Assembly: GCA_029098225.1 (NCBI GenBank) | Contig: JAQXNX010000023.1 | Coordinates: forward strand, 1-64,000 | Length of the DNA: 64,000 bases | Source: Spirochaetales bacterium | Lineage (GTDB): Bacteria; Spirochaetota; Spirochaetia; Treponematales; Treponemataceae | Direction: 5' to 3' | Part shown: positions 1 through 64,000 of the stretch, in pieces | How positions within the stretch are numbered: the stretch's first letter is position 1 | Layout of the letters: each line of letters begins with the position of its first letter | Made by a program: the position numbers and the translations under genes | The notes under the pieces: model-generated | The model's input: only the letters and a program-made list of their open reading frames with translations | Told to the model about the DNA's origin: nothing | The model's database searches: none

Positions 1-1
1 A

Positions 2-559
2 GGAGGAATAGCAGTACTTAAGGGTAATCTTGCACCGGATTCATGTGTTGTTAAGCGTTCTGCAGTAGTTCCTGAGATGATGGTTCATGAAGGACCTGCT
101 AGGGTATTTGACTGTGAGGAAGATGCTATTGCTGCTATTAAGGGCGGAAAGATTGTTGCTGGAGATGTAGTTGTTATCAGATATGAAGGACCTAAGGGTG
201 GCCCGGGAATGAGAGAGATGCTTAATCCTACTTCTGCAATTGCAGGAATGGGACTTGGTTCATCAGTAGCACTTATTACAGATGGAAGATTTTCAGGTGC
301 ATCAAGAGGGGCATCAATCGGTCATGTTTCTCCTGAAGCAGCAGTTGGCGGACCTATTGCATTTGTAGAAGAAGGAGATACAATCAGGATTGATATACCT
401 GCTAATACAATTGAACTTAAGGTTTCTGATGATGAACTTGAAAGAAGAAAGGCCGGATGGCAGCCTAAGGAGACAGGAAATGTTACAGGTTATCTTGCAA
501 GATACAGAGAGCTTGTAACATCTGCCAATAGAGGAGCAATTCTTGAAATTAACAGATAA
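2..559 (+). CDS. ilvD: dihydroxy-acid dehydratase, 3' part
   Basis: C-terminal ~185 residues of IlvD, which dehydrates 2,3-dihydroxy-isovalerate (and the isoleucine counterpart) to 2-keto acids in valine/isoleucine synthesis. The reading frame is open from base 2, so the 5' end lies outside the window. Recognisable family blocks are GNLAPD near the start, [46 protein letters not shown] and the terminal TSANRGA. Arginine codons are almost all AGA/AGG and lysine is mostly AAG, unlike the ordinary Treponema-type genes further right. It is followed after 52 bases by ilvB in the same direction, so the two probably form one operon. Product call is firm; the Lachnospiraceae-like character is my reading of the sequence and would need a database comparison. 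Confidence 0.95.
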
Positions 560-611
560 TTACTCATAATTCTTGAATTATTAAGAATATAGATAAGCGA
601 GGGGAATATAT

Positions 612-2273
612 ATGCAATTAAATGGAGCACAGATAGTTATTGAATGTTTGCTTGAGCAGGGCGTTGATACCGTATTTGGATATCCGGGTGGAACAATACT
701 CAATGTATATGATGAGTTATATCAATATCAGGACAGAATAAGACATATACTTACATCACACGAACAGGGTGCGTCGCATGCTGCTGACGGATATGCAAGA
801 GCTACCGGAAGAGTAGGTGTATGTATGGCTACAAGTGGTCCTGGTGCAACTAACCTTATTACAGGTATTGCCACAGCTTATATGGATTCGGTTCCGCTTG
901 TTGCAATAACATGTAATGTTACTGTAGCTGCACTTGGTAAGGACAGCTTCCAGGAGATTGACGTTGCGGGTGTTACATTGCCGATAACCAAGCATAACTT
1001 TATTGTTAAAGATATTAATGAGCTTGCACCAACCATGAGAAGAGCATTCCAGATTGCACAGTCAGGCAGACCGGGACCTGTTCTTGTAGATATTACTAAG
1101 GATGTAACAGCAGCAAAGTGCAAGTTTGAGAAGTGTGAGCCGGTTAAGATTACAAGAGAAGCAGGCAATATCTCTGAGGAAGACTTTGATAAGGTAATTT
1201 ATGCCATTAAAAAAGCTAAGAAACCTGTAATCTTTGTTGGTGGAGGAACTGTAATCTCTAAGGCTGATAAGGAGCTTGCAGAGTTTGTAGAGAAGGTCGA
1301 TGCTCCTGTAACAGATTCTCTTATGGGAAAAGGTGCATTTGATGGAACAAAAGAAAGATATATGGGTATGCTTGGTATGCATGGAACCAAAACAGCTAAC
1401 TTAAGTGTATCTGAATGCGATTTGCTTATAGCAATAGGAACCAGATTCTCTGACAGGGTAATTGGTAATTCCAAGAAATTTGCTCATGAAGCCAAGATTA
1501 TCCATATTGACATTGACCCGGCTGAGATTAATAAGAATATTCGTGTTGACTATAGCATTATTGGTGATGTTAAGCAGGTTCTTGCAATACTTAATGAGAA
1601 GCTTGAGAACCAGTATCATAAGGAGTGGATGGATAAGGTTATGGCTCGTAAGGGTGCATTTCCACTCGTTCACGAAGATGACAGACTTACAGGTCCGGGT
1701 GTTATAGAATATATTGATGAAGTAACCAAGGGAGATGCAATTATTACTACTGATGTAGGACAGCATCAGATGTGGGCTGCACAGTATTATCCTGTATCTG
1801 CTCCAAGAACTTTCTTAACTTCTGGAAGTCTTGGAACAATGGGCTTTGGTTTACCAGTTGCAATTGGTGCTGCCTTGCAGAATCCAAAAAAGAAAATTGT
1901 CTGTATAAGTGGAGATGGTTCTATAATGATGAATATTCAGGAACTTGCAACTCTTGCAGAACAGAATCTTAATGTAACTGTAATTGTATTCCAGAACGGA
2001 ACTTTAGGAATGGTTTACCAGCAGCAAAAATTCCTTTTTGAAAAAAATTACAGCGCATCTGTTTTCTCTAAGGAACCTGATTTACTTTCTATTGCACAGG
2101 GCTTTGGAATTCAGGCAATAGACGGCGATAAGGATTCTTTGTGGTATGAAAAAGCCTTTGCAATGAATAAGGAAAATAAACCTTGTTTTGTACGCTTTAT
2201 GGTTGGTTCAGAAGAAAATGTACTTCCTTTTGTTCCAGGCGGAAAAGCCAATATTGATTCTATAAGAAATTAA
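612..2273 (+). CDS. ilvB: acetolactate synthase large subunit (possibly chimeric)
   Basis: ThDP-dependent acetolactate synthase, first common step of valine/isoleucine synthesis; 553 residues, usual length. N-terminal ThDP domain has FGYPGG and the catalytic-Glu motif SHEQGASHAADGYA; the C-terminal part has the ThDP/metal motif starting GDGSIMMN, although the final NN of that motif reads QN. Start chosen at 612 behind a purine-rich GAGGGG. No small regulatory subunit (ilvN) or ilvC follows; the convergent next gene ends 2 bp away. Up to about base 1760 codons resemble the upstream ilvD (AGA for Arg, AAG for Lys) and the protein looks clostridial. From about 1890 codons (AAA, GAA) and protein (blocks LGMVYQQQKF and NVLPFVPGGKANID) look like the Treponema part of the window. 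The switch lies in the strongly conserved PRTFLTSG...GFGLP block. Confidence 0.93.
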   Translation: MQLNGAQIVIECLLEQGVDTVFGYPGGTILNVYDELYQYQDRIRHILTSHEQGASHAADGYARATGRVGVCMATSGPGATNLITGIATAYMDSVPLVAITCNVTVAALGKDSFQEIDVAGVTLPITKHNFIVKDINELAPTMRRAFQIAQSGRPGPVLVDITKDVTAAKCKFEKCEPVKITREAGNISEEDFDKVIYAIKKAKKPVIFVGGGTVISKADKELAEFVEKVDAPVTDSLMGKGAFDGTKERYMGMLGMHGTKTANLSVSECDLLIAIGTRFSDRVIGNSKKFAHEAKIIHIDIDPAEINKNIRVDYSIIGDVKQVLAILNEKLENQYHKEWMDKVMARKGAFPLVHEDDRLTGPGVIEYIDEVTKGDAIITTDVGQHQMWAAQYYPVSAPRTFLTSGSLGTMGFGLPVAIGAALQNPKKKIVCISGDGSIMMNIQELATLAEQNLNVTVIVFQNGTLGMVYQQQKFLFEKNYSASVFSKEPDLLSIAQGFGIQAIDGDKDSLWYEKAFAMNKENKPCFVRFMVGSEENVLPFVPGGKANIDSIRN

Positions 2274-2275
2274 TT

Positions 2276-4759
2276 TTACTGCTTGCAGATTGTAATAAAT
2301 GAAAATTCGCTGTTCCAGTCGAATATAGTTTTTTCACAGCTTGCAAGCAAAAGATTTTTAATCTTAAAAAGATTTTCTTCGCCAATTGCCATTTTCATTT
2401 TTTCGGTGTAAGCAGATTCTTCCGAAGAAAACCATTTTTCTATTTCTGCAACAGAAATTCTTTTTTTCTCTGTAAGAATTTTGCTTTCGGCTTTTACAGA
2501 TAATCCTTTTTTTCGGAAGGTATTTGCTATATAAACTCCGTCCCAGGAGAAAAGAGGATTATCTCTGTCTTCAAAAAATTCTTCTTCTGCTTCCTGAAGC
2601 TTATCTAAAACTTCATTCATAGTCTTTGAATTTTCTTCCCCAAGAATCTGTTTGCGTACCAGATTACTGATCCTCTGTCCGTGACATGGAATTTTCTGAG
2701 AAATAATAACTTTCCAGTCTGCAGCAAGCGGACTTTCGTATTGAAAATTTTCGTCTTCAGAGTTGAAGTCTTTATCTGAATCTTCTTCTTCGCTGTAATG
2801 CTTTTGTGGTGTTAATACTCCAGATAAAGAATCTGCAAGTGCAATTATTGAAGATTCAGAGGCAAACGGATCTGTAAAGAAAATTCTGTCAAAAACAGCT
2901 CCAGCATACTGAAAATTTACAAGTACATTATAAAAATCTTTTTGAGTTAAAAAGTCCTGAGAAATTGACTGACCGCGGAAATTTAATATCGGGCGATCCA
3001 GAGAATTCAGTGTCCTTCCATATTGTTCAAGAATCTGTTTTCCTTTTTCTGTTCTGCAAACACCACATGTAACTCCTTCCGGAGTTTTACGTGCAATTTC
3101 CCAGAGTAAAAGGCCGTTATCTGCATTCCAGATAAGGCAGCGGTGATGTCTCCGTAAATCTGCCATCTGAGTCATTGTATCTCTAATTGAAAGAAGAAAT
3201 TCTGCCCGGTTTGTATCCAGCCTTTGCCGCCAGAATCTGTCTGCGCGTTCAAGAGCAACTTCTTTAGAAGGATCTTTTGGACTGAATGTAAGATTTTCTT
3301 CCGTTTTTGGATTATTTTTAAAATGCTCTTTTATCCACCATTGAGAAATCTGGCTTTCTCCAAACTCCGATTTTTCTTCCGGATTCTCAGGATTTTCTTT
3401 TTCAAGAATTGCTGCAATCTGTAATTCTCTTCTGGAAAGCACATCATTCCTGATTTTTTCCTCGTAACCTTGAGTGCTTGGAGTATAAAAAACTTTTCCC
3501 ATTAAAGCATCCGGCAGATACTGCTGGGCAACCCAATGATCGCGATATGCGTGAGGGTAGAGATATCCGTTCCCGTGACCAAAGCCTTCTGCATCACGGC
3601 TTCCATCTTTTAAATGATTTGGAACTTCTACGTCTTCCTTTTCTACAGCAGACAGAGCATCAAAAAAGGCCATTGAACTGTTAGATTTTGGCGCGGTAGA
3701 AAGATATAAAGCTGCATGTGCAAGAAAATATCTGCCTTCAGGCAGTCCAACCCGATCAAAAGCTGCTGCGCAGGCATTTACAATTGAAATAGCATTTGGA
3801 TCTGCAAGGCCTGTATCTTCGCATGAAGAAATGAGCATTCTTCTAAAAATAAAATGCGGATCTTCTCCTGCAGCGACCATTCTTGCAAGCCAATACATAG
3901 CTGCATCAGGGTCTCTTCCCCGCAGACTTTTTATAAATGCGCTTATTATATCGTAGTGATAGTCACCATCCCGGTCATATAAAATAACTTTTTTCTGAAT
4001 TGATTCTTCAGCAGTTTCTCTAGAAATATAAATTGTGCTTCCATGAGCAGGTTCAGGAGGATTTCCTTTAGGATTCCATTTTTCGGGAGTAGTTTCTACA
4101 GCAAGCTCAAGAGCATTTAAAAGTGAACGTGCATCGCCGTTAGCTGTTTCTATTAAATGTTCCAAAGCTCCATCTTCAAATTCAACCTTCCAGTAGCCGT
4201 AGCCTCTTTCTGTATCTGTAAGAGCCTGAATTGCGGCCTGTTTTAAGTCAGATGAGGTGAGTGGCTTTAACTGAAAAACTCGTGAACGGCTTACAAGCGC
4301 TTTATTAACTTCAAAAAATGGATTTTCGGTAGTTGCTCCAATTAAAATAATTGTTCCGTTTTCTACCCATGGAAGTAATGCATCCTGCTGGCTTTTATTC
4401 CAGCGGTGAACTTCATCAACAAAAAGAATTGTTCTTCTTTGATAAAGATTTTTATAATCATCTGCCTGTTTTATTGCTTCGCGAATATCGCTTACACCAG
4501 TTAATACAGCATTTAGAGTAATAAAATTTGATTTAGTGTGATTTGCAATTACTCTTGCAAGCGTTGTTTTTCCACTGCCGGGAGGACCATAAAAAATTAC
4601 AGAAGTAAGCTGGTCGGCGGCAATTGCTCTTCGCAAAAGTCTTCCTTTTCCAACTATATGATCCTGCCCGATATATTCATCAAGATTTCTTGGCCGCATT
4701 CTGGCCGCAAGCGGTTCTGATTCAAGTTTTATCTGTTCAAATAAAGAGTTCTCAGACAT
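2276..4759 (-). CDS. rarA: RarA/MgsA-family AAA ATPase fused to a methyltransferase-like domain
   Basis: N-terminal ~430 residues are a RarA (MgsA, replication-associated recombination protein A) AAA+ ATPase acting at stalled forks: Walker A GPPGSGKT at 58-65, Walker B ILFVDEVHRW at 111-120, sensor 1 GATTENPF near 136, then the RarA lid and tetramerisation region. Ordinary RarA is about 440 residues; this protein has 827. The extra C-terminal ~380 residues contain a segment reading LIWNADNGLLLWEIARKTPEG that resembles motif I of class I SAM methyltransferases. Such RarA fusions are known from spirochaetes and cyanobacteria, with the C-terminal function unproven. Start ATG at 4759 has no strong Shine-Dalgarno. 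Its 3' end abuts ilvB. ATPase call firm; methyltransferase-like assignment is inference. Confidence 0.88.
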   Translation of the reverse strand: MSENSLFEQIKLESEPLAARMRPRNLDEYIGQDHIVGKGRLLRRAIAADQLTSVIFYGPPGSGKTTLARVIANHTKSNFITLNAVLTGVSDIREAIKQADDYKNLYQRRTILFVDEVHRWNKSQQDALLPWVENGTIILIGATTENPFFEVNKALVSRSRVFQLKPLTSSDLKQAAIQALTDTERGYGYWKVEFEDGALEHLIETANGDARSLLNALELAVETTPEKWNPKGNPPEPAHGSTIYISRETAEESIQKKVILYDRDGDYHYDIISAFIKSLRGRDPDAAMYWLARMVAAGEDPHFIFRRMLISSCEDTGLADPNAISIVNACAAAFDRVGLPEGRYFLAHAALYLSTAPKSNSSMAFFDALSAVEKEDVEVPNHLKDGSRDAEGFGHGNGYLYPHAYRDHWVAQQYLPDALMGKVFYTPSTQGYEEKIRNDVLSRRELQIAAILEKENPENPEEKSEFGESQISQWWIKEHFKNNPKTEENLTFSPKDPSKEVALERADRFWRQRLDTNRAEFLLSIRDTMTQMADLRRHHRCLIWNADNGLLLWEIARKTPEGVTCGVCRTEKGKQILEQYGRTLNSLDRPILNFRGQSISQDFLTQKDFYNVLVNFQYAGAVFDRIFFTDPFASESSIIALADSLSGVLTPQKHYSEEEDSDKDFNSEDENFQYESPLAADWKVIISQKIPCHGQRISNLVRKQILGEENSKTMNEVLDKLQEAEEEFFEDRDNPLFSWDGVYIANTFRKKGLSVKAESKILTEKKRISVAEIEKWFSSEESAYTEKMKMAIGEENLFKIKNLLLASCEKTIFDWNSEFSFITICKQ

Positions 4760-4808
4760 TTCTATCCTATTCCTGCAGCTCGCTTTTTAACGGCTCTTCA
4801 GTAAAAGG

Positions 4809-6032
4809 CTATTCTCTGTTCCAGTTTCCTCTGGTAGGGAAGTATGCAAAAAGACCAATATCTTTATAACTTACGTTAATTGCGTTTCCAGATGCCGGAA
4901 TAGCAGTTGTTGCATATAAAATGCTTGATGTTTCGTTATTTCCTGGAGTTGCATTAAATACTAAAGGAACCAGGTAGTTAGGCGAAATAGTGCGGTCTAC
5001 ATGAGTTCTTGAATTTGTTAAGTCAGATTCTGGAACACCTTCTGCGTTAAGAGAAACAACACTTATTCCTCCGTAACCTTCTCTTAAATCGCCTTTAGCC
5101 ATAAGAATACAATCATTACAAACTGCAATGCTTCTGATAAGGTAATTTGTAGTTGCGCTCCGGCTGAATCCAAAATCATCTCTTGCAAATGCTGTAGCGC
5201 CCGATGCTTTTACTGGAGCTGCTATAGAACTGTAGTAAAGATCATTATCATCAGAGTAGTAAACTTTTGTTGCATCTGCTGTAGGAGTTTCGTTTGTTTC
5301 GCTCGCACCTGAATGGAAGAATAAGGTTTCTCCGCCAAAGCTTACAGCTGAATTCCATTTTGTTGCGCTGTTTGAATCTAAACAAACATTGTTTGTTGTA
5401 ATTTCTGTTTTTGAAGTTCCGGAAAGTTCGTAAAGAGTTGAATCTCCTTCTCGGAAATATGCTTTTCTGTTTGCATTTTTTGGAGAGTTTGTACAGAACA
5501 TATTAAAATTCAGGTTTACATAATCTGAATAATAATTATATGTAAAAATAGAAGAAGAATCGCTTCTATTCTTTGACCATACTTCCGACCATGAACCGTT
5601 AATTGTGCCTGTAGATCTTATGGTTACTTCGTAAACTTCATTTGTTCCGTTCACAGATGGCCGTATTTTTATTGAGGCAAGATAAATATTATTATTATCT
5701 GCAGCAAGGGCTATTGGATATTCACCTTTAAATGAACTGCTATTAAAATCATAATGAAGAGAACTGAATGGAAGTCCCATAGAATCCCAGCTTCCGTGAG
5801 ATTCATTATCAGCTCTTTTGTATCTTACACCACCATCTGCTACACAAAGTATGTATTCATTTCCACCGGAGGTATATCTTACCATATGCTGAATTACTCC
5901 CGAAACAGTAGGTTCCTCAGGAGGAATTTCATTTCTGATTTCAAAAAAAATCGGATCAAAACAACTTGCAAATAAAAATCCGCATATTAATAAAAGTGAA
6001 GCTGTAAATGTATTTTTAATTATTCTATTCAT
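4809..6032 (-). CDS. exported lipoprotein, function unknown
   Basis: 407 residues with a classic lipoprotein signal peptide: basic start, hydrophobic stretch and LFASC lipobox with Cys24 as the lipidation site. The rest is rich in Ser, Thr, Asn and Tyr and reads like a secreted, possibly beta-rich protein, but I recognise no catalytic motif or named family. It follows the small barrel-like protein gene by 15 bp on the same strand, so the two are probably co-transcribed and may act together at the outer membrane. The rarA fusion gene begins 49 bp downstream. Function not assigned. Confidence 0.75.
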   Translation of the reverse strand: MNRIIKNTFTASLLLICGFLFASCFDPIFFEIRNEIPPEEPTVSGVIQHMVRYTSGGNEYILCVADGGVRYKRADNESHGSWDSMGLPFSSLHYDFNSSSFKGEYPIALAADNNNIYLASIKIRPSVNGTNEVYEVTIRSTGTINGSWSEVWSKNRSDSSSIFTYNYYSDYVNLNFNMFCTNSPKNANRKAYFREGDSTLYELSGTSKTEITTNNVCLDSNSATKWNSAVSFGGETLFFHSGASETNETPTADATKVYYSDDNDLYYSSIAAPVKASGATAFARDDFGFSRSATTNYLIRSIAVCNDCILMAKGDLREGYGGISVVSLNAEGVPESDLTNSRTHVDRTISPNYLVPLVFNATPGNNETSSILYATTAIPASGNAINVSYKDIGLFAYFPTRGNWNRE

Positions 6033-6047
6033 ATTTTTACCTGCTAA

Positions 6048-6695
6048 TTAGAAGTGATATCTTACTGCAATACCTGCGTTAGAAAAGAATCCATGATCAT
6101 AAGTCTTATCAGTGCCATCCGGATTCTTGTAAAGACCTATGTATTCTTTTTTAAGCCACATTGGAATCCACATTAAAGAAGCATTTATACCAGCCGACCA
6201 AGATTCATTTATTCTGTAGAAAAGTCCTGCAGAACCCTTTACAGTTAATGCAGGGAAGAATGTCATTCCCTGACAAGAAAGTGCTGAAATACCACATGTT
6301 AAAGTAATTGGAAATTCAAAATTTCCTGCATAAGGCTGATACATAATTCCAAGAGTTAATGGAACGGTTAATAATGCTCTTTTTTTAAGAGTAGCATTAT
6401 ATGCAAAGCCTATATCGCCACCAAGAGCTAATGTTGTATCAATAAAGCGGTAATAACTTAAACCAAAGGCAGGGCCAACCTTCATCTGCCATTTTCCCTG
6501 AGTATTTATATCTGCGTTTGCTTCGCTTCCTTTAAAGTTCAAAGGAATTGCGGCTGTTAGATCAATTTTAAAGAATTGATCACCAGCACCATTCTGGTCA
6601 TATTCATAATCATCATAAATGTCATCATCAGAAGCGGCGAACATTGCCGGAATACAAAAACTTAATAATAGCAAAATACAAAATATTCGTTTCAT
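6048..6695 (-). CDS. outer-membrane beta-barrel-like protein
   Basis: 215 residues. A cleavable signal peptide (hydrophobic run ending in MFAAS) is followed by an acidic Asp/Tyr-rich segment. Alternating hydrophobic and polar strands with Gly and aromatic residues come next, and the protein ends in RYHF. A C-terminal aromatic residue is typical of outer-membrane barrels handled by the BAM machinery. First gene of a two-gene unit with the lipoprotein at 4809-6032. The divergent neighbour is folD, with 193 bp between the start codons. Family not recognised beyond a small spirochaetal barrel. Confidence 0.65.
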   Translation of the reverse strand: MKRIFCILLLLSFCIPAMFAASDDDIYDDYEYDQNGAGDQFFKIDLTAAIPLNFKGSEANADINTQGKWQMKVGPAFGLSYYRFIDTTLALGGDIGFAYNATLKKRALLTVPLTLGIMYQPYAGNFEFPITLTCGISALSCQGMTFFPALTVKGSAGLFYRINESWSAGINASLMWIPMWLKKEYIGLYKNPDGTDKTYDHGFFSNAGIAVRYHF

Positions 6696-6888
6696 CTTGC
6701 GACCTTTTTCTTTATCTAGTATATTCTTTTTAGGACTTTTTGCTTCAAAACTTCAAATTGTATTTTGATAGTGAAGAGCAAGTTCAACAAGTATATATTT
6801 TTTATGTGATTTTTTCTATCACTTTTTAAAATAAACTTTTGATTATATAAAAAGTTACACTTGCTATTTAAAGGTTCAGGGGTTTTAT

Positions 6889-7770
6889 ATGAGTGCTGTA
6901 ATTATTGATGGAAAAGCAGTTGCACAGAGTGTACGCGAGGACGTTGCAAAAAATGTTGAGGTTTTAAAATCAAAGGGAATAACGCCTTGTCTTGCAGTTA
7001 TTTTAGTAGGAAATAATCCGGCATCTGTTTCTTATGTAACAGGAAAAAGAAAAGCTCTTGCAGAAGTTGGAATGAATGATAAAAGTATTGAGCTTGAAGA
7101 AAATATCACAGAAGCTGAGCTTCTTGATTTGATTGAAAAATTAAATCAAGATGCTTCTGTGCACGGAATTTTAGTTCAGCTGCCGCTTCCAAAGCATATA
7201 AATGAAGATAAAGTTATTATGGCTATAAAACCGGAAAAAGACGTTGACGGTTTTCATCCTGTAAATGTTGGAAATATGATGATTGGACGAGATGGATTTT
7301 TACCTTGTACTCCTCATGGAATTATAGTTTTATTAAAAACAGCCGGAATTGAAACAAATGGAAAAAATGCAGTTGTAATTGGCCGTTCAAATATTGTAGG
7401 AAAGCCTGTTTCTGTTCTTCTTTCAAGAAAAGATGTTAATTGTACTGTTACAATGTGTCATACTGGAACAAAAGATCTTGCATCGCATACAAAAAATGCT
7501 GATATTATTGTAGTTGCGAGTGGTCGTCCTCATACATTAACATGTGATATGGTAAAAGACGGGGCTGTAGTAATTGATGTTGGAGTAAACAGAATTCCAG
7601 ACAGCACTAAAAAAAGTGGTTTCCGTCTTATAGGTGACAGTGATTTTGATACATTAAAAGAAAAATGTTCATATATAACTCCTGTTCCTGGCGGAGTAGG
7701 TCCAATGACAATTGCAATGCTTATGCAGAATACATTAATTTCTGCACAAAAAATTGCGGAGCAGAAATAA
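6889..7770 (+). CDS. folD: bifunctional methylenetetrahydrofolate dehydrogenase / methenyltetrahydrofolate cyclohydrolase
   Basis: FolD interconverts 5,10-methylene-, methenyl- and 10-formyl-tetrahydrofolate in one-carbon metabolism. The 293 residues match the family length. Catalytic Tyr49 and Lys53 lie in [17 protein letters not shown], the KDVDGFHP loop, PCTPHGI, the nucleotide-binding [10 protein letters not shown] and the C-terminal [10 protein letters not shown] are all present. An AGGGG sits about 8 bases before the ATG. The stop codon overlaps the start of folE2 by one base (TAATG), which implies translational coupling and a folate operon. Confidence 0.97.
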
Positions 7771-8597
7771 TGCGTGATATTCAAAACGAGATTGATGATC
7801 GTGAAGTTCCTTTGGAAAAAGTTGGTGTAAAAGGTGTAAAATATCCTGTAACCGTTCTGGATAAATCAAAAAAAATCCAGAATACAACAGCGGTTGTGGA
7901 TTTATTTGTAAACCTTCCACACAATTTTAAGGGAACTCACATGTCCCGTTTTATAGAAGTATTTCATAAATATCATACGGATATTACAATGCAGCATTTT
8001 CTGGACATGCTGGAAGAAATGCGTGAAAAACTGAATGCTCAGAAAGCATTTGGAAAGATTGTTTTTCCTTATTATATAGAAAAAAAGGCTCCGGTTTCAG
8101 AATCCTGCGGAATAATGGAATATGAATGTTCGTACGAAGGTGAAGTATCTTGCGAAGATTCAGAGAATAATAATGCAAAGAATAAACCTCTCTCTGCTGC
8201 TGAAAATTTAAATAAGCGAAAATTTTATGTTTCTATAAAAGTTCCTGTTACAACACTTTGTCCATGTAGTAAGGCTATAAGTGAATATGGCGCACATAAT
8301 CAGCGTGGCCTTGTAAGTGTAAGACTTTTATATTCAAATTTTTTCTGGATAGAAGATGTAATTACAATGATAGAAAAATGCAGTTCTTCGCCTTTGTATA
8401 CTCTATTAAAAAGAAAAGATGAAAAGTTTGTAACTGAGCATGCATATGAAAATCCCAGATTTGTTGAAGATATCGTCAGGGAAGTGTATCTTGGTTTAAA
8501 ATCATTGGGATTTACAGAATTTACTGTAGAAGCAGAAAATGACGAAAGTATACATAATCACAATGCATACGCCTGTGCTTCTTATAATGAAAAATAA
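7770..8597 (+). CDS. folE2: GTP cyclohydrolase I, FolE2 type
   Basis: FolE2 (type IB GTP cyclohydrolase) opens GTP to dihydroneopterin triphosphate, the first step of folate synthesis. 275 residues from the ATG that overlaps the folD stop; the open frame runs further upstream but only inside folD. Family signatures are GTHMSRF at 55-61 and CPCSKAISEYGAHNQRG beginning at Cys164, which supplies a metal ligand. An insertion of about 30 residues rich in Glu/Ser/Asn (near 115-145) precedes the catalytic block. Pairing with folD supports a folate role. Confidence 0.95.
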   Translation: MRDIQNEIDDREVPLEKVGVKGVKYPVTVLDKSKKIQNTTAVVDLFVNLPHNFKGTHMSRFIEVFHKYHTDITMQHFLDMLEEMREKLNAQKAFGKIVFPYYIEKKAPVSESCGIMEYECSYEGEVSCEDSENNNAKNKPLSAAENLNKRKFYVSIKVPVTTLCPCSKAISEYGAHNQRGLVSVRLLYSNFFWIEDVITMIEKCSSSPLYTLLKRKDEKFVTEHAYENPRFVEDIVREVYLGLKSLGFTEFTVEAENDESIHNHNAYACASYNEK

Positions 8598-8900
8598 ATA
8601 AAAAACATTTTTTAAATAGCTCTTATATTTTTAAATAAATATTATTAAATCATTTTTAAATAAATATATTTAAATTATTATTAAATACTTTTTTAATTGA
8701 TTGAATTAAGTTTTTTAACTAAAAATTCTTTGTTCAACCATTCTTATTTAAGATTATGATAAGTCGAAAAGATTTATATGTCAAGAAAAAAGTGAAAAAA
8801 AATATGAAAAAAAGTGCAATTTTTTAATAAAACTTAAATTTTAGACATTTTCAGCGGAATTCACGCCGAAATAGTGAATTTCAGCTGTGAATTCTTGAAT
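8598..8900. other. AT-rich intergenic region between convergent genes
   Basis: 303 bases with no convincing gene. Most is A/T runs. Near the right end GAATTCAC (8857-8864) can pair with GTGAATT (8874-8880) or GTGAATTC (8887-8894), giving alternative weak stems that could serve as a bidirectional terminator between folE2 and the TPM gene. There is no strong GC stem. Confidence 0.4.
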
Positions 8901-9689
8901 TTACCAGTGTCCAGAAGCTCCGCCACCGCTAAAATGTCCGCCGCCGCCATGAAAACTGCTGCCAAAGCTGCTCATGCTGCTGCCAAAGCCTCTTGAAGAG
9001 CCGCCGCTAGGGCCGGTATATCGCTTATAGTGATTATTTGCAGCACTAGAGAAAAAGAGCCATTTCCATATTCCGCTTTTTGAGCTTACTACAACACTAA
9101 AGAAAATAATCCAGAAAATTACGGCAATTATGGAACCAATGTTTACATCTTCTTCGCGTTCTTCTTTTACACTTGCAGTTACAATTTCCATGTTTCCGGA
9201 AGCTACACCGCCCATATTCTGTACGCCTTTTAAAATTCCCAGAGAATAATCTCCTTCGCGGAAAGCTGGTATAATAACATTCCTTAAGATAAGTCCGCAT
9301 TTTGCATCTGTAAGGTCGCCTTCCAGTCCATCTCCAACTTCAATTCTTAAGTCGTGTTCCTGCATAGCGGCAATTAAAATAGCTCCATTATCTTCTGCTT
9401 CAGAGCCTAATTTCCAGGCGTCTGCTACTTTTATTCCAAAGCTTGCAATATCTTCTCCTTCCAGACTTTGAACTGTAAGAACTGCAATTTGAATTCCGCT
9501 CTGATTTTCTAAAGCTGAAAGATATTCATTTATTTCTGCTTCGGTTTTATCGTTAATTACGTTTGCATAATCATTTACACGGCCTTTTAATTCAGGAACC
9601 TTTGCAGAAAAAAGCGGAATTGAACAGAAAGATACTAAAATCAAAAGAAAAAGAATTCGTTTGTTAAGAAAGTTTATTTTTAATTCCAT
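8901..9689 (-). CDS. TPM-domain (YgcG-type) membrane protein
   Basis: 262 residues: signal or anchor segment at the N-terminus, then a TPM domain (starting near VPELKGRVNDYANVI, with IQIAVLTVQSLEG and the ILIAAMQEHDLRIEVG strand), a second hydrophobic segment near residue 195, and a Gly/Ser-rich tail ending GGGASGHW. TPM proteins of this layout are envelope proteins often encoded with LemA; T. pallidum-like spirochaetes and many other bacteria share this. Last of three genes, overlapping the upstream TPM gene by 10 bp. Biochemical role is not established. Confidence 0.85.
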   Translation of the reverse strand: MELKINFLNKRILFLLILVSFCSIPLFSAKVPELKGRVNDYANVINDKTEAEINEYLSALENQSGIQIAVLTVQSLEGEDIASFGIKVADAWKLGSEAEDNGAILIAAMQEHDLRIEVGDGLEGDLTDAKCGLILRNVIIPAFREGDYSLGILKGVQNMGGVASGNMEIVTASVKEEREEDVNIGSIIAVIFWIIFFSVVVSSKSGIWKWLFFSSAANNHYKRYTGPSGGSSRGFGSSMSSFGSSFHGGGGHFSGGGASGHW

Positions 9690-10387
9690 TGATTTGCCTC
9701 CAGAATTACAAGTCCATCAGAAAGTTCATTCGGATTTTCTTTATGAGCCGGAAAATTTTCAGAAAGTAATTCTCCACAGCGCTGAATTGCAGTTATAAAA
9801 GCTGTTTTTGCATCTTTTTTTCCAATAGTTTCTGCAAATTCATCTGTAATTAAATTCCATATATCCTGCGATATTTTATCAGAAATACCTTTATCTGCAA
9901 TAATTCTAACCTGTCGTTCCATATATGAAACAAAAATTAAAATACCTGTATGTTCATTTGTGCAGTATACATTTGATTGAGAAAAATGCTGAAAAGCCCT
10001 TGCTGTTACACAGGATTTTTTAACAGTATCAGGAATAATTAAACGGTCAATAAATGGAATATTTGTAATATAGAATGAAATGATTATGAGAGAAAAACTC
10101 ATAAGAATAAAAAACACAGGTAAAATCCACGAAGGTTCATTTTTCCAGTAAAGAATGGAATAAAGCTCCTTTATTTTATTAGAAAAGGGTAAAAAAGCAA
10201 AAATAGCAATAGCAGCAAAAATATTAGAAAAAAGAAGTTCCCAGAAAGAGTAGTGTGAACTTTCAGCAGTAACAGCAAGTGTTATTTCTCCTGTAGTCTT
10301 TTTTTCTGCTTCTTCAACGGCTTTTTTTATATCATCAAAATCCTGGTCAGAAAGTCTCAGCTTTTTTACAAGTGTTTTTGTATTCAT
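9680..10387 (-). CDS. second TPM-domain membrane protein
   Basis: 235 residues. It opens with a short cytoplasmic segment containing EEAEKKTTGEITLAV, typical of the TPM variant that starts after a membrane-proximal helix. Two hydrophobic segments follow (about 48-68 and 85-110), then a C-terminal TPM-like half with HTGILIFVSYMERQVRIIAD and GISDKI. Starts 11 bp after lemA and overlaps the next TPM gene by 10 bp, so the three genes are translated from one message. Assigned by motif and context; no enzyme activity is claimed. Confidence 0.8.
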   Translation of the reverse strand: MNTKTLVKKLRLSDQDFDDIKKAVEEAEKKTTGEITLAVTAESSHYSFWELLFSNIFAAIAIFAFLPFSNKIKELYSILYWKNEPSWILPVFFILMSFSLIIISFYITNIPFIDRLIIPDTVKKSCVTARAFQHFSQSNVYCTNEHTGILIFVSYMERQVRIIADKGISDKISQDIWNLITDEFAETIGKKDAKTAFITAIQRCGELLSENFPAHKENPNELSDGLVILEANQWN

Positions 10388-10398
10388 ATCAACTTCCT

Positions 10399-11004
10399 CT
10401 AAAATTCAACCTTTGGAGCACTTTGTGCTTCTGAACTTGCTGCAAAGTACTGCTTCTTTTCTGCACCGCAAAGATTTGCAATTATACTTGTAGGAAAACT
10501 TCTGATTTTTGAATTATAACTTTGTGCGGCAGTATTGTATCTTTGTCGTGCAACAGTAATTCTGTTTTCAGTTCCTTCCAGCTGATCCTGCAAAGCCAGA
10601 AAATTCTGATCTGCCTGCAGCTGAGGATACTGTTCTGTAACCATAAGAAGTCTCTGCAAGCTTGAACCCAGATTATCCTGAATCTGCTGATAACGGGAAA
10701 AGGCTTCCGGATCATTTAAAATCTCATCACTAATATTTATCTGGCCACCGGCTTTTGAACGTGCTTCAGAAACCTGAGTAAAAACTTCGCTTTCATGTGC
10801 TGCATAAGCTTTTACAGTAGAAACAAGATTAGGAATTAAATCTAAACGTCGCTGATACTGATTTTGAACCTCTGCCCAGGCAGCATCTACATTTTCGTCT
10901 GAATAAACAATTCCGTTGTAAGTATTTTTGTAGCAGGAATAAAGCCCGAACACACAAAATAAAACAATAAGAACAGGAATAACCCATTTAGGAAATTTCT
11001 TCAT
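10399..11004 (-). CDS. lemA: LemA family protein
   Basis: 201 residues with one N-terminal membrane helix (residues ~7-24) and a long alpha-helical domain. The LemA signature is clear: VDAAWAEVQNQYQRRLDLIPNL, then VKAYAAHE and a C-terminal RYNTAAQSYNSKIRSFPTSI block. LemA proteins sit in the inner membrane with the helical part outside. The gene opens the lemA-TPM-TPM operon. Function of LemA is poorly defined in general. Confidence 0.95.
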   Translation of the reverse strand: MKKFPKWVIPVLIVLFCVFGLYSCYKNTYNGIVYSDENVDAAWAEVQNQYQRRLDLIPNLVSTVKAYAAHESEVFTQVSEARSKAGGQINISDEILNDPEAFSRYQQIQDNLGSSLQRLLMVTEQYPQLQADQNFLALQDQLEGTENRITVARQRYNTAAQSYNSKIRSFPTSIIANLCGAEKKQYFAASSEAQSAPKVEF

Positions 11005-11151
11005 AATAATATCCTCAATAAAAATACAAAATTAGAGATTTAGAATCTCATAAATAAATTTATTAAGTAAAACTGTTATAGTCAATAAAAATTGATAAAT
11101 GAATTTAGAAAATAAATTGTGTGGAAAATCAGTTATGAAAAGATATGTATT

Positions 11152-11305
11152 AAAAAAATAGCGGGAGGGAGAGGTTCGGCTTTCAAAAACACTCTATTTT
11201 GCTGCCGCGCGAGCGGCAACGTATATAGTTCCACCGCAAAATAGCGTGTAGCACGCTAGCGTGCGGTTTTGAAAGGCGGTTCTCGCCCGGTAGCTATTTT
11301 TTTAT
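11152..11305. repeat. GC-rich palindromic intergenic island A
   Basis: About 150 bases of GC-rich sequence inside an AT-rich spacer of 407 bases. The ends pair (AAAAAAATAGC at 11153 with GCTATTTTTTT ending 11303), then CTTTCAAAA pairs with TTTTGAAAG, and an inner hairpin TGCCGC-GCGA-GCGGCA sits inside. Together this is one long imperfect cruciform. It has no coding frame. Its composition sets it apart from both flanks; it may be a small non-autonomous mobile element or a bidirectional terminator. Confidence 0.6.
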
Positions 11306-11411
11306 TTATAAATGTGTATCTCTGATTTCTGCACACAATTTGAATTTCTACTTGTTTATATTAATTTTTCATAATAAAATATAATAATACATTTATAGAA
11401 CGAGGTTAAAA

Positions 11412-12038
11412 ATGAATAATTTTGTATTTTTAGGACCACCTGGAGCTGGAAAAGGCTCTCTTGCAGTAAAAGTTGCTGCAGATTATCAGATTCCGCATAT
11501 TTCAACAGGAGATATTTTCCGTGCAAATATAAAGGCACAGACACCTCTTGGAGTAAAAGTTAAGGCTATTATTGATTCCGGTTCACTTGTAAGCGATGAA
11601 CTTACATTTGAGCTTGTAAAAGATCGTCTTGCACAGGATGACTGCAAAAACGGATATATTCTTGATGGATTCCCACGTACAATTCCTCAGGCAGAAATGC
11701 TTGATGGTCTTGTTGCAGATTTGAAGGTTGTAAACTTTGTAATTAAAGACGAAATTGTAATCGGACGTCTTTCTACACGCCGTGTATGTAAGTCTTGTGG
11801 AGCTAACTACAACATAAAAACTCTTCCACCAAAGGTAGAAGGCGTTTGCGATAAGTGTGGCGGAGAACTCTATCAGCGTGATGACGATAAACAGGAATCT
11901 ATTCTTCACAGAATGGATGTTTATCGTGAGCAGACAGAGCCACTTATTAATTTCTATAAGAACAAAGGAAAAATTACAGACCTTGATGCTTCTATAGAAA
12001 CAGATATTCTTCTTGGAGAATTCAAGAAAATTTTCTAG
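11412..12038 (+). CDS. adk: adenylate kinase, zinc-binding LID type
   Basis: Catalyses ATP + AMP = 2 ADP. 208 residues. P-loop GPPGAGKGS at 8-16, AMP-binding STGDIFRA at 31-38, DGFPRT at 85-90. The LID carries four cysteines (Cys126, Cys129, Cys146, Cys149) in CKSCG and CDKCG, expected to bind zinc as in Gram-positive-type enzymes. A GAGG lies 8 bases before the ATG. Single gene between islands A and B. Confidence 0.97.
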   Translation: MNNFVFLGPPGAGKGSLAVKVAADYQIPHISTGDIFRANIKAQTPLGVKVKAIIDSGSLVSDELTFELVKDRLAQDDCKNGYILDGFPRTIPQAEMLDGLVADLKVVNFVIKDEIVIGRLSTRRVCKSCGANYNIKTLPPKVEGVCDKCGGELYQRDDDKQESILHRMDVYREQTEPLINFYKNKGKITDLDASIETDILLGEFKKIF

Positions 12039-12044
12039 AATTTT

Positions 12045-12172
12045 ACAGGCGTTCACCCGCGGCTGCTTTGCAGCCGCGGGGGCGCTACGTCCACTCTTCG
12101 CTGGCGCTCACCGTCCTCGCTTTGCTGCGGTCGGCTGCTTCGCAGGAGTTCCCATCGCTAACGCATTTCCTG
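12045..12172. repeat. GC-rich structured intergenic island B
   Basis: GC-rich block filling the space between adk and the radical SAM gene. It starts with a perfect 11-bp hairpin (CCCGCGGCTGC at 12056-12066, loop TTT, GCAGCCGCGGG at 12070-12080) that has no T-run, and continues with smaller GC-rich repeats such as CGCTGGCGC and GCTGCTTCGCAGG. Composition contrasts with the neighbours in the same way as islands A, C and D. Confidence 0.55.
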
Positions 12173-12176
12173 AATC

Positions 12177-13115
12177 ATGATTTTTGCAGATACATTTTAT
12201 AAATCTCTTTTTGGTACAAAAACCTATAAAATTTCGCTGGACGCAGGTTGTACATGTCCAACGCGGGATGGAACATTAGGAACTGGTGGATGCATTTTTT
12301 GCGGGGAAAAGGGGAGCGGAGAATTTGCTGCCTGCAAAAATCTTTCTGTTACCGAGCAGATTAAAGAAGCCAAAAGACTTGTTGATTTAAAATTTTCAAG
12401 AAAGGTTCTACGCGGGATTCCTGTTCAAAAAAAATATATTGCATATTTTCAGAATTTTACAAATACATATGGCGACTTAAAATCTCTGGAACAAAAATGG
12501 CGTGCTGCATTGGCAGAGCCGGATATTACTGGCCTTGCATTAGGAACACGACCAGACTGTATTTCAGATGAATGTTTAAAAATTCTTTCTTCTTTGCAGA
12601 AGGAAGGGAATTTTATTCAGTTAGAACTTGGCTTTCAAACATCAAATGAATTGACTGCAGAATATTTTAGGCGCGGTTATAAAAATAATGTTTATTTTGA
12701 TGCTGTTCAGAGAATCCATAAAATAAATCCTTCTATTCATGTTGTAACACATTTAATTTTTGGGCTGCCAACAGGCCTTACAGAATTTAATGGAATTGAA
12801 TCTGAAGCGCAAATGCTTGATTCTGTTCGTTCTGTTGTAAACGCAAAAAGTGATGGAATAAAAATTGCAAATCTTTTTGTTTTAAAAAATACCGGTCTAT
12901 CTGAGCTTTACGAAAATAAAGTATTCCGCGCGCTGGAATATAATGAATACTTAAAGCTTATTCAGAACGCGCTGGAAATTCTTCCTGAAAATATGGTCGT
13001 TCACAGGCTTTCGGGCGATCCACCTCGTGCAGAATTAATTGCTCCTTCCTGGAGTACCGACAAAAAACGTGTTATGAACGATATCAGAAAAATCACCGAA
13101 AAATTTATTCATTAA
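12177..13115 (+). CDS. radical SAM protein, YhcC/TIGR01212 type
   Basis: 312 residues with the unusual radical SAM cysteine cluster of the YhcC family: Cys-x-Cys in GCTCPTRDG followed by GGCIFCGEKG. IAYFQNFTNTYG and LALGTRPDC match the same family, as do the QLELGFQT and THLIFGLPTG blocks. The substrate of this family is not firmly known. Start at 12177 is the first in-frame ATG after island B and lacks a Shine-Dalgarno, so the true start or expression mode is uncertain. Its 3' end overlaps the convergent O-methyltransferase gene by 11 bp. Confidence 0.88.
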   Translation: MIFADTFYKSLFGTKTYKISLDAGCTCPTRDGTLGTGGCIFCGEKGSGEFAACKNLSVTEQIKEAKRLVDLKFSRKVLRGIPVQKKYIAYFQNFTNTYGDLKSLEQKWRAALAEPDITGLALGTRPDCISDECLKILSSLQKEGNFIQLELGFQTSNELTAEYFRRGYKNNVYFDAVQRIHKINPSIHVVTHLIFGLPTGLTEFNGIESEAQMLDSVRSVVNAKSDGIKIANLFVLKNTGLSELYENKVFRALEYNEYLKLIQNALEILPENMVVHRLSGDPPRAELIAPSWSTDKKRVMNDIRKITEKFIH

Positions 13116-13701
13116 TTATTTTTCTGCTGACAGAAATTCCATCTCCTGTTTCAAAAAAATCTGTATGAAATTCCTGATTTTCTTTTAAGAATGCAACGTA
13201 TTTTTGAATCTTCTTAACAAGTTTTTTTGTGCTGTAATTATGAGTTAAAGAAAGATCTGCAACCATTCCATGAAAAGAAAGATTGTCGCTTATAATTACT
13301 CCATCGGGTGCAAGATTTTCTTTATACTTTTCAAAAAATTTAATGTACTGAGCTTTCGCTGCATCAATAAAAATTAAATCAAATTTCTGGCTGCCTGAAT
13401 CGTATAAAAGAGCATCAGCGTGAATTGCATTAATGCGGTCAGAATAGCCTGCAAGCTTAATGTTTTCTACTGCAGTAAGATGCCGGTCTATATCAAGTTC
13501 AATGGTCGTTACTTTTATATCATCACGAACGGCCGCAAATTTAATGGAAGAATAGCCTATAGCTGTTCCAATTTCCAGAACAGTTTTTACATTATGTTCC
13601 TTAATATAATTGCAGATAAAATCTCCAGTTTCGTCCTGAAGAATAGGTACTGCTTCCCGACTTGCATAGGCGCGGATTTTTTTTAGTTGTTCAGAAGTCA
13701 T
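13105..13701 (-). CDS. class I SAM-dependent O-methyltransferase
   Basis: 198 residues of the COG4122/catechol-type O-methyltransferase family: EIGTAIGYSSIKFA is motif I for SAM binding and FDLIFIDAAKAQYIKF is the metal/substrate region with the paired acidic residues. Substrate unknown; members act on small phenolic molecules or, in some bacteria, on tRNA (TrmR). The gene is 36 bp downstream of tyrA on the same strand and its end overlaps the radical SAM gene. Confidence 0.88.
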   Translation of the reverse strand: MTSEQLKKIRAYASREAVPILQDETGDFICNYIKEHNVKTVLEIGTAIGYSSIKFAAVRDDIKVTTIELDIDRHLTAVENIKLAGYSDRINAIHADALLYDSGSQKFDLIFIDAAKAQYIKFFEKYKENLAPDGVIISDNLSFHGMVADLSLTHNYSTKKLVKKIQKYVAFLKENQEFHTDFFETGDGISVSRKIINE

Positions 13702-13737
13702 ATTAATTTTATTCCTTTGAGTCAGTTCTCGCGTATT

Positions 13738-14640
13738 TTATTTCTGCATTTGAATTCGTTTTTCTCTTACATCAGATAGAAGATTTTTTAATCCTTCTTC
13801 ATCTTCATTTTCAATTAGCCTTTGAATTTCTTCCATATGCTTTTTAAATGTTTCTATATGTGCGCATAGTTTTTCTTTATTTGCTAAAAACAGTTCAGTC
13901 CATAAAGGTGCATTAATCATTGCAATTCTTGTTAAATCTTCAAAACTGCCACCACCAAAAGAAGTAATTTCCGGGTCTTCAGCACTTTCTACCATTGCAG
14001 AAGCAACTACATGACAAAGCTGCGAAGTAAAGCCGATTTTATTATCATGTGTGTTGGAATTGGTTTCTGTAATTCGTGAAAAGCCCATAGCAGAAACAAG
14101 CTTTTTCAAAAGTTCACGGGCATCTTTCCGGGCTTTATCGTTTTTCTGGGTTATTAAAATATAATTGTGATTTTTAAAATATTCGCCTTTAGATGCAGCA
14201 AATCCTTCTTTTTCGCCGCCGGCCATAGGATGTCCAAGAATTAAATTTGCGTTTGGCGGACAAAGAGAATCAAAATCATTTTGGATAAGAGCTTTTACTC
14301 CGCTTATATCTGTAATTATTGAGTCATCCTTGTAGTCATTTTTATGCTGTCGTAAAAATTCAAGAGTAGCATGCGGGTAAAGACAGATAAAAAGAATATC
14401 ACATTCTTTAAGCATCTGATTTGTCTGTTCTGGCATAAAACTTTCATCAATTATTTTTTCATTTTTTGCAAGAGCCAGTGAGTCTTTATTTTTATCAAGA
14501 GCAATAATTTTGCCTGTGCAGGATTTATCGGTTGTTCCTAAAATATTAGTTCTGATTGCTTTTGCTATTGAGCCACCCATTATTCCTAGCCCAATAATTC
14601 CATAATTAAGTTGTGATAATTCTTTTTTCATATTCATCAT
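13738..14640 (-). CDS. tyrA: prephenate dehydrogenase
   Basis: Oxidises prephenate to 4-hydroxyphenylpyruvate for tyrosine synthesis. 300 residues; NAD-binding GIIGLGIMGGSIAKAI near residue 14, then ILGHPMAGGEKEGF with the substrate-binding His, and the C-terminal helical half. No chorismate mutase or ACT domain is visible. Several Met codons cluster at the start (14640, 14637, 14631). A TATAAT box ends 9 bases before the first of them and there is no Shine-Dalgarno, so the message may be leaderless and the first Met is likely. Divergent from map. Confidence 0.92.
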   Translation of the reverse strand: MMNMKKELSQLNYGIIGLGIMGGSIAKAIRTNILGTTDKSCTGKIIALDKNKDSLALAKNEKIIDESFMPEQTNQMLKECDILFICLYPHATLEFLRQHKNDYKDDSIITDISGVKALIQNDFDSLCPPNANLILGHPMAGGEKEGFAASKGEYFKNHNYILITQKNDKARKDARELLKKLVSAMGFSRITETNSNTHDNKIGFTSQLCHVVASAMVESAEDPEITSFGGGSFEDLTRIAMINAPLWTELFLANKEKLCAHIETFKKHMEEIQRLIENEDEEGLKNLLSDVREKRIQMQK

Positions 14641-14649
14641 ATTTTAGAA

Positions 14650-14655
14650 ATTATA
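14650..14655 (-). promoter_or_regulatory. -10 box of tyrA, leaderless arrangement
   Basis: Perfect TATAAT nine bases before the tyrA ATG; a normal start site would give a leader of only about three bases. No clear -35 was found at 17 bp. Confidence 0.45.
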
Positions 14656-14822
14656 GTGCAGGCTTGTCAATTATCATTGCTAAAAAGTGTTTTTATAAAT
14701 TGTTAATTAAAACTAACATAAAAAGTATGGTCATTTCTTTTTGAATTCATTAATATATATATAGTTCTTGTATACACAGTTTAGAAACTGCAGTCACGGA
14801 ATTATTTTTATGGGAGATAAAT

Positions 14823-15593
14823 ATGACCAGAATAAAGAATAAGGAAGAAATTGATGGAATCAGAAAGGCTTGTCATTTAACTGCAGATATGTTTAATGAA
14901 CTTATTCCTCAAATTAAAGCCGGAATGAGTACTTATGAAGTAGATAAATTATTTGAAAAATATATTACTTCGCATGGTGGAAAGCCTGCCTGGTGGATAG
15001 AAGATTTTCCTGGTTCTGTCTGCATAAGCATTAATGATGAAGTAATTCATGGACTTCCGTCTAAAAAAAGAATTATTCGTGACGGGGACTTAGTAAGCCT
15101 TGATGTTGGAATTGATTTAAATGGTTATATAAGTGATACAACTCATTCTATATTAATTGGCAATGTTCCTCCAAAGGTTCGTGAATTGCAGAAAGTTACT
15201 GAAGAATGTTTAAAAGCTGGAATAGCAGCCTGTAAGGTTGGAAACAGAATTAAAGATATAGCAAATGCAGTTTATGATATTGCTACAGCTCATGGTTACG
15301 GAGTTGTTTACGATTACTGCGGACATGGAGTTGGAATAGAAGTTCATGAAGATCCTAGTGTTCCTAACTGTCCTTTCCGAGGCGCAAATCCACGCATTAA
15401 AGAAGGAATGGTTCTTGCCATTGAACCTATGATTAATCTTGGTGTTCCAGATGTAGAAACAAAAGAAGACGGCTGGACTGTAGTTACCTGTGATGGGGCT
15501 GTAAGCTGTCATGAAGAGCATACTGTTGCTGTTTTTGCAGATCATACAGAAGTTTTGACAGATTTGAACTATAATGGAAAAAGTGTTCTTTAG
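14823..15593 (+). CDS. map: type I methionine aminopeptidase
   Basis: Removes N-terminal methionine from nascent proteins. 256 residues; all five metal ligands are present: Asp94, Asp105, His168, Glu201 and Glu232, with His76 of the HGLP motif in the active site. GGGAGA precedes the ATG by seven bases. Monocistronic between divergent tyrA and island C. Confidence 0.96.
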   Translation: MTRIKNKEEIDGIRKACHLTADMFNELIPQIKAGMSTYEVDKLFEKYITSHGGKPAWWIEDFPGSVCISINDEVIHGLPSKKRIIRDGDLVSLDVGIDLNGYISDTTHSILIGNVPPKVRELQKVTEECLKAGIAACKVGNRIKDIANAVYDIATAHGYGVVYDYCGHGVGIEVHEDPSVPNCPFRGANPRIKEGMVLAIEPMINLGVPDVETKEDGWTVVTCDGAVSCHEEHTVAVFADHTEVLTDLNYNGKSVL

Positions 15594-15599
15594 TAAACT

Positions 15600-15693
15600 G
15601 TGGCAGGGGATGGCGCAGGCGCGAAGCGAGTCACTTGTGACTGACCGTTAGGGAACTGCAGAACCCCCGGCCTGCCGCCAGGCAGGTGCCACC
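15600..15693. repeat. GC-rich intergenic island C with inverted ends
   Basis: About 95 bases of GC-rich sequence after map. The left end GTGGCA...ATGGCGCAGGC is matched imperfectly by the reverse complement of the right end (GCCTGCCGCCAGG...TGCCAC). The centre holds AGTCAC-TT-GTGACT. It shares short strings with island D (CTGCAGAA near the right end, GCGAA/GAGCGA before it). No T-run follows, so it is not a typical terminator; resembles a small repeat with terminal inverted repeats. Confidence 0.5.
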
Positions 15694-15787
15694 CAAAATA
15701 AAAATCAATAATAACAGTTTTTTATGTAACAGTTCTCTATTTTTTTTATTATATTTAAAGAAAGAAATAAATAATGAGGTGAAAATA

Positions 15788-17248
15788 ATGAAAAAAACTC
15801 TTTCAAAATTAATTATTTCGTTTACTTTATTTGCATTATTGTGTACATCTGGTTTTGCTCAGTCTACAAAAAAGTCTACAGATGTTAGTCAGGCATTGAG
15901 TATTGTAGAAGCAATGCAGACTACTTTTCGTTCCGTTTCTGAAAAAATGCTTCCTGCTGTTGTAGAAGTAGATATTACAGAAACTAAAACTTATACAAAT
16001 CCTTTTGGTGGATTTTCAAGTCCGTTTGAATTCTTCTTTGGAACTCCAGATACAGATGACAACGATAAAAATGATAAAAAAGGAAATACTCAGGAATATC
16101 AGACTAGTGGACTTGGATCCGGAGTTATTGTTAGAAAAACAGGTAATACCTTCTATGTTCTTACAAATAATCATGTTGCAGGAAATGCTACAAAAATCAC
16201 TATTAAACTGAATGATGAAAGAGAATTCGAAGGAAAACTCGTTGGTGCAGATTCCAGAATGGATATTGCATTAGTTTCTTTTGAAGCAAAAGATAATTCT
16301 ATTCCAGTTGCTCCATTAGGAGATTCAGATTCAGTAATGGCCGGCGATATTTGTCTTGCTTTTGGTGCTCCTCTTGGCTTTAGTCAGTCAGTTACTCAGG
16401 GAATTGTAAGTGCAACAGGCCGTTCAGAAAGCTCTATGTCTTCTATAAGTGATTATATTCAGACAGATGCAGCAATTAATCAGGGTAACTCTGGTGGACC
16501 ATTAGTAAATATTTATGGCGAAGTAATTGGAATTAATACCTGGATTGCTTCTTCTTCAGGCGGTTCAGTCGGTCTTGGATTTGCAATTCCTATTAATAAT
16601 GTAAAAAAATCAATTGATTCATTTATTAAGAATGGAAAAATTGCTTACGGCTGGCTTGGAGTTTCGCTTGCAGAAATTACAGAAGATTTTAAGAAAGAAC
16701 TTAAGCTTGAAGGAATTGATGGAGCCTTTGTTGGCGAAGTATTTACAAACTCTCCTGCATTTAAAGGTGGTATAAAACCTGGAGATTTCATAGTTGGAAT
16801 GAATGGTACAAAGGTTAAGAATGTTAATCAGATTGTTCGCGATGTTGGAAATCTTGAAGCGGGAACAACAGCTACCTTCTCGGTAATGCGAGGCGGAAAG
16901 CTTGTTTCTAATATTTCGGTTAAAATTGAAGAGCGTGCAGCTGAAGATGAGATTTCTAACAGCAGAATGTGGCCGGGCTTTATTCCTGCTCCACTTACTG
17001 ATGATGCAAAATCTCAGCTTAAGATTACAGATAAAAAGCTTCAGGGTGTTGTTGTAAGCGGTGTTCAGGAAAAATCTCCTGCTGCTTCATTAAGACTGCA
17101 GAATGGCGATGTAATTACAGCTGTAAATGGTAAGACTGTAAAGAACGTTGCTGAATTCTATGATGAACTTTCTAATGCAACCAAATCTATAAACTTTGAT
17201 GTTTATTCAAATGGCGGAACAGTAACAACAGGTACATATAAATTCTAA
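15788..17248 (+). CDS. htrA: periplasmic serine protease, HtrA/DegP type
   Basis: 486 residues from the ATG at 15788, preceded by GAGGTG; the frame extends upstream but without a ribosome site. Signal peptide ends near GFAQS. The trypsin-like domain has the catalytic triad His129 (NNHVAG), Asp159 (SRMDIAL) and Ser235 (GNSGGP). Two PDZ domains follow (about 300-390 and 400-486). An Asp/Asn/Lys-rich insertion near 86-100 replaces the LA loop. Degrades or refolds damaged envelope proteins. Confidence 0.95.
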   Translation: MKKTLSKLIISFTLFALLCTSGFAQSTKKSTDVSQALSIVEAMQTTFRSVSEKMLPAVVEVDITETKTYTNPFGGFSSPFEFFFGTPDTDDNDKNDKKGNTQEYQTSGLGSGVIVRKTGNTFYVLTNNHVAGNATKITIKLNDEREFEGKLVGADSRMDIALVSFEAKDNSIPVAPLGDSDSVMAGDICLAFGAPLGFSQSVTQGIVSATGRSESSMSSISDYIQTDAAINQGNSGGPLVNIYGEVIGINTWIASSSGGSVGLGFAIPINNVKKSIDSFIKNGKIAYGWLGVSLAEITEDFKKELKLEGIDGAFVGEVFTNSPAFKGGIKPGDFIVGMNGTKVKNVNQIVRDVGNLEAGTTATFSVMRGGKLVSNISVKIEERAAEDEISNSRMWPGFIPAPLTDDAKSQLKITDKKLQGVVVSGVQEKSPAASLRLQNGDVITAVNGKTVKNVAEFYDELSNATKSINFDVYSNGGTVTTGTYKF

Positions 17249-17277
17249 ATAAATACTTTCGTAAGCAAATATATTAC

Positions 17278-17323
17278 AGGCTGTCCGGGATTAATGAGTA
17301 TGATTACGGGCAGCCTTTTTTTT
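17278..17323 (+). terminator. rho-independent terminator of htrA
   Basis: Stem AGGCTG..CCGG with CGGGCAGCCT followed by eight T residues. Its GGCTGTCC/GGGCAGCC stem recurs in the terminator after the UgpC-type gene. Confidence 0.8.
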
Positions 17324-17413
17324 ACCTGTCCGTATGATAGGGGAATTATCTTATGTTTCTAGTATGCAAGTATTTTAGTTGCTTAATTAGGGGCGGGGTG
17401 CTATACTGAAAAG

Positions 17414-17445
17414 GTAACTAATAATACGAGTAACTAATAATATGA
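17414..17445 (+). repeat. 16-bp tandem repeat before uxuA
   Basis: GTAACTAATAATACGA (17414-17429) is repeated immediately as GTAACTAATAATATGA (17430-17445), one mismatch. The second unit ends in the GAGG used as the uxuA ribosome site. Could be a recent duplication or an operator for a uronate regulator. Confidence 0.5.
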
Positions 17446-17455
17446 GGATATTTTT

Positions 17456-18562
17456 ATGGAAATGACTTTACGTTGGTACGGAACAGGTTTTGATTCCGTT
17501 ACTTTACAGCAGATCAGGCAGGTGCCTGGTGTTCACGGCGTTATTACAACTTTGTATGATTCTGTTCCGGGTGATGCCTGGGAGCTTGCTGCTATTCAGA
17601 AAATCAAAAAAGAAGTTCAGGATGCAGGCCTTAAGATTGCCGGAATTGAAAGCGTAAATATTCACGACGACATTAAGATTGGCGGCGGTGACCGCGATAA
17701 ATACATCGAAAACTACATTAAGACTCTGGAGCGCCTTGGACAGGAAGACATCCACATGGTCTGCTATAACTTTATGCCTGTTTTCGACTGGACACGTTCT
17801 GAGCTTGCCCGCGTTTGCGAAGACGGTTCTACTGTTCTGGCCTACAACTCAAAGGCTATCGACGGTGTAAAGCCTGAGGAAATGTTTGCTTCTATTGATA
17901 AGGATTCAAACGGCTTTATTCTTCCCGGCTGGGAACCAGAGCGCATGGCTCGTGTAAAAGAGCTTTTTGAAATGTACAAGAGTGTAGACGAGGAAAAGCT
18001 TTTCAATAACCTGGTTTACTTTCTTAAGGCAATTATGCCTGTCTGCGATAAATACAATATTGATATGGCAATTCATCCGGATGATCCTGCATGGCCTGTA
18101 TTTGGGCTGCCTCGTATCATCACAAGTCAGGATAAGGTTTGCCGCATGCTCAAGGCTGTAGACAACCCTCACAACGGTTTAACCTTCTGTACAGGTAGCT
18201 ACGGTACTAACCGCAAAAACGATCTTTGCGAGTTTATAAAAGCTGCTCAGGGACGCATTCACTTTGCTCATGTTCGTAACCTTAAGTTCAACACTGCAAT
18301 TGATGACCCTGTTCTGGACTTCCAGGAGTCTGCTCACCTTTCAAGCACAGGTTCTTTTGATATGTTCAAGATTGTAAAGACCTTGTACGAAACAGGCTTT
18401 GACGGAGTTATCCGTCCAGACCACGGCCGTATGATCTGGGGCGAAAAGGCAATGCCTGGCTATGGTCTTTATGACCGCGCTCTTGGTGCTACATATCTCC
18501 AGGGACTCTGGGAAGCCTGCGAAAAGACAATTGATCGTAGCGGCGTGAAGTTGTACAGATAA
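17456..18562 (+). CDS. uxuA: D-mannonate dehydratase
   Basis: UxuA converts D-mannonate to 2-keto-3-deoxygluconate in hexuronate catabolism. 368 residues, family length. Opening MEMTLRWYGTGFDSVTL and later GVIRPDHGRMIWGE match the family, with metal-ligand His/Cys blocks such as AIHPDDP and TFCTGSYG. Arg is mainly CGC/CGT and many codons end in C, which suggests high expression rather than foreign origin, since serS and the UgpC-type gene show the same bias. uxuB lies 1.3 kb downstream in the same direction with an esterase gene between on the other strand. Confidence 0.96.
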   Translation: MEMTLRWYGTGFDSVTLQQIRQVPGVHGVITTLYDSVPGDAWELAAIQKIKKEVQDAGLKIAGIESVNIHDDIKIGGGDRDKYIENYIKTLERLGQEDIHMVCYNFMPVFDWTRSELARVCEDGSTVLAYNSKAIDGVKPEEMFASIDKDSNGFILPGWEPERMARVKELFEMYKSVDEEKLFNNLVYFLKAIMPVCDKYNIDMAIHPDDPAWPVFGLPRIITSQDKVCRMLKAVDNPHNGLTFCTGSYGTNRKNDLCEFIKAAQGRIHFAHVRNLKFNTAIDDPVLDFQESAHLSSTGSFDMFKIVKTLYETGFDGVIRPDHGRMIWGEKAMPGYGLYDRALGATYLQGLWEACEKTIDRSGVKLYR

Positions 18563-18567
18563 AAAAA

Positions 18568-18594
18568 AGCCGGATTTTCAAAAATCCGGCTTTT
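18568..18594. terminator. bidirectional terminator between uxuA and esterase
   Basis: AGCCGGATTTT pairs with AAAATCCGGCT across two bases; A-run on the left and T-run on the right suit both converging genes. Confidence 0.85.
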
Positions 18595-18601
18595 CTATTT
18601 A

Positions 18602-19492
18602 TTAGAAAATCATTTGAATAAAATGGTCAAAACCGTTGACCCAGACCTTCCATTCGTGACCTGCGCCCTGAATGGTTTCCTTTTCAAATTTTTCAATTCT
18701 TTTCCACTTTGGCATTTCAACAATATAATCGCTGTAACCCGGGTAGAAGCCTCCGTCATTTGTTCCGCAGGTCATATAAAGAAGATGAATTTTTAATTTG
18801 CTGTCGAAAGCTTTATCAACTTCACTTATATATACAGCAGGCTTTTTGTAAGCAGAACCTGGATCTAAAGGTCTGGAGAAAGGAATCGAAGAAAAAGCGC
18901 CGAAGTATGAAAACATATCAAGATATTCTCCAATTCCAATATTCATTGTCTGTTCAGCACCCATAGATAGTCCTGCCATAGCAGTATTTTCACGGCCTTC
19001 AAGAATGTTGAAGTTCTCTTTCAGGTAGGGCAGAAGATCATTTCTAAGTTCACTTCCAAATTTATTTGCGCCAGTGAGACTGGAACCATTTTCAGTATTC
19101 TGCCAGGTTTTGTCTGAAACTCCACTTGTGGTTACGACAATCATCTTTTTTACTTTTCCGGAAGATATGCCGTTATCAAGAGAGCGTCTTACCTCGCCTT
19201 CATCTTGAAGCCCCCAGGCCCATTCGTTACCGCCGTTTCCATGCTGAAGAATAACAAGCGGATATTTTGTTTTTTTGTCATCTGCATTGTAGCCTGCAGG
19301 AAGATAAACAAAAGCGTGTTTATTGTATTTATCCTGGGATGAAAGATTATTTTCAGGAACAGTATAATCCTGTGTCGGGTAATAAATTTCTACAACAGTT
19401 CCTTTTTCAGCTTTTGCTGGAGCTGCATACAGTAAAGATGCTAAAATAATGACCGTAATAAATAAAAATGTTTTTTTAAAATTTTTAATCAT
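18602..19492 (-). CDS. secreted alpha/beta-hydrolase esterase (esterase D/CE1-like)
   Basis: 296 residues with a signal peptide ending near PAKAE. Esterase-fold features: VILQHGNGG oxyanion region at 80-88, nucleophile Ser176 in AGLSMGAEQ, an Asp-containing CGTNDGG segment and His in GFDHF near the C-terminus. This is the fold of carbohydrate esterase family 1 (feruloyl and acetyl-xylan esterases) and of enterochelin esterases; with uxuA/uxuB around it, a plant-polysaccharide role is plausible but inferred. An AGGAGT sits 8 bases before the ATG. Confidence 0.85.
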   Translation of the reverse strand: MIKNFKKTFLFITVIILASLLYAAPAKAEKGTVVEIYYPTQDYTVPENNLSSQDKYNKHAFVYLPAGYNADDKKTKYPLVILQHGNGGNEWAWGLQDEGEVRRSLDNGISSGKVKKMIVVTTSGVSDKTWQNTENGSSLTGANKFGSELRNDLLPYLKENFNILEGRENTAMAGLSMGAEQTMNIGIGEYLDMFSYFGAFSSIPFSRPLDPGSAYKKPAVYISEVDKAFDSKLKIHLLYMTCGTNDGGFYPGYSDYIVEMPKWKRIEKFEKETIQGAGHEWKVWVNGFDHFIQMIF

Positions 19493-19831
19493 TTTTTCTG
19501 ACTCCTCTGTTCGATAGGTATATATTTATGATATATCTTCAAAATTAAAAAAGCAATTAAAAAGGGCGAATGCCGGTTTGAATAAAAAATATAAGGTGCT
19601 TATCCTGCTGTTGCTCCTTTGATTTTTGACATTATTCATTATGTAACAGTTTTGCTCTTTCGAGAAAATAGTATAAATTTATTTGTTCATATTTTTCTTT
19701 TCTTCAGTCGAATTTGCTGGAATTATTAAAGCTAATATGGTAGAATACTAGGTAAGGAAAAATTCATCCTTTATAAATTTAATGCCGTGCCAGAGGCTAA
19801 TACAATTTACTGGCTTATACAAGAGGAAAAA
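19493..19831. other. intergenic region between esterase and uxuB
   Basis: 339 bases between divergent genes. It holds the esterase ribosome site at the left edge and a possible -10 (TAGAAT at 19741) for uxuB. No further gene or clear operator was seen. Confidence 0.3.
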
Positions 19832-21409
19832 ATGAAACTTACAATTGAAGGAATAAAAAATACTGCAGAGTGGGAAGAAAAAGGCTATTCCCTTCCAAAA
19901 TTTGATCGTGCAAGCGTAGAAGCTGCAACTAAAGCAAATCCATTCTGGATTCATTTTGGTGCCGGAAACATTTTCCGTGCCTTCCAGGCTAACGTTGTTC
20001 AGGAGCTTTTGAATAAGGGCGTGCTTGACCGCGGTCTTGTAGTAGCAGAAGGCTACGACTATGAAATCATCGAAAAAATGTACCGCCCTCACGACAATAT
20101 CGGCGCTCTTGTTACCTTGAAGTCCAGCGGTTCAGTTGAAAAAACTGTAGTCGGTTCTATTATGGAAGCCCTTGCTGCAGACAGCGAAAACGAAAAAGAC
20201 TGGGCCCGCCTTTGCGAGATTTTCCGCTCTCCATCCCTTCAGATGGTTACTTTTACAATCACAGAAAAGGGCTACCTTTTGCGCAATGCGGCAGGAGTTT
20301 CAATGCCTGGTGTAGAAGACGATTTTGCTGCAGGTCCTGTTCTTCCTAAATCATATATTGGAAAGGTTGTAACACTCCTTCATGAGCGCTATGTAAACGC
20401 CGAGCTTCCGGTTGCTATGGTCAGCATGGATAACTGCTCTCATAACGGAGATAAATTGTATGCTGCCGTAAACGAGTTTGCAAAGGAATGGGAAAACCGC
20501 GGTGTTTGTAAGCCTGGCTTCCTCGACTATGTAAACAACGCCAGCAAGGTCAGCTTCCCTTGGACAATGATTGATAAAATCACTCCACGCCCTGACGCAA
20601 AAATCGAAAAGATTCTTGCTGATGATGGAATCGAACAGCTTGAGCCTGTAATCACTTCGAAGAAAACTTATGTCGCTCCTTTTGTAAATGCAGAGGAGTG
20701 TCAGTATCTTGTTATTGAAGATAATTTCCCTAACGGCCGCCCTGAACTTGAAAAAGCAGGTCTTTACTTTACAGACCGCGCAACTGTAGACAAGGTAGAA
20801 AAGATGAAGGTTTGTACATGTCTCAATCCTCTTCATACCTTCCTTGCTGTAAGCGGCTGCTTACTCGGTTACACACTTATTGCAGATGAAATGAAGGATC
20901 CTGATCTTCTCCGCCTTGTTAAGAGACTTGGCTATGAAGAAGGACTTCCTGTTGTTGTAGACCCAGGAATCATTAAGCCACGCGACTTTATCGACGAGGT
21001 TGTAAATATCCGTATTCCGAATCCATTCATGCCTGATACTCCACAGCGCATTGCCTGCGATACTTCTCAGAAGCTCAGCATCCGTTTTGGAGAGACAATC
21101 AAGGGCTATCTTGCGCGTCCAAATGAACTCAAGATTTCTGATCTTAAGGTTATCCCTCTTGTATTTGCTTTGTGGTTGCGTTACCTTACAGGAATCGGCG
21201 ACGATGGAAAGCCTTTTGAATTAAGTCCGGATCCTCTTCTGGATGAGTGTAGAAAATTTGTTCCAGATAATATAGATTCTCTTCTACATCGTAAAGACAT
21301 ATTTGGAGTAGATCTTTATGATGCAGGACTTGCCAAAGCTGTATCAGACTATTTTGCCAGACTGAACAGTGGAAAAGGTTCAGTCCGAAATGTATTGAAA
21401 GAATTGTAA
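19832..21409 (+). CDS. uxuB: D-fructuronate reductase / mannitol dehydrogenase family
   Basis: 525 residues from the ATG at 19832, which follows AGAGG; a longer frame to 19787 has no ribosome site. NAD-binding segment WIHFGAGNIFRAF at about 43-55 and the catalytic-lysine region SKVSFPWTMIDKITPRP mark the long-chain mannitol dehydrogenase family. Pairing with uxuA points to reduction of D-fructuronate to D-mannonate, the preceding step of glucuronate breakdown. Codons are biased as in uxuA. The substrate is assigned from context. Confidence 0.87.
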   Translation: MKLTIEGIKNTAEWEEKGYSLPKFDRASVEAATKANPFWIHFGAGNIFRAFQANVVQELLNKGVLDRGLVVAEGYDYEIIEKMYRPHDNIGALVTLKSSGSVEKTVVGSIMEALAADSENEKDWARLCEIFRSPSLQMVTFTITEKGYLLRNAAGVSMPGVEDDFAAGPVLPKSYIGKVVTLLHERYVNAELPVAMVSMDNCSHNGDKLYAAVNEFAKEWENRGVCKPGFLDYVNNASKVSFPWTMIDKITPRPDAKIEKILADDGIEQLEPVITSKKTYVAPFVNAEECQYLVIEDNFPNGRPELEKAGLYFTDRATVDKVEKMKVCTCLNPLHTFLAVSGCLLGYTLIADEMKDPDLLRLVKRLGYEEGLPVVVDPGIIKPRDFIDEVVNIRIPNPFMPDTPQRIACDTSQKLSIRFGETIKGYLARPNELKISDLKVIPLVFALWLRYLTGIGDDGKPFELSPDPLLDECRKFVPDNIDSLLHRKDIFGVDLYDAGLAKAVSDYFARLNSGKGSVRNVLKEL

Positions 21410-21501
21410 TATTATGTACCTCATAAATGCAGTATTAGGTTCCTCATATTTATATTGATATAAAATTAGCAGACAATATAATTGTTGCTATGAGGTTTAT
21501 T

Positions 21502-22554
21502 ATGAAAAAAATTAGTGTTCTTTTAGTTTCTTTTTTTGTGATTGCTTTTAGTTTAAATGCTGAAAGTTCATTTGAGGATAATGAAACGGTTAATGTTCAG
21601 GAATCTGCCGGAGAACAGACTTCCGAAGTTTCAGAAGAGTTTTCAGATCCATCAACAGAAAATGAAGAAAAAACTCAAAAAGATAAAACAACAATGTTTG
21701 CTCCAATGATTTCTTTTGAGCTTTTTCAGGAAAGTCCGGAAGCTTTTATTCTAACTCCAGGGGTTGCTTTTCAGTTTGTAAAAACAAAACCTGAAGATTC
21801 TGATTCAAGGCAGCCGGATGCCATTGTTTTGGGTGCTACATATTCCCAGAATATTTTTACCTGTGGAATTGCTGATAGTAGTTCTTATAACATATTTAAT
21901 CTTTCTGTTATGGGAAGTTTAGTATTAAAACGTCATCAGTTTATGCTTATGGGTTCTACTTCTGGTGAAACAGTTTTTAAAGACTTAAGTACATCTGTTG
22001 GACTTCTTGGCTACACTTATCAATTTATAAAAACTGATCATGTAAATTTTCAATTAGGTCTTGGAGTAGCGGCAATGGGAGCAGGTGTAAAAATTGGTGA
22101 GTTTACATTGTATGCTATGCCACTCCCTATGTTAAACCTGAGTTATAATTCAAAAATTTTCAATGGAACCTTAAGCTATATGGGCTCACCATCTTTAGAT
22201 GTAGTTTTTTTCCCGAAAAGTATGTTCAGGCTTAAAGGAAACTGTACGGTTGGTGGTTTCTCTTCTATAAGTGATATAGGATTTGACTGCAGTGTTGCAT
22301 GTTATCCTTTTGTGAAGACGGCTGGAGATTTTCTTTCTGTATCTGCAGGTGTATGTACAAATGGATCTTCTTATATCTATGGCGATAATAATAAGCTGAC
22401 TTATATTTCATATTGCGCATATGGAGAAATAAACGCGAGTGCATTAGTAATCAGGGCCGGATGGAACTTTAGCGGCGATAAAATCATTAATAAAGAAACG
22501 CACCCATATAATGGAGGTTTATTTCTGAAAGTACAGGCAATGTATGCGTTCTAG
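21502..22554 (+). CDS. outer-membrane beta-barrel-like protein
   Basis: 350 residues from the ATG at 21502; an in-frame ATG at 21490 is part of the ATGAGG that supplies the ribosome site. Signal peptide ends near SLNAE. A Glu/Ser/Thr-rich segment (25-60) comes next. After it, many amphipathic strands with Gly, Tyr and Phe end in QAMYAF, the aromatic C-terminus expected of outer-membrane barrels. Not a recognised family; may be a porin or a spirochaete-specific barrel. Stands alone after uxuB. Confidence 0.65.
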   Translation: MKKISVLLVSFFVIAFSLNAESSFEDNETVNVQESAGEQTSEVSEEFSDPSTENEEKTQKDKTTMFAPMISFELFQESPEAFILTPGVAFQFVKTKPEDSDSRQPDAIVLGATYSQNIFTCGIADSSSYNIFNLSVMGSLVLKRHQFMLMGSTSGETVFKDLSTSVGLLGYTYQFIKTDHVNFQLGLGVAAMGAGVKIGEFTLYAMPLPMLNLSYNSKIFNGTLSYMGSPSLDVVFFPKSMFRLKGNCTVGGFSSISDIGFDCSVACYPFVKTAGDFLSVSAGVCTNGSSYIYGDNNKLTYISYCAYGEINASALVIRAGWNFSGDKIINKETHPYNGGLFLKVQAMYAF

Positions 22555-22572
22555 AATTATGTTTTGCTTACA

Positions 22573-22703
22573 GAGAGGACCGTACTCCCGACACCCTAAA
22601 ATCGGAAATCCGTTAAGAACAATTGCGAAAGCAATTGTTTAGGATTTACCTACAAACGGGTAGGAGCGAACGATAGTGAGCGACTTCTGCAGAATGTCGG
22701 GAG
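22573..22703. repeat. GC-rich intergenic island D with tRNA-like ends
   Basis: About 130 bases. The left end (22573-22597) matches 21 of 25 bases of the 3' half of the nearby tRNA-Val gene in the same orientation (22783-22807). The right end AGAATGTCGGGAG (22691-22703) is an exact inverted copy of 22795-22807. Internal hairpins: ACAATTGC-GAAA-GCAATTGT (8-bp stem) nested in AAATCC/GGATTT, and CCTAC..GTAGG. No open frame. Confidence 0.55.
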
Positions 22704-22741
22704 AAAAAAATATATTATAAATTATAAGACAGGTTAAATAA

Positions 22742-22771
22742 AAAAAGACTTGATGAAAATCAAGTCTTTTT
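22742..22771 (-). terminator. terminator of tRNA-Val
   Basis: AAAAAGACTTGAT-GAAA-ATCAAGTCTTTTT: 13-bp stem, GAAA/TTTC loop, A and T runs on both sides, directly after the tRNA 3' end. Confidence 0.85.
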
Positions 22772-22774
22772 AGA

Positions 22775-22848
22775 TGGGCAGTGAGAGGATCGAACTCCCG
22801 ACATTCTGGGTGTAAACCAGACGCTCGTACCAGCTGAGCTAACTGCCC
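22775..22848 (-). tRNA. tRNA-Val (anticodon TAC)
   Basis: 74 bases folding as a complete cloverleaf: acceptor GGGCAGT/CTGCCC with discriminator A, D-arm AGCTCAGCTGG, anticodon arm TCTGG-TTTACAC-CCAGA, T-arm GGGAG-TTCGATC-CTCTC. CCA is not encoded. Confidence 0.97.
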
Positions 22849-22862
22849 TAACGAATGATTAA

Positions 22863-22891
22863 TTTATATCATTTTGCAGAAATCTTGTCAA
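22863..22891 (-). promoter_or_regulatory. sigma70-type promoter of tRNA-Val
   Basis: TTGACA (22886-22891) and TATAAA (22863-22868) with a 17-bp spacer, on the minus strand, placing the start a few bases before the tRNA. Confidence 0.75.
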
Positions 22892-22933
22892 TATGGATGT
22901 TACTTTTTTTTAGATTTTTTTTAAATTTTATGA

Positions 22934-22939
22934 TATACT
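22934..22939 (+). promoter_or_regulatory. -10 box of lipoprotein gene, leaderless arrangement
   Basis: TATACT nine bases before the ATG at 22949 with no Shine-Dalgarno between; the -35 region is only weakly defined in an AT-rich stretch. Confidence 0.4.
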
Positions 22940-22948
22940 ATTTGTGCA

Positions 22949-23611
22949 ATGAAAAAAGATTTCCTTCTGATTCTTTCACTTTCTATTCTTCTAATTTCAT
23001 GTTCAAAAAAGGAAGAAACAGTATTGCTTGAATATAATCAGAGCATTAAAAATGAAGTTATATTATATAATGAATTGAATACCTGGAATGCCTCTTCAGA
23101 AGAAAATCGTTTAAATGAAAATATTCTTTATAATGAAAATATAGCAAAGCGTAATGTTGCTTTAACTCCAGAAAATGTAAAAATTTTGAGTAATTATAAA
23201 GAACCAGTTTATCCTGTCATAAAGGGATATTTTAGTTTAGATACTTCTTTAATGGAATCTCAGGCAATTCTGAATTTAAATAATTTTCTGAACGATTTTT
23301 CTTCACACATGTTTTTGAGTTCACAATCATACTTTGATAATTCTTACGTTTTTAATTTAGTTTTCTTCATAGAAGATTTAAAGCAGAATTGGAATAAAAA
23401 ATTCAATGTAGAATTTCCGGAACGTGAAAAATCAATTTTTACAAACTGGTATATAGGAAAAGGTGAGTATTCTGAAAATGTAATAAAAGTTCCGTTAAGA
23501 TTATTTTGTGCTGAAGGATTCCTTGATATTACTGCTTTTATAAATTATAGTAAAAATTATAGAATTTTTCTGATTGAAATTGATGACTGGGGAGGTAAAG
23601 CTAATGGCTGA
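22949..23611 (+). CDS. lipoprotein, function unknown
   Basis: 220 residues with a short signal peptide and the lipobox LISC (Cys18). The mature part is rich in Asn, Tyr, Phe and charged residues. No known domain recognised. The start has a close -10 box and no ribosome site. Its last 8 bases overlap the next gene (23604), so the two are translationally coupled; that partner looks like a PilZ-type cytoplasmic protein. Confidence 0.7.
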   Translation: MKKDFLLILSLSILLISCSKKEETVLLEYNQSIKNEVILYNELNTWNASSEENRLNENILYNENIAKRNVALTPENVKILSNYKEPVYPVIKGYFSLDTSLMESQAILNLNNFLNDFSSHMFLSSQSYFDNSYVFNLVFFIEDLKQNWNKKFNVEFPEREKSIFTNWYIGKGEYSENVIKVPLRLFCAEGFLDITAFINYSKNYRIFLIEIDDWGGKANG

Positions 23612-24539
23612 TAAATTATCAGGAATTGAAAGAGAACTTGTTCTTCAATATTTAATTGATGGAAATGTTCCTGTAACATTGACTCCTTTTTCTAAAGAAG
23701 GTGAGGCTACTGATGATGAAACTCAGATTCAATCTGTTCCTTCTCAAATTTTCCCGATTGCAATTAAAGGGGAAAATATAAAAGTTGCAAAGAATGGAAT
23801 GATTTATCTTGAAAATCCTTCACAGTCTGTAATAAAATTTGCTGGTCAGAATGTTAAGGTAGAATTTTATTTTAACAGGGTTGGATTATTTTTTATTTCA
23901 GAAGTTTATGAAAACAAAAAAGGCCTTTATATAAAAGTTCCTTCAGAAATAGATAGAATTGCAGACACAATTGAGCATACAGATTATGATTTTTCTGCAA
24001 TTATTTATTATGAATGCAAAACTCGCCGGGACATGACTCAAATGTGCATTCCTCATCCAGAGATTGAACTGTTTACAAGACCTGCATGGAAAATAATTAA
24101 ACTTGAAAATCAGAAGAATGCAAAAAAACTTCTTGAACAGTTTGTTGAAGAAGCAAAAAATGAAAAGAATGCCGGTAACGGAATTCAACTTGTTCCTGTA
24201 TGTAAATATCTTACAGAAAATGTTTCTGGTCAGCTGCAGGCTCTAGAAGGTCGGGTGAATCCTCATAGTATTTTATATGTTGATCATGATCGCCTGGTTA
24301 TTGGCATGGAAAGTAAAAACTGTACATATTTTGTGAATGATGAATATGGAATTAAGATGGTATTTACTTTAAAGAACAGTCCGATTCTTTCTCGTGATGT
24401 TTATGTTATGGGAATTGTAAATAAAATTTACAGAAGCTTTGACGGAAACTTTTCTGCGGTAGATTTTAAATATACAAATATTCAGGAAGAAGATTTAAGA
24501 TTCCTTTACGAAAAAGCAACAAGTACTTTACTTATCTGA
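23604..24539 (+). CDS. putative PilZ-like protein
   Basis: 311 residues from the ATG at 23604, chosen because GGGGAGG lies seven bases upstream, inside the end of the lipoprotein gene; earlier starts in frame lack a site. The layout resembles YcgR-type proteins: an N-terminal half with IKVAKNGMIYLENPS and NVKVEFYFNRVGLFF, a middle CKTRRDMTQM, and a C-terminal segment ending DFKYTNIQEEDLRFLYEKA, the usual close of PilZ domains. The canonical RxxxR and D/NxSxxG pair is not obvious, so binding of c-di-GMP is doubtful. The 3' end overlaps the convergent PerM-type gene by 12 bp. Confidence 0.45.
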   Translation: MADKLSGIERELVLQYLIDGNVPVTLTPFSKEGEATDDETQIQSVPSQIFPIAIKGENIKVAKNGMIYLENPSQSVIKFAGQNVKVEFYFNRVGLFFISEVYENKKGLYIKVPSEIDRIADTIEHTDYDFSAIIYYECKTRRDMTQMCIPHPEIELFTRPAWKIIKLENQKNAKKLLEQFVEEAKNEKNAGNGIQLVPVCKYLTENVSGQLQALEGRVNPHSILYVDHDRLVIGMESKNCTYFVNDEYGIKMVFTLKNSPILSRDVYVMGIVNKIYRSFDGNFSAVDFKYTNIQEEDLRFLYEKATSTLLI

Positions 24540-25598
24540 TTGTTTTGAGTTAGAGCTTCCGTTACCAAGTATAATTCCCAGCCATTTTAAATCTTCAATA
24601 TTTTCGCAAATAATTTTAATAATAACGGTAAGTGGAACGGCCAGAATCATTCCTATAAAGCCCCAGATGTAGCCCCATAAAGAAAGACTTACAATAATTG
24701 CAAATGGAGAAAGCCCCAGGTTTTTTCCTTCAATACGCGGTTCAAGAATATTTCCAAGAAGCATATTAATTGTTGTAAGGAATATTAAAATAAAAATCGG
24801 CTTTGCAAATTCTGGTGAGAATTGAAGAACTGCAAAAAGGGTAGTCGTTCCAACAGAAATAATTGAACCAAATACTGGAATAAAATTCATAATAAAAGCA
24901 ATAAACGCCCATACAATAGGAAAGTTCATTCCAATAATCCAGGTAGAAAAGAATACGAGTATTCCTGTTGCAAGTGAAATATAGAATTTTATGGAAACAT
25001 AACGAACTGTATCATTCATAACCTGTCGGCAGATTTTCATAAAAGTTTCATTTTTGCTTATGAAGGCAGTCTTCATTTTTTCTTTTGTAAGATTAACTTC
25101 AAATTCTATAAAAATCATCATTACAACAATCAGAAAAAAGCTTTTTCCAAAACTAGCTACACCAGATGAAAGAAAGACTGCTGCTTTTTGTGCATACTTT
25201 TGAACTTCAAGATTATTCCAGAGGTTAGTAATAAAACTTTTTCCTTCTTCAAACTCCAGATTAAACCTGGAGGCAACAACTTTATAGACATTCAGAAATT
25301 TAGATTCGTATTTTGGATATTCGTTTATTATAGATCTAAAGCCCGAAACTAAAAGCGAAGAAACTCCAATAAACATAACCAGAAATAAAAGAATTACAAT
25401 TATGGTAGAAACTGTCCATGGAATTTTTGTTTTGGAATTTATTTTTTTTATAATCGGTAAAAATACAAATGAAAGCATTAATGCAACTATAATAGGGATT
25501 ATAAAAGATGACATATACATGCAAAGCATTCCGCCAAGCACAAATGCAAAAAACAAAAGTATAAAGAATATTACCCTGTTATAGTTTTTTTCTATCAT
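24528..25598 (-). CDS. AI-2E/PerM family membrane protein
   Basis: 356 residues from the ATG at 25598 with GGAAAG upstream; a longer frame to 25640 begins at the serS stop and lacks a ribosome site. Eight or so hydrophobic segments in the UPF0118/PerM pattern: two at the N-terminus, a central region carrying KSFITNLWNN, then the C-terminal set with PVFGSIISVG and LGNILEPRIEGKNLGLSP, which is diagnostic. Members export small molecules or act as Na+/H+ antiporters; the substrate here is unknown. Follows serS on the same strand. Confidence 0.88.
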   Translation of the reverse strand: MIEKNYNRVIFFILLFFAFVLGGMLCMYMSSFIIPIIVALMLSFVFLPIIKKINSKTKIPWTVSTIIVILLFLVMFIGVSSLLVSGFRSIINEYPKYESKFLNVYKVVASRFNLEFEEGKSFITNLWNNLEVQKYAQKAAVFLSSGVASFGKSFFLIVVMMIFIEFEVNLTKEKMKTAFISKNETFMKICRQVMNDTVRYVSIKFYISLATGILVFFSTWIIGMNFPIVWAFIAFIMNFIPVFGSIISVGTTTLFAVLQFSPEFAKPIFILIFLTTINMLLGNILEPRIEGKNLGLSPFAIIVSLSLWGYIWGFIGMILAVPLTVIIKIICENIEDLKWLGIILGNGSSNSKQSDK

Positions 25599-25613
25599 AT
25601 GCTTTCCTGTAAT

Positions 25614-25632
25614 GGCCGTCATAGCGACGGCC
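25614..25632. other. hairpin between serS and the PerM-type gene
   Basis: GGCCGTC-ATAGC-GACGGCC: 7-bp stem in the 41-bp gap just before the PerM ribosome site. Without a strong T-run it may be a processing site or weak attenuator. Confidence 0.45.
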
Positions 25633-25639
25633 TTATACA

Positions 25640-26917
25640 TTATTTTTTAGGAAGAATTTTATCAAATCCGCAGTAAGGTACAAGTACTTCAGGAATTGTT
25701 ACAGAACCGTCTGCGTTCTGATAGTTTTCGAGAATAGCAAGCATTGCACGGCCTACAGCAATTGCAGTTCCGTTCAATGTGTGAACGTACTTGTTCTTTC
25801 CATCGTCGTCCTTGTACTTGATGTTGAGGCGGCGAGCCTGGTAGTCTGTACAGTTAGAAGTAGAAGTTACTTCACCGTATTCACCACCGTTGCGGCCAGG
25901 CATCCATGCTTCAAGGTCCCACTTGCGGTAAGCAGGAGCACCAAGGTCTCCTGTACAAGTATCTACAACATGGAATGGAAGTCCGAGTCCTGTAAAGATT
26001 TCCTCTTCAATCTGGCGGAGCTTTTCGTGAATCTCGTCGCTCTGTTCCGGAGTAGAGTAGGCAAACATTTCTACCTTGTCAAACTGGTGAACGCGGTAGA
26101 GTCCCTTTGAAAACTGGCCTGCAGCACCTGCTTCGCGGCGGAAACAGTGTGAAAGACCGCCATAGAAACGTGGAAGGCTTGCCTTGTCCAAGATTTCATC
26201 CTGGTGATATCCGCCAAGAGTGATTTCTGCAGTAGCAACCAGACAGGTTCCTTCTTCTTCAATTGAGTAAACGTTAGATTCATTTCCGCGTGGATTAAAG
26301 CCGATTCCCTTAAGAACTTCTTCCTTTGCAACATCAGGTGTAATGAACATCTGGAAGTTGTGCTTGCGGAGAGTGTTGAGGGCATACATGATCAAAGCCT
26401 GCTCAAGGAATACAGCTTCGTTTTTAAGATAGTAGAACTTTGGACCAGATACTTTTGTACCGCGGTCAAAGTCGATGATGTCGAGAGATTCGCCAAGCTG
26501 AACATGATCCTTTGGTTCAAAGTCAAACTTGCGTGGAGTTCCAACCTTCTTTACTTCAAGGTTTTCTGTGTCGAGTTTTCCAACCGGAGCATCAGGGTGA
26601 ACCATGTTTGGAATCTGGCGGGCAGCTTCTTCAAGAGCTGCTTCAGTTTCTTTTGTTTCTGCTTCTACAGAAGTAATTTCGTCTTTGATTGCCTTTCCTG
26701 CTGCGATGAGCTCGTTGCGTTTTTCAGGGTCGAGCTTCTGTTTCATTGCCTGTGCGTTTTCGTTACGCTTCTGCTGAAGTCCCTGAAGCTTTGTTACAAG
26801 GGCAGTGCGCTTGTCAAAAAGCTCTACAACCTTGTCTGCATCGGCAGTCATGTTACGGTTGATGATATTCTGTTTTACAGCAGCGAGATTGTCTTTTATG
26901 AATTTGTAGTCTAACAT
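25640..26917 (-). CDS. serS: seryl-tRNA synthetase
   Basis: Charges tRNA-Ser. 425 residues: N-terminal coiled-coil arm (about 30-105), then class II motifs: motif 2 in SHCFRREAGAAGQFSKGLYR with HQFDKVE, and motif 3 in LNGTAIAVGRAMLAILEN. TAEITLGGYHQDEIL supplies the serine pocket. Strong C-ending codon bias fits a highly expressed gene. Lies between the SIMPL lipoprotein gene (18 bp upstream) and the PerM-type gene. Confidence 0.98.
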   Translation of the reverse strand: MLDYKFIKDNLAAVKQNIINRNMTADADKVVELFDKRTALVTKLQGLQQKRNENAQAMKQKLDPEKRNELIAAGKAIKDEITSVEAETKETEAALEEAARQIPNMVHPDAPVGKLDTENLEVKKVGTPRKFDFEPKDHVQLGESLDIIDFDRGTKVSGPKFYYLKNEAVFLEQALIMYALNTLRKHNFQMFITPDVAKEEVLKGIGFNPRGNESNVYSIEEEGTCLVATAEITLGGYHQDEILDKASLPRFYGGLSHCFRREAGAAGQFSKGLYRVHQFDKVEMFAYSTPEQSDEIHEKLRQIEEEIFTGLGLPFHVVDTCTGDLGAPAYRKWDLEAWMPGRNGGEYGEVTSTSNCTDYQARRLNIKYKDDDGKNKYVHTLNGTAIAVGRAMLAILENYQNADGSVTIPEVLVPYCGFDKILPKK

Positions 26918-26935
26918 TTGTTGTATCCTCGTTAA

Positions 26936-27667
26936 TTAATTTATTAGTTCATATTTAATTGTAACATTTGATGAAATAGTAATTGTTCCGTTTTTAATAG
27001 GTGTAGAAAGAGATTTTAGATTTGAAGAAGAAGTCTGGTAAACATTTTCGTACAAACCTTCAACAGTTGTCTTTTGTGTTGAATAATCTTCTTTAATTTC
27101 TAAAACACTATTTACCTTACAGCCTGTTGCTCCGGCAATTAATGCAGCTGCATCCTGCGCATTTGTAACGGCAAGAAGTCTTGCTTCCTTTAATGCATTT
27201 GCTTTGTCCGAAACAAGATATTCAAAAGAAATAATTCCATTAGCACCAATATTATTTTTTACAGCAGCGTCAATAACTTTTGTTGTAACATCAATATTCC
27301 TTACAAGAACAGTAATTGTATTTTTTGCTGTATATTCTCCGGCATAAGAATGTGTATTGTCCTGAGTTATTTCGTAATCGCAGGTTGAAATATCTGAGTC
27401 AGGAATTCCTGCTTCTTTAATTGCCTTAATTGTATTTTCTGTATTTGTTGCATTTCTTTCTGCAACCTGTGGAATATTCCAGCCGGTATTTTTTACAAGA
27501 AATTTAAGAGAAATCATATCTGGTTCTAAAGTTACGCTTCCTGTTCCAGTTACTGTAAGACTGTTTTTTACTTCTGCAGAAGCTGCTTTGTTTAACATAC
27601 ATGACGAAGCAAATATTGAAAAAGCACAAATTGCTCCTATTGATATTAATTTATTAAATTTTTTCAT
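26936..27667 (-). CDS. SIMPL-domain (DUF541) lipoprotein
   Basis: 243 residues; lipobox ASSC with Cys23. The body is a SIMPL domain: SLTVTGTGSVTLEPDMISLKF, then NTENTIKAIKEAGIPDSDIST and NALKEARLLAVTNAQDAAALI, as in periplasmic or lipoprotein members of unknown function. Three bases follow the preceding acidic lipoprotein gene, so it belongs to the smc-to-serS gene string. Confidence 0.9.
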   Translation of the reverse strand: MKKFNKLISIGAICAFSIFASSCMLNKAASAEVKNSLTVTGTGSVTLEPDMISLKFLVKNTGWNIPQVAERNATNTENTIKAIKEAGIPDSDISTCDYEITQDNTHSYAGEYTAKNTITVLVRNIDVTTKVIDAAVKNNIGANGIISFEYLVSDKANALKEARLLAVTNAQDAAALIAGATGCKVNSVLEIKEDYSTQKTTVEGLYENVYQTSSSNLKSLSTPIKNGTITISSNVTIKYELIN

Positions 27668-27670
27668 ATT

Positions 27671-29167
27671 TTATCTTGCCTCCAGGTAAAATCGTTTTAA
27701 ATAAATTATTCTTTTATTTGCATCCTCCCAGTATTTGCTGGCCGGATAATTTTTTGTAACATTTGTATAAGCATTAATTGCTGCTTTTATATCTTGAACA
27801 GATGATTTTGCTTCGAGCACCTGTCCTAAAAGAAAATATGCTCTATCAATTTCTGAATCTGGATTTAATAAATACTGATTCAATTTATTTTTTGCAGCTT
27901 CAAATTCTTTTTCATTATAAAGAATATTGGCTTCCTGTAAAAGTGTTTGTGAATTATTTGCGTTATTAATAGTAGTATTTGTCCCGCTGTTTTCAACTTT
28001 TGTGCTTAAATTATCGCTTGTTGCAGAAGATGTTTCTTGAGAATTTTCTGCAGAAAAATTTTTTTCTACAGAAGAAATTTCAGTTTCTGCTTTTATCTCT
28101 TCTGCAGAAGTCTGATTTGAATTCTGCACTTGAGAAACTTTATCACTTGCTGGCTGAGAATTAGAATTTTCATTATCTTCAGATTCCGGTTCTGCTGGAA
28201 CAATTTTCTTTATCTGTGGAACAGGCATTTTGAATTCCGGGGCAATAATGTGAGTTTTATTGGAACCGTTTTCGTTAGTAACTTCCACTTCAACATAGTC
28301 ATCAAGGTATTCATTTGTTAAGGCATCGCTCTTATAAAAATGAAGAATCTTTGTTCCGCTTTTTCTTGCTTGAAGAGAAAATGTTGTATCCTTTGAGCCA
28401 AGCTTTGTTCCGTAATATGCAATATCCCGAGAGCCGTCTGTTAATCCAAGGAAAATCCAGCCAGTTCCAGGATATGTTATTTCAACATATTCATTTTTCT
28501 TCAGAGTAACTTTTCTTGAAGGAACAGGAACCTCTTCATTTTCTGCAGATATACTTTTATCATCTTCTTCATCAAGAAATTCATCGGATTCAATATCTAT
28601 TACATCATCATTATCTTCTATTGTATCAAATGCTGTAAGTTCATCATCAGCTTCTTCATTCTCTAAATTCTGTTCTGTTTCTTCATCCTCTAAATTCTGT
28701 TCGGCTTCAGCTTCTGTATTTTCAACTTCATTTTCTTCTGAAGCGGCATCTTCGTTAGCAAGCAGCTTTAAATCATCTTCATCAAATTCAATTATTTCTG
28801 CATTGCTTTCTTCTGGTTCATCAAAATCTGTTTCTTCTTCCTCTGGTGGAATATCAAGAGTTAAAACAAGAGGTTCTTCAAAATCCTGTGGAATAGGGTA
28901 GAGTGAATCTGAATCCTGTGATTCTTCAGAATCATAATCATCAAAAGCTGCAGAAGTTTCTTCTTCGTCATCAAGGAAAATAACATCATCATCTTCGGCT
29001 TCTGAACTTTGAGTTTCTGTATTTTCAATTTCGTCTTGTTCTTCGGCGTCGGAATTTATAATTTCTGTATTATCAATTTCGTTTTGCTCTTCAACTTCTG
29101 GTTTACTTGCACAAGAGAATAAAAAAAATGATGAAATAAAACACAATAATATTATTAACTTTTTCAT
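27671..29167 (-). CDS. acidic lipoprotein with C-terminal TPR-like repeats
   Basis: 498 residues; lipobox LFSC with Cys19. Residues ~23-215 are extremely rich in Glu/Asp with repeated NLEDEE/NLENEE-type units. A beta-rich segment follows (PSRKVTLKKNEYVEITYPGT to EVEVTNENGS). Next is a Ser/Asn/Glu-rich linker (~310-410) and a C-terminal helical part with NILYNEKEFEAAKNKL and AYFLLGQVLEA, typical of TPR/YbgF-BamD-like repeats. Possible outer-membrane assembly or peptidoglycan-associated role, inferred only. Overlaps the gene before it by four bases. Confidence 0.75.
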   Translation of the reverse strand: MKKLIILLCFISSFFLFSCASKPEVEEQNEIDNTEIINSDAEEQDEIENTETQSSEAEDDDVIFLDDEEETSAAFDDYDSEESQDSDSLYPIPQDFEEPLVLTLDIPPEEEETDFDEPEESNAEIIEFDEDDLKLLANEDAASEENEVENTEAEAEQNLEDEETEQNLENEEADDELTAFDTIEDNDDVIDIESDEFLDEEDDKSISAENEEVPVPSRKVTLKKNEYVEITYPGTGWIFLGLTDGSRDIAYYGTKLGSKDTTFSLQARKSGTKILHFYKSDALTNEYLDDYVEVEVTNENGSNKTHIIAPEFKMPVPQIKKIVPAEPESEDNENSNSQPASDKVSQVQNSNQTSAEEIKAETEISSVEKNFSAENSQETSSATSDNLSTKVENSGTNTTINNANNSQTLLQEANILYNEKEFEAAKNKLNQYLLNPDSEIDRAYFLLGQVLEAKSSVQDIKAAINAYTNVTKNYPASKYWEDANKRIIYLKRFYLEAR

Positions 29168-29562
29168 GGTGCAGCCTCTATTATATCATTAACCATATTT
29201 TCATTGGCTGTAGATAAAGAAGAAATTTCTTTTTCGGTTGGAGTTGTAAACCATTGTCGTCCATCTTCTTCAGACCATTCTTCTTCTGATTCTCTGTATA
29301 AATTATAACTTCTTGGTAATTCCGGACCGTTTGGAATTACCTGAGGAGTTGAAATTTCCAGAGCCATAGCAGGTATATCCGGCACTTTATTTTTCTTTTT
29401 GCCGGCAACAATAGCAATTAAAATTATGCAGAGAATAATTAAAACTGCCATTGCAGAAATAATAATAGAAAGAATTTTATTTTCTGCAACAAAGTCAGAA
29501 ATCTTTGTCTTAAGATTAGAGAAGAATTCTGTGGCTTTGCCTTTCAGTTCAGAAAAATCCAT
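29164..29562 (-). CDS. small single-pass membrane protein
   Basis: 132 residues. An amphipathic N-terminal region, one strong membrane helix (about 31-53, rich in Ile/Leu/Ala) followed by GKKKNK, then a Pro/Glu/Ser-rich tail. The basic residues after the helix suggest the tail is cytoplasmic. Lies 6 bp after smc and overlaps the acidic lipoprotein gene by 4 bp. No family recognised. Confidence 0.7.
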   Translation of the reverse strand: MDFSELKGKATEFFSNLKTKISDFVAENKILSIIISAMAVLIILCIILIAIVAGKKKNKVPDIPAMALEISTPQVIPNGPELPRSYNLYRESEEEWSEEDGRQWFTTPTEKEISSLSTANENMVNDIIEAAP

Positions 29563-29568
29563 CTGTTT

Positions 29569-32466
29569 TTATTCCTCAGTTTTCTGTCTCTTTGGAGGAC
29601 GTGGTGGAAGTACAATTCCTTCTTCTTCTGGAACATCTTCTTCTTTAAAGTCATCATTTGTCTGATCAATTTCGGCACCGCGCTTAATATCTTCATCAAG
29701 ACGAAGGGCAATAAGCTTACTTACACCTGATTCTTCCATTGTAACTCCAAGCATTCTTGAAGCACCCATTACAGTTTTTTTGTTATGTGTAATAACAATG
29801 TACTGGCTTACATTTGCAAAGCTTTCCAGAGTAGTTACAAATGAAGAAACGTTCTTGTCATCAAGTGCGGCATCAATTTCGTCAAGCAGACAGAACGGGC
29901 TCGGTCGAACCTGATAAGTTGCAAATAAAAGTGCAACTGCAGTCATTGTCTTTTCTCCACCAGAAAGTAAAGAAATATTTTCAAGCTTCTTTCCTGGCGG
30001 CTGAGCATAAATATCTATTCCCGAAGTAAGAATATTTGCAGGATCTGCAAGTTTTAATTCTGCACGTCCACCATTGAACAATCGGCGGAACATGTTGTGG
30101 AAATTCTTTTTTATCTGATTATAGGTTTCCAGGAACATTTCGGCAGATTTTGATTTTATTTCTTCGCTTACGCGGACAAGATTTTCAAGAGACTTAGCTG
30201 TATCTTCGTAGCTTGTTTTCTGGCGTTCATAGCGTTCCTTAACTTCTGTGAATTCTTCCGGTGCCATAAGGTTTACGCTACCAAGATTAGCAAGTGCTTT
30301 TTTAGATTCTGCAAGGCTTTCCCTTATTTCTACAGCAGGAGTTGTAATTTTATACATGCGCTCTTCAAATTCCATAAGATCGCGCGAATACTGATCCTGG
30401 AAATTCTGTTTAATATTGCGTATGTCGTTATCTGCAGAGTTTAAAGAAAGAGAAAGTCTTTCATACTGTTCCTGATAACGATTCTGTTCTTCTCGTTTCT
30501 TTTCAAGAGAACCGCTTTTTCCAGAAACATTTTTATTTGCTTTTGCAATATCTTCATCAAGATGATTCATTTCTTCAGCAAGTTTTTTACCGCGATATTC
30601 AATTTCGGCAAGCTCATCCTGATATTCATTAATCTGCTCATTAATTTCATCTGAACGCTTTTTTTCAAGATACAAATCATCTTCTGCTTCTTTTAAGCTT
30701 GTTTTCTCAGTTGTAAGCTGACGCTCAAGCATTCCAATCTGATTTTTACTTGCAGAAATCTGCTCCTGCATCTGGATTTCGTTCAGCTTAAGTTTATTTG
30801 AAGTTTCTTTGTATTCATCAATTTTCTTTAATAAATCTGCATTTTCGCCGGAAAGCTTTTCAATCTGCTCATTAATTTCATTTACACGCTTAATATTTTC
30901 ATTAATTTTTTCATCAATGTCGCGCTTTTTTGTCATAATTCCTTCCGGAGAAAGGAACTCTGTAATGAAGGCAGGTGAAGATGAAACAAATTGATTCAGC
31001 AGTTCAGAAATTTTTTCAATCTGAATTTTTACTTCTTCAAAACCGTCTGTTGCTTCTTTTAATGCATTTGTGTATTCCGCATTTTGATGTTCTTTAATTA
31101 AAAAGTCAGAAAAAATGTTTTTACGGCCTTCGGCAAAAATCTTTACTTTTGAAACCGCTGTTTCAAGTTCTTCCTTTGATTTTTTGTAAGAAGCTTCGCT
31201 AAAGCCTGCTGATTTTAATTTTTCATCAAGCATAGAAACAATATCTTCTGTAATGCCTGCAAGATTTTCCTGTAAAACCTTTCGTTCTGCTTCTACATTC
31301 TGTATTTGAGTTTTTAAATTTTCGCTCTGTCTGTCATTTTCGGTTATTTGAGAACTGCTTGTTTCAATATTTTTTTCAAAAGTTAAAATATTATTTTTAA
31401 TATCTTCAAGCTGCTTGTTTTTCTGGTGGAGGGCAGCGTTCTGTTCATCAATATCTTCCTGAATGGAATCAACGCGTTCTCCAATTGCACGAACTTTTCC
31501 TTCAAGAGTATTTATTTTTTCTTTTAAAATCAAAGACTGCTGATTCTGCTGTTTTATAAGTTCAAGCTTTCCGTTTTTTTCGCGGCCAATTGCAAGAAGT
31601 TCTGCCTGCTTTGCATAAAGCTCTTCCTGCATTGCTTTTACTTTATCCATGTTCTCAGAAATTGTATTGTTAATTTCTTCAATTTCCTGACGTACTTTAT
31701 CTCGCTTTGCCTGAACATTTTTAAGTTCTTCTTCATGGCGGGCTTTGTCCTGAACAAAGTTCTTTAAACGAAGCAATGCAAGATCAAGTTCTGAGTTTAA
31801 AATATCTTCTTTGTATTTGCGGTATTTTATTGTTTTTTCGGATTGAACTTTGAGCGTTTCATACTGACGTTTAATTTCGCCCATTGCAATTTCAATCTGA
31901 ACCATGTATTGTCTGGTTTTTTCCAGTTCGCGTTCTGCTTCGGCACATTCTGCTTTTGAACGGCTTATTCCGGCTGCTTCTTCAAAAAGATAACGGCGGT
32001 CTTCCGGTTTGCTCGAAAGAATCTGATCAATTTTACCCTGCTCCATAACTGAGTAGGCTGCCTTACCAACACCGGTATCCAAAAAAAGCTTTCTGATTTC
32101 GGTAGGACCTGCAGGTCTTCTGTTAATAAAATATTCCTGATCGCCTGAACGATAAAGACGTCTTGTAATTGCAATTTCTTCTTCATCAAGCGGAAGAAGT
32201 CCTTTATCATTGCAGAGTGTTAATGTAACTTCTGCAGCATTCAATGCGGTACGACGTTCCGTTCCATTAAAAATAACGTCTTCCATTTTTTCTGCACGGA
32301 GATTTTTTGAACGGTTTTCTGCAAGAACCCATTTAATGGAATCTACAACATTACTCTTTCCACAGCCATTTGGACCTACGAGCGCTGTAATTCCTTCTGC
32401 AAAATCGATGTGAGTTTTATCTGCAAAAGATTTAAAACCTGAAATATCAAGACTTTTTAAGAACAC
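29569..32466 (-). CDS. smc: chromosome segregation protein SMC
   Basis: 965 residues, shorter than the usual ~1150-1190. GTG start with GGAG 8 bases upstream. N-terminal ATPase half has Walker A GPNGCGKSN at 31-39 and the Q-loop region; two long coiled coils follow (about 165-400 and 510-790). The C-terminal half has LSGGEKTMTA and Walker B CLLDEIDAALDD. The middle segment (~410-510) is where a hinge should be, but the glycine-rich hinge signature is not apparent. Condenses and segregates DNA as a dimer. First gene of a string that runs through serS. Confidence 0.95.
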   Translation of the reverse strand: MFLKSLDISGFKSFADKTHIDFAEGITALVGPNGCGKSNVVDSIKWVLAENRSKNLRAEKMEDVIFNGTERRTALNAAEVTLTLCNDKGLLPLDEEEIAITRRLYRSGDQEYFINRRPAGPTEIRKLFLDTGVGKAAYSVMEQGKIDQILSSKPEDRRYLFEEAAGISRSKAECAEAERELEKTRQYMVQIEIAMGEIKRQYETLKVQSEKTIKYRKYKEDILNSELDLALLRLKNFVQDKARHEEELKNVQAKRDKVRQEIEEINNTISENMDKVKAMQEELYAKQAELLAIGREKNGKLELIKQQNQQSLILKEKINTLEGKVRAIGERVDSIQEDIDEQNAALHQKNKQLEDIKNNILTFEKNIETSSSQITENDRQSENLKTQIQNVEAERKVLQENLAGITEDIVSMLDEKLKSAGFSEASYKKSKEELETAVSKVKIFAEGRKNIFSDFLIKEHQNAEYTNALKEATDGFEEVKIQIEKISELLNQFVSSSPAFITEFLSPEGIMTKKRDIDEKINENIKRVNEINEQIEKLSGENADLLKKIDEYKETSNKLKLNEIQMQEQISASKNQIGMLERQLTTEKTSLKEAEDDLYLEKKRSDEINEQINEYQDELAEIEYRGKKLAEEMNHLDEDIAKANKNVSGKSGSLEKKREEQNRYQEQYERLSLSLNSADNDIRNIKQNFQDQYSRDLMEFEERMYKITTPAVEIRESLAESKKALANLGSVNLMAPEEFTEVKERYERQKTSYEDTAKSLENLVRVSEEIKSKSAEMFLETYNQIKKNFHNMFRRLFNGGRAELKLADPANILTSGIDIYAQPPGKKLENISLLSGGEKTMTAVALLFATYQVRPSPFCLLDEIDAALDDKNVSSFVTTLESFANVSQYIVITHNKKTVMGASRMLGVTMEESGVSKLIALRLDEDIKRGAEIDQTNDDFKEEDVPEEEGIVLPPRPPKRQKTEE

Positions 32467-32672
32467 AATTTACTCCAAATAAAATCCGCATCCGCCAAAA
32501 ATGCCCCTGCAACTTAGCGTGCATACTCTTTGTATAGTCTTTTTATTATACTGAATTTTCTATTTCATTTAAAGTGAATTTATAAATTGAATTTACAGAG
32601 GAATTTTGCTGAAATAATAGATTCCGGCCATCAGGCTTATCTATATAATCTGCAATAGCCCAGTTGTCAGAA

Positions 32673-33779
32673 TTACAGACTGTTTATTAATTCAATAGTC
32701 TGATCTACGGTTTTTTCCCAATTATATTCGCTGGCCCAGATTATTCCTTCAAAAATCATTTTTTCTTTGAGCTTTTTGTCATTTATGCATTTTTCAAGGC
32801 TTTCTGCAATTTCTTCTATATTATTTGAATCAAAATAGATTGGAGAAGTTCCTCCAATTTCTTTTAAGGCACCTTCTTTTGAACAGATAACCGGAACTCC
32901 ACATGCCATAGCTTCCAGAATCGGCAGCCCGACGCCCTCTATAACTGAAGGAAAAATACAAAGTTCAGAAGCAGCATAAAGCTTTGCAAAATCCTTCGGC
33001 GGAAAATAACCTGTTAAAAAAATATCCGAAGCATATTTGGAATTAAAGGCGCACTGGTGAATCATTTCGCTGAATGCTCCGTCGTTACCGGCAAGAACCA
33101 GACGGTGCGGAGCTCCTGTTCTTTCTTTAAATAATTCAAAGGCCTTTATAAGCTCAATATGTTTTTTTTCCGGACCGGAAAGGGTAGAACCATATATAAA
33201 ATACGGGCGCTTAATTGCAAACGGACTTATGTTTACAATTTCTGCATCTATGTCCGGCATAGGATAAAAAATTTTATGATCTATTCCGTTATGAATAATT
33301 GTAATTTTTTCTGCCGAAAGTCCAAGGTGAATTAAATCTTCTTTAATAAAATTTGAAGCAGCAATTATTATCTGAATGTTATTTAAGCCCTGTAAAAGTT
33401 TTTTTGAACGTTTAGGATTTTCTGCAATAAATGATGAAATAATTGTATTTACTATTGCAATTCCGGTAAAGGTCTTGAATTTTAAAGGAAGCGCCTTTTC
33501 GCAGGCTGGAAAAATAATTGAATTGTAACCATTCTTTTTTGCAATTTTATTTATTTTCTTTTCATAAAATTTTTGAATAGATTTATCATCATCAGAAACT
33601 TTTGCCGAACTGAATGAAACTTCTTTATTTGAATTAAAAACGTAACGGTCGACTTCATAACCCAGAATTTCAAAATTTTTTAATTTATCTTCAGGAATAT
33701 TTGCTATAAAATTTAATGCATATGAACCAAGACCGCCTTTTGCATGATTACATCCAAAAGTGTCGATTGCTATTTTCAT
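32673..33779 (-). CDS. glycosyltransferase family 4
   Basis: 368 residues. GT-B fold of the GT4 family: N-terminal GGLGSYALNF loop, middle IHNGIDHKIF, nucleotide-sugar part with GVGLPILEAMACGVPVICS (the E-x7-E type motif). The sugar donor and acceptor cannot be read from sequence; envelope glycan or glycolipid synthesis is likely. Overlaps the helicase gene by four bases (ATGA), hence co-translated with it. Confidence 0.88.
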   Translation of the reverse strand: MKIAIDTFGCNHAKGGLGSYALNFIANIPEDKLKNFEILGYEVDRYVFNSNKEVSFSSAKVSDDDKSIQKFYEKKINKIAKKNGYNSIIFPACEKALPLKFKTFTGIAIVNTIISSFIAENPKRSKKLLQGLNNIQIIIAASNFIKEDLIHLGLSAEKITIIHNGIDHKIFYPMPDIDAEIVNISPFAIKRPYFIYGSTLSGPEKKHIELIKAFELFKERTGAPHRLVLAGNDGAFSEMIHQCAFNSKYASDIFLTGYFPPKDFAKLYAASELCIFPSVIEGVGLPILEAMACGVPVICSKEGALKEIGGTSPIYFDSNNIEEIAESLEKCINDKKLKEKMIFEGIIWASEYNWEKTVDQTIELINSL

Positions 33780-34903
33780 ATTTCATCCTCACTTTCAAAT
33801 CCACAATCTAAAACTTTTCCACCGTAAATTTCTTTTGGATAAACTGTAAGTCCGAGTTTTTTTTCAAGTGCCGCATATCTTCTCATTTCCATTTCATCGC
33901 CGATTACGACATTAATTCCTTCTTTTCCAGCACGACCGGTTCTTCCACTTCTGTGAATGAAAAAATCTTCGTCTTCGGGCAAATCCATTTGAATTACATG
34001 CGTAATATTCAGAATATCAAGTCCACGAGAAGATAAATCGCTTGTAATAAGAAATTTTTCTTTTCCACTTCTAAAGCCATCTATAGCTTTTTTGCGTTCA
34101 ACTTTGTCTGCTTTAGAAAACAAAACTGCACATTTAATTCCTTTAAATGCAAGCTTGCTTCTTATATTATCTATCTGATCTGTTCTTGATGTAAAGATTA
34201 AAGCCTTTTGTGGATTTTCTGCGCATAAAAATTTTCTTAAAGTTTCTATTTTGTCTCTTCGTTCTGCAAAAATTGCCCAATGCGTTATTTTCTTTTTTAA
34301 TATATTTTCTTCGGGCATTATAATTGATTTAGAGTCTGCAAAAAATATTTTTGTTTTCTTATCAAGAGTTGCACTGCAGGAAATAATTTGAGTTCCCCGC
34401 GGAAGAACGTTTCTTAATTCCGAAGTTGAAGCATAAAGCTCTTTTTTTACAAGTCGGTCGGTTTCATCAAAAACGGCGGAAAAGATTTTTTCGGTTTTGA
34501 GTTTTTTTAAGCGTATTAATTCTACAAGTCTTGCTGGAGTTCCGATTGCAATAAAAGGAGAAGCCTTAAGATTTTCAATCTGGCGTTTTAAAGGAACACC
34601 TCCAATTAAAAGAACAGTCTTATAATCACAGACGCTTTTACAGGCAGCGTTTATTTGAGAACACAATTCAAAGGTTGGGGCTGTTATTAAAATCTGCACA
34701 CCCGGTTTTTTTTCATCAACTTTATTCAGTAGAGGAAGCAGATATGCAAAAGTTTTTCCGGTTCCTGTTTCTGATTGAAAGAGAACATTGTCTCCTTCCA
34801 GAATTTGAGGAATTACCTCGCTCTGTACGGGAGTAGGTTTCAGAATATTCTGAAGTTTAAGTTTTTCCTGAATCTGTTTGTTAAGTAAAGAAAAATCTTT
34901 CAC
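33776..34903 (-). CDS. DEAD-box RNA helicase with DETD motif II
   Basis: 375 residues, a compact RhlE/DbpA-like helicase core without a long tail. Q motif with TPVQSEVIP, motif I SETGTGKT (44-51), motif Ib TPARLVEL, motif II reading DETD instead of DEAD, motif III SCSATL, motif VI HRSGRTGRAG. Role probably in ribosome assembly or mRNA turnover. It sits 14 bp after clpX and is coupled to the glycosyltransferase gene. Confidence 0.9.
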   Translation of the reverse strand: MKDFSLLNKQIQEKLKLQNILKPTPVQSEVIPQILEGDNVLFQSETGTGKTFAYLLPLLNKVDEKKPGVQILITAPTFELCSQINAACKSVCDYKTVLLIGGVPLKRQIENLKASPFIAIGTPARLVELIRLKKLKTEKIFSAVFDETDRLVKKELYASTSELRNVLPRGTQIISCSATLDKKTKIFFADSKSIIMPEENILKKKITHWAIFAERRDKIETLRKFLCAENPQKALIFTSRTDQIDNIRSKLAFKGIKCAVLFSKADKVERKKAIDGFRSGKEKFLITSDLSSRGLDILNITHVIQMDLPEDEDFFIHRSGRTGRAGKEGINVVIGDEMEMRRYAALEKKLGLTVYPKEIYGGKVLDCGFESEDEI

Positions 34904-34917
34904 AGAGCTTTATTCCG

Positions 34918-36189
34918 TCATGCACTTTCTATTGCAGTCTCTTTAAGCTTTAAAAGCTTTTTGAGATCTTTTTCTTTATTCAAAACAATATTTTTAGTTA
35001 CTGTAAATTGCTTTTTTCCCTTTACATCTGGAATAAAGAACATAACATCCATAAGCATTTTTTCTACAATTGTTCTAAGTCCACGGGCTCCTGTTTTTTG
35101 TCTTATAGCTTCATCTGCAATTTCTTCTATAGCTTCCTTTTCAAAAACAAGCTCTACATCATCAATCTTAAAAGAAGCCTGGAATTGTTTTGTCAGTGCA
35201 TTTTTTGGTTCTGTAAGAACGCTTACAAGATCATCGCGTGTAAGCTCTTTGAGAGCACAGGTAATTGGCATACGACCTATAAGTTCTGGAATAAGTCCAA
35301 ATTTTACAAGGTCGTCTGGAGTAACCTGACTTAAAAGATTCATTTTTTGCTCTTCGTTCATCTGGCCGATATCTGAACCAAAGCCCATAGCGTGAGAAGA
35401 AACTCTCTGCTCAATAATCTTATCAAGACCAACAAAAGCTCCTCCAAGAATAAAGAGAATGTTAGTTGTGTCTATCTGAAGCATTTCCTGATTAGGATGC
35501 TTGCGGCCGCCCTGCGGTGGAACGCTTGCAACTGTTCCTTCAATAATCTTTAACAGTGCCTGCTGAACACCTTCACCGCTTACATCGCGGGTAATAGAAG
35601 TGTTTTCGCTCTTGCGTGCAATTTTATCTATTTCATCAATAAAGATAATTCCGCGTTCTGCAGCTTCAATGTTTCCATCTGCTGCGTTAATGAGCTTTAA
35701 CAAAACGTTTTCTACATCTTCTCCTACATAACCTGCTTCTGTAAGGGTAGTAGCATCGGCAATTGCAAATGGAACCTTAAGACGCTGAGCAAGTGTGCGG
35801 GCAAGAAGAGTTTTTCCACTTCCTGTCGGTCCAATTAAAAGCACATTTGATTTTTCAATCTGAACCGCATTTTCGTCAGTTTTAGAAAATGAAGGAACTG
35901 AAAGTCTTTTGTAATGGTTATAAACGGCAACAGAAAGAGTTTTTTTAGCTTCATCCTGACCAACTACGTAATTATCAAGATATTCTTTAAATTCACTTGG
36001 AGTTGGAACTTCTTTTAGTTCAATCGGTAGAATTTCTGCATGCTGCTGCTGGAGCATTTCATCACAAATTGCAATACATTTATCACAAATCCAAGCGTTT
36101 CCACTTGGTCCTGTAATTAATTTGCGGTCTTTGCTTGCAGGACTTCCGCAGAAGAAACAGAATTTATCTGAAGAATTAAATAATTTCAT
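34918..36189 (-). CDS. clpX: ATP-dependent Clp protease ATP-binding subunit ClpX
   Basis: 423 residues. N-terminal zinc finger with Cys11, Cys14, Cys35 and Cys38, Walker A GPTGSGKT at 120-127, Walker [12 protein letters not shown] and arginine-finger region [10 protein letters not shown]. Unfolds substrates and feeds them to ClpP, encoded 23 bp upstream. Order tig-clpP-clpX is conserved in many bacteria. Confidence 0.98.
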
Positions 36190-36212
36190 ATATCCGACTC
36201 CATTCTTATGTT

Positions 36213-36812
36213 TTATTTTCTAAACGCCATTACCTGATCAATAATTCCGTATTCGCGGGCATCGTTTGCAGACATGTAAAAATCTCTTTCAATATCTTTT
36301 GCAACCTGCTCAATTTTTTTACCGGTATCATTTGCAAGGTATTCAATAGACAGTTTCTTTAATCTGATAATTTCTTTTGCAAGAATAGAAATATCACTTT
36401 CCTGTCCTTCAACACCGCCTCGTGGCTGATGAATCATAACACGGCTTGAAGGTAATGCATAACGTTTACCTTTTGTTCCGCCGGCAAGTAAAATTGCAGC
36501 CATACTTGCAGCCTGTCCCATACAGATTGTCTGAATAGGACATTTTACATATTTCATTGTATCATAAATAGCCAGGCCTGCAGTAACACTTCCGCCTGGT
36601 GAGTTTATATAAATACTTATATCTTTATCTGGATTTTCTGATTCAAGGAAGAGAATCTGTGCAACAACAAGGTCTGCTGTATAATCATTTATTTCTCCAT
36701 CCAAAAAGATGATTCTGTCTTTTAAAAGCCGGGAAAATAAATCGTAGCCTCTTTCGCCGTTTCCCGTTCTTTCCCAAATATTTGGAATATTATTATTCAT
36801 CTGTTCGTTCAT
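36213..36812 (-). CDS. clpP: ATP-dependent Clp protease proteolytic subunit
   Basis: 199 residues with the complete catalytic triad Ser103 (GQAASMA), His128 (MIHQPRGG) and Asp177 (ERDFYMSA). Oxyanion SPGGSVTAG near 71. Ends IDQVMAFRK. Forms the barrel protease with ClpX. A purine-rich GGGG sits before the ATG. Separated from tig by the terminator at 36911-36939. Confidence 0.98.
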
Positions 36813-36907
36813 AAAATCCCCTTTAAAAACGTCTTACCGAACTTGTTTCTATATCTATAATAATATACTGAATTTTTGTTAAATAGGGTAGTAGAATTAT
36901 ATAAAAA

Positions 36908-36945
36908 AAGCGGTGGCTGAGCTATGTCAAAAACCACCGTTTTTA
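36908..36945 (-). terminator. terminator of tig
   Basis: CGGTGG (36911-36916) and CCACCG (36934-36939) form a stem with A-runs on the left and T-runs on the right; in the minus direction the T-run follows. Could work in both directions. Confidence 0.7.
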
Positions 36946-37009
36946 GTTGAACACTTTTTGCAGAGCAAAAATGGCAAGCGTAACTTACCTTCGTGTCTTT
37001 CTTTTGATT

Positions 37010-38362
37010 TTATGCATTAGCAAAAAGGTCTTTGAAAGACATTTTATCGCCCTTAGAAACTTTTACTTCTTTATAAAGCTCGTCGTAAAGCTTATTTTCT
37101 TTTGTATCATCAATAAGATATTCTTTTGAGCGTGCATCTGCATAATGCTTTTTAACTTCTTCAACAGTCATTCCACCGTCTGCAGCAATTTCTGCATAAC
37201 GAGCTTCTATTTCTTCTGGAGTAACGCTGATGTTTCTTTCGCGAATAAGATTATCTACAATAATACGAGACTTGAGCATCTTTTCGCTGTCGCCAGTCCA
37301 CTGTTCAAGCATTGTTTCTTTTGTCTGTCCGCTTGCAGTAATCATTTTTTCAAGCTGTTCCGGGCTTGTCTGGAACTGCTGAGCCATCATTCTCCAGCGT
37401 CCATCAAGCTCTGCCTGAAGCATTGAGGCAGGAATATCAAATTTATTCTTTTCTACAAGCTGTTCAAGAAGTGAATTGTTCTTAATTTCGCGGAGTCTGC
37501 GGTTTTTAGCAGTTTCCATGTTCTTTTTAAGGTCTTCCTTCATGTCTGCAAGAGTTTTGTATTTTTCGTTACAGTCCTGAGCAAAATCATCATCCAAAGC
37601 AGGAAGATCGCGAATCTTTACAGCCTTTACAGTTACTTTAATTTTCTTTGTAAGACCTGCAAGGTCTGGATTTTCATCATCCTTCTTATATTTCTTTGTA
37701 ATTTCTTTTGTTTCATCTTTTTTCATACCGATGATTTCGTCATCAATTTTATAGATGTTTTCTCCGCTACCTACTGTAAAGATAAAATCATCGCGTTTAG
37801 AATCAGCAATTTCGTTACCGTCTTCACCAATTTCAACATAATTGATAGTTACAATATCATCTTTTGCAACTACAGGATCTTTTTTATCAATAACCATTGC
37901 ATTGCGTTCCTGCATTGTCTTAAGCTCATCAGCAAGATCGTCATCTGTAATTGTTACCTGAGGTTCTTTTACAGTTATTCCGGAAAAATTCTTTACTTCT
38001 ACAGATGGGAAAACATCGTATTTAATTGTGTAAACAAGATCCTTTGTAATATCAAAATCTGGAGCCTTATCCATTGCCGGCTGAGCATATGGAAGAGGAC
38101 GGTTCTTTTCATCTTCTTTAATTACTTCTTCAAAAGATTTGTCAATAAGTTCGCTGATTGTATCTGCTTTAATTGCATCTCCATATTTTCTTTCCAAAAC
38201 ATTTGCAGGAACATGACCTTTTCTAAAACCTGGAATCTGTGCATTTTTTACGTAATTCTTTAATGTTGCATTATATGCGTCTGCAACTTCCTCTTTTGCA
38301 ATTGTTACTGTAAGCTCAACTGCTGATTTTTCAAGACTCTTGAATTCTTTCTTAAGTTTCAA
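37010..38362 (-). CDS. tig: trigger factor
   Basis: Ribosome-bound chaperone and prolyl isomerase. 450 residues from a TTG start at 38362 with AAGGAG six bases upstream. A longer frame reaches 38479 but runs through the tRNA-Gly gene, so it is rejected. The ribosome-docking signature GFRKGHVP is at 45-52. A central FKBP-like domain follows (starting near 150) and a helical C-terminal domain to residue 450. The tRNA operon terminator lies just 15 bp before the start, so expression must come from read-through or a promoter inside the tRNA region. Confidence 0.95.
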   Translation of the reverse strand: MKLKKEFKSLEKSAVELTVTIAKEEVADAYNATLKNYVKNAQIPGFRKGHVPANVLERKYGDAIKADTISELIDKSFEEVIKEDEKNRPLPYAQPAMDKAPDFDITKDLVYTIKYDVFPSVEVKNFSGITVKEPQVTITDDDLADELKTMQERNAMVIDKKDPVVAKDDIVTINYVEIGEDGNEIADSKRDDFIFTVGSGENIYKIDDEIIGMKKDETKEITKKYKKDDENPDLAGLTKKIKVTVKAVKIRDLPALDDDFAQDCNEKYKTLADMKEDLKKNMETAKNRRLREIKNNSLLEQLVEKNKFDIPASMLQAELDGRWRMMAQQFQTSPEQLEKMITASGQTKETMLEQWTGDSEKMLKSRIIVDNLIRERNISVTPEEIEARYAEIAADGGMTVEEVKKHYADARSKEYLIDDTKENKLYDELYKEVKVSKGDKMSFKDLFANA

Positions 38363-38376
38363 TTGGAACTCCTTAT

Positions 38377-38411
38377 AAAAAAATAGAGACACAAGCTGTT
38401 GCGTCTCTATT
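38377..38411 (-). terminator. terminator after tRNA-Gly, in the tig leader
   Basis: AATAGAGAC (38382-38390) pairs with GTCTCTATT (38403-38411); in the minus direction T7 follows. Only about 15 bases separate it from the tig TTG. Confidence 0.8.
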
Positions 38412-38421
38412 GTAAGATTTA

Positions 38422-38493
38422 AGCGGAAAACGGGAGTCGGACCCGCGACATCCACCTTGGCAAGGTGGCGCTCTACCACTGAGCTATTTCCGC
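38422..38493 (-). tRNA. tRNA-Gly (anticodon GCC), copy 2
   Basis: 72-base cloverleaf: GCGGAAA acceptor, anticodon arm CCACC-TTGCCAA-GGTGG, T-arm GCGGG-TCCGACT-CCCGT, discriminator T. Identical to the copy at 38524-38595. Confidence 0.97.
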
Positions 38494-38523
38494 ATTAATT
38501 TGTTTTACAGGCAAACGCCCTAG

Positions 38524-38595
38524 AGCGGAAAACGGGAGTCGGACCCGCGACATCCACCTTGGCAAGGTGGCGCTCTACCACTGAGCTATTTCCGC
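38524..38595 (-). tRNA. tRNA-Gly (anticodon GCC), copy 1
   Basis: 72 bases, identical to the copy at 38422-38493, 30 bases upstream of it in the transcript. Confidence 0.97.
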
Positions 38596-38608
38596 ATAAT
38601 CTGTAAAT

Positions 38609-38688
38609 TGCGGGGGGAGGGACTTGAACCCTCACGCCGAAGCACCAGATCCTAAGTCTGGCGTGTCTGCCAATTCCACCACTCCCGC
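38609..38688 (-). tRNA. tRNA-Leu (anticodon TAG)
   Basis: 80-base type II tRNA: acceptor GCGGGAG/CCCCCGC with discriminator A, anticodon arm CCAGA-CTTAGGA-TCTGG, short variable arm GTGCTTCGGCGT, T-arm GAGGG-TTCAAGT-CCCTC. First gene of the tRNA-Leu/Gly/Gly operon. Confidence 0.96.
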
Positions 38689-38722
38689 GAGTGATAGCCG
38701 TTCCCAGCAACTACGGAAAATT

Positions 38723-38751
38723 AGAATATATTTTTTTCTATTAATTGTCAA
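38723..38751 (-). promoter_or_regulatory. sigma70-type promoter of the tRNA-Leu/Gly/Gly operon
   Basis: Consensus TTGACA (38746-38751) and TATTCT (38723-38728), 17-bp spacer, on the minus strand about 35 bases before tRNA-Leu. Confidence 0.8.
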
Positions 38752-38890
38752 TACATCTCATTACACGAAAATAAAAATCTGCAATGAATTCATTTAAAAA
38801 AAAATTCGAAAAAAAACATTGATTTTTGGTAAAAATTGCAAAGTGCTGCATTTATATATATAGAAATAATTGTAAAAAATGAGGTGCGTT

Positions 38891-39205
38891 ATGATTATGA
38901 ATGAATTTTTACCAGATTTTTCAAAAAGGATGTTCTTCTTTTACAAAAAGCTGATTTTTGAAAAGAAAGAATTTGTTATTTCTAAAAGAATCTTAGAAGA
39001 AAGTTTATCTGCTGCCATTAATGTAAAAACTAACTGCTATACCGATGCACTCATGAATTTACAGAAATTAGATGCCTGGCTGTGCCTGTTAAAATTTGGA
39101 CGTTTTTGCGATAATTCTTCCATAAGAAAGTGCCTTGAATATTCAGATTTTATGAAAAGCTTAATAAAAAATCAGAATAGTAAATATGTAAATTGCGCTC
39201 AATGA
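38891..39205 (+). CDS. small helical protein, distantly like the four-helix-bundle (IVP) family
   Basis: 104 residues from the ATG at 38891 behind GAGGTG; an earlier in-frame ATG at 38879 overlaps that site. The sequence KKEFVISKRILEESLSAAIN followed by a second helix DAWLCLLKFGRF has the spacing of the four-helix-bundle proteins encoded in rRNA intervening sequences (TIGR02436 family), but the usual RS..S.G.N core is altered. No rRNA gene is nearby. Function unknown and the family link is tentative. Confidence 0.5.
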   Translation: MIMNEFLPDFSKRMFFFYKKLIFEKKEFVISKRILEESLSAAINVKTNCYTDALMNLQKLDAWLCLLKFGRFCDNSSIRKCLEYSDFMKSLIKNQNSKYVNCAQ

Positions 39206-39222
39206 ATGCCAGTTTTCTCATG

Positions 39223-39251
39223 TTGACATATTTTCAAAGTTCGCATATAAA
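39223..39251 (+). promoter_or_regulatory. sigma70-type promoter of manC, leaderless arrangement
   Basis: Perfect TTGACA (39223-39228), 17-bp spacer, TATAAA (39246-39251). Six bases separate the -10 from the ATG, so transcription should start at or next to the start codon. Confidence 0.8.
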
Positions 39252-39257
39252 AGATGT

Positions 39258-40322
39258 ATGTCAATTATTCCAGTTATTTTATCAGGTGGAAGCGGAACCC
39301 GTTTATGGCCGCTTTCAAATAATGATAAACCTAAGCAGTTTCTTCCGCTGGTTACAAATAATTCAATGATTCAGGAAACATATTTAAGGCTTAGCGGGCT
39401 TGATGTTTCTTCGCCAATTGTATGTTGTAATACTTCTCATAGATTTTTGGTTGCCCAGCAGCTTGAAGAAATTTCGGTAAAAAATCCAAGAATTCTTCTT
39501 GAACCTGTTGCAAAAAATACGGCACCTGCAATTGCTGCAGCCTGCTGTTGTGCTGTAAAAGAAGATCCGGATGCTATTGTAATAGTGCTTCCAAGTGATC
39601 ATTCTATAGCAGATATTGATGCATTTAAAAATGCGCTTAATCTTGCCATTCAGGAAGCAGCCAAGGGAAGTTTAGTTACTTTTGGAATTGTTCCGACTTT
39701 TCCTGCAACTGGTTATGGTTATGTAAAAGGAAGTAAAGATTCTTCTTCAATAGATGGTTCTGTTCAGTATCTGGAAAAATTTGTTGAAAAACCGGATTCT
39801 GAAACCGCAAAAAAATTCCTGGAAAGCGGAGAATACAGCTGGAACAGCGGAATTTTTGTATTCAAGGCAAAAACTTTCCTGGAAGAATTAAAGGTCTTTG
39901 AACCGGATATCTGTTCACTTGCAGCGGCTTCTTTTGAAAAGGCCGAGGTAGATCAGGATTTTATTCGTCTTGAACGAGGCTGTTTTGAACTTATTACAGG
40001 AAATTCCATTGATTATGCTGTAATGGAAAAAACTAAGAAAGGTAAGATTGTTCGTCTTGATGCAGGCTGGAGCGATGTAGGTTCCTGGAGTGCTCTTTGG
40101 GAAATGAAGGATAAGGATTCTTCTGGAAATGTTATCAAGGGAAAGGTTATTGCCCTTGAATCTAAGAATTCTTATATTCGCGCAGATAAACGAATGATTG
40201 CAACAATCGGTGTAGAAGATCTTGTTATTGTAGAAGCTTCTGATGCTATTTTAGTTGCTGCAAAAGATAAGGTTCAGAATGTAAAACAGATTGCTGAAAT
40301 GGCAAATAAAAGATTTGTTTAA
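39258..40322 (+). CDS. manC: mannose-1-phosphate guanylyltransferase
   Basis: Makes GDP-mannose from mannose-1-phosphate and GTP. 354 residues, the short form without the phosphomannose isomerase domain. Nucleotide-binding LSGGSGTRLWPLS at 8-20, KPKQFLPL, VLPSDHSI, FVEKPD and EYSWNSGIFVF are all typical of the family. No Shine-Dalgarno; a strong promoter lies right before the ATG, so the message is probably leaderless. GDP-mannose could supply the envelope glycosyltransferase. Confidence 0.94.
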   Translation: MSIIPVILSGGSGTRLWPLSNNDKPKQFLPLVTNNSMIQETYLRLSGLDVSSPIVCCNTSHRFLVAQQLEEISVKNPRILLEPVAKNTAPAIAAACCCAVKEDPDAIVIVLPSDHSIADIDAFKNALNLAIQEAAKGSLVTFGIVPTFPATGYGYVKGSKDSSSIDGSVQYLEKFVEKPDSETAKKFLESGEYSWNSGIFVFKAKTFLEELKVFEPDICSLAAASFEKAEVDQDFIRLERGCFELITGNSIDYAVMEKTKKGKIVRLDAGWSDVGSWSALWEMKDKDSSGNVIKGKVIALESKNSYIRADKRMIATIGVEDLVIVEASDAILVAAKDKVQNVKQIAEMANKRFV

Positions 40323-40340
40323 AAAATCTTTAATAAACTA

Positions 40341-40369
40341 TTGATTTAAATTTTATTTACTGATATAGT
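40341..40369 (+). promoter_or_regulatory. sigma70-type promoter of tRNA-Lys
   Basis: TTGATT (40341-40346), 17-bp spacer, TATAGT (40364-40369), 24 bases before the tRNA. Confidence 0.7.
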
Positions 40370-40393
40370 TTCAAACACCTTGTAAAAAGGAAT

Positions 40394-40466
40394 GGGCCAT
40401 TAGCTCAGCTGGTAGAGCAACAGACTCTTAATCTGTGGGTCGCAGGTTCGATCCCTGCATGGCTCA
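40394..40466 (+). tRNA. tRNA-Lys (anticodon CTT)
   Basis: 73-base cloverleaf: GGGCCAT acceptor pairing with ATGGCTC (one G-U), anticodon arm ACAGA-CTCTTAA-TCTGT, T-arm GCAGG-TTCGATC-CCTGC, discriminator A. Confidence 0.97.
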
Positions 40467-40469
40467 TCA

Positions 40470-40502
40470 AAGCTTCTTGCTAAAAACAAGGAGCTTTTTT
40501 TT
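40470..40502 (+). terminator. hairpin and T-run after tRNA-Lys
   Basis: AAGCTTCTTG pairs with CAAGGAGCTT across CTAAAAA, then eight T residues. Only five bases lie between its end and tRNA-His. Confidence 0.75.
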
Positions 40503-40507
40503 AATAC

Positions 40508-40580
40508 GGTGCCTATAGTTCAGCGGTAGAGCGCCAGATTGTGGATCTGGTTGTCGTCGGTTCGATCCCGACTAGGCACC
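40508..40580 (+). tRNA. tRNA-His (anticodon GTG)
   Basis: 73 bases including the extra G-1 (40508) that pairs with C73, diagnostic of tRNA-His. Anticodon arm CCAGA-TTGTGGA-TCTGG, T-arm GTCGG-TTCGATC-CCGAC. Confidence 0.97.
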
Positions 40581-40582
40581 CT

Positions 40583-40612
40583 GGGTGCAAGATTTTTTCT
40601 TGCACCTTTTTT
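40583..40612 (+). terminator. terminator after tRNA-His
   Basis: GGTGCAAGA pairs with TCTTGCACC over a T-rich loop, followed by six T residues. Confidence 0.85.
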
Positions 40613-40639
40613 GTTTACGGCAATTTTGCCATGAACTAT

Positions 40640-40713
40640 GCGCCTGTAGCTCATCTGGATAGAGCAACGGACTTCGAATCCGTAGGTAGCACGTTCGAAT
40701 CGTGTCAGGCGCA
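40640..40713 (+). tRNA. tRNA-Arg (anticodon TCG)
   Basis: 74-base cloverleaf: GCGCCTG/CAGGCGC acceptor, D-arm AGCTCATCTGGATAGAGC, anticodon arm ACGGA-CTTCGAA-TCCGT, T-arm CACG-TTCGAAT-CGTG, discriminator A. Confidence 0.96.
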
Positions 40714-40726
40714 TAAACTTTTTTCT

Positions 40727-40753
40727 AGAGGCTCAATCAGGCCTCTTTTTTTA
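40727..40753 (+). terminator. terminator after tRNA-Arg
   Basis: AGAGGC pairs with GCCTCT across TCAATCAG, followed by seven T residues. Confidence 0.8.
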
Positions 40754-40778
40754 TTCCCCTGAATTTTTAATTTTTCTC

Positions 40779-40805
40779 TAAACTAAATTTTTCATTTACC
40801 GATAA
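40779..40805 (+). promoter_or_regulatory. sigma28 (FliA)-type promoter of the flgN operon
   Basis: TAAA (40779-40782), exactly 15 bp, ACCGATAA (40798-40805): a near-perfect match to the flagellar sigma28 consensus, placed about 40 bases before flgN. Confidence 0.85.
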
Positions 40806-40842
40806 ACAAGAGAATGACCGTATGGAAATTCAAGGGTTTAAT

Positions 40843-41280
40843 ATGAATGCATTGATTTCTGAATATTCTTTATTGTTAAAAAATGAAGACAAAATTCTTG
40901 ATACTCTTTCTCAGAAGCAGATGGAATTGCGTAATGTTCTTCAGAATAAAGATTGGAGTTCTCTTACAACTTTAATGGCAGATGTAAATCGTTTATCAGA
41001 TGATTTTCAAAGATTCGATTCACGCCGTGATGAACTTCAGAAGCAGATGGCACCTGCTGATGTTAAGTCCTTTTATGATATTCTCTCTCATTTAAGAAGC
41101 AAACTCTTAAAATGCAAGCTGGAAAATCAGGTAATAACTAATTATGTTACGGTTACAAAGCAGTTTATTTCAGAAGTGGTAGAAAAGGCATTGCCTCAGA
41201 CCCGTAACAAAAATTATACAAAAGATGGAACAATTACCCAGCCGCATGCACAAAGCGTGCTTGTTGATGTTCGCGGTTAA
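40843..41280 (+). CDS. flgN: FlgN-type flagellar export chaperone
   Basis: 145 residues, helical. It carries a FlgN-like helical pattern (ILDTLSQKQMELRNVLQNKD, then DVNRLSDDFQRFDSRRDELQ). Start taken at 40843, behind AAGGG at six bases; an upstream in-frame ATG at 40822 is possible but sits only ~10 bases from the predicted start of transcription. FlgN guards the hook-filament junction proteins FlgK and FlgL, encoded next. First gene of the sigma28-driven flgN-flgK-flgL-fliW-csrA operon. Confidence 0.82.
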   Translation: MNALISEYSLLLKNEDKILDTLSQKQMELRNVLQNKDWSSLTTLMADVNRLSDDFQRFDSRRDELQKQMAPADVKSFYDILSHLRSKLLKCKLENQVITNYVTVTKQFISEVVEKALPQTRNKNYTKDGTITQPHAQSVLVDVRG

Positions 41281-41303
41281 ACGCTAAAAAAGGAAGGTGT
41301 ATT

Positions 41304-43178
41304 ATGGGATCAACTTTTTCTGGAATAGAACTTGGTAAAAGAAGCATAATGGCAAATACAGATGCCATTACAACTGCAGGTCATAATATTTCTAATGCAA
41401 ATACAGAAGGTTATTCTCGCCAGAGAGTAAAAATTAAGGAATTTGATCCTCTTTATAAACCAGATCTTGAACGCCTTGAACGTCCGGGCCTTATTGGTCA
41501 GGGAGTTGATGTTCAGTCAATTGAACGAATCAGAGACGAGCTTCTTGATAAAAGAATTGTTGCTCAGGCTAATCAGGAAAGTTACTGGGCTACACGTTCA
41601 AATTATTACACAATGATTGAACAGATTTATAATGAACCATATGATGTTTCAATCCGTTCCAATATGGATAAATTCTGGGAAAGCTGGCAGGAACTTTCGT
41701 TCGACCCGGAAAGTAAAGCTAGCCGGCAGGCTGTTGTTACAAGAGGAGAGACTCTTACAGATTCTATTCAGCAGCGCTTTGAATCTTTGAAAGGTGTTGG
41801 TGATCTTATAGATGGAGATATAAAAGCTACTGTTGAACAGGTAAACTCTTATACAAGACAGATTGCAGCTCTTAATGAAGAAATTGTAAAAAGTCTTGGA
41901 GTTGGAGATAACCCAAACGATCTTCTTGACCGCAGAGATCTACTTGTAGATAAGCTTTCTGAACTGATTAATATTACAACAGATAATCGCGATCCTGATG
42001 AATTTATGGTTCATGTAGGCGGAAAGATTCTGGTTCAGGGAAGTATTGCCCGCCAGATTGATATGGAACCACGCTTTGATGGTTCAGGATACAGCAAGCT
42101 TGTATGGGCTGATACTCGGGATGATGCATTCTTTTCTGGTGGAAGCCTTGGAGCTTTGGTAGAACTTCGCGATGTTGATATAAGAAATGAACTTCAGAGT
42201 CTTAATACAATGACAATGAACTTCAGCGATTTGGTAAATGACATTCATAGAAATGCAGTCGGTGCAAATAAAGTAACAGGCCTCAACTTTTTTGTTCAGC
42301 ATCCTTTCGTAGAGAATGTGAATGGAAATTATGACCGGGACGGCGACGGAGCAATGGATTCTTCTTATATCTTCAGATTTTCCGGAACAAATGAACTTGA
42401 TATGCAGCAGCAGGTAGGAATAGAAGGCGTTATGACCTTTAGTGGAACTACTGGCAATGTACAGGTTCCTTATTTTCATACAGATACAGTAGAAACTGTT
42501 ATTGCAAGAATTAATGACAGCACAAGCGAAGTTAAAGCTTACCTGGATAAAAATAATCATCTTGTATTAAAAGCAACAACTTCGCAGAGTACAGATAATC
42601 CTGATTTTGTAATCCGCCATGTAGAAGATTCCGGTTATTTCCTTGCAGGTTATTCTGGAATATTAAATGGAACTGGACCTGAAAATGCTTATGATTTTGC
42701 AAACGTTGATGCAGTAAATTCTCTTGTTGCAGGAAGTCAGTTTGCAGTAGCTCCTGTTGTAAATCCTTCTGCTTACATTCAGGTTAATGAAGCAATTAAA
42801 AATGATGTTATGAGTGTAGCTGCAGGATATATTGACGCTTCTGGAAATTCACCAACAGGCGATGGACGTGCGGCTGTAGAAATTGCAGCAATAAGAAATA
42901 CTGCCGTAATGGTTGGCGGAACAAAAACATTTGATGATTATTTTGCAGATTCTGTTACAAATGTGGGATTAAAAGGGGAACAGGCTCAGACTAATCTTTT
43001 AAGTCAGAATGCTATTATGGATGATCTTCATAATTTAAGAGATTCAATCAGCGGTGTTAATATAGATGAAGAGCTTGCAGAAATTATGAAATTTCAGCAT
43101 GGATATAATGCAGCAGCAAAGTTTATTTCTGTCTGGGACAGTCTTATTGATGTTGTAATAAACAGACTTGGAGTATAA
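41304..43178 (+). CDS. flgK: flagellar hook-associated protein 1
   Basis: 624 residues. N-terminal FlgK/flagellar rod-type motif GKRSIMANTDAITTAGHNIS and NANTEGYSRQ; C-terminal GVNIDEELAEIMKFQHGYNA matches the conserved end. Forms the junction between hook and filament. 23 bp after flgN, with GGAAGG before the ATG; flgL follows after 29 bp. Confidence 0.97.
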   Translation: MGSTFSGIELGKRSIMANTDAITTAGHNISNANTEGYSRQRVKIKEFDPLYKPDLERLERPGLIGQGVDVQSIERIRDELLDKRIVAQANQESYWATRSNYYTMIEQIYNEPYDVSIRSNMDKFWESWQELSFDPESKASRQAVVTRGETLTDSIQQRFESLKGVGDLIDGDIKATVEQVNSYTRQIAALNEEIVKSLGVGDNPNDLLDRRDLLVDKLSELINITTDNRDPDEFMVHVGGKILVQGSIARQIDMEPRFDGSGYSKLVWADTRDDAFFSGGSLGALVELRDVDIRNELQSLNTMTMNFSDLVNDIHRNAVGANKVTGLNFFVQHPFVENVNGNYDRDGDGAMDSSYIFRFSGTNELDMQQQVGIEGVMTFSGTTGNVQVPYFHTDTVETVIARINDSTSEVKAYLDKNNHLVLKATTSQSTDNPDFVIRHVEDSGYFLAGYSGILNGTGPENAYDFANVDAVNSLVAGSQFAVAPVVNPSAYIQVNEAIKNDVMSVAAGYIDASGNSPTGDGRAAVEIAAIRNTAVMVGGTKTFDDYFADSVTNVGLKGEQAQTNLLSQNAIMDDLHNLRDSISGVNIDEELAEIMKFQHGYNAAAKFISVWDSLIDVVINRLGV

Positions 43179-43207
43179 GCCTTCTATAAAAATATGAGGA
43201 GAACATT

Positions 43208-44452
43208 ATGCATAGAATTAGTAGTCAGATGAATAATAATAATACTCAGAGCAGCCTTCGTTTACAGGAAAGCCGCTTGAATAAAGCAAATAATCAGATT
43301 GGTTCTCAGCAGAAAATTCAACAGCTCAGAGATGATCCTATTGCAGCCGGCCACTTAGTCCGCTACCAGTCATTTTTGAACAGGGTTAATCAGTTTGAAA
43401 AGAATTCTTTGCGTCTTACAGATGAGTTTGCTTTGCGTGAAGGATACATGACAGACAGTCTCGATATTATGCAGAGAATCCGCGAGCTTGCTGTAACAGG
43501 TGCAAACGGAATTTATACTGATGAAGATATGAAGAATATGGCCTCTGAAGTTGATGAACTTTTAAAGGCTCTTATTCAGAATGCTAATGCAGTAAGTGCT
43601 GACGGAAATTCTATTTTTGCCGGAACAAATACAAAGGCAACAGCTTTTGATGTTGAAATGGGAAATGTAGAAGGCAGCGGAATTCCTCTTATTCAGAACG
43701 TACGCTACAATGGAAACATTGAAGTAAACAAAATTGAAGTTGATGAACATAAATACATTGATAACGATAATGCAGGAGTAAAAACTTTCTGGGCAGAAAA
43801 TCAGCAGATTTTTGGTGCAAGAGATGCGTCTGCATGGCAGGCAAGTTCTGATGGAATAATTTCAGTAGATGGAGTAGAAATCAGAATTAATCAGGGCGAC
43901 AATATTTATGCTCTCGTTGCAAAAATTAATGATAGCGGAGCAGCTGTAAAAGCAAGTGTAGATCCTGTAAGAAACGCATTGAATCTATCTACTACAGATG
44001 CACGTCAGTTATGGTTAAATGATGTTGAAGGAAATGCTTTAAATGAACTTGGAATTATAAAAGACTCTTCTCAGCGACCTCCATATAATCTTGGAGACGG
44101 AGTTCGTGTCAGCGGCGGAAGCATGTTCGATACAGTAATTGCATTCAGAAATGCACTTTTAAGTGGTGATCATGAAATGATTGGCGGAAGAGTTCTTGGT
44201 GCACTTGATAAAGGAATTGATAGTCTTGTTACTAGAATTGCTAAGTCTGGCTCAGAATATGAAAGAGCACAGCTTAATGCAACTAGAAATTCAAAACTTG
44301 CACTCGATGTTACTCAAATGGTAAGCAGAGAAGGAGACCTTGATTTTACAAAAGCTATTACAGATTTGAAAATGCTGGATTACACAAATCAGGCAACTTT
44401 GAGTCAGGCTGGAAAAATGTACAGCTCAACATTGCTTAACTATATGAAATAA
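43208..44452 (+). CDS. flgL: flagellar hook-associated protein 3
   Basis: 414 residues with the flagellin-type N-terminus (MHRISSQMNNNNTQSSLRLQ, then QIGSQQKIQQLRDDP) and a C-terminus ending TNQATLSQAGKMYSSTLLNY. The central part is longer than in short FlgL proteins. Sits between flgK and fliW; AGGAGA precedes the ATG by seven bases. Confidence 0.95.
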   Translation: MHRISSQMNNNNTQSSLRLQESRLNKANNQIGSQQKIQQLRDDPIAAGHLVRYQSFLNRVNQFEKNSLRLTDEFALREGYMTDSLDIMQRIRELAVTGANGIYTDEDMKNMASEVDELLKALIQNANAVSADGNSIFAGTNTKATAFDVEMGNVEGSGIPLIQNVRYNGNIEVNKIEVDEHKYIDNDNAGVKTFWAENQQIFGARDASAWQASSDGIISVDGVEIRINQGDNIYALVAKINDSGAAVKASVDPVRNALNLSTTDARQLWLNDVEGNALNELGIIKDSSQRPPYNLGDGVRVSGGSMFDTVIAFRNALLSGDHEMIGGRVLGALDKGIDSLVTRIAKSGSEYERAQLNATRNSKLALDVTQMVSREGDLDFTKAITDLKMLDYTNQATLSQAGKMYSSTLLNYMK

Positions 44453-44485
44453 CAGGCTGCAAAGGCAGAGTCTTAGGAGTATAAA

Positions 44486-44935
44486 ATGGAAATAGTAACT
44501 AAAGCTCATGGGAAAATGGAAATTTCAGAAGACAGAATTATTACGATTCCAGACGGGCTTTTTGGTTTTGAAAAATATACAAAGTTTGCACTTGTTGATT
44601 CTGATTATGAACCTTTTTTATGGCTGCAGAGTACAGAAGATCCTAATCTTGCATTTTTGATTGTAGATCCTTTCCTTATCTGTTCTTATTACGAAACAGA
44701 CATAGATGATGATTCTCTTGCAAAAATCGGAATTACAAAACCAGAGGATATCATCATAATGACAATTGTAACAGTTCCTCATGACGGTAGTGCAATTACT
44801 GCAAACTTTCAGGGGCCTTTAGTAATCAATAAAGTAAACAGAAAATGTGTTCAGGCAATTTTAAGCGATAACCGCTGGTCTACAAAAGTGAATATCATCG
44901 AAGCGCTAAACTCAAAAGGAGATAGCGTATGTTAA
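44486..44935 (+). CDS. fliW: flagellar assembly factor FliW
   Basis: 149 residues; FliW signatures [20 protein letters not shown], the [20 protein letters not shown] block and the C-terminal [17 protein letters not shown]. FliW binds flagellin and CsrA; when flagellin is exported, free FliW releases... binds CsrA and lifts repression of flagellin translation, as shown in Bacillus subtilis. Overlaps csrA by 7 bp. The two flagellin genes with candidate CsrA sites lie 6-8 kb away in this window. Confidence 0.96.
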
Positions 44936-45180
44936 TTCTTTCAAGAAAAATTGATGAAAAAATTAAAATTGGTGATAACATAACAATTACACTTATTGAT
45001 GTTCATGGCGACCAGGTAAAAATTGGTGTAGAAGCTCCAAAAAATGTTAAGGTTTTCCGTCAGGAAGTTTTTGATGCAATCCAGAGCGAGAACAAGGCTG
45101 CAGTCGTAGATGCTCCAGAATCTGGAAATGAAAAAGCAATAAGTGCTGTTAGTGCATTGAGTAAGCTTTTAAAAAAATAG
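44929..45180 (+). CDS. csrA: carbon storage regulator, RNA-binding
   Basis: 83 residues: [20 protein letters not shown] and [19 protein letters not shown] give the CsrA core (about 55 residues), plus a ~25-residue C-terminal extension common in spirochaetes and other FliW-containing bacteria. Binds GGA motifs near ribosome sites and blocks translation. The ATG lies inside the end of fliW with AAAGGAGA eight bases upstream, so it is coupled to its antagonist. Confidence 0.98.
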
Positions 45181-45211
45181 CAGTCAGTTATTGAGCATTT
45201 CGTCAGACGAC

Positions 45212-45895
45212 TTATCCATTGTTAAGCTTTAATTCGGCTTCACTTGCACGAAGGTAAACAGGACCATCATAATCTTCTAAAGGCTTTTCGTTATTTTCTA
45301 TCATCTTTTCTGCAAGCCTTATAAGGGATTCTGATGTGTTGAAAGAAAATTCGGGCGCAAAGAATTTATGAGTTTTATCCTGAGCGCAAAGCAATTCATA
45401 TAATTTTTTATTATCTGGTCCAAGAATCCAGAATTCTTCGTTATCTGCAAATTCCGATATTTTTGAAATTATATTTTCTACCGGATAATCATCGTCCTTT
45501 AAAAGTACTTTGGAGTTATTAAAAATAGAGCTGTAAAATTTTCCTTTGTTTGCATCTATGCAGGAAATTACATTTTTGCCTGTCTGTAAAAAAGGCTCCG
45601 CATATACTTTAAGAGAAGAAAGTCCAAAGCATGGAATATTGTAAGCAAAGGTTAATGCCTTTAGCGCAGAAAGCCCAAGCCTTAAACCTGTAAAGCTTCC
45701 CGGTCCGATAGTTACTGCAGAATAATTTAATTCAGAAACATTTATTCCGGCAAGCGAAAGAGCATTTTGTAATGCAGGAACAATCATTTCTGATTGACGC
45801 ATTCCTATATCAAAAGTTGTGAATATTTTTCCTTTCTCAGTTTCAACTCCAATTGAAAATTTTGAAACTGCACAATCCAATGCCAGTATATTCAT
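45212..45895 (-). CDS. tsaB: tRNA t6A biosynthesis protein TsaB
   Basis: 227 residues; N-terminal ILALDCAVSKFSIGV (ASKHA fold) and the TsaB signature TIGPGSFTGLRLGLSALKAL. Partner of TsaD and TsaE in making N6-threonylcarbamoyladenosine at A37. Lies 8 bp after tsaE. tsaD is not in the window. Converges on csrA with 31 bp between. Confidence 0.95.
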   Translation of the reverse strand: MNILALDCAVSKFSIGVETEKGKIFTTFDIGMRQSEMIVPALQNALSLAGINVSELNYSAVTIGPGSFTGLRLGLSALKALTFAYNIPCFGLSSLKVYAEPFLQTGKNVISCIDANKGKFYSSIFNNSKVLLKDDDYPVENIISKISEFADNEEFWILGPDNKKLYELLCAQDKTHKFFAPEFSFNTSESLIRLAEKMIENNEKPLEDYDGPVYLRASEAELKLNNG

Positions 45896-45903
45896 AAAAA
45901 GTC

Positions 45904-46338
45904 CTATTTTATTTCGCTGTGATTCCAGTTTTCTATTTCTATTTTTCTGCTTCCATCATCCTGCGGAGTAAGTCGTATAATTATTGTGGAAGAGGGAAGC
46001 TCATCCATAATTTTTTCGCTCCATTCAATAAGGCTTACACCATCGCCGTAAATCATATCATCTGTTCCAAGATTTATAAAATCTTCTGTGCCTTCAAGTC
46101 TGTAAACATCCATGTGGTATAAAGGCATTTTTCCATAATATTCACTTATGAGACAAAAGGTAGGACTGGTTATTTCTTCTTCAATTCCAAGTGCAAGTGC
46201 AATGCCTTTTGTAATTGTTGTCTTTCCTGCTGCAAGAGTTCCCTGCAGAGCAATTACATCGCCTTTCTGGAGTAATGAACCGATTTTTTTTCCTAATTCA
46301 ATTGTTTCTTCTGCAGAAGAAGTGTAGAACGTTAACAA
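45904..46338 (-). CDS. tsaE: tRNA t6A biosynthesis ATPase TsaE
   Basis: 144 residues; P-loop LQGTLAAGKTTITKGIA and SPTFCLISEYYGKMPLYHMDVYRL, characteristic of TsaE (YjeE). Drives the TsaBDE complex. Start overlaps the preceding small gene by 7 bp. Confidence 0.96.
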   Translation of the reverse strand: MLTFYTSSAEETIELGKKIGSLLQKGDVIALQGTLAAGKTTITKGIALALGIEEEITSPTFCLISEYYGKMPLYHMDVYRLEGTEDFINLGTDDMIYGDGVSLIEWSEKIMDELPSSTIIIRLTPQDDGSRKIEIENWNHSEIK

Positions 46339-46595
46339 GGAAGCCTTCCTTCAAGTTCTTCTGTAAGAATGTATTCTATAAGTGCTTTTTTAACAGGAAT
46401 GAGAGGATAATTAATTGGCTGTAAAAATGAAATTTCTATGATTTTCTTTCCAATCGGGCTGGTTTCAATACTAAAAAAGATTGGTGCATTTTCCTGGCTA
46501 GTTGGTAAATCAAGTATCGCATCGCAAGTATATTTTCGCATGTAAAAAACTTCGCCATGTTCCGGCTTTATGTTTTCAAGTTTTACAACCTTCAT
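46332..46595 (-). CDS. small conserved-looking protein of unknown function
   Basis: 87 residues, no signal peptide or membrane helix. It carries IFFSIETSPIGKKIIEISFL and a Lys/Glu-rich tail. Codons match the neighbours and the 3' end overlaps tsaE, which supports it being real. No ribosome site before the ATG; a TAAAAT nine bases upstream could serve as -10 box. No family recognised. Confidence 0.65.
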   Translation of the reverse strand: MKVVKLENIKPEHGEVFYMRKYTCDAILDLPTSQENAPIFFSIETSPIGKKIIEISFLQPINYPLIPVKKALIEYILTEELEGRLPC

Positions 46596-46658
46596 ATTCT
46601 TACAATTTTACTACAGTAAATCCCTTTTTTCAAGTAATTAAAATTTGCAAAATTTGTT

Positions 46659-47774
46659 CTAAAATTTGTATATTGCAAGATAAATTTTATTTCTGGACTT
46701 TGTAGAAATTCGAAGAAACTGAATATGAAGCGCAAAATTTCCATTCTGAAGTTTTCTTGTCTTTTTTATAATTCCTACAATCTTTTCATCAATTCCGTAA
46801 TCAGGAACAGTAACACTTATATTTTGTCCTTCTTTAATAGGAAGTGTAGTCTGAATACAGCAGCCGCCACCCGAAATATTTGTCATTTTTCCGGTGTATT
46901 TTTTTTCGGAAAAAATGTATTTTTCTTCTTCTTTCTGTGCAGATTTATTTACTGTAAGCGGATAAAAATCGCACTGAACATCAATAAAGTCTCTTTTAAA
47001 ATGGCGCTGAGCCTGAGAAATTAAATGATCTGTGTGAGTAAGATACATTAAATAATTTTTGTCAGGAGTTTCTTCATAACGAACAACTCTGGAAACAAGG
47101 TTATATGCAAGCCCTTCTTTTGTTTTGTAAGTAAAACGCTGCTTACTTAAAGGTTCAGGTTTTTGCGGAGAATTATAAATGAAAGGCGGAACTGCAACAA
47201 TAAAAAAGTCCTTTGTAATTTTTTCTATTTTTAAAGGATAAAGTTCACCGTTCATATTTATAAATGTAATATTCAGGCCAACAGTCATTTGTCTGGTTGA
47301 AGAAATTTGCTTTCCCTGAGCAGCAAGTAATTCGAGCTTATATAAAATTACAAAAAAATCATTTATCTGATTTTCATCAAAACTGTTCGTTTCTTTTGCA
47401 AGATTAAAAGCCTGCCGGAATAAATCTGTAATTTCGGCATTTGATTTTATAAGATATCTTATATTATTGCATTCTGTAATCTTACATATTTCCCATAAGA
47501 TTTTTTCATCTTCTTTTGTAAAGTGATTATGCTTACAGAGCTTTTCTACATCGTCTCTTTTTGTTTTTCTATTCTTTTGTTTTTCTATATATTTTTCAGA
47601 TTTAAAATAGGAACTGATAGCCTTATAAATAAAAAAAGCAACTGAAAGAATTAAAATAAAAATAACCAGCAGCATTATTATGAGGAAAATTGGAGCAGTT
47701 TGTCTTGCTTCTAAAGGAGAACCTGAACCACCTTGAAAACTTTTTGCTGCAGCTTTAATAATGTAGCTTTTCAT
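46659..47774 (-). CDS. membrane-anchored PilZ-domain protein
   Basis: 371 residues. One N-terminal membrane helix (about 28-50) followed by a helical region, a YcgR-N-like beta domain (about 160-250) and a C-terminal PilZ domain with both c-di-GMP motifs: RxxxR at Arg257-Arg261 and NxSxxG at Asn299-Ser301-Gly304. A c-di-GMP receptor is therefore likely. GGAGG stands six bases before the ATG. Location downstream of fliD and the flagellin genes suggests a role in motility control, which is inference. Confidence 0.88.
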   Translation of the reverse strand: MKSYIIKAAAKSFQGGSGSPLEARQTAPIFLIIMLLVIFILILSVAFFIYKAISSYFKSEKYIEKQKNRKTKRDDVEKLCKHNHFTKEDEKILWEICKITECNNIRYLIKSNAEITDLFRQAFNLAKETNSFDENQINDFFVILYKLELLAAQGKQISSTRQMTVGLNITFINMNGELYPLKIEKITKDFFIVAVPPFIYNSPQKPEPLSKQRFTYKTKEGLAYNLVSRVVRYEETPDKNYLMYLTHTDHLISQAQRHFKRDFIDVQCDFYPLTVNKSAQKEEEKYIFSEKKYTGKMTNISGGGCCIQTTLPIKEGQNISVTVPDYGIDEKIVGIIKKTRKLQNGNFALHIQFLRISTKSRNKIYLAIYKF

Positions 47775-47812
47775 AGGAACCTCCCGTACAATCTGTCGTG
47801 ATTTTTTTTATT

Positions 47813-48406
47813 TTAAAAATTCTTTAACGCTTTAGAAATTGCTTCAAGACGAGGACAAATTTCATATTCAGACAAATCGCCTATCATTACAGTGTCGTTG
47901 TTTTGGAGCGCGTCTTCAAAATCTTTAAGAATAGGAGAGAAGTCTGCAAAAAAATCTTTAAACGACATTCCGTTTAAGGTTGTCTGTGTAAAAGTGTCCG
48001 GGAATAAACTTGCAAGTGTTGCAATATGACAGAACTGGTCAATACTGTCTGCAAGTTTTTTGATTGCTTCGCTTACTTCAAGATTTTTGTTGCTTTGTAA
48101 AGCCATAGGAACATTCTGCATCTGCTCTGCAAGCGTTTCAAAAAGTTCAGAAAGCTTATTGAAGGATTCTTTTATATCATTTTGAGTAATAACAGAAAAT
48201 TCGAACTTTGTATTTTTTTCAAGAGGCTTTGAAGCTTCTTCATCAAAAGAGTCGGCTGTAATATTTTTTCCGTTTATTATAATTCCAATTACTGCAGCCT
48301 GATTCTCTTCGCATGTTTTCTCAAAGGAATGAAGTACATCTCCAATTGTCTGTTCTCCTTCAAGCTGAACATCTACATTCTGCCCGTTTATATAAAACTC
48401 TATCAT
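47813..48406 (-). CDS. unknown protein encoded downstream of fliD
   Basis: 197 residues from the ATG at 48406, preceded by GAGGGG; a start at 48418 would overlap the fliD stop and lacks a site. N-terminal ~65 residues read like a small beta-grasp (EFYINGQNVDVQLEGEQTIG, then IGIIINGKNI) and the rest is helical with conserved-looking NGMSFKDFFADFSPIL. Lies in the place where fliS is common, but the sequence is not FliS. A flagellar chaperone is possible by position only. Confidence 0.6.
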   Translation of the reverse strand: MIEFYINGQNVDVQLEGEQTIGDVLHSFEKTCEENQAAVIGIIINGKNITADSFDEEASKPLEKNTKFEFSVITQNDIKESFNKLSELFETLAEQMQNVPMALQSNKNLEVSEAIKKLADSIDQFCHIATLASLFPDTFTQTTLNGMSFKDFFADFSPILKDFEDALQNNDTVMIGDLSEYEICPRLEAISKALKNF

Positions 48407-48417
48407 AATTCCCCTCA

Positions 48418-50496
48418 TTAATTATTATTTCTTTGATTTTGTCTTGTAAAATTATTAATTGTAGTCTGCTGACTTTCCAGACTGTTTAAAGAACCTTCCA
48501 TCTGACTGTATTTTTGTCTAAGCTGAGCTTCTTTTTCATCCATCTGAGATTCAAGTTTTGTAATTCTTGTTTCAGAGCTTTTAATTTTTGAATCTAATGT
48601 GGAAGTTTTTAACGAAAGAATTCCACCTGTCTGAGTATAAGCGGAAATCTGCTTATCGAGCTTATAGGCAATTCCAGAATCTACAATTAAATCACCATCG
48701 GAGTCAAAACCAAAAAGCTGCCTGATATCATCAAGATGATTTTCTATTGCATTGTCGAGTTTCTTTTCGTCAATTTCAAGATAGCCGCGTAATTTACTTT
48801 GAGAATAGCCGCCTGAAAAACCTGATGCATTTGTTCCAATTCCAATCTGCGATAACTGATTAATCTGTGCGTAATCAGAAAAATTATAGCCCGAAACAAG
48901 AATTGTCTGCATATTGCTTTTTATGTTTGTTAAAGAAAAATCTGTAGAGAACATTCCAAGCTTTTTATATTCAGCTTCTTTTTCGGAATCTGTAAGATAA
49001 TCAAGCTCTTCTATTAATTCATTTTTGTTTTGAGAAAGAATATTAATTTCTGCAACTGCCTGATTGTAATAACCGACAAATTCAATAATTGCATTTTTAG
49101 AAGCTTCTTTATCTGGTGCTACAGAAATAGTTGCTGTCTTTTCGGTGCGGTCATGAACGTTTAATGTAATTTCGGGAATGACGTCATCTATTTTATTTGA
49201 AGGCCGAGTAATTGTAATGCCTTCATATTTTATAATTGCGTCGTCGGCCTGAGAAATAGGGTGGGCTGGTCCATATCCCAAATCTTCACTTGGATTCATA
49301 GCTGTAAGATTAGAAATTTCCAGTGAATATCCTGTATTTGTATTTGCAATTGCTATGGCTTTAATTCCGTCATATTCTGCAAGATTGATATCTACATCAT
49401 GAGTTGTTTTATCCAGAAGATTTTTTACAGTAATTTCTTTTTCGCTTCCATCTTCCATAATTGCAAGAATTACAGTTTCTGATTGAATTATATCCAGCGG
49501 CTCTGGAGGTACAGGCGGTAAATCAAGAGTTGTATCTGACTGGGAATTTTCAATTGTAATTCCTGCAAATTCTGCAGAGCCGGAATCTGGCAATTCCGGC
49601 TGTAAAAGACTGCGGTTTATTTCTTCTGTAATGTCGGTTTCTTCAATTGCTTTAATTGTGAATGTTACATGAAGCCCGTCTGTATTTGTTACTTTAGCAG
49701 GTATTTCTATCTGGTATGCACCTCTTGGTTCTACCTTTACAGTTTCTTCAAGAAATTCTGCATTGGAGAAGGAGAGGGAAGGCATATATATATTATCTTC
49801 TGCTGTGATTTTTTGTACAGCTGTTGTTTGCAAAGGTTTTAAATCTTCCTGAGAATTCTGTAATGTTATTGCATTTGATTTTATTTTTGCAATCATTCCG
49901 GAATCAAATGCCAGAGTTTTTGCGGCATTTTCAAAAATAAGTTTATTTTCTTTTCCTGTTTGAACTGCTTCTATAAGAAGTGCTTTTTTACCGGCACTGG
50001 CTCCTATTACAGAAGATTTTATTATTCCGTTTCCGCGTTTATTAAGGCTGTTGGCAAAATCTTTTACGCTTCCGCCTTTCCAGTTAAAAGAGACAGTTTT
50101 TTCACCAACTTTATAAACATAGTTTCCTGCGGGAATTTTATAGTCGGCAGCCAGATCATCAGATAAAAATCTGTCCGAAGCTGCAGCCTGAATTACGTCT
50201 ACTTTAAATGATTGAATATCTGCGCTTCTTGTAGCTTCTGCGGTAATTGAGTTTTCCTGGCTTGATGAAGTAATTTTGCTGTTAAAAGGATTTTCATAAG
50301 AGTACAAATTTTTTGTTTTGTCTCTAAGAGTTGTGAGTTTCGAATTTACATCTCTCCAGGCATCTTTTTCAGCTTTATACGTTTCTAACTGTTTTTGTTC
50401 TCTTGTAAGTGGAATTCTTTCCACCTGCATAAGTTTTTCGACAGTATCATTTGTATTATACTGATCTGTAACACCTGGTATATTCAGTCCTGCCAT
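48418..50496 (-). CDS. fliD: flagellar filament cap protein
   Basis: 692 residues. N-terminal MAGLNIPGVTDQYNTNDTVE and MQVERIPLTREQKQLE match spirochaetal FliD; the central D2-D3 domains are long with an acidic/proline-rich loop, and the C-terminus has LDSKIKSSETRITKLESQM coiled coil. Caps the filament and guides flagellin assembly. Two bases after flaG, so one message. Confidence 0.95.
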   Translation of the reverse strand: MAGLNIPGVTDQYNTNDTVEKLMQVERIPLTREQKQLETYKAEKDAWRDVNSKLTTLRDKTKNLYSYENPFNSKITSSSQENSITAEATRSADIQSFKVDVIQAAASDRFLSDDLAADYKIPAGNYVYKVGEKTVSFNWKGGSVKDFANSLNKRGNGIIKSSVIGASAGKKALLIEAVQTGKENKLIFENAAKTLAFDSGMIAKIKSNAITLQNSQEDLKPLQTTAVQKITAEDNIYMPSLSFSNAEFLEETVKVEPRGAYQIEIPAKVTNTDGLHVTFTIKAIEETDITEEINRSLLQPELPDSGSAEFAGITIENSQSDTTLDLPPVPPEPLDIIQSETVILAIMEDGSEKEITVKNLLDKTTHDVDINLAEYDGIKAIAIANTNTGYSLEISNLTAMNPSEDLGYGPAHPISQADDAIIKYEGITITRPSNKIDDVIPEITLNVHDRTEKTATISVAPDKEASKNAIIEFVGYYNQAVAEINILSQNKNELIEELDYLTDSEKEAEYKKLGMFSTDFSLTNIKSNMQTILVSGYNFSDYAQINQLSQIGIGTNASGFSGGYSQSKLRGYLEIDEKKLDNAIENHLDDIRQLFGFDSDGDLIVDSGIAYKLDKQISAYTQTGGILSLKTSTLDSKIKSSETRITKLESQMDEKEAQLRQKYSQMEGSLNSLESQQTTINNFTRQNQRNNN

Positions 50497-50498
50497 GT

Positions 50499-50891
50499 TT
50501 AAACTACTTCATCAAATATATTGCCGATTGCTTTCCTAAGTCTAAGCTTCAGTTTCTGCATATCTTCAGACGGAATCTGTTTTACAACCTGATTTGTAGA
50601 AGAATCTACAATAGAAACAACTACGCTGCCAAGTTCCTTATTAATGCTGAATTGAAGTTTGTTACCAGCTACCATTTCAGACATTTTCTGAAGCTCCTGA
50701 ACACTTGCTTTTGTTTCTGCAAGAACCTGTTCGAGAGTCTGTGCTACCTGAGCTCCTGTGGGCGTAATGGACTGATGTACAATTGCAGCTTGAGACTGCT
50801 GTACATTCGGACTTTTTACACTTACTGAATTATAAAGAGTTTGGCCATCCATTGCCACATGAACCATAGAATTCTGAGTAATAGTATTCAT
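50499..50891 (-). CDS. flaG: FlaG-family flagellar protein
   Basis: 130 residues; the C-terminal FlaG domain is clear (KLQFSINKELGSVVVSIVD, then VVKQIPSEDMQKLKLRLRKA). FlaG affects filament length in other bacteria. AAGGAGGAG precedes the ATG. It leads the flaG-fliD unit and is preceded by a hairpin (50910-50927) and the terminator of the flagellin gene. Confidence 0.92.
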   Translation of the reverse strand: MNTITQNSMVHVAMDGQTLYNSVSVKSPNVQQSQAAIVHQSITPTGAQVAQTLEQVLAETKASVQELQKMSEMVAGNKLQFSINKELGSVVVSIVDSSTNQVVKQIPSEDMQKLKLRLRKAIGNIFDEVV

Positions 50892-50909
50892 AGTTCTCCT
50901 CCTTGATTA

Positions 50910-50927
50910 TGCGCCACGAATGGCGCA
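50910..50927 (-). other. hairpin just upstream of flaG ribosome site
   Basis: TGCGCCA-TTCG-TGGCGCA on the minus strand: 7-bp stem with a UUCG loop, about 10 bases before the AAGGAGG of flaG. Could shield or present the ribosome site. Confidence 0.5.
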
Positions 50928-50946
50928 ATCTTACAATGAAAAAGAA

Positions 50947-50978
50947 GAAAGGGGGGCGCACCCCTTTCTTTTTTTTTT
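50947..50978. terminator. terminator between flagellin gene and flaG
   Basis: GAAAGGGG (50947-50954) pairs with CCCCTTTC (50961-50968) with T-runs on both flanks. Confidence 0.7.
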
Positions 50979-51050
50979 GCTAAAAACCAAAAAGATGACA
51001 TCCAGCTATCTCTTTGATTCTTAATTAGAAATTAGGCCTAATTTCTAGTT

Positions 51051-51899
51051 CTAACGCAAAAGTGCCAATACAGTTTCTGACTGTGAGTTAGCCTGTGCGA
51101 GCATTGCAGTACCAGCTTGTGTGAGAATCTGGTTCTTTGTGAATTCAACCATTTCAGAAGCCATATCTGTATCGCGGATGCGGCTTTCTGCTGCCTGGGT
51201 GTTTTCAGCTGCAATATTTACACCTTTTGCTGCCATTTCGAAACGGTTCTGGTATGCACCAAGATCCGCTCTCTGCTTTGATACAGTGGTCAATGCTGAG
51301 TCAACAGCTGCAAGAGTCATATTAGCTTCATCTGGAGAAGAAATAGAAATCTGTTCTTCACCGCCCTGAATACCTTTAAGACCAAGAGCCTGTGCTGTCA
51401 TTGTTCCAATGTATACACGTGCGTTCTGGTCAACGTTTGCACCTACCTGGAACTGCATAATTCTGTCAGATCCTTCGCTAAAGCGTCCAGTAAGCATATT
51501 CATGCCATTGAACTGAGCTACGCTGGCAATGCGGTCAACTTCTGCAACAAGTTGAGATACCTCAACCTGAATCTGCATACGGTCTTCATCGCTGTAGATT
51601 CCGTTTGCTGACTGAACAGCAAGTTCGCGAACACGCTGAAGAATGTCTGTAGTTTCAGCCAAATAACCTTCTGTTGTCTGGATGAAAGAAACACCATTCT
51701 GAATGTTCTTAGAAGCCTGATTCAAGCCACGAATCTGACTGCGCATCTTTTCAGATACTGCAAGTCCTGATGCGTCATCACCGGCACGGTTGATGCGTTC
51801 ACCAGAAGAGAGTTTCTCTATGTTTCTCATGATGTTGTCATTCGAGATGTTTGTCACACGATCAGCATAAAGTGAACTCATGTTGTGATTAATAATCAT
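51051..51899 (-). CDS. flaB: flagellin, FlaB type
   Basis: 282 residues from ATG at 51899, whose CATGGAGGG supplies the ribosome site; the frame continues upstream without one. Conserved flagellin ends: [14 protein letters not shown] with [20 protein letters not shown], and a C-terminus ending [12 protein letters not shown]. It lacks the variable D2-D3 domains, as is usual for spirochaetal FlaB core flagellins, which lie in the periplasm. Near-duplicate of the gene at 52301. Its message has a long leader with strong hairpins. Confidence 0.96.
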
Positions 51900-51908
51900 A
51901 ATTGTGCC

Positions 51909-51976
51909 CTCCATGTTTACTAGGAGTAGAACATCATGTTCTACCCGGGTGAGATTCACCCATCCTGCAGTGTGAA
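51909..51976 (-). promoter_or_regulatory. flaB leader with hairpins and GGA motifs
   Basis: Read on the minus strand: a GCAGGATGG motif sits in a loop closed by TTCAC/GTGAA (51955-51976), with alternative pairing GGGTGA-ATC-TCACCC. Then comes a perfect 9-bp stem GTAGAACAT/ATGTTCTAC (51926-51944), then the ribosome site ATGGAGG (51909-51915), itself a GGA motif. Fits CsrA binding at one site upstream and one over the ribosome site. Confidence 0.55.
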
Positions 51977-52126
51977 GGCTGAATTGATTTTTGCGCCCTC
52001 AATTCAGGTCAAATCCATACAGCAGGAATAGCCCGTCTAAAATTTAAACCGGCTGTTCTTGCTGCCACTCTGCAGTACACAAAGGCACTATGTCAAAGAA
52101 CTAAACGCATTTGACTGCGTTTAACT

Positions 52127-52156
52127 ATTATACTACGATATTTCTAGAAAAGTCAA
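52127..52156 (-). promoter_or_regulatory. sigma70-type promoter of the first-listed flaB
   Basis: TTGACT (52151-52156) and TATAAT (52127-52132) with an 18-bp spacer, giving a leader of about 220 bases to the ATG at 51899. No sigma28 box was found here. Confidence 0.6.
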
Positions 52157-52182
52157 AAAAAAGAGATTTAGGAAATACCGTG

Positions 52183-52241
52183 CAAAAAGGGGAGAAAGAA
52201 ACCCAGTGCGTATTAGCCCTAAGCTTCTCCCACCCCTTTTG
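52183..52241 (-). terminator. terminator of the second flagellin gene
   Basis: AAAAGGGG (52185-52192) pairs with CCCCTTTT (52233-52240), and GAGAA with TTCTC; T-run in the minus direction. Confidence 0.6.
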
Positions 52242-52300
52242 TGAATATTCAGAACTATTGTTCCGAATTATACATTACTATTTGACTAAACTCAAGCAGA

Positions 52301-53161
52301 TTAGCGCAATAAGCTCAAAACATTCTGGCTCTGTGAATTAGCTTGTGCTAACATTGCAGTTCCAGCCTGCTGGAGTACAGAATTCTTTGTGAACTCTACC
52401 ATCTGGCTTGCCATGTCTGTATCACGGATTCTTGATTCTGAAGCCTGTGTATTTTCAGCTGCAATATTCAAGCCTTTTACAGTCATTTCAAGTCTGTTCT
52501 GGTAAGCACCAAGATCTGCTCTCTGCTTGTTGATCTTCTTCAATGCTTCATCAATAGTACCGATTGCACGGTTGGCATCTTCCGGTGTGGCAAGAGAAAT
52601 TTTCTCTTCTGAACTAAGATCACGGATTCCGAGTGCCTGAGCCGACATTGTACCGATGTAAACCTGTACTCTCTGATCCATGTTAGCACCAATATGGAAC
52701 CACATAGAACCAGTTACTACATTTTCTCCGGTTGGCTGTGCAAAACGTCCTGTGAGCATGTTCATTCCGTTGAACTGAGCGGAACTTGCGATACGATCAA
52801 CTTCAGAAACAAGTGCTGAAATTTCAACCTGAATCTGCATACGATCTTCATCAGAATAGATTCCGTTAGATGACTGAACAGCAAGCTCACGAATACGCTG
52901 CATAATGTCAGTTGTTTCCTGGAGGTAACCCTCTGTTGTCTGGATAAAGCTGATACCGTTAGAAGCGTTCTGAGAAGCCTGATTCAAGCCGCGGATCTGG
53001 CTGCGCATCTTTTCAGATACTGCGAGTCCTGAAGCATCATCGCCTGCACGATTGATTCTTTCACCTGATGACAGTTTCTCCATATCTTTGTTGAGATAGA
53101 GACCTGTAACTCCGAGTTGACGATTGGCAAACATTGCCGACATGTTGTGGTTGATAACCAT
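52301..53161 (-). CDS. flaB: flagellin, FlaB type (second copy)
   Basis: 286 residues, strongly similar to the copy at 51051 over the N-terminal ~150 and C-terminal ~100 residues, differing around the short central turn ([16 protein letters not shown]). Starts [14 protein letters not shown] and ends [12 protein letters not shown]. Ribosome site AAGGAGGAA eight bases before the ATG. Driven by a sigma28-type promoter and preceded by a GGA-containing hairpin. Confidence 0.96.
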
Positions 53162-53165
53162 AGTA

Positions 53166-53204
53166 TTCCTCCTTGGAATGTGTGCAGAAGAATCCTTTCT
53201 TCTG
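53166..53204 (-). promoter_or_regulatory. candidate CsrA sites in the flagellin leader
   Basis: On the minus strand a perfect 7-bp stem CAGAAGA/TCTTCTG (53185-53204) presents the loop AAGGAT, and the ribosome site AAGGAGGAA (53166-53174) follows 10 bases later. Two GGA sites, one in a loop and one over the ribosome site, is the arrangement known for CsrA control of hag in Bacillus. Confidence 0.65.
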
Positions 53205-53317
53205 TTAGTAGAAAACGCAAAAATGCGTAAATGTTGTTTACAAGGCTACACCTACACATTTTTGCTTGAATGCCATTTCCCGTAATTAAACGGCAGAACT
53301 TGGCATCTCTTTGTTGT

Positions 53318-53345
53318 TTATCGGACGGAATACAAATAAACTTTA
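53318..53345 (-). promoter_or_regulatory. sigma28-type promoter of the second flagellin gene
   Basis: TAAA (53342-53345), 16 bp, TCCGATAA (53318-53325) on the minus strand; close to the TAAA-N15-GCCGATAA consensus. Gives a leader of about 150 bases. Confidence 0.75.
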
Positions 53346-53413
53346 ATCTTTTTTTTAAATTTTTTGCTTTTTTTTGCATTTTTTTTACAAAAAAATGCAA
53401 AATTCAGGATTTT

Positions 53414-54064
53414 TTAAAGATTTATCATTTTTTTAAGGGCTTTTACAGCTTTTCCTCTGTGAGAAATCTCATTTTTCTGCTCTGCAGTAAGCTCTGCAAC
53501 GGTTTTATTAAATTCTGGTAAAAATACAATAGGATCGTAGCCAAAGCCGCCGGAACCACTTTGTTTGGAAATATCATCTATAAGAGTGCCTTCAAAAGTT
53601 TCCTGGGCAACAAAAAGTCTGTCTCCGCCGCAATACATTACCATAGCGCAGGTATAATGGCAGGAACGTTCTCCGTGCAGATATTCTCCTTTTGGAAGCT
53701 TGCCGGATTTTATAGCCTGGTTTGTCTGCTCAATAAGAAAAATATTCTGTTCTTCCTGAGAAATTTTTTTTCCATCAGGTTTTCCGTGTATAAATTCCGG
53801 ACCGGCATAGCGTGAAGAATATAGACCCGGTTCGCCGCCTAAGGCATCTACGCAGATTCCTGAGTCATCGGCAATAACAGGGCAGTGTACAATTTCATAC
53901 AAGGCTTTTGCTTTTATAAGACTGTTTTCATAAAAGGTTGTTCCCGTCTCTTCGGGATTAAAATCAATACCTTCGTCTTTTGGAATTAAAATTTCATGCT
54001 CTTTTAAAAGCTCGCACATTTCCTTTTTTTTATGGAGATTTCCAGTTGCTAAATAAATTTTCAT
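53414..54064 (-). CDS. rdgB: XTP/dITP pyrophosphatase (RdgB/HAM1)
   Basis: Hydrolyses non-canonical purine triphosphates (ITP, XTP, dITP). 216 residues from the ATG at 54064; the frame extends 42 bases upstream without a site. Opening IYLATGNLHKKKEM, metal-binding ADDSGICVDALGG, PGLYSSRYAG and GSGGFGYDPIVFLP are standard. A TATAAT ends seven bases before the ATG and no Shine-Dalgarno is seen, so it may be leaderless. Confidence 0.95.
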   Translation of the reverse strand: MKIYLATGNLHKKKEMCELLKEHEILIPKDEGIDFNPEETGTTFYENSLIKAKALYEIVHCPVIADDSGICVDALGGEPGLYSSRYAGPEFIHGKPDGKKISQEEQNIFLIEQTNQAIKSGKLPKGEYLHGERSCHYTCAMVMYCGGDRLFVAQETFEGTLIDDISKQSGSGGFGYDPIVFLPEFNKTVAELTAEQKNEISHRGKAVKALKKMINL

Positions 54065-54071
54065 AATCTGT

Positions 54072-54077
54072 ATTATA
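54072..54077 (-). promoter_or_regulatory. -10 box of rdgB, leaderless arrangement
   Basis: Perfect TATAAT seven bases before the ATG; TTGCCT lies 16 bp further upstream as a possible -35. Confidence 0.55.
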
Positions 54078-54155
54078 TTAAAAAAAATATTCAAGGCAAG
54101 TACCATTTAAAAAAACAGAAGAGCTTAAGTAAAAGCTCCTCTGTTTGAAAAAAAA

Positions 54156-55148
54156 TTATAAATCGGTCAGCTCTGAATCCTCTGAAAAATCTGTTATTTC
54201 TTCATTGTTCAATTTTTTTTCTATTTCCTTTTTTGCAGAGGCTACATAATAAGAAACCTGTCTTTCGCAAATTCCCAGAAAATTAGCAATCATTTTATTT
54301 GATGGACGCACGTATGGTCCCCCGTTTTTTAGCTGCATATTGAGCTTTTTCCATTGTGCGTTATGAAGAATAATTTTTTCTTCCAGCTTTTTTTTCTGAA
54401 ACTCATCTTCACAAATTCCACTTTTTAAGGCTTCAAATTGACTTTCATAATTCAATTTATAATAGTAAGCTCGATTTCTTCGTTCGGCTTTATAATTTCT
54501 CTTTTGAGATTTTTCATCCAGAGAATTTTTTAAAAATTGAATTGCTTCATAAAAATCGTCCTTATTAAGCTTATAATGCTCGGCAATTTTTACTATTATT
54601 TCGTCGGTAAGGTAAAAGGAAGATTTCATTGCAAGGACAAGCAGGCGTTTATCACATTTGTTATCAATAATCTGATCAAAAGTTTTCTTAAAATCTTCTA
54701 CAGAAATCTGTTTGAAATTTCGCGGCGCTTTTGGAACTTCTGTAACAGGTGTAAGTCTGGACAATTTCTGTTCGTTTTCTTTAATCTGAATTTTACTGTC
54801 TGTATAGATGGCATTTTCACGGTTTTTCTGTTTAACCAGCGTTCGCTTTTTTGTATTTATTGCACTTGTTACCAGCCAGTAAATATGATAGAAAAAGTCT
54901 TCTCCGCCAATGTATAATGCTGTATTCAATTCATATTTTCCATTTTTACAGCATAGTGGCAGAAGCCTTTCTTTTTTACCTAACAAAATTATCATGATGT
55001 CGGATTTAAAATCTTCGTCATATTTGTTAAGTCCAAAAATTTGCGGATGTTTCTGGATAAACTCCAGAACATTTCCAGCGGCAGCCTCCCTAGTGATTTC
55101 CCCCTTAATCACTAAGGATGGCAGGTTGTTGAGTTCACTAACGTCCAT
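54156..55148 (-). CDS. unknown protein with C-terminal helix-turn-helix
   Basis: 330 residues from the ATG at 55148, which follows GGAGG by 11 bases; the frame also has an ATG at 55205 with no site. The N-terminal half (ITREAAAGNVLEFIQKHPQI, then FGLNKYDEDFKSDIMI) looks helical and has some resemblance to sigma-factor-like leaders. The middle is Lys/Arg-rich. The C-terminal RPSNKMIANFLGICERQVSYY is a good helix-turn-helix, and an acidic tail closes the protein. No named family recognised; a spirochaetal transcription or RNA-binding regulator is a guess. Stands alone, near the flagellins. Confidence 0.6.
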   Translation of the reverse strand: MDVSELNNLPSLVIKGEITREAAAGNVLEFIQKHPQIFGLNKYDEDFKSDIMIILLGKKERLLPLCCKNGKYELNTALYIGGEDFFYHIYWLVTSAINTKKRTLVKQKNRENAIYTDSKIQIKENEQKLSRLTPVTEVPKAPRNFKQISVEDFKKTFDQIIDNKCDKRLLVLAMKSSFYLTDEIIVKIAEHYKLNKDDFYEAIQFLKNSLDEKSQKRNYKAERRNRAYYYKLNYESQFEALKSGICEDEFQKKKLEEKIILHNAQWKKLNMQLKNGGPYVRPSNKMIANFLGICERQVSYYVASAKKEIEKKLNNEEITDFSEDSELTDL

Positions 55149-55434
55149 AATTAAACATGCCTCCTTTGCATATGTAATTTGTTCATACTCTAAAGCAAAT
55201 TTCATGCCAAGTTTTTTTTGAAGTGCAGGGGACGATTGATTGTTTGTATATTAATGAAAAATATTCCATCTGGAAAAATTTCATTTTTAATCTGTAAAAA
55301 CAGGAGAAAACTGTTATATGTTGTTTTATTATGAAGCTATGTAATGTTGATAGACTAATATAGAAAAGAAATGCAAAAAATATGATTTTTATTTAAAAAT
55401 TAATGATTTTTTTTGAGAATAAGATTTATGAAAC

Positions 55435-55463
55435 TTGACATAATCTCTTTTTTTATATAGTAT
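55435..55463 (+). promoter_or_regulatory. sigma70-type promoter of tRNA-Met
   Basis: Consensus TTGACA (55435-55440), then TAGTAT (55458-55463) with a 17-bp spacer, about 14 bases before the tRNA. Confidence 0.7.
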
Positions 55464-55477
55464 AACGTTCATTGCAT

Positions 55478-55550
55478 GGCGACATAGCTCAGTTGGTAGA
55501 GCACACGGCTCATATCCGTGATGTCAATGGTTCAATCCCATTTGTCGCTA
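55478..55550 (+). tRNA. tRNA with CAT anticodon (probably elongator tRNA-Met)
   Basis: 73-base cloverleaf: acceptor GGCGACA with TGTCGCT (first pair is G-U), D-arm AGCTCAGTTGG, anticodon arm CACGG-CTCATAT-CCGTG, T-arm AATGG-TTCAATC-CCATT. The CAT anticodon allows elongator Met or a lysidine-modified Ile; the first base pair excludes the usual initiator. Met is favoured. Confidence 0.85.
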
Positions 55551-55582
55551 AAGGCTTCCTTTTTTGAGGAAGCTTTTTTTTT
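55551..55582 (+). terminator. terminator of the CAT-anticodon tRNA
   Basis: AGGCTTCCT pairs with AGGAAGCT across a short T-rich loop, followed by nine T residues, directly after the tRNA. Confidence 0.85.
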
Positions 55583-55657
55583 ATTTAAAAAACAATTACA
55601 GAACCTGAATGCGTTTTCAAATAAATTTTTTATTTCAAAGTTTGATTTTAATGGCCT

Positions 55658-55699
55658 GTTAATTTTATTAAGAATTGTTAATTAATTAACAAAATTAAC
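55658..55699. promoter_or_regulatory. nested palindromes upstream of the UgpC-type ATPase gene
   Basis: A perfect 18-bp palindrome TTGTTAATTAATTAACAA (55675-55692) lies inside a wider inverted repeat GTTAATTTT / AAAATTAAC (55658-55666 and 55691-55699), about 65 bp before the promoter at 55763. Could be an operator; it is also very AT-rich, so chance is not excluded. Confidence 0.4.
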
Positions 55700-55762
55700 G
55701 TTATTTGAGCATTTTTTGCGAAGAAAAAAAGTATAGTTTACGACATTTTTTTTATTATCTTG

Positions 55763-55790
55763 TTGACTTCTGAGTTCTTTATGATACAAT
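55763..55790 (+). promoter_or_regulatory. sigma70-type promoter of the UgpC-type ATPase gene
   Basis: TTGACT (55763-55768) and TACAAT (55785-55790) with a 16-bp spacer, 60 bases before the ATG. The leader contains the small hairpin GTTCGGC/GCCGGAC. Confidence 0.6.
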
Positions 55791-55849
55791 AGATATAATA
55801 ATATAACCCTATGTTCGGCGGAGCCGGACTGTTTAAGGAGGCCAATTAA

Positions 55850-56971
55850 ATGGCAAAGGTAGAACTTAAGGGTATTGGTAAGGTTTACGACGGCGGTGTT
55901 CGTGCTGTAAACAATGCTAATATCACTATTGAAGACAAGGAATTCTGCGTATTCGTAGGTCCTTCTGGATGCGGTAAGTCAACAACTCTCCGTATGATTG
56001 CTGGTTTGGAAGATATCACTGAAGGTACTCTTCTTATTGATGGTCGCGAGATGAACGATGTTCCTCCAAAAGACCGCGATATCGCAATGGTATTCCAGAA
56101 CTATGCTCTTTATCCACATATGACTGTTTATGATAACATGGCATTCGGATTGAAGATTCGTAAGATGGACAAGGCAGAAATTGACCGCCGTGTTCGCGAT
56201 GCTGCTAAACAGCTCGACCTTACACAGTACCTTGATCGTAAGCCAAAGGCTCTCTCTGGAGGACAGAGACAGCGTGTTGCTGTAGGACGTGCTATCGTAC
56301 GTAACCCTAAAGTATTCTTGTTCGATGAACCTCTTTCAAACTTGGATGCTAAGCTTCGTGTAACAATGCGTTCTGAATTAGCTTCTTTGCACAACAGACT
56401 TCAGGCTACAATGATTTACGTAACACACGACCAGATTGAAGCTATGACACTTGGTACAAAGATCGTTGTAATGAAGGACGGAGTTATCCAGCAGATTGGT
56501 GCTCCACTTTACCTCTACAACAACCCAATCAACAAGTTCGTTGCAGGCTTCATTGGTACACCTCCAATGAACTTCCTCACTGTAAAGGTTCTTGAGAAGA
56601 ACGGAAAAATCGTTTGTGATGAAGGTTCTTTCGAAATCAACCCTACAGACGAGCAGGCTAAGAGCTTGAAAGACTATGTTGGTAAGGAAGTTTCATTCGG
56701 TATTCGTCCTGAAGACCTCACATACGTTGACAAGCCGGCTGCAAAAGATGATATGCAGATGAAGATTACTAACAAGGAACCACTTGGTGCTGAAACACAC
56801 TTGTACCTCGTTTCTAACAAGGGACAGTCTATCATCGCTAAGACAAACGCTAATGCTGAATTCCGCCTTGGAGACTCAGTAAACGTTGTTCCTAACATGG
56901 CAAAGGCTAAATTCTTCTCTCTTGATGAAGGAGAATTGAACATTTGTGATACAATCGAAAAGAAATGGTAA
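55850..56971 (+). CDS. ugpC: sugar ABC transporter ATPase, UgpC/MsmK type
   Basis: 373 residues. Walker A GPSGCGKST, Q-loop FQNYALYPHMTVYDN, signature LSGGQRQRVAVGRAIVRNPK, Walker B VFLFDEPLSNLDAKLR, H-loop YVTHDQIEA, and the C-terminal OB/TOBE regulatory domain. This type powers several carbohydrate permeases at once. No permease or binding-protein gene is adjacent, so it is probably a shared ATPase. AAGGAGG before the ATG, C-ending codons and its own terminator point to high, single-gene expression. Confidence 0.95.
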   Translation: MAKVELKGIGKVYDGGVRAVNNANITIEDKEFCVFVGPSGCGKSTTLRMIAGLEDITEGTLLIDGREMNDVPPKDRDIAMVFQNYALYPHMTVYDNMAFGLKIRKMDKAEIDRRVRDAAKQLDLTQYLDRKPKALSGGQRQRVAVGRAIVRNPKVFLFDEPLSNLDAKLRVTMRSELASLHNRLQATMIYVTHDQIEAMTLGTKIVVMKDGVIQQIGAPLYLYNNPINKFVAGFIGTPPMNFLTVKVLEKNGKIVCDEGSFEINPTDEQAKSLKDYVGKEVSFGIRPEDLTYVDKPAAKDDMQMKITNKEPLGAETHLYLVSNKGQSIIAKTNANAEFRLGDSVNVVPNMAKAKFFSLDEGELNICDTIEKKW

Positions 56972-56993
56972 TTTTCCGGTTGTAAACTGATGA

Positions 56994-57023
56994 AAAAGGC
57001 TGTCCAAAAGGGCAGCCTTTTTT
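56994..57023 (+). terminator. terminator of the UgpC-type gene
   Basis: AAAGGCTGTC pairs with GGCAGCCTTT, with seven T residues after it. Confidence 0.8.
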
Positions 57024-57054
57024 ATATAATAAAAAGTACTTAAAAAGAGGTCTT

Positions 57055-58344
57055 ATGAAAAAAATAATTCTGACATTTGTTTTTTCTTTAATTTTTTCTA
57101 TTTCTTTATCTGCACAGGTTCTTCCTGAAGTTGGTGTAGAAAATACTTTATCAACTTCTTTTGGTTCTCCTTATTCCAATGTAATTACAAAAAATCCGGC
57201 AGATGAAGGCATTCATTATTACGGCATTCTGGATACACTTCAGGTGCGTTTAGATGTAGGAATGTTTACTGCCGAAGGAATGTTAAACTGGGGAGCATTA
57301 ACAGACTGGAAGCTGGATGGAAGCTTTAATAGTTTTACTTTTAAAAATACTTCTATCACTCCATTTTATTATACTAACTGGAGTTATCAGGGCGGATGGT
57401 GGACCAGTCCGTATATAGAAAGCTATTATGTAAATTTCCTTTTTCATCCTGTAAAGGGACTTGATTTTGGAATGGGTACCAGACTGAACTGGGTAATTGG
57501 TCCTGCTCCAACTTCTTATCAGAATTACTGGGAACCTGCGGCTCATATTGCACAGGGTGGATTAAAAGATGCTGCTCCGGGACATGCAGATGTTGCAGGT
57601 TATACATATTATGCAAGCTGTTATACCTGTTTATATGAATTAAATACAAAAGCAGCTCTCGGTCTTCGTTATTGCCTTGATGATAAACTTGAAATTGGAG
57701 TTTCTCTTCCTTCCGGAGTAACAACTTCTGCACCTTTGTTTAATGCGGCTTTTGCAATTCATCCTGTAAAGCAGTTTAAGGCTAGTGTTGCATATGAAGG
57801 AATACTTCGTTCAAACGGGAACTTATACGCCGGCCTTACAATAGATTTTAATTATGTAATAATGGATGCTTATCTTGCAATAAACTTCCGCAATAACAGG
57901 TTCCTTGCAGATCCATATACCGAACATTGGGGCGATCACTGGGGAACTGGTGGTGCAATAACATTTAAAATTCCAAATATCGAAATGAAGCTCAGACCGG
58001 AAGCTGGTTTTTCTTTCTTTAATAATTCCAATTATACAATGGCCTGGTATACCGGAGCCAGAATGGAATTTAATTTTGCAGAAACCTTTGTTCTTGGAGC
58101 GTGGTCAAGTTATGCTGTAGGTTCTTCAGATAACAGATGGTATGATAAAGATTATGAAAAAACTGCATTGTATCATCCGGAATATACCGGCGGACATATT
58201 TTTGACATTCGTCCAGATTTAACCTGGAATGTAAACAAAAATCATGCAATTTCTCTGTATTTTGATTTTCAGAATCGTTTAAGATTTGATGATACAAACT
58301 GGAATACATGGGCAAGCGGAATATACTGGACATATAAAAAATAA
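57055..58344 (+). CDS. outer-membrane beta-barrel-like protein
   Basis: 429 residues; signal peptide ends at LSAQV. The mature protein is full of alternating strands with Trp, Tyr, Gly and Asn (for example WSYQGGWWTSPY) and ends GIYWTYKK. Looks like a porin or a surface barrel; I recognise no named family. AAGAGG stands before the ATG. It follows the UgpC-type gene but the terminator between suggests separate transcription. Confidence 0.65.
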   Translation: MKKIILTFVFSLIFSISLSAQVLPEVGVENTLSTSFGSPYSNVITKNPADEGIHYYGILDTLQVRLDVGMFTAEGMLNWGALTDWKLDGSFNSFTFKNTSITPFYYTNWSYQGGWWTSPYIESYYVNFLFHPVKGLDFGMGTRLNWVIGPAPTSYQNYWEPAAHIAQGGLKDAAPGHADVAGYTYYASCYTCLYELNTKAALGLRYCLDDKLEIGVSLPSGVTTSAPLFNAAFAIHPVKQFKASVAYEGILRSNGNLYAGLTIDFNYVIMDAYLAINFRNNRFLADPYTEHWGDHWGTGGAITFKIPNIEMKLRPEAGFSFFNNSNYTMAWYTGARMEFNFAETFVLGAWSSYAVGSSDNRWYDKDYEKTALYHPEYTGGHIFDIRPDLTWNVNKNHAISLYFDFQNRLRFDDTNWNTWASGIYWTYKK

Positions 58345-58346
58345 CG

Positions 58347-58375
58347 TTGTAAAAAACATTTTTTTCCTATATATT
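58347..58375 (+). promoter_or_regulatory. promoter of the RNase II/R gene, leaderless arrangement
   Basis: TTGTAA (58347-58352), 17 bp, TATATT (58370-58375); seven bases separate the -10 from the ATG at 58383 and no Shine-Dalgarno is present. Confidence 0.55.
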
Positions 58376-58382
58376 GTGTTTT

Positions 58383-60284
58383 ATGGATAAATCTTCCCTT
58401 GTACTTTATAAGAATCAAATTGCTGTTATTAATGAAAAGGAAGGCGAAAAATATTTAATTAAATTCTGTACGCAGCCTGCTACTGCTTCCGGAAAAAAGG
58501 CTGTGTATACAGAACAAAAGGTTAGGGAAAAAGATATAATTCCATTTCATCAGGGACCAGCTTCTTTAGAAGCTGTGTTGGCTTATTCTGATGATTCACT
58601 CCCTTCAAAAATACAGGAAACCTACGAGCTTCTTATGTCTGATGAACAGACAGCAACTCAGAAAATTTCTTTAGAAGAGCTTTCTGAGTATGCTCTTGGA
58701 AAATTTTCTGCAGAAGAATCGTGGGCGTTTTATAATGCTGTCTGTTCTTCTGTTTATTTTGTAATTCAAAATGAAGAATTAAAGAATGGAGAAATTTATT
58801 TTCTTCCAAGAACAAATGAGCAGATTGAAGAAATTAATAAAAAGAATTACGAAAAAGAGCATGAGGAAGAAATAAAGAAAGAATTTATAGCACGCTTAAA
58901 GTCAAAAAAACTTAAGCTTCCCGATGATTCACGTTTTATGGGCGAAGTAGAAGCCTTTGCTTTATGCAAAACAGATAAATCAAAAATTCTTTCCGAAGCG
59001 GGCTTCAGTCAGTCTATAGAAAAAGCCCACAAGCTTCTTATTGATACAGGTATCTGGGACATTACAAAAAATCCTTATCCTACGAGACTTGGTTTTTCTT
59101 TTGACTCTGCCAAAGAGCAGCTTGGTCCAATGCCCGAAGAAGAACGAATTGAAATTAAAGGAATTGCATATGCAATAGACAGCGAACATTCTACAGACCC
59201 GGATGATGCCGTTGCCTTTGACGGAGAATATCTTTGGGTTCATATTGCAGATCCGGCTTCTGCTGTTTTACCGGATTCAAAAATTGATGAGGTAGCTCGA
59301 GGCCGTGGAACGACTTTGTACATACCTGAAGGAACTTCCAGAATGTTATGTGAAAGCTGTCTTGAAGATTATGCTCTTGGATTAAAGGAAATCAGCAGAG
59401 CTCTTTCTTTTAGGATAAAGCTGGATTCAGAAAGTCAGATAGAAGAATGCCAGGTAATGAAGACAATTATAAAAGTAAAACGCATGACATACGTTCAGGC
59501 AGAAGAGCAGAAAGAATCTCCTGATTTAAAACCCTTGTTTGAAATTGCAAGAAAAAATAAAGCAAGAAGAGAAGCTAATGGCGCGGTTGTAATTCAAATG
59601 CCGGAAGTTGATATTTGTGTAGATAAAGAAACTAAAAAAGTAACTATAGAACCAGAGCTGCGCTTAGAGTCTAATGATATGATTGCTGAATTAATGATTC
59701 TTGCAGGAGAAGGTGCGGCAAAATTTGCTTTTAAGAATTCAATACCATTTATGTATATAAGTCAGGAAAGTCCGGATTTTCCTTCTAAAATTCCAGAAGG
59801 CTGGGCAGGGCAGTTTGCCATGGTAAAATGCATGAGAAAGCGTTCAGTTGGAATTACTCCAGCATCACATGCAGCTCTGGGACTTTCATTTTACAGTCAG
59901 GTAACTTCGCCTTTAAGACGATACGGTGATTTAATTTCGCATCAGCAGCTTCGTGCTTTTATAGATGGAAGAAGATTGTTAAATAAAGATGAAATGCTTG
60001 AACGCGTAGCTGCAGGTGATGCTGCAAGTCTTGCCGCAAGAAAGGTAAGCCGTCAGAGTGAATTACACTGGAAGCTTGTTTATCTTTTACAGAATCCCGA
60101 AAAAACTTATGAAGCCTTTTGTATAGATAAGCGCGGAAATGATGCTCTTTTTTTAATACCTGCTTTAGATATGCAGACAACAATTAAAAACTGCGCAGAC
60201 CTTGCATTAAACGATAAAAGAATTTTACAGATGAAGAACGTAGATATAACTGTTCAGTCTGTGGATTTTGTTTTTGTAGTCTGA
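58383..60284 (+). CDS. RNase II/R family exoribonuclease
   Basis: 633 residues from the ATG at 58383. The RNB catalytic domain is evident: YAIDSEHSTDPDDAVAFDGE carries the metal-binding Asp set, then WVHIADPASAV and GTTLYIPEGTSRMLCE, and SPLRRYGDLISHQQLRAF near the C-terminal side. The N-terminal third contains poorly conserved RNA-binding segments, and the usual S1 domain at the end is short or diverged. Degrades RNA 3' to 5'. Smaller than typical RNase R (~800), closer to RNase II; symbol left open. Confidence 0.92.
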   Translation: MDKSSLVLYKNQIAVINEKEGEKYLIKFCTQPATASGKKAVYTEQKVREKDIIPFHQGPASLEAVLAYSDDSLPSKIQETYELLMSDEQTATQKISLEELSEYALGKFSAEESWAFYNAVCSSVYFVIQNEELKNGEIYFLPRTNEQIEEINKKNYEKEHEEEIKKEFIARLKSKKLKLPDDSRFMGEVEAFALCKTDKSKILSEAGFSQSIEKAHKLLIDTGIWDITKNPYPTRLGFSFDSAKEQLGPMPEEERIEIKGIAYAIDSEHSTDPDDAVAFDGEYLWVHIADPASAVLPDSKIDEVARGRGTTLYIPEGTSRMLCESCLEDYALGLKEISRALSFRIKLDSESQIEECQVMKTIIKVKRMTYVQAEEQKESPDLKPLFEIARKNKARREANGAVVIQMPEVDICVDKETKKVTIEPELRLESNDMIAELMILAGEGAAKFAFKNSIPFMYISQESPDFPSKIPEGWAGQFAMVKCMRKRSVGITPASHAALGLSFYSQVTSPLRRYGDLISHQQLRAFIDGRRLLNKDEMLERVAAGDAASLAARKVSRQSELHWKLVYLLQNPEKTYEAFCIDKRGNDALFLIPALDMQTTIKNCADLALNDKRILQMKNVDITVQSVDFVFVV

Positions 60285-60302
60285 GCTGTAAAAAATAATT
60301 CG

Positions 60303-60824
60303 TTAGAAAAATACACCGGATTCAATTTCGCTGTATAAAGCTTCGTAAAGAGTTGCTTTATCTGTGTTAGTGTCTCTAATTGTTTTTGCCATTCTTTTTG
60401 CAAGCTTTAATAAAACTCTGTAGCCTAAAAGTGGTTCTTTATCGCATACATCTAAGAATTTTGTGCTGGAAAGAGCAATACATTTGCAATCGGTAATAGC
60501 TTTTACAGTTGCAGTTCTTGGATCATCGCTGATTAAGGCAGTTTCTCCAAAGAAAACATTATCTTCGCTTTTTAGGTCGGCCAGGGCAATTGTATCTCCG
60601 GCAGGAGTTTTACGGCAGATATGAACAGAACCTTCATATAGAATGTAAAACATATCACCGAATTTTCCTTCTGCAATTATTACATCTCCTTTCTGATAAG
60701 TTTCAATAGTCATGCTTTCATAAACTTCTTTAAGAATGCGTCTGTCGTTTTCGTCGTTAATATTAAAATCAGAAAAGAGTTGAATCTGTACCAGCTTTGG
60801 TAAAACTTCATTAAAATTTTCCAT
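60303..60824 (-). CDS. cyclic-nucleotide-binding domain protein
   Basis: 173 residues: a single CNBD of the CRP/PKA fold with YQKGDVIIAEGKFGDMFYIL and the phosphate-binding cassette FFGETALISDDPRTATV at 91-107, including Glu94 and Arg103, so it should bind cAMP or a related nucleotide. No DNA-binding HTH; the protein ends after the cassette and C-helices. It starts two bases after the stop of the channel-like gene, so the pair is translated from one message and may form a functional unit. Confidence 0.85.
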   Translation of the reverse strand: MENFNEVLPKLVQIQLFSDFNINDENDRRILKEVYESMTIETYQKGDVIIAEGKFGDMFYILYEGSVHICRKTPAGDTIALADLKSEDNVFFGETALISDDPRTATVKAITDCKCIALSSTKFLDVCDKEPLLGYRVLLKLAKRMAKTIRDTNTDKATLYEALYSEIESGVFF

Positions 60825-60826
60825 TT

Positions 60827-62050
60827 TTATTTCCTTGTTTTAGAACCTGCTTCTGAAGCTTCAGAAAGTAAAGACTGCCCTCGAACTAAAATAGCCTTTG
60901 TATTTTTTTGAATTATATAATCCTGTGGAGGAGTTAAAACAGGTTCATTGCTTTTTAAGGTTTTTACTTTCTTTAAATTATCAACAATCATTTTTATATC
61001 TGGATTTTTCTGAGCTTCCCGCAGGGCATCTTTTCTTCGCTGATGAAAGTTTCCTGTGTTTAAAAGAAGTCCTACAAGAACGCCATTAACATTTCCTTTA
61101 AGCTCAAGATGTTTTTCATAGTCACCGTAGCTCTTTCCAATAAATGCCATAGGAATATCTTCTATTATAATACCTGTATCTGCGTCGTCGCTGATTAAAG
61201 CTTTAATAACATTGCTGTAGCCCATTCCAGAAGAAGCAGTTGCAAGCAGACTGTGCTCATAATCCTGTGTAAGAATAATTTCATCACAGTGTGCCATTTC
61301 CAGATGCTTCTGAAATTTTGCATCTAACAGTTCGGCTGCAATATAAATTCCCGGATTAATATTTTCCATAGTTAAAACTGCAAGAACAGTGCGGCTGTCA
61401 ATTTCGAGGTCTGAATATTTTTTTGAGCGGTCGCAGATTACAAGCGCTCTTTCTGCAGTTTCGATTTTTGCTTTTTTAAGAATAGTTTCGTCTGCAAAAT
61501 CTCCCGAAACGTAATTAATTTCTTTAAATCGTGATTGTGAGCGAATCTGTTCAATCTGCTCAGTTGCGTCGTTAATTAAAACAATCATATCCGGGGTAAT
61601 ATCAGGATTTGTTGTTAGAACTGAATCCAGAATTTTTTCGAATCCCGGACGCCATCCGCAAAGTAAAAAATGACCTTTAATATTCTTCAATTTTTTTAAC
61701 CCCTTATTTTTTTGCATTTGTAAATCCATAAAATAGGACGCAAGCTTACCGGTTACAGCACTGAATAAAAGCATTCCAAGCACAAGAAGAACAAGAGCAG
61801 ACATTCTGCCCGGAACAGATTTTACACAATAATCAAAATATGCGGCAAAAACAGCAACTAATGTAAACCATACGGAATCGAACATAGATTCAATTCCGCT
61901 TTCTGTTTTAGTTTCTGAATGAAAAACAACAATTGTAGCGATTGAGATTATTAATAGAATTAAAATCCAGATATAAGTTAATGGATTTTTTAATGCATAT
62001 TTTATGTTGCGAATAAAATGTTTTGATTTTGCCTGCAACTTTTTACTCAT
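60827..62050 (-). CDS. ion-channel-like protein with RCK (TrkA-N) domains and degenerate filter
   Basis: 407 residues. N-terminal membrane helix (24-44), pore-loop region (58-82) and second helix (83-107), then two TrkA-N/RCK-like domains (HFLLCGWRPGFEKILDSV near 127 and a second from ~270), as in two-helix K+ channels and the Castor/Pollux-like group. The selectivity filter, aligned on Asp73 and the following Gly81-Arg82, reads FAAYFD where K+ channels read TVGYGD, so both glycines are lost. The ATG has a TATATT six bases upstream and no ribosome site. Followed directly by the CNBD gene. Confidence 0.8.
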   Translation of the reverse strand: MSKKLQAKSKHFIRNIKYALKNPLTYIWILILLIISIATIVVFHSETKTESGIESMFDSVWFTLVAVFAAYFDYCVKSVPGRMSALVLLVLGMLLFSAVTGKLASYFMDLQMQKNKGLKKLKNIKGHFLLCGWRPGFEKILDSVLTTNPDITPDMIVLINDATEQIEQIRSQSRFKEINYVSGDFADETILKKAKIETAERALVICDRSKKYSDLEIDSRTVLAVLTMENINPGIYIAAELLDAKFQKHLEMAHCDEIILTQDYEHSLLATASSGMGYSNVIKALISDDADTGIIIEDIPMAFIGKSYGDYEKHLELKGNVNGVLVGLLLNTGNFHQRRKDALREAQKNPDIKMIVDNLKKVKTLKSNEPVLTPPQDYIIQKNTKAILVRGQSLLSEASEAGSKTRK

Positions 62051-62056
62051 AAAAAT

Positions 62057-62062
62057 AATATA
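62057..62062 (-). promoter_or_regulatory. -10 box of the channel gene, leaderless arrangement
   Basis: TATATT six bases before the ATG; ATGACT 17 bp further upstream matches four of six -35 positions. Confidence 0.4.
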
Positions 62063-62123
62063 GCAGATTAATGGTAAAAAGTCATGGGGGAATGAAGGAA
62101 ATTAATAGAGAAGGGAATTGGAG

Positions 62124-63116
62124 TTAGCAGACATACTTTTGGTGAGAATATCTTACATTGGACTGCTGAACATTAGCATATCGCAATGTAGTGTCTATTT
62201 TAGTATGTCCAAGCAGAACTTGAACCTGTTCAATAGGCATTCCTTTGTCTATAGCGCGAGTTGCCATAGTACGGCGGAATCTGTGCGGATGAACATTTTC
62301 TATATCAGTTTTAGCTCCTATTTCTCTAATCATTTTTTCTATTGAGTTTACAGAGAGTCTTGTATATGTTCCATGCTTTGATTTTTTGTGAAAAGAAACA
62401 AATAGAGCTTTGTTTTTATCCTTCCGTGTCTTTAAATAGTTTTCAAGTTCTATTTTAGTACGGACATCAAAATATGTTTCTCGCTGTTTTGCACCCTTTC
62501 CAAAAACAATGCAGGTCCTGGAGTTTAAGTTTATAGATGAACGGTTGAGATTTACAAGTTCACTTACTCTTATACCAGAAGAAAGCAATATATCTATAAT
62601 TGCCAGATTTCTTTTGTTTTCAAAAACAGTTTTTCTAATAATTTCAATTTCTTCATCGGAAAACGCTGCTTTAATAACCGTTGGAGTTTTAATTTTATGA
62701 ATTCTTTTCATAGGACTTTTTAAGATAAAATCTTCTTCTTCAAGCCATTTATAAAAAGTTGATAAAATTCTTCGTACAGTATCTAATGTAACATTTGAGC
62801 AGTTATTCATTTTCTGATAATTTATAAGATAATCTCTGATTATATTAGTATTGACAGAACAGATATCGCATTTGATATTTTTTTCAAAGAAGGTTAAGGT
62901 AGACAAATAATATTCTTCTGTTCGTTTAGAGCATCCTTCTATTCTTTTTGCGCTTATAAAAAGGTTTACAAGATTTTTATTGTTTTTTGATTTTTTTAAG
63001 ACACTTTGTTTTGTTTCCAATACTTCTAATAGAACTTTTTCAAGTTTTTTAAGTTGTTCAGGAAGAAGTTCTTCAGACATTTTTGATTTGATTATGTTGA
63101 TAATTTCTGTATTCAT
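62124..63116 (-). CDS. tyrosine recombinase (XerC/D-like integrase)
   Basis: 330 residues from the ATG at 63116 with GGAG seven bases before; an in-frame ATG at 63128 contains that site. N-terminal SAM-like core-binding domain (about 45-140) and C-terminal catalytic domain with all active-site residues: Arg183, Lys210, His278, Arg281, His304 and Tyr313 (LLGHTKIDTTLRYAN). An unusual ~45-residue charged helical N-terminus precedes it. Not the housekeeping XerC/D by context; an integrase of a mobile or phase-variable element is likely. Preceded by a 7-bp inverted repeat overlapping its start. Confidence 0.9.
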   Translation of the reverse strand: MNTEIINIIKSKMSEELLPEQLKKLEKVLLEVLETKQSVLKKSKNNKNLVNLFISAKRIEGCSKRTEEYYLSTLTFFEKNIKCDICSVNTNIIRDYLINYQKMNNCSNVTLDTVRRILSTFYKWLEEEDFILKSPMKRIHKIKTPTVIKAAFSDEEIEIIRKTVFENKRNLAIIDILLSSGIRVSELVNLNRSSINLNSRTCIVFGKGAKQRETYFDVRTKIELENYLKTRKDKNKALFVSFHKKSKHGTYTRLSVNSIEKMIREIGAKTDIENVHPHRFRRTMATRAIDKGMPIEQVQVLLGHTKIDTTLRYANVQQSNVRYSHQKYVC

Positions 63117-63117
63117 A

Positions 63118-63164
63118 TGTATCTCCATTCGATAATAAGATTTACTTTTATATCGGAAGATACA
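63118..63164. repeat. inverted repeat at the recombinase start
   Basis: TGTATCT (63118-63124) and AGATACA (63158-63164), with inner CGAT/ATCG matches, cover the recombinase ribosome site. Could be a recombination site or an autoregulatory operator. Confidence 0.4.
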
Positions 63165-63207
63165 GATAATTAAGGAGTATTAGCTTATTAATTCGAATGG
63201 CTTCTTT

Positions 63208-63999
63208 TTAATTTTTTAAAGTCTTCTCAAAAATAGATTTCATGTTTTCTTCTGAAAGTGGAATAAAAAGATTTTCATTTTTATTATTGCCACCTTGTTT
63301 TGCAAGCGATATGTAGAGGCTTCTAAGATTATTGTTTGGTTTTACATATTTTAGATGGACAAATCGGTTAGAAGAATTTGTCGTAGAAAAGCAGCATTCA
63401 GCCTTATCTAAAATTTCAAGGGGATGAAGATTATTAGCAGTGAAAATTATTTGTCCACTACCGTTCTCTGAAAAAACTTTTAGGAAAACATCTAAAACTA
63501 ATTCATTAATACTTGAATCTAATTCATCAATTACTAAAAGTACAGAAGGATTTCCATAAGCAAAAATTAAAATATTTACAAGCGAAATGATTTTTTTTAT
63601 GCCAAGACTTTCATATTTTATTGGAACTTCAAGATTATCTTTAATTGTAAAAACCTCGTAATAATTTTCTAACATATTAGGATCTGAATTAATACTGTCT
63701 TTTATTCCTAATATCTTTTTAAAAGAAAGCTTTGTTTCAGGGCAAAGAGAAATGATAATATCGTTGAATTTATTTATGAATTCATCAAATGAACCTTCTT
63801 TTGGTTCCAAAGCTTTTGTCGGTCCGTCAATGTTTAAAGAAAAGTAATTTATAGCTCCATTAGAAAAGACTTTTTGATTTGGTAATATAACAGGAATTGT
63901 TTTTGCATTAACTAATCCCCCGTTTATAAAATTATCTGTAATGACAAAAAAATAATTTTTTGCATAATCATTAAATATTTTTAGATAATCAAGAATTGA
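63208..63999 (-). CDS. AAA-type ATPase (AAA_15/AAA_21-like), 5' part outside the window
   Basis: The frame is open from base 63999, so at least 263 residues of the C-terminal part are present; the start and Walker A lie beyond the window. Visible: signature-like ESLGIKKIISL, Walker B LLVIDELDSSINE, and FTANNLHPLE as in the switch region of SMC-like ABC ATPases used in abortive-infection and other defence proteins. The ATPase ends with an Asn/Lys-rich tail. It lies 91 bp before the recombinase on the same strand. A defence role is only a possibility. Confidence 0.75.
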   Translation of the reverse strand, partial: SILDYLKIFNDYAKNYFFVITDNFINGGLVNAKTIPVILPNQKVFSNGAINYFSLNIDGPTKALEPKEGSFDEFINKFNDIIISLCPETKLSFKKILGIKDSINSDPNMLENYYEVFTIKDNLEVPIKYESLGIKKIISLVNILIFAYGNPSVLLVIDELDSSINELVLDVFLKVFSENGSGQIIFTANNLHPLEILDKAECCFSTTNSSNRFVHLKYVKPNNNLRSLYISLAKQGGNNKNENLFIPLSEENMKSIFEKTLKN

Positions 64000-64000
64000 T

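Follow-up and report, generated by a model that had tools for sequence, protein, structure and literature searches.

The textbook example of a channel controlled by cyclic nucleotides has its sensor fused to the pore. In the one-chain channels, six transmembrane helices (6TM), a C-linker, and a cyclic-nucleotide-binding domain (CNBD) lie on a single polypeptide (PMC4308110), and the eukaryotic CNG channels have an altered K+ filter, TIGE (PMC10761061). In MthK and Slo/BK, two transmembrane pore helices (2TM) are followed by an RCK gating domain. The RCK (KTN) K+ transport proteins KefC and KefB need soluble subunits of ~20 kDa from the same operon, KefF and KefG, for full activity (PMC10224563), and the RCK gating assembly TM1088A/TM1088B is formed from the products of two adjacent genes (PMC4380455); both are precedents for subunits acting in trans on RCK assemblies.

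The locus analyzed here lies in a stretch of 64,000 nucleotides (the window, i.e. the whole stretch of DNA that was analyzed) and consists of a channel-like gene and a separate CNBD gene. The channel-like protein resembles MthK and Slo/BK in having 2TM pore helices and then an RCK gating domain, MthK being the best match in both sequence and fold, and differs from them in its separate CNBD partner, in a helical insert in the RCK C-lobe, and in the loss of TVGYGD in the window's clade. Like SthK of Spirochaeta thermophila, MlotiK1, CNG, and HCN, the pair combines a pore with a CNBD whose phosphate-binding cassette is the same, and a changed K+ filter is a further point in common between the window's clade and the eukaryotic CNG channels; here, however, a 2TM pore is joined to an RCK ring, the C-linker is missing, and a second protein carries the CNBD. 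Because it has neither 6TM nor C-linker and carries its CNBD on another chain, the pair is not a member of the CNG/HCN/SthK family. The comparison with one-chain cyclic-nucleotide-gated channels made in the sequence-only reading is apt as an analogy, but pore and gating ring are of the MthK/Slo-type lineage, not the CNG/HCN-type. As in the Kef systems, an RCK protein has a soluble partner from the same operon; Kef, however, is a transporter whose KefF/KefG partners are oxidoreductases encoded upstream, whereas the CNBD partner is encoded downstream. In the two-subunit TrkA ring of TM1088A/TM1088B, both subunits are RCK domains and no CNBD is present.

Architecture of the two genes

The channel-like gene (60827 to 62050, minus strand; 407 aa) was delimited as an open reading frame from an ATG at 62050 to a TAA at 60829-60827, and was assigned a 2TM pore and RCK architecture from Pfam, its sequence match to MthK, AlphaFold2 modeling, and fold comparison. 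The model (pLDDT 84.3) has helices at residues 23-46, 56-69, and 79-115, i.e. two transmembrane helices with a pore helix between them, which is the MthK-type layout. TM1 (aa 23-46) is encoded by 61913 to 61984, the pore helix with its altered filter (aa 56-78) by 61817 to 61885, and TM2 (aa 79-115) by 61706 to 61816; the Rossmann-like RCK N-lobe (aa 125-285; 61196 to 61678) and the RCK C-lobe (aa 290-393; 60872 to 61183) follow, all on the minus strand, the N-lobe being defined from Pfam and the C-lobe from the model, both with the structural match to the MthK RCK domain. Pfam detects Slo-like_RCK (9.4e-11) and TrkA_N (9.8e-9) above cut-off, both C-terminal to TM2, and Ion_trans_2 below cut-off (18.7 vs 22.5 bits).

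MthK is the nearest relative of solved structure by sequence (1e-11), and with the family profile MthK together with Slo1 is closest. Foldseek matches the model to MthK at 1.7e-17; the VIA superposition gives Z 20.0 and an rmsd of 4.8 Å over 305 residues (model residues 22-393), and the RCK portion (126-393, N-lobe plus C-lobe) gives Z 17.8 and 2.6 Å over 208 residues. The two-helix pore and the RCK fold that had been read from the sequence are therefore both present, but as a single RCK domain made of an N-lobe and a C-lobe, not several. Met112, at the end of TM2 (61706-61720), aligns with the internal start, Met107, of MthK. An internal start at this position could yield a free RCK subunit; Met112 is not conserved across the channel family.

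Two bases (60826-60825) separate the channel stop from the start of the CNBD gene (60303 to 60824, minus strand; 173 aa), as the sequence-only reading had it. The encoded protein, recognized from its open reading frame, Pfam, and predicted structure, consists of a single cNMP_binding domain (Pfam 8e-21; aa 41-129; 60438 to 60704), and its model (pLDDT 94.5) matches the CNBDs of CRP, PKG, and HCN. The phosphate-binding cassette FFGETALISDDPRTATV spans aa 91-107 (60504 to 60554, minus strand). The window's cassette, FGETALISDDPRTATV, is canonical and keeps Gly93 along with Glu94 and Arg103, in agreement with the earlier claim of a stand-alone CNBD retaining its key Glu and Arg; among the paired CNBDs, Gly is found in 115/115, Glu in 110/115, and Arg in 111/115. 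No DNA-binding helix-turn-helix was found in the 173-aa protein, which has no second Pfam domain and whose model ends in one long helix, so a CRP/FNR-type transcription regulator is ruled out.

Just upstream of the pair, the region 62124-63810 (minus strand) holds a XerC/D-like tyrosine recombinase gene and an AAA ATPase-like fragment, and is perhaps the edge of a mobile element. On the other side, convergent with the CNBD gene, 58374-60284 (plus strand) encodes a 636-aa RNase II/R-type exoribonuclease with a double HTH domain, which scores far under the RNase R and RNase II equivalog cut-offs. A promoter scan gave nothing above chance.

Pairing across genomes and paired-only elements

We searched 393 Spirochaetota genomes for both genes. 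The channel search gave a match at E <= 1e-6 in 121 genomes, 107 of them with this family, and the CNBD-alignment search gave an ortholog in 105, using a cut-off of E 2e-40 that sits at a modest gap (next match 3.8e-37). The CNBD orthologs extend to the end of the profile (positions 164-166), whereas other CNBDs end near 148-157. Both genes occur in 104 genomes, about a quarter of those searched, and neither in 285; three genomes have only the channel and one only the CNBD. All four exceptions can be put down to pseudogenes or truncation: decayed remnants of both genes remain in G293, the CNBD frame beside the channel is truncated in G003, and the CNBD is cut by the contig end in G025 and lies at a contig edge in G225. 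In G293 (locus L103), the two genes seem to have decayed together.

In nearly all of the ~100 loci fetched, from dozens of families, the CNBD gene lies directly downstream of the channel gene, often with an overlap of a few bases. Channel-CNBD-channel-CNBD tandems occur in G283 and G350, and channel-channel-CNBD tandems in G328, G221, G375, and G215; G289 retains both genes with the CNBD on a different contig from its channel genes. Outside the spirochaetes, named genomes were scanned as well, and the pair recurs in the same order in Kryptonia, Syntrophales, Marinimicrobia, Calditrichaceae, Denitrovibrio, Nitratiruptor, and Desulfobacterales, as well as in one Lachnospiraceae MAG that is possibly mis-binned. 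The conserved pairing proposed as a check in the sequence-only reading is thus borne out: the pairing is real, and chance adjacency is ruled out by the co-occurrence and the phylum-wide gene order. Hitchhiking in a larger conserved block is ruled out as well, no third conserved neighbor having been found (the commonest neighbor cluster occurs in 8/96 loci). No one-chain fusion of channel and CNBD was seen in any locus examined, the genes being separate throughout. Read-through fusion was also rejected: the CNBD start shares the reading frame of the channel stop in several relatives (TAG in L003-L006; TAA in L008, L013, and L016) but not in others, including the window, so the shared frame is likely due to chance. 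The open-access literature searched held no account of the pair, which does not by itself prove novelty.

Each partner carries an element that is restricted to paired copies. In the channel, this is a helical hairpin in the C-lobe (aa 333-366; 60953 to 61054, minus strand; AlphaFold2 helices 335-347 and 352-363), within a stretch of ~42 residues between two strands that has a median of 7 residues in copies without an adjoining CNBD gene. Of the channel copies with a CNBD gene next downstream, 110/111 have the insert, against 2/55 of those without one; these counts are not probabilities, related sequences being non-independent. The exceptions are L018_1462 (from G289, with its unlinked CNBD), L013_2723 (an unrelated, shorter stretch), and L037 (split by a frameshift). 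Insert-free copies include the upstream members of channel-channel-CNBD tandems within the window's own clade. In the tandem filterless channels of L013, L014, L015, L017, and L018 (G328, G221, G375, G215, and G289), the insert is absent from the upstream copy and kept in the downstream copy; it is possible that such tandems form heteromeric channels.

In the CNBD protein, alignments and the structure model define a C-terminal tail helix (aa 152-170; 60315 to 60371, minus strand) that extends the C-helix (131-170 in the model), is found only in channel-paired CNBDs, and carries near-invariant L159, A162, and L163. The A and L of its L..AL motif are each present in 106/109 sequences, a 44-sequence CNBD alignment has just four invariant columns, with A162 and L163 among them, and the motif is absent from all 18 unpaired CNBD matches examined. 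Among residue pairs with high inter-protein mutual information, those joining insert and tail are the most over-represented (23 of the top 100 pairs, and 7 vs 1.0 expected within one subfamily), a signal that is weak and partly phylogenetic (subfamily effect). Since each element is found only with the other partner, insert and tail are likely the docking surfaces, as predicted from these sequence patterns.

The altered pore of the window's clade

In an alignment of 111 homologs, the pore of the window protein reads VAVFA-AYFDYCV in place of VTxTTVGYGDxxP; its filter, AVFA-AYFDY, lacks GYG and is one residue shorter than the TVGYGD type. Homologs outside the window's clade, in the phylum and beyond, have TVGYGD or TTGYGD, whereas the clade itself (21 genomes, one family) has A-x-F/x-A and then A/G/N-Y-F/Y-D/E. 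The filter loss maps to one clade on the tree, where a single ancestral change removed the filter. Because the defining TVGYGD-type filter is absent, we do not call the window protein a K+ channel, and because this change took the filter away, the clade's pore probably has a selectivity other than for K+. The CNBD tree shows no clear split between the partners of filterless and filter-bearing channels.

It could also be that the filterless pore does not conduct at all, the window protein being a membrane receptor or a dominant-negative partner and the nucleotide signal going elsewhere. The missing GYG and the one-residue deletion would fit this, as would the tandem copies of some genomes, including the adjoining filterless and TVGYGD copies of G283. 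Constraint on the pore speaks against it. Among the closest relatives, pore plus TM2 has a dN of 0.012 at a gene dS of ~1.1, i.e. a dN/dS of 0.010 (0.004 for the filter alone), compared with 0.042 for the RCK N-lobe, 0.067 for the C-lobe, and 0.085 for TM1, these values coming from nine non-independent pairs with dS near saturation. No other part of the gene is as constrained as pore plus TM2, which is under strong purifying selection; a pseudogene or a decaying pore is ruled out by these ratios. The G-Y-F/Y-D/E pattern, moreover, recurs across the clade, and the altered channel is the sole Ion_trans_2 match in the window's genome, so that no canonical K+ channel of the family, and hence no partner to poison, was detected alongside. 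We consider a non-conducting protein unlikely.

Other arrangements of the membrane domain were observed. In G364 (L021/L108; L108:3918-5501, minus strand), inside the filterless clade, the 2TM pore has been swapped for a six-helix voltage-gated-type module with TVGYGD (Ion_trans 2.7e-32), with the same RCK and CNBD partner. In G283 (L036:2797-4014 and 1125-2291, minus strand), the filterless and TVGYGD channels each have their own CNBD gene. A related six-helix RCK channel of ~493 aa (L104:2717-4198 and L105:2644-4128, both minus strand) has no CNBD partner and no GYG, with LIGFTDDKP at the filter.

A proposed sensor in trans

Our favored reading, which we hold to be fairly probable, is that the pair forms one unit, an RCK channel regulated by cyclic nucleotides through a sensor in trans, and that the pore of the window's clade is probably non-K+ selective. 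In the model that we infer for the complex, its docking site, its nucleotide binding, its direction of gating, and the ion passed, the two-helix pore would be a tetramer with an RCK gating ring, joined in trans by the soluble cyclic-nucleotide-binding subunit, whose tail helix (L159..A162-L163) would dock on the helical hairpin of the RCK C-lobe. cAMP or cGMP would bind in the CNBD beta-roll, clamped by Glu94 and Arg103, and binding would move the C-helix, change the gating ring, and open or close the pore. The window's genome encodes 12 class III cyclase domains and four CNBD-bearing proteins, and the cyclases could supply the ligand. In most carriers, with TVGYGD or TTGYGD, the pore would be K+-selective. 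For the window's clade, a more specific version is possible, if doubtful: a cation channel gated by cyclic nucleotides, not selective for K+ and provided with a detachable sensor subunit, that would have arrived at the type of device seen in eukaryotic CNG channels by its own route (2TM/RCK channel, CNBD in trans, GYG lost with a one-residue deletion) and would convert cAMP or cGMP into Na+ or Ca2+ entry or a voltage change.

Alternatively, the channel may be gated by a ligand of the RCK domain itself (an ion or a nucleotide, as in MthK or GsuK), with the CNBD protein acting not as a sensor but as an obligate subunit for structure or assembly. This is favored by the general ability of RCK domains to bind ligands of their own (PMC6957272) and by genus g2 (L026-L029), whose CNBDs have Glu replaced by Lys and Arg by His in the cassette while the pair and a TVGYGD channel are retained. 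Because this genus has lost both cassette residues yet keeps the pair, nucleotide sensing is not required in every member, and its CNBD protein may be constitutive or purely structural. As a general account it is improbable, given the conservation of the cassette Glu and Arg across phyla and the 12 cyclases of the genome. That the genes are merely co-transcribed, the CNBD protein regulating something else, is most improbable: bacterial CNBD proteins do have many targets and operon partners need not touch, but both genes are kept in 104 genomes without another conserved neighbor, G289 keeps both unlinked, and the paired-only elements are reciprocal.

In summary, the channel-like gene travels with a separate CNBD gene, which suggests a two-part cyclic-nucleotide-controlled channel in this gut-type spirochaete. 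The predicted docking elements and the conserved filterless pore go beyond the sequence-only reading, in which the filter loss was not reported. With a widespread split version carrying candidate docking elements on both partners, the coupling of sensor to pore could be dismantled and rebuilt from purified pieces. The filter-loss clade offers a natural experiment, a selectivity change of a K+ pore under strong selection, for which close relatives that keep TVGYGD can serve as controls. If true, the proposed channel would give cyclic nucleotides a concrete electrical output in treponemes, which carry many cyclases.
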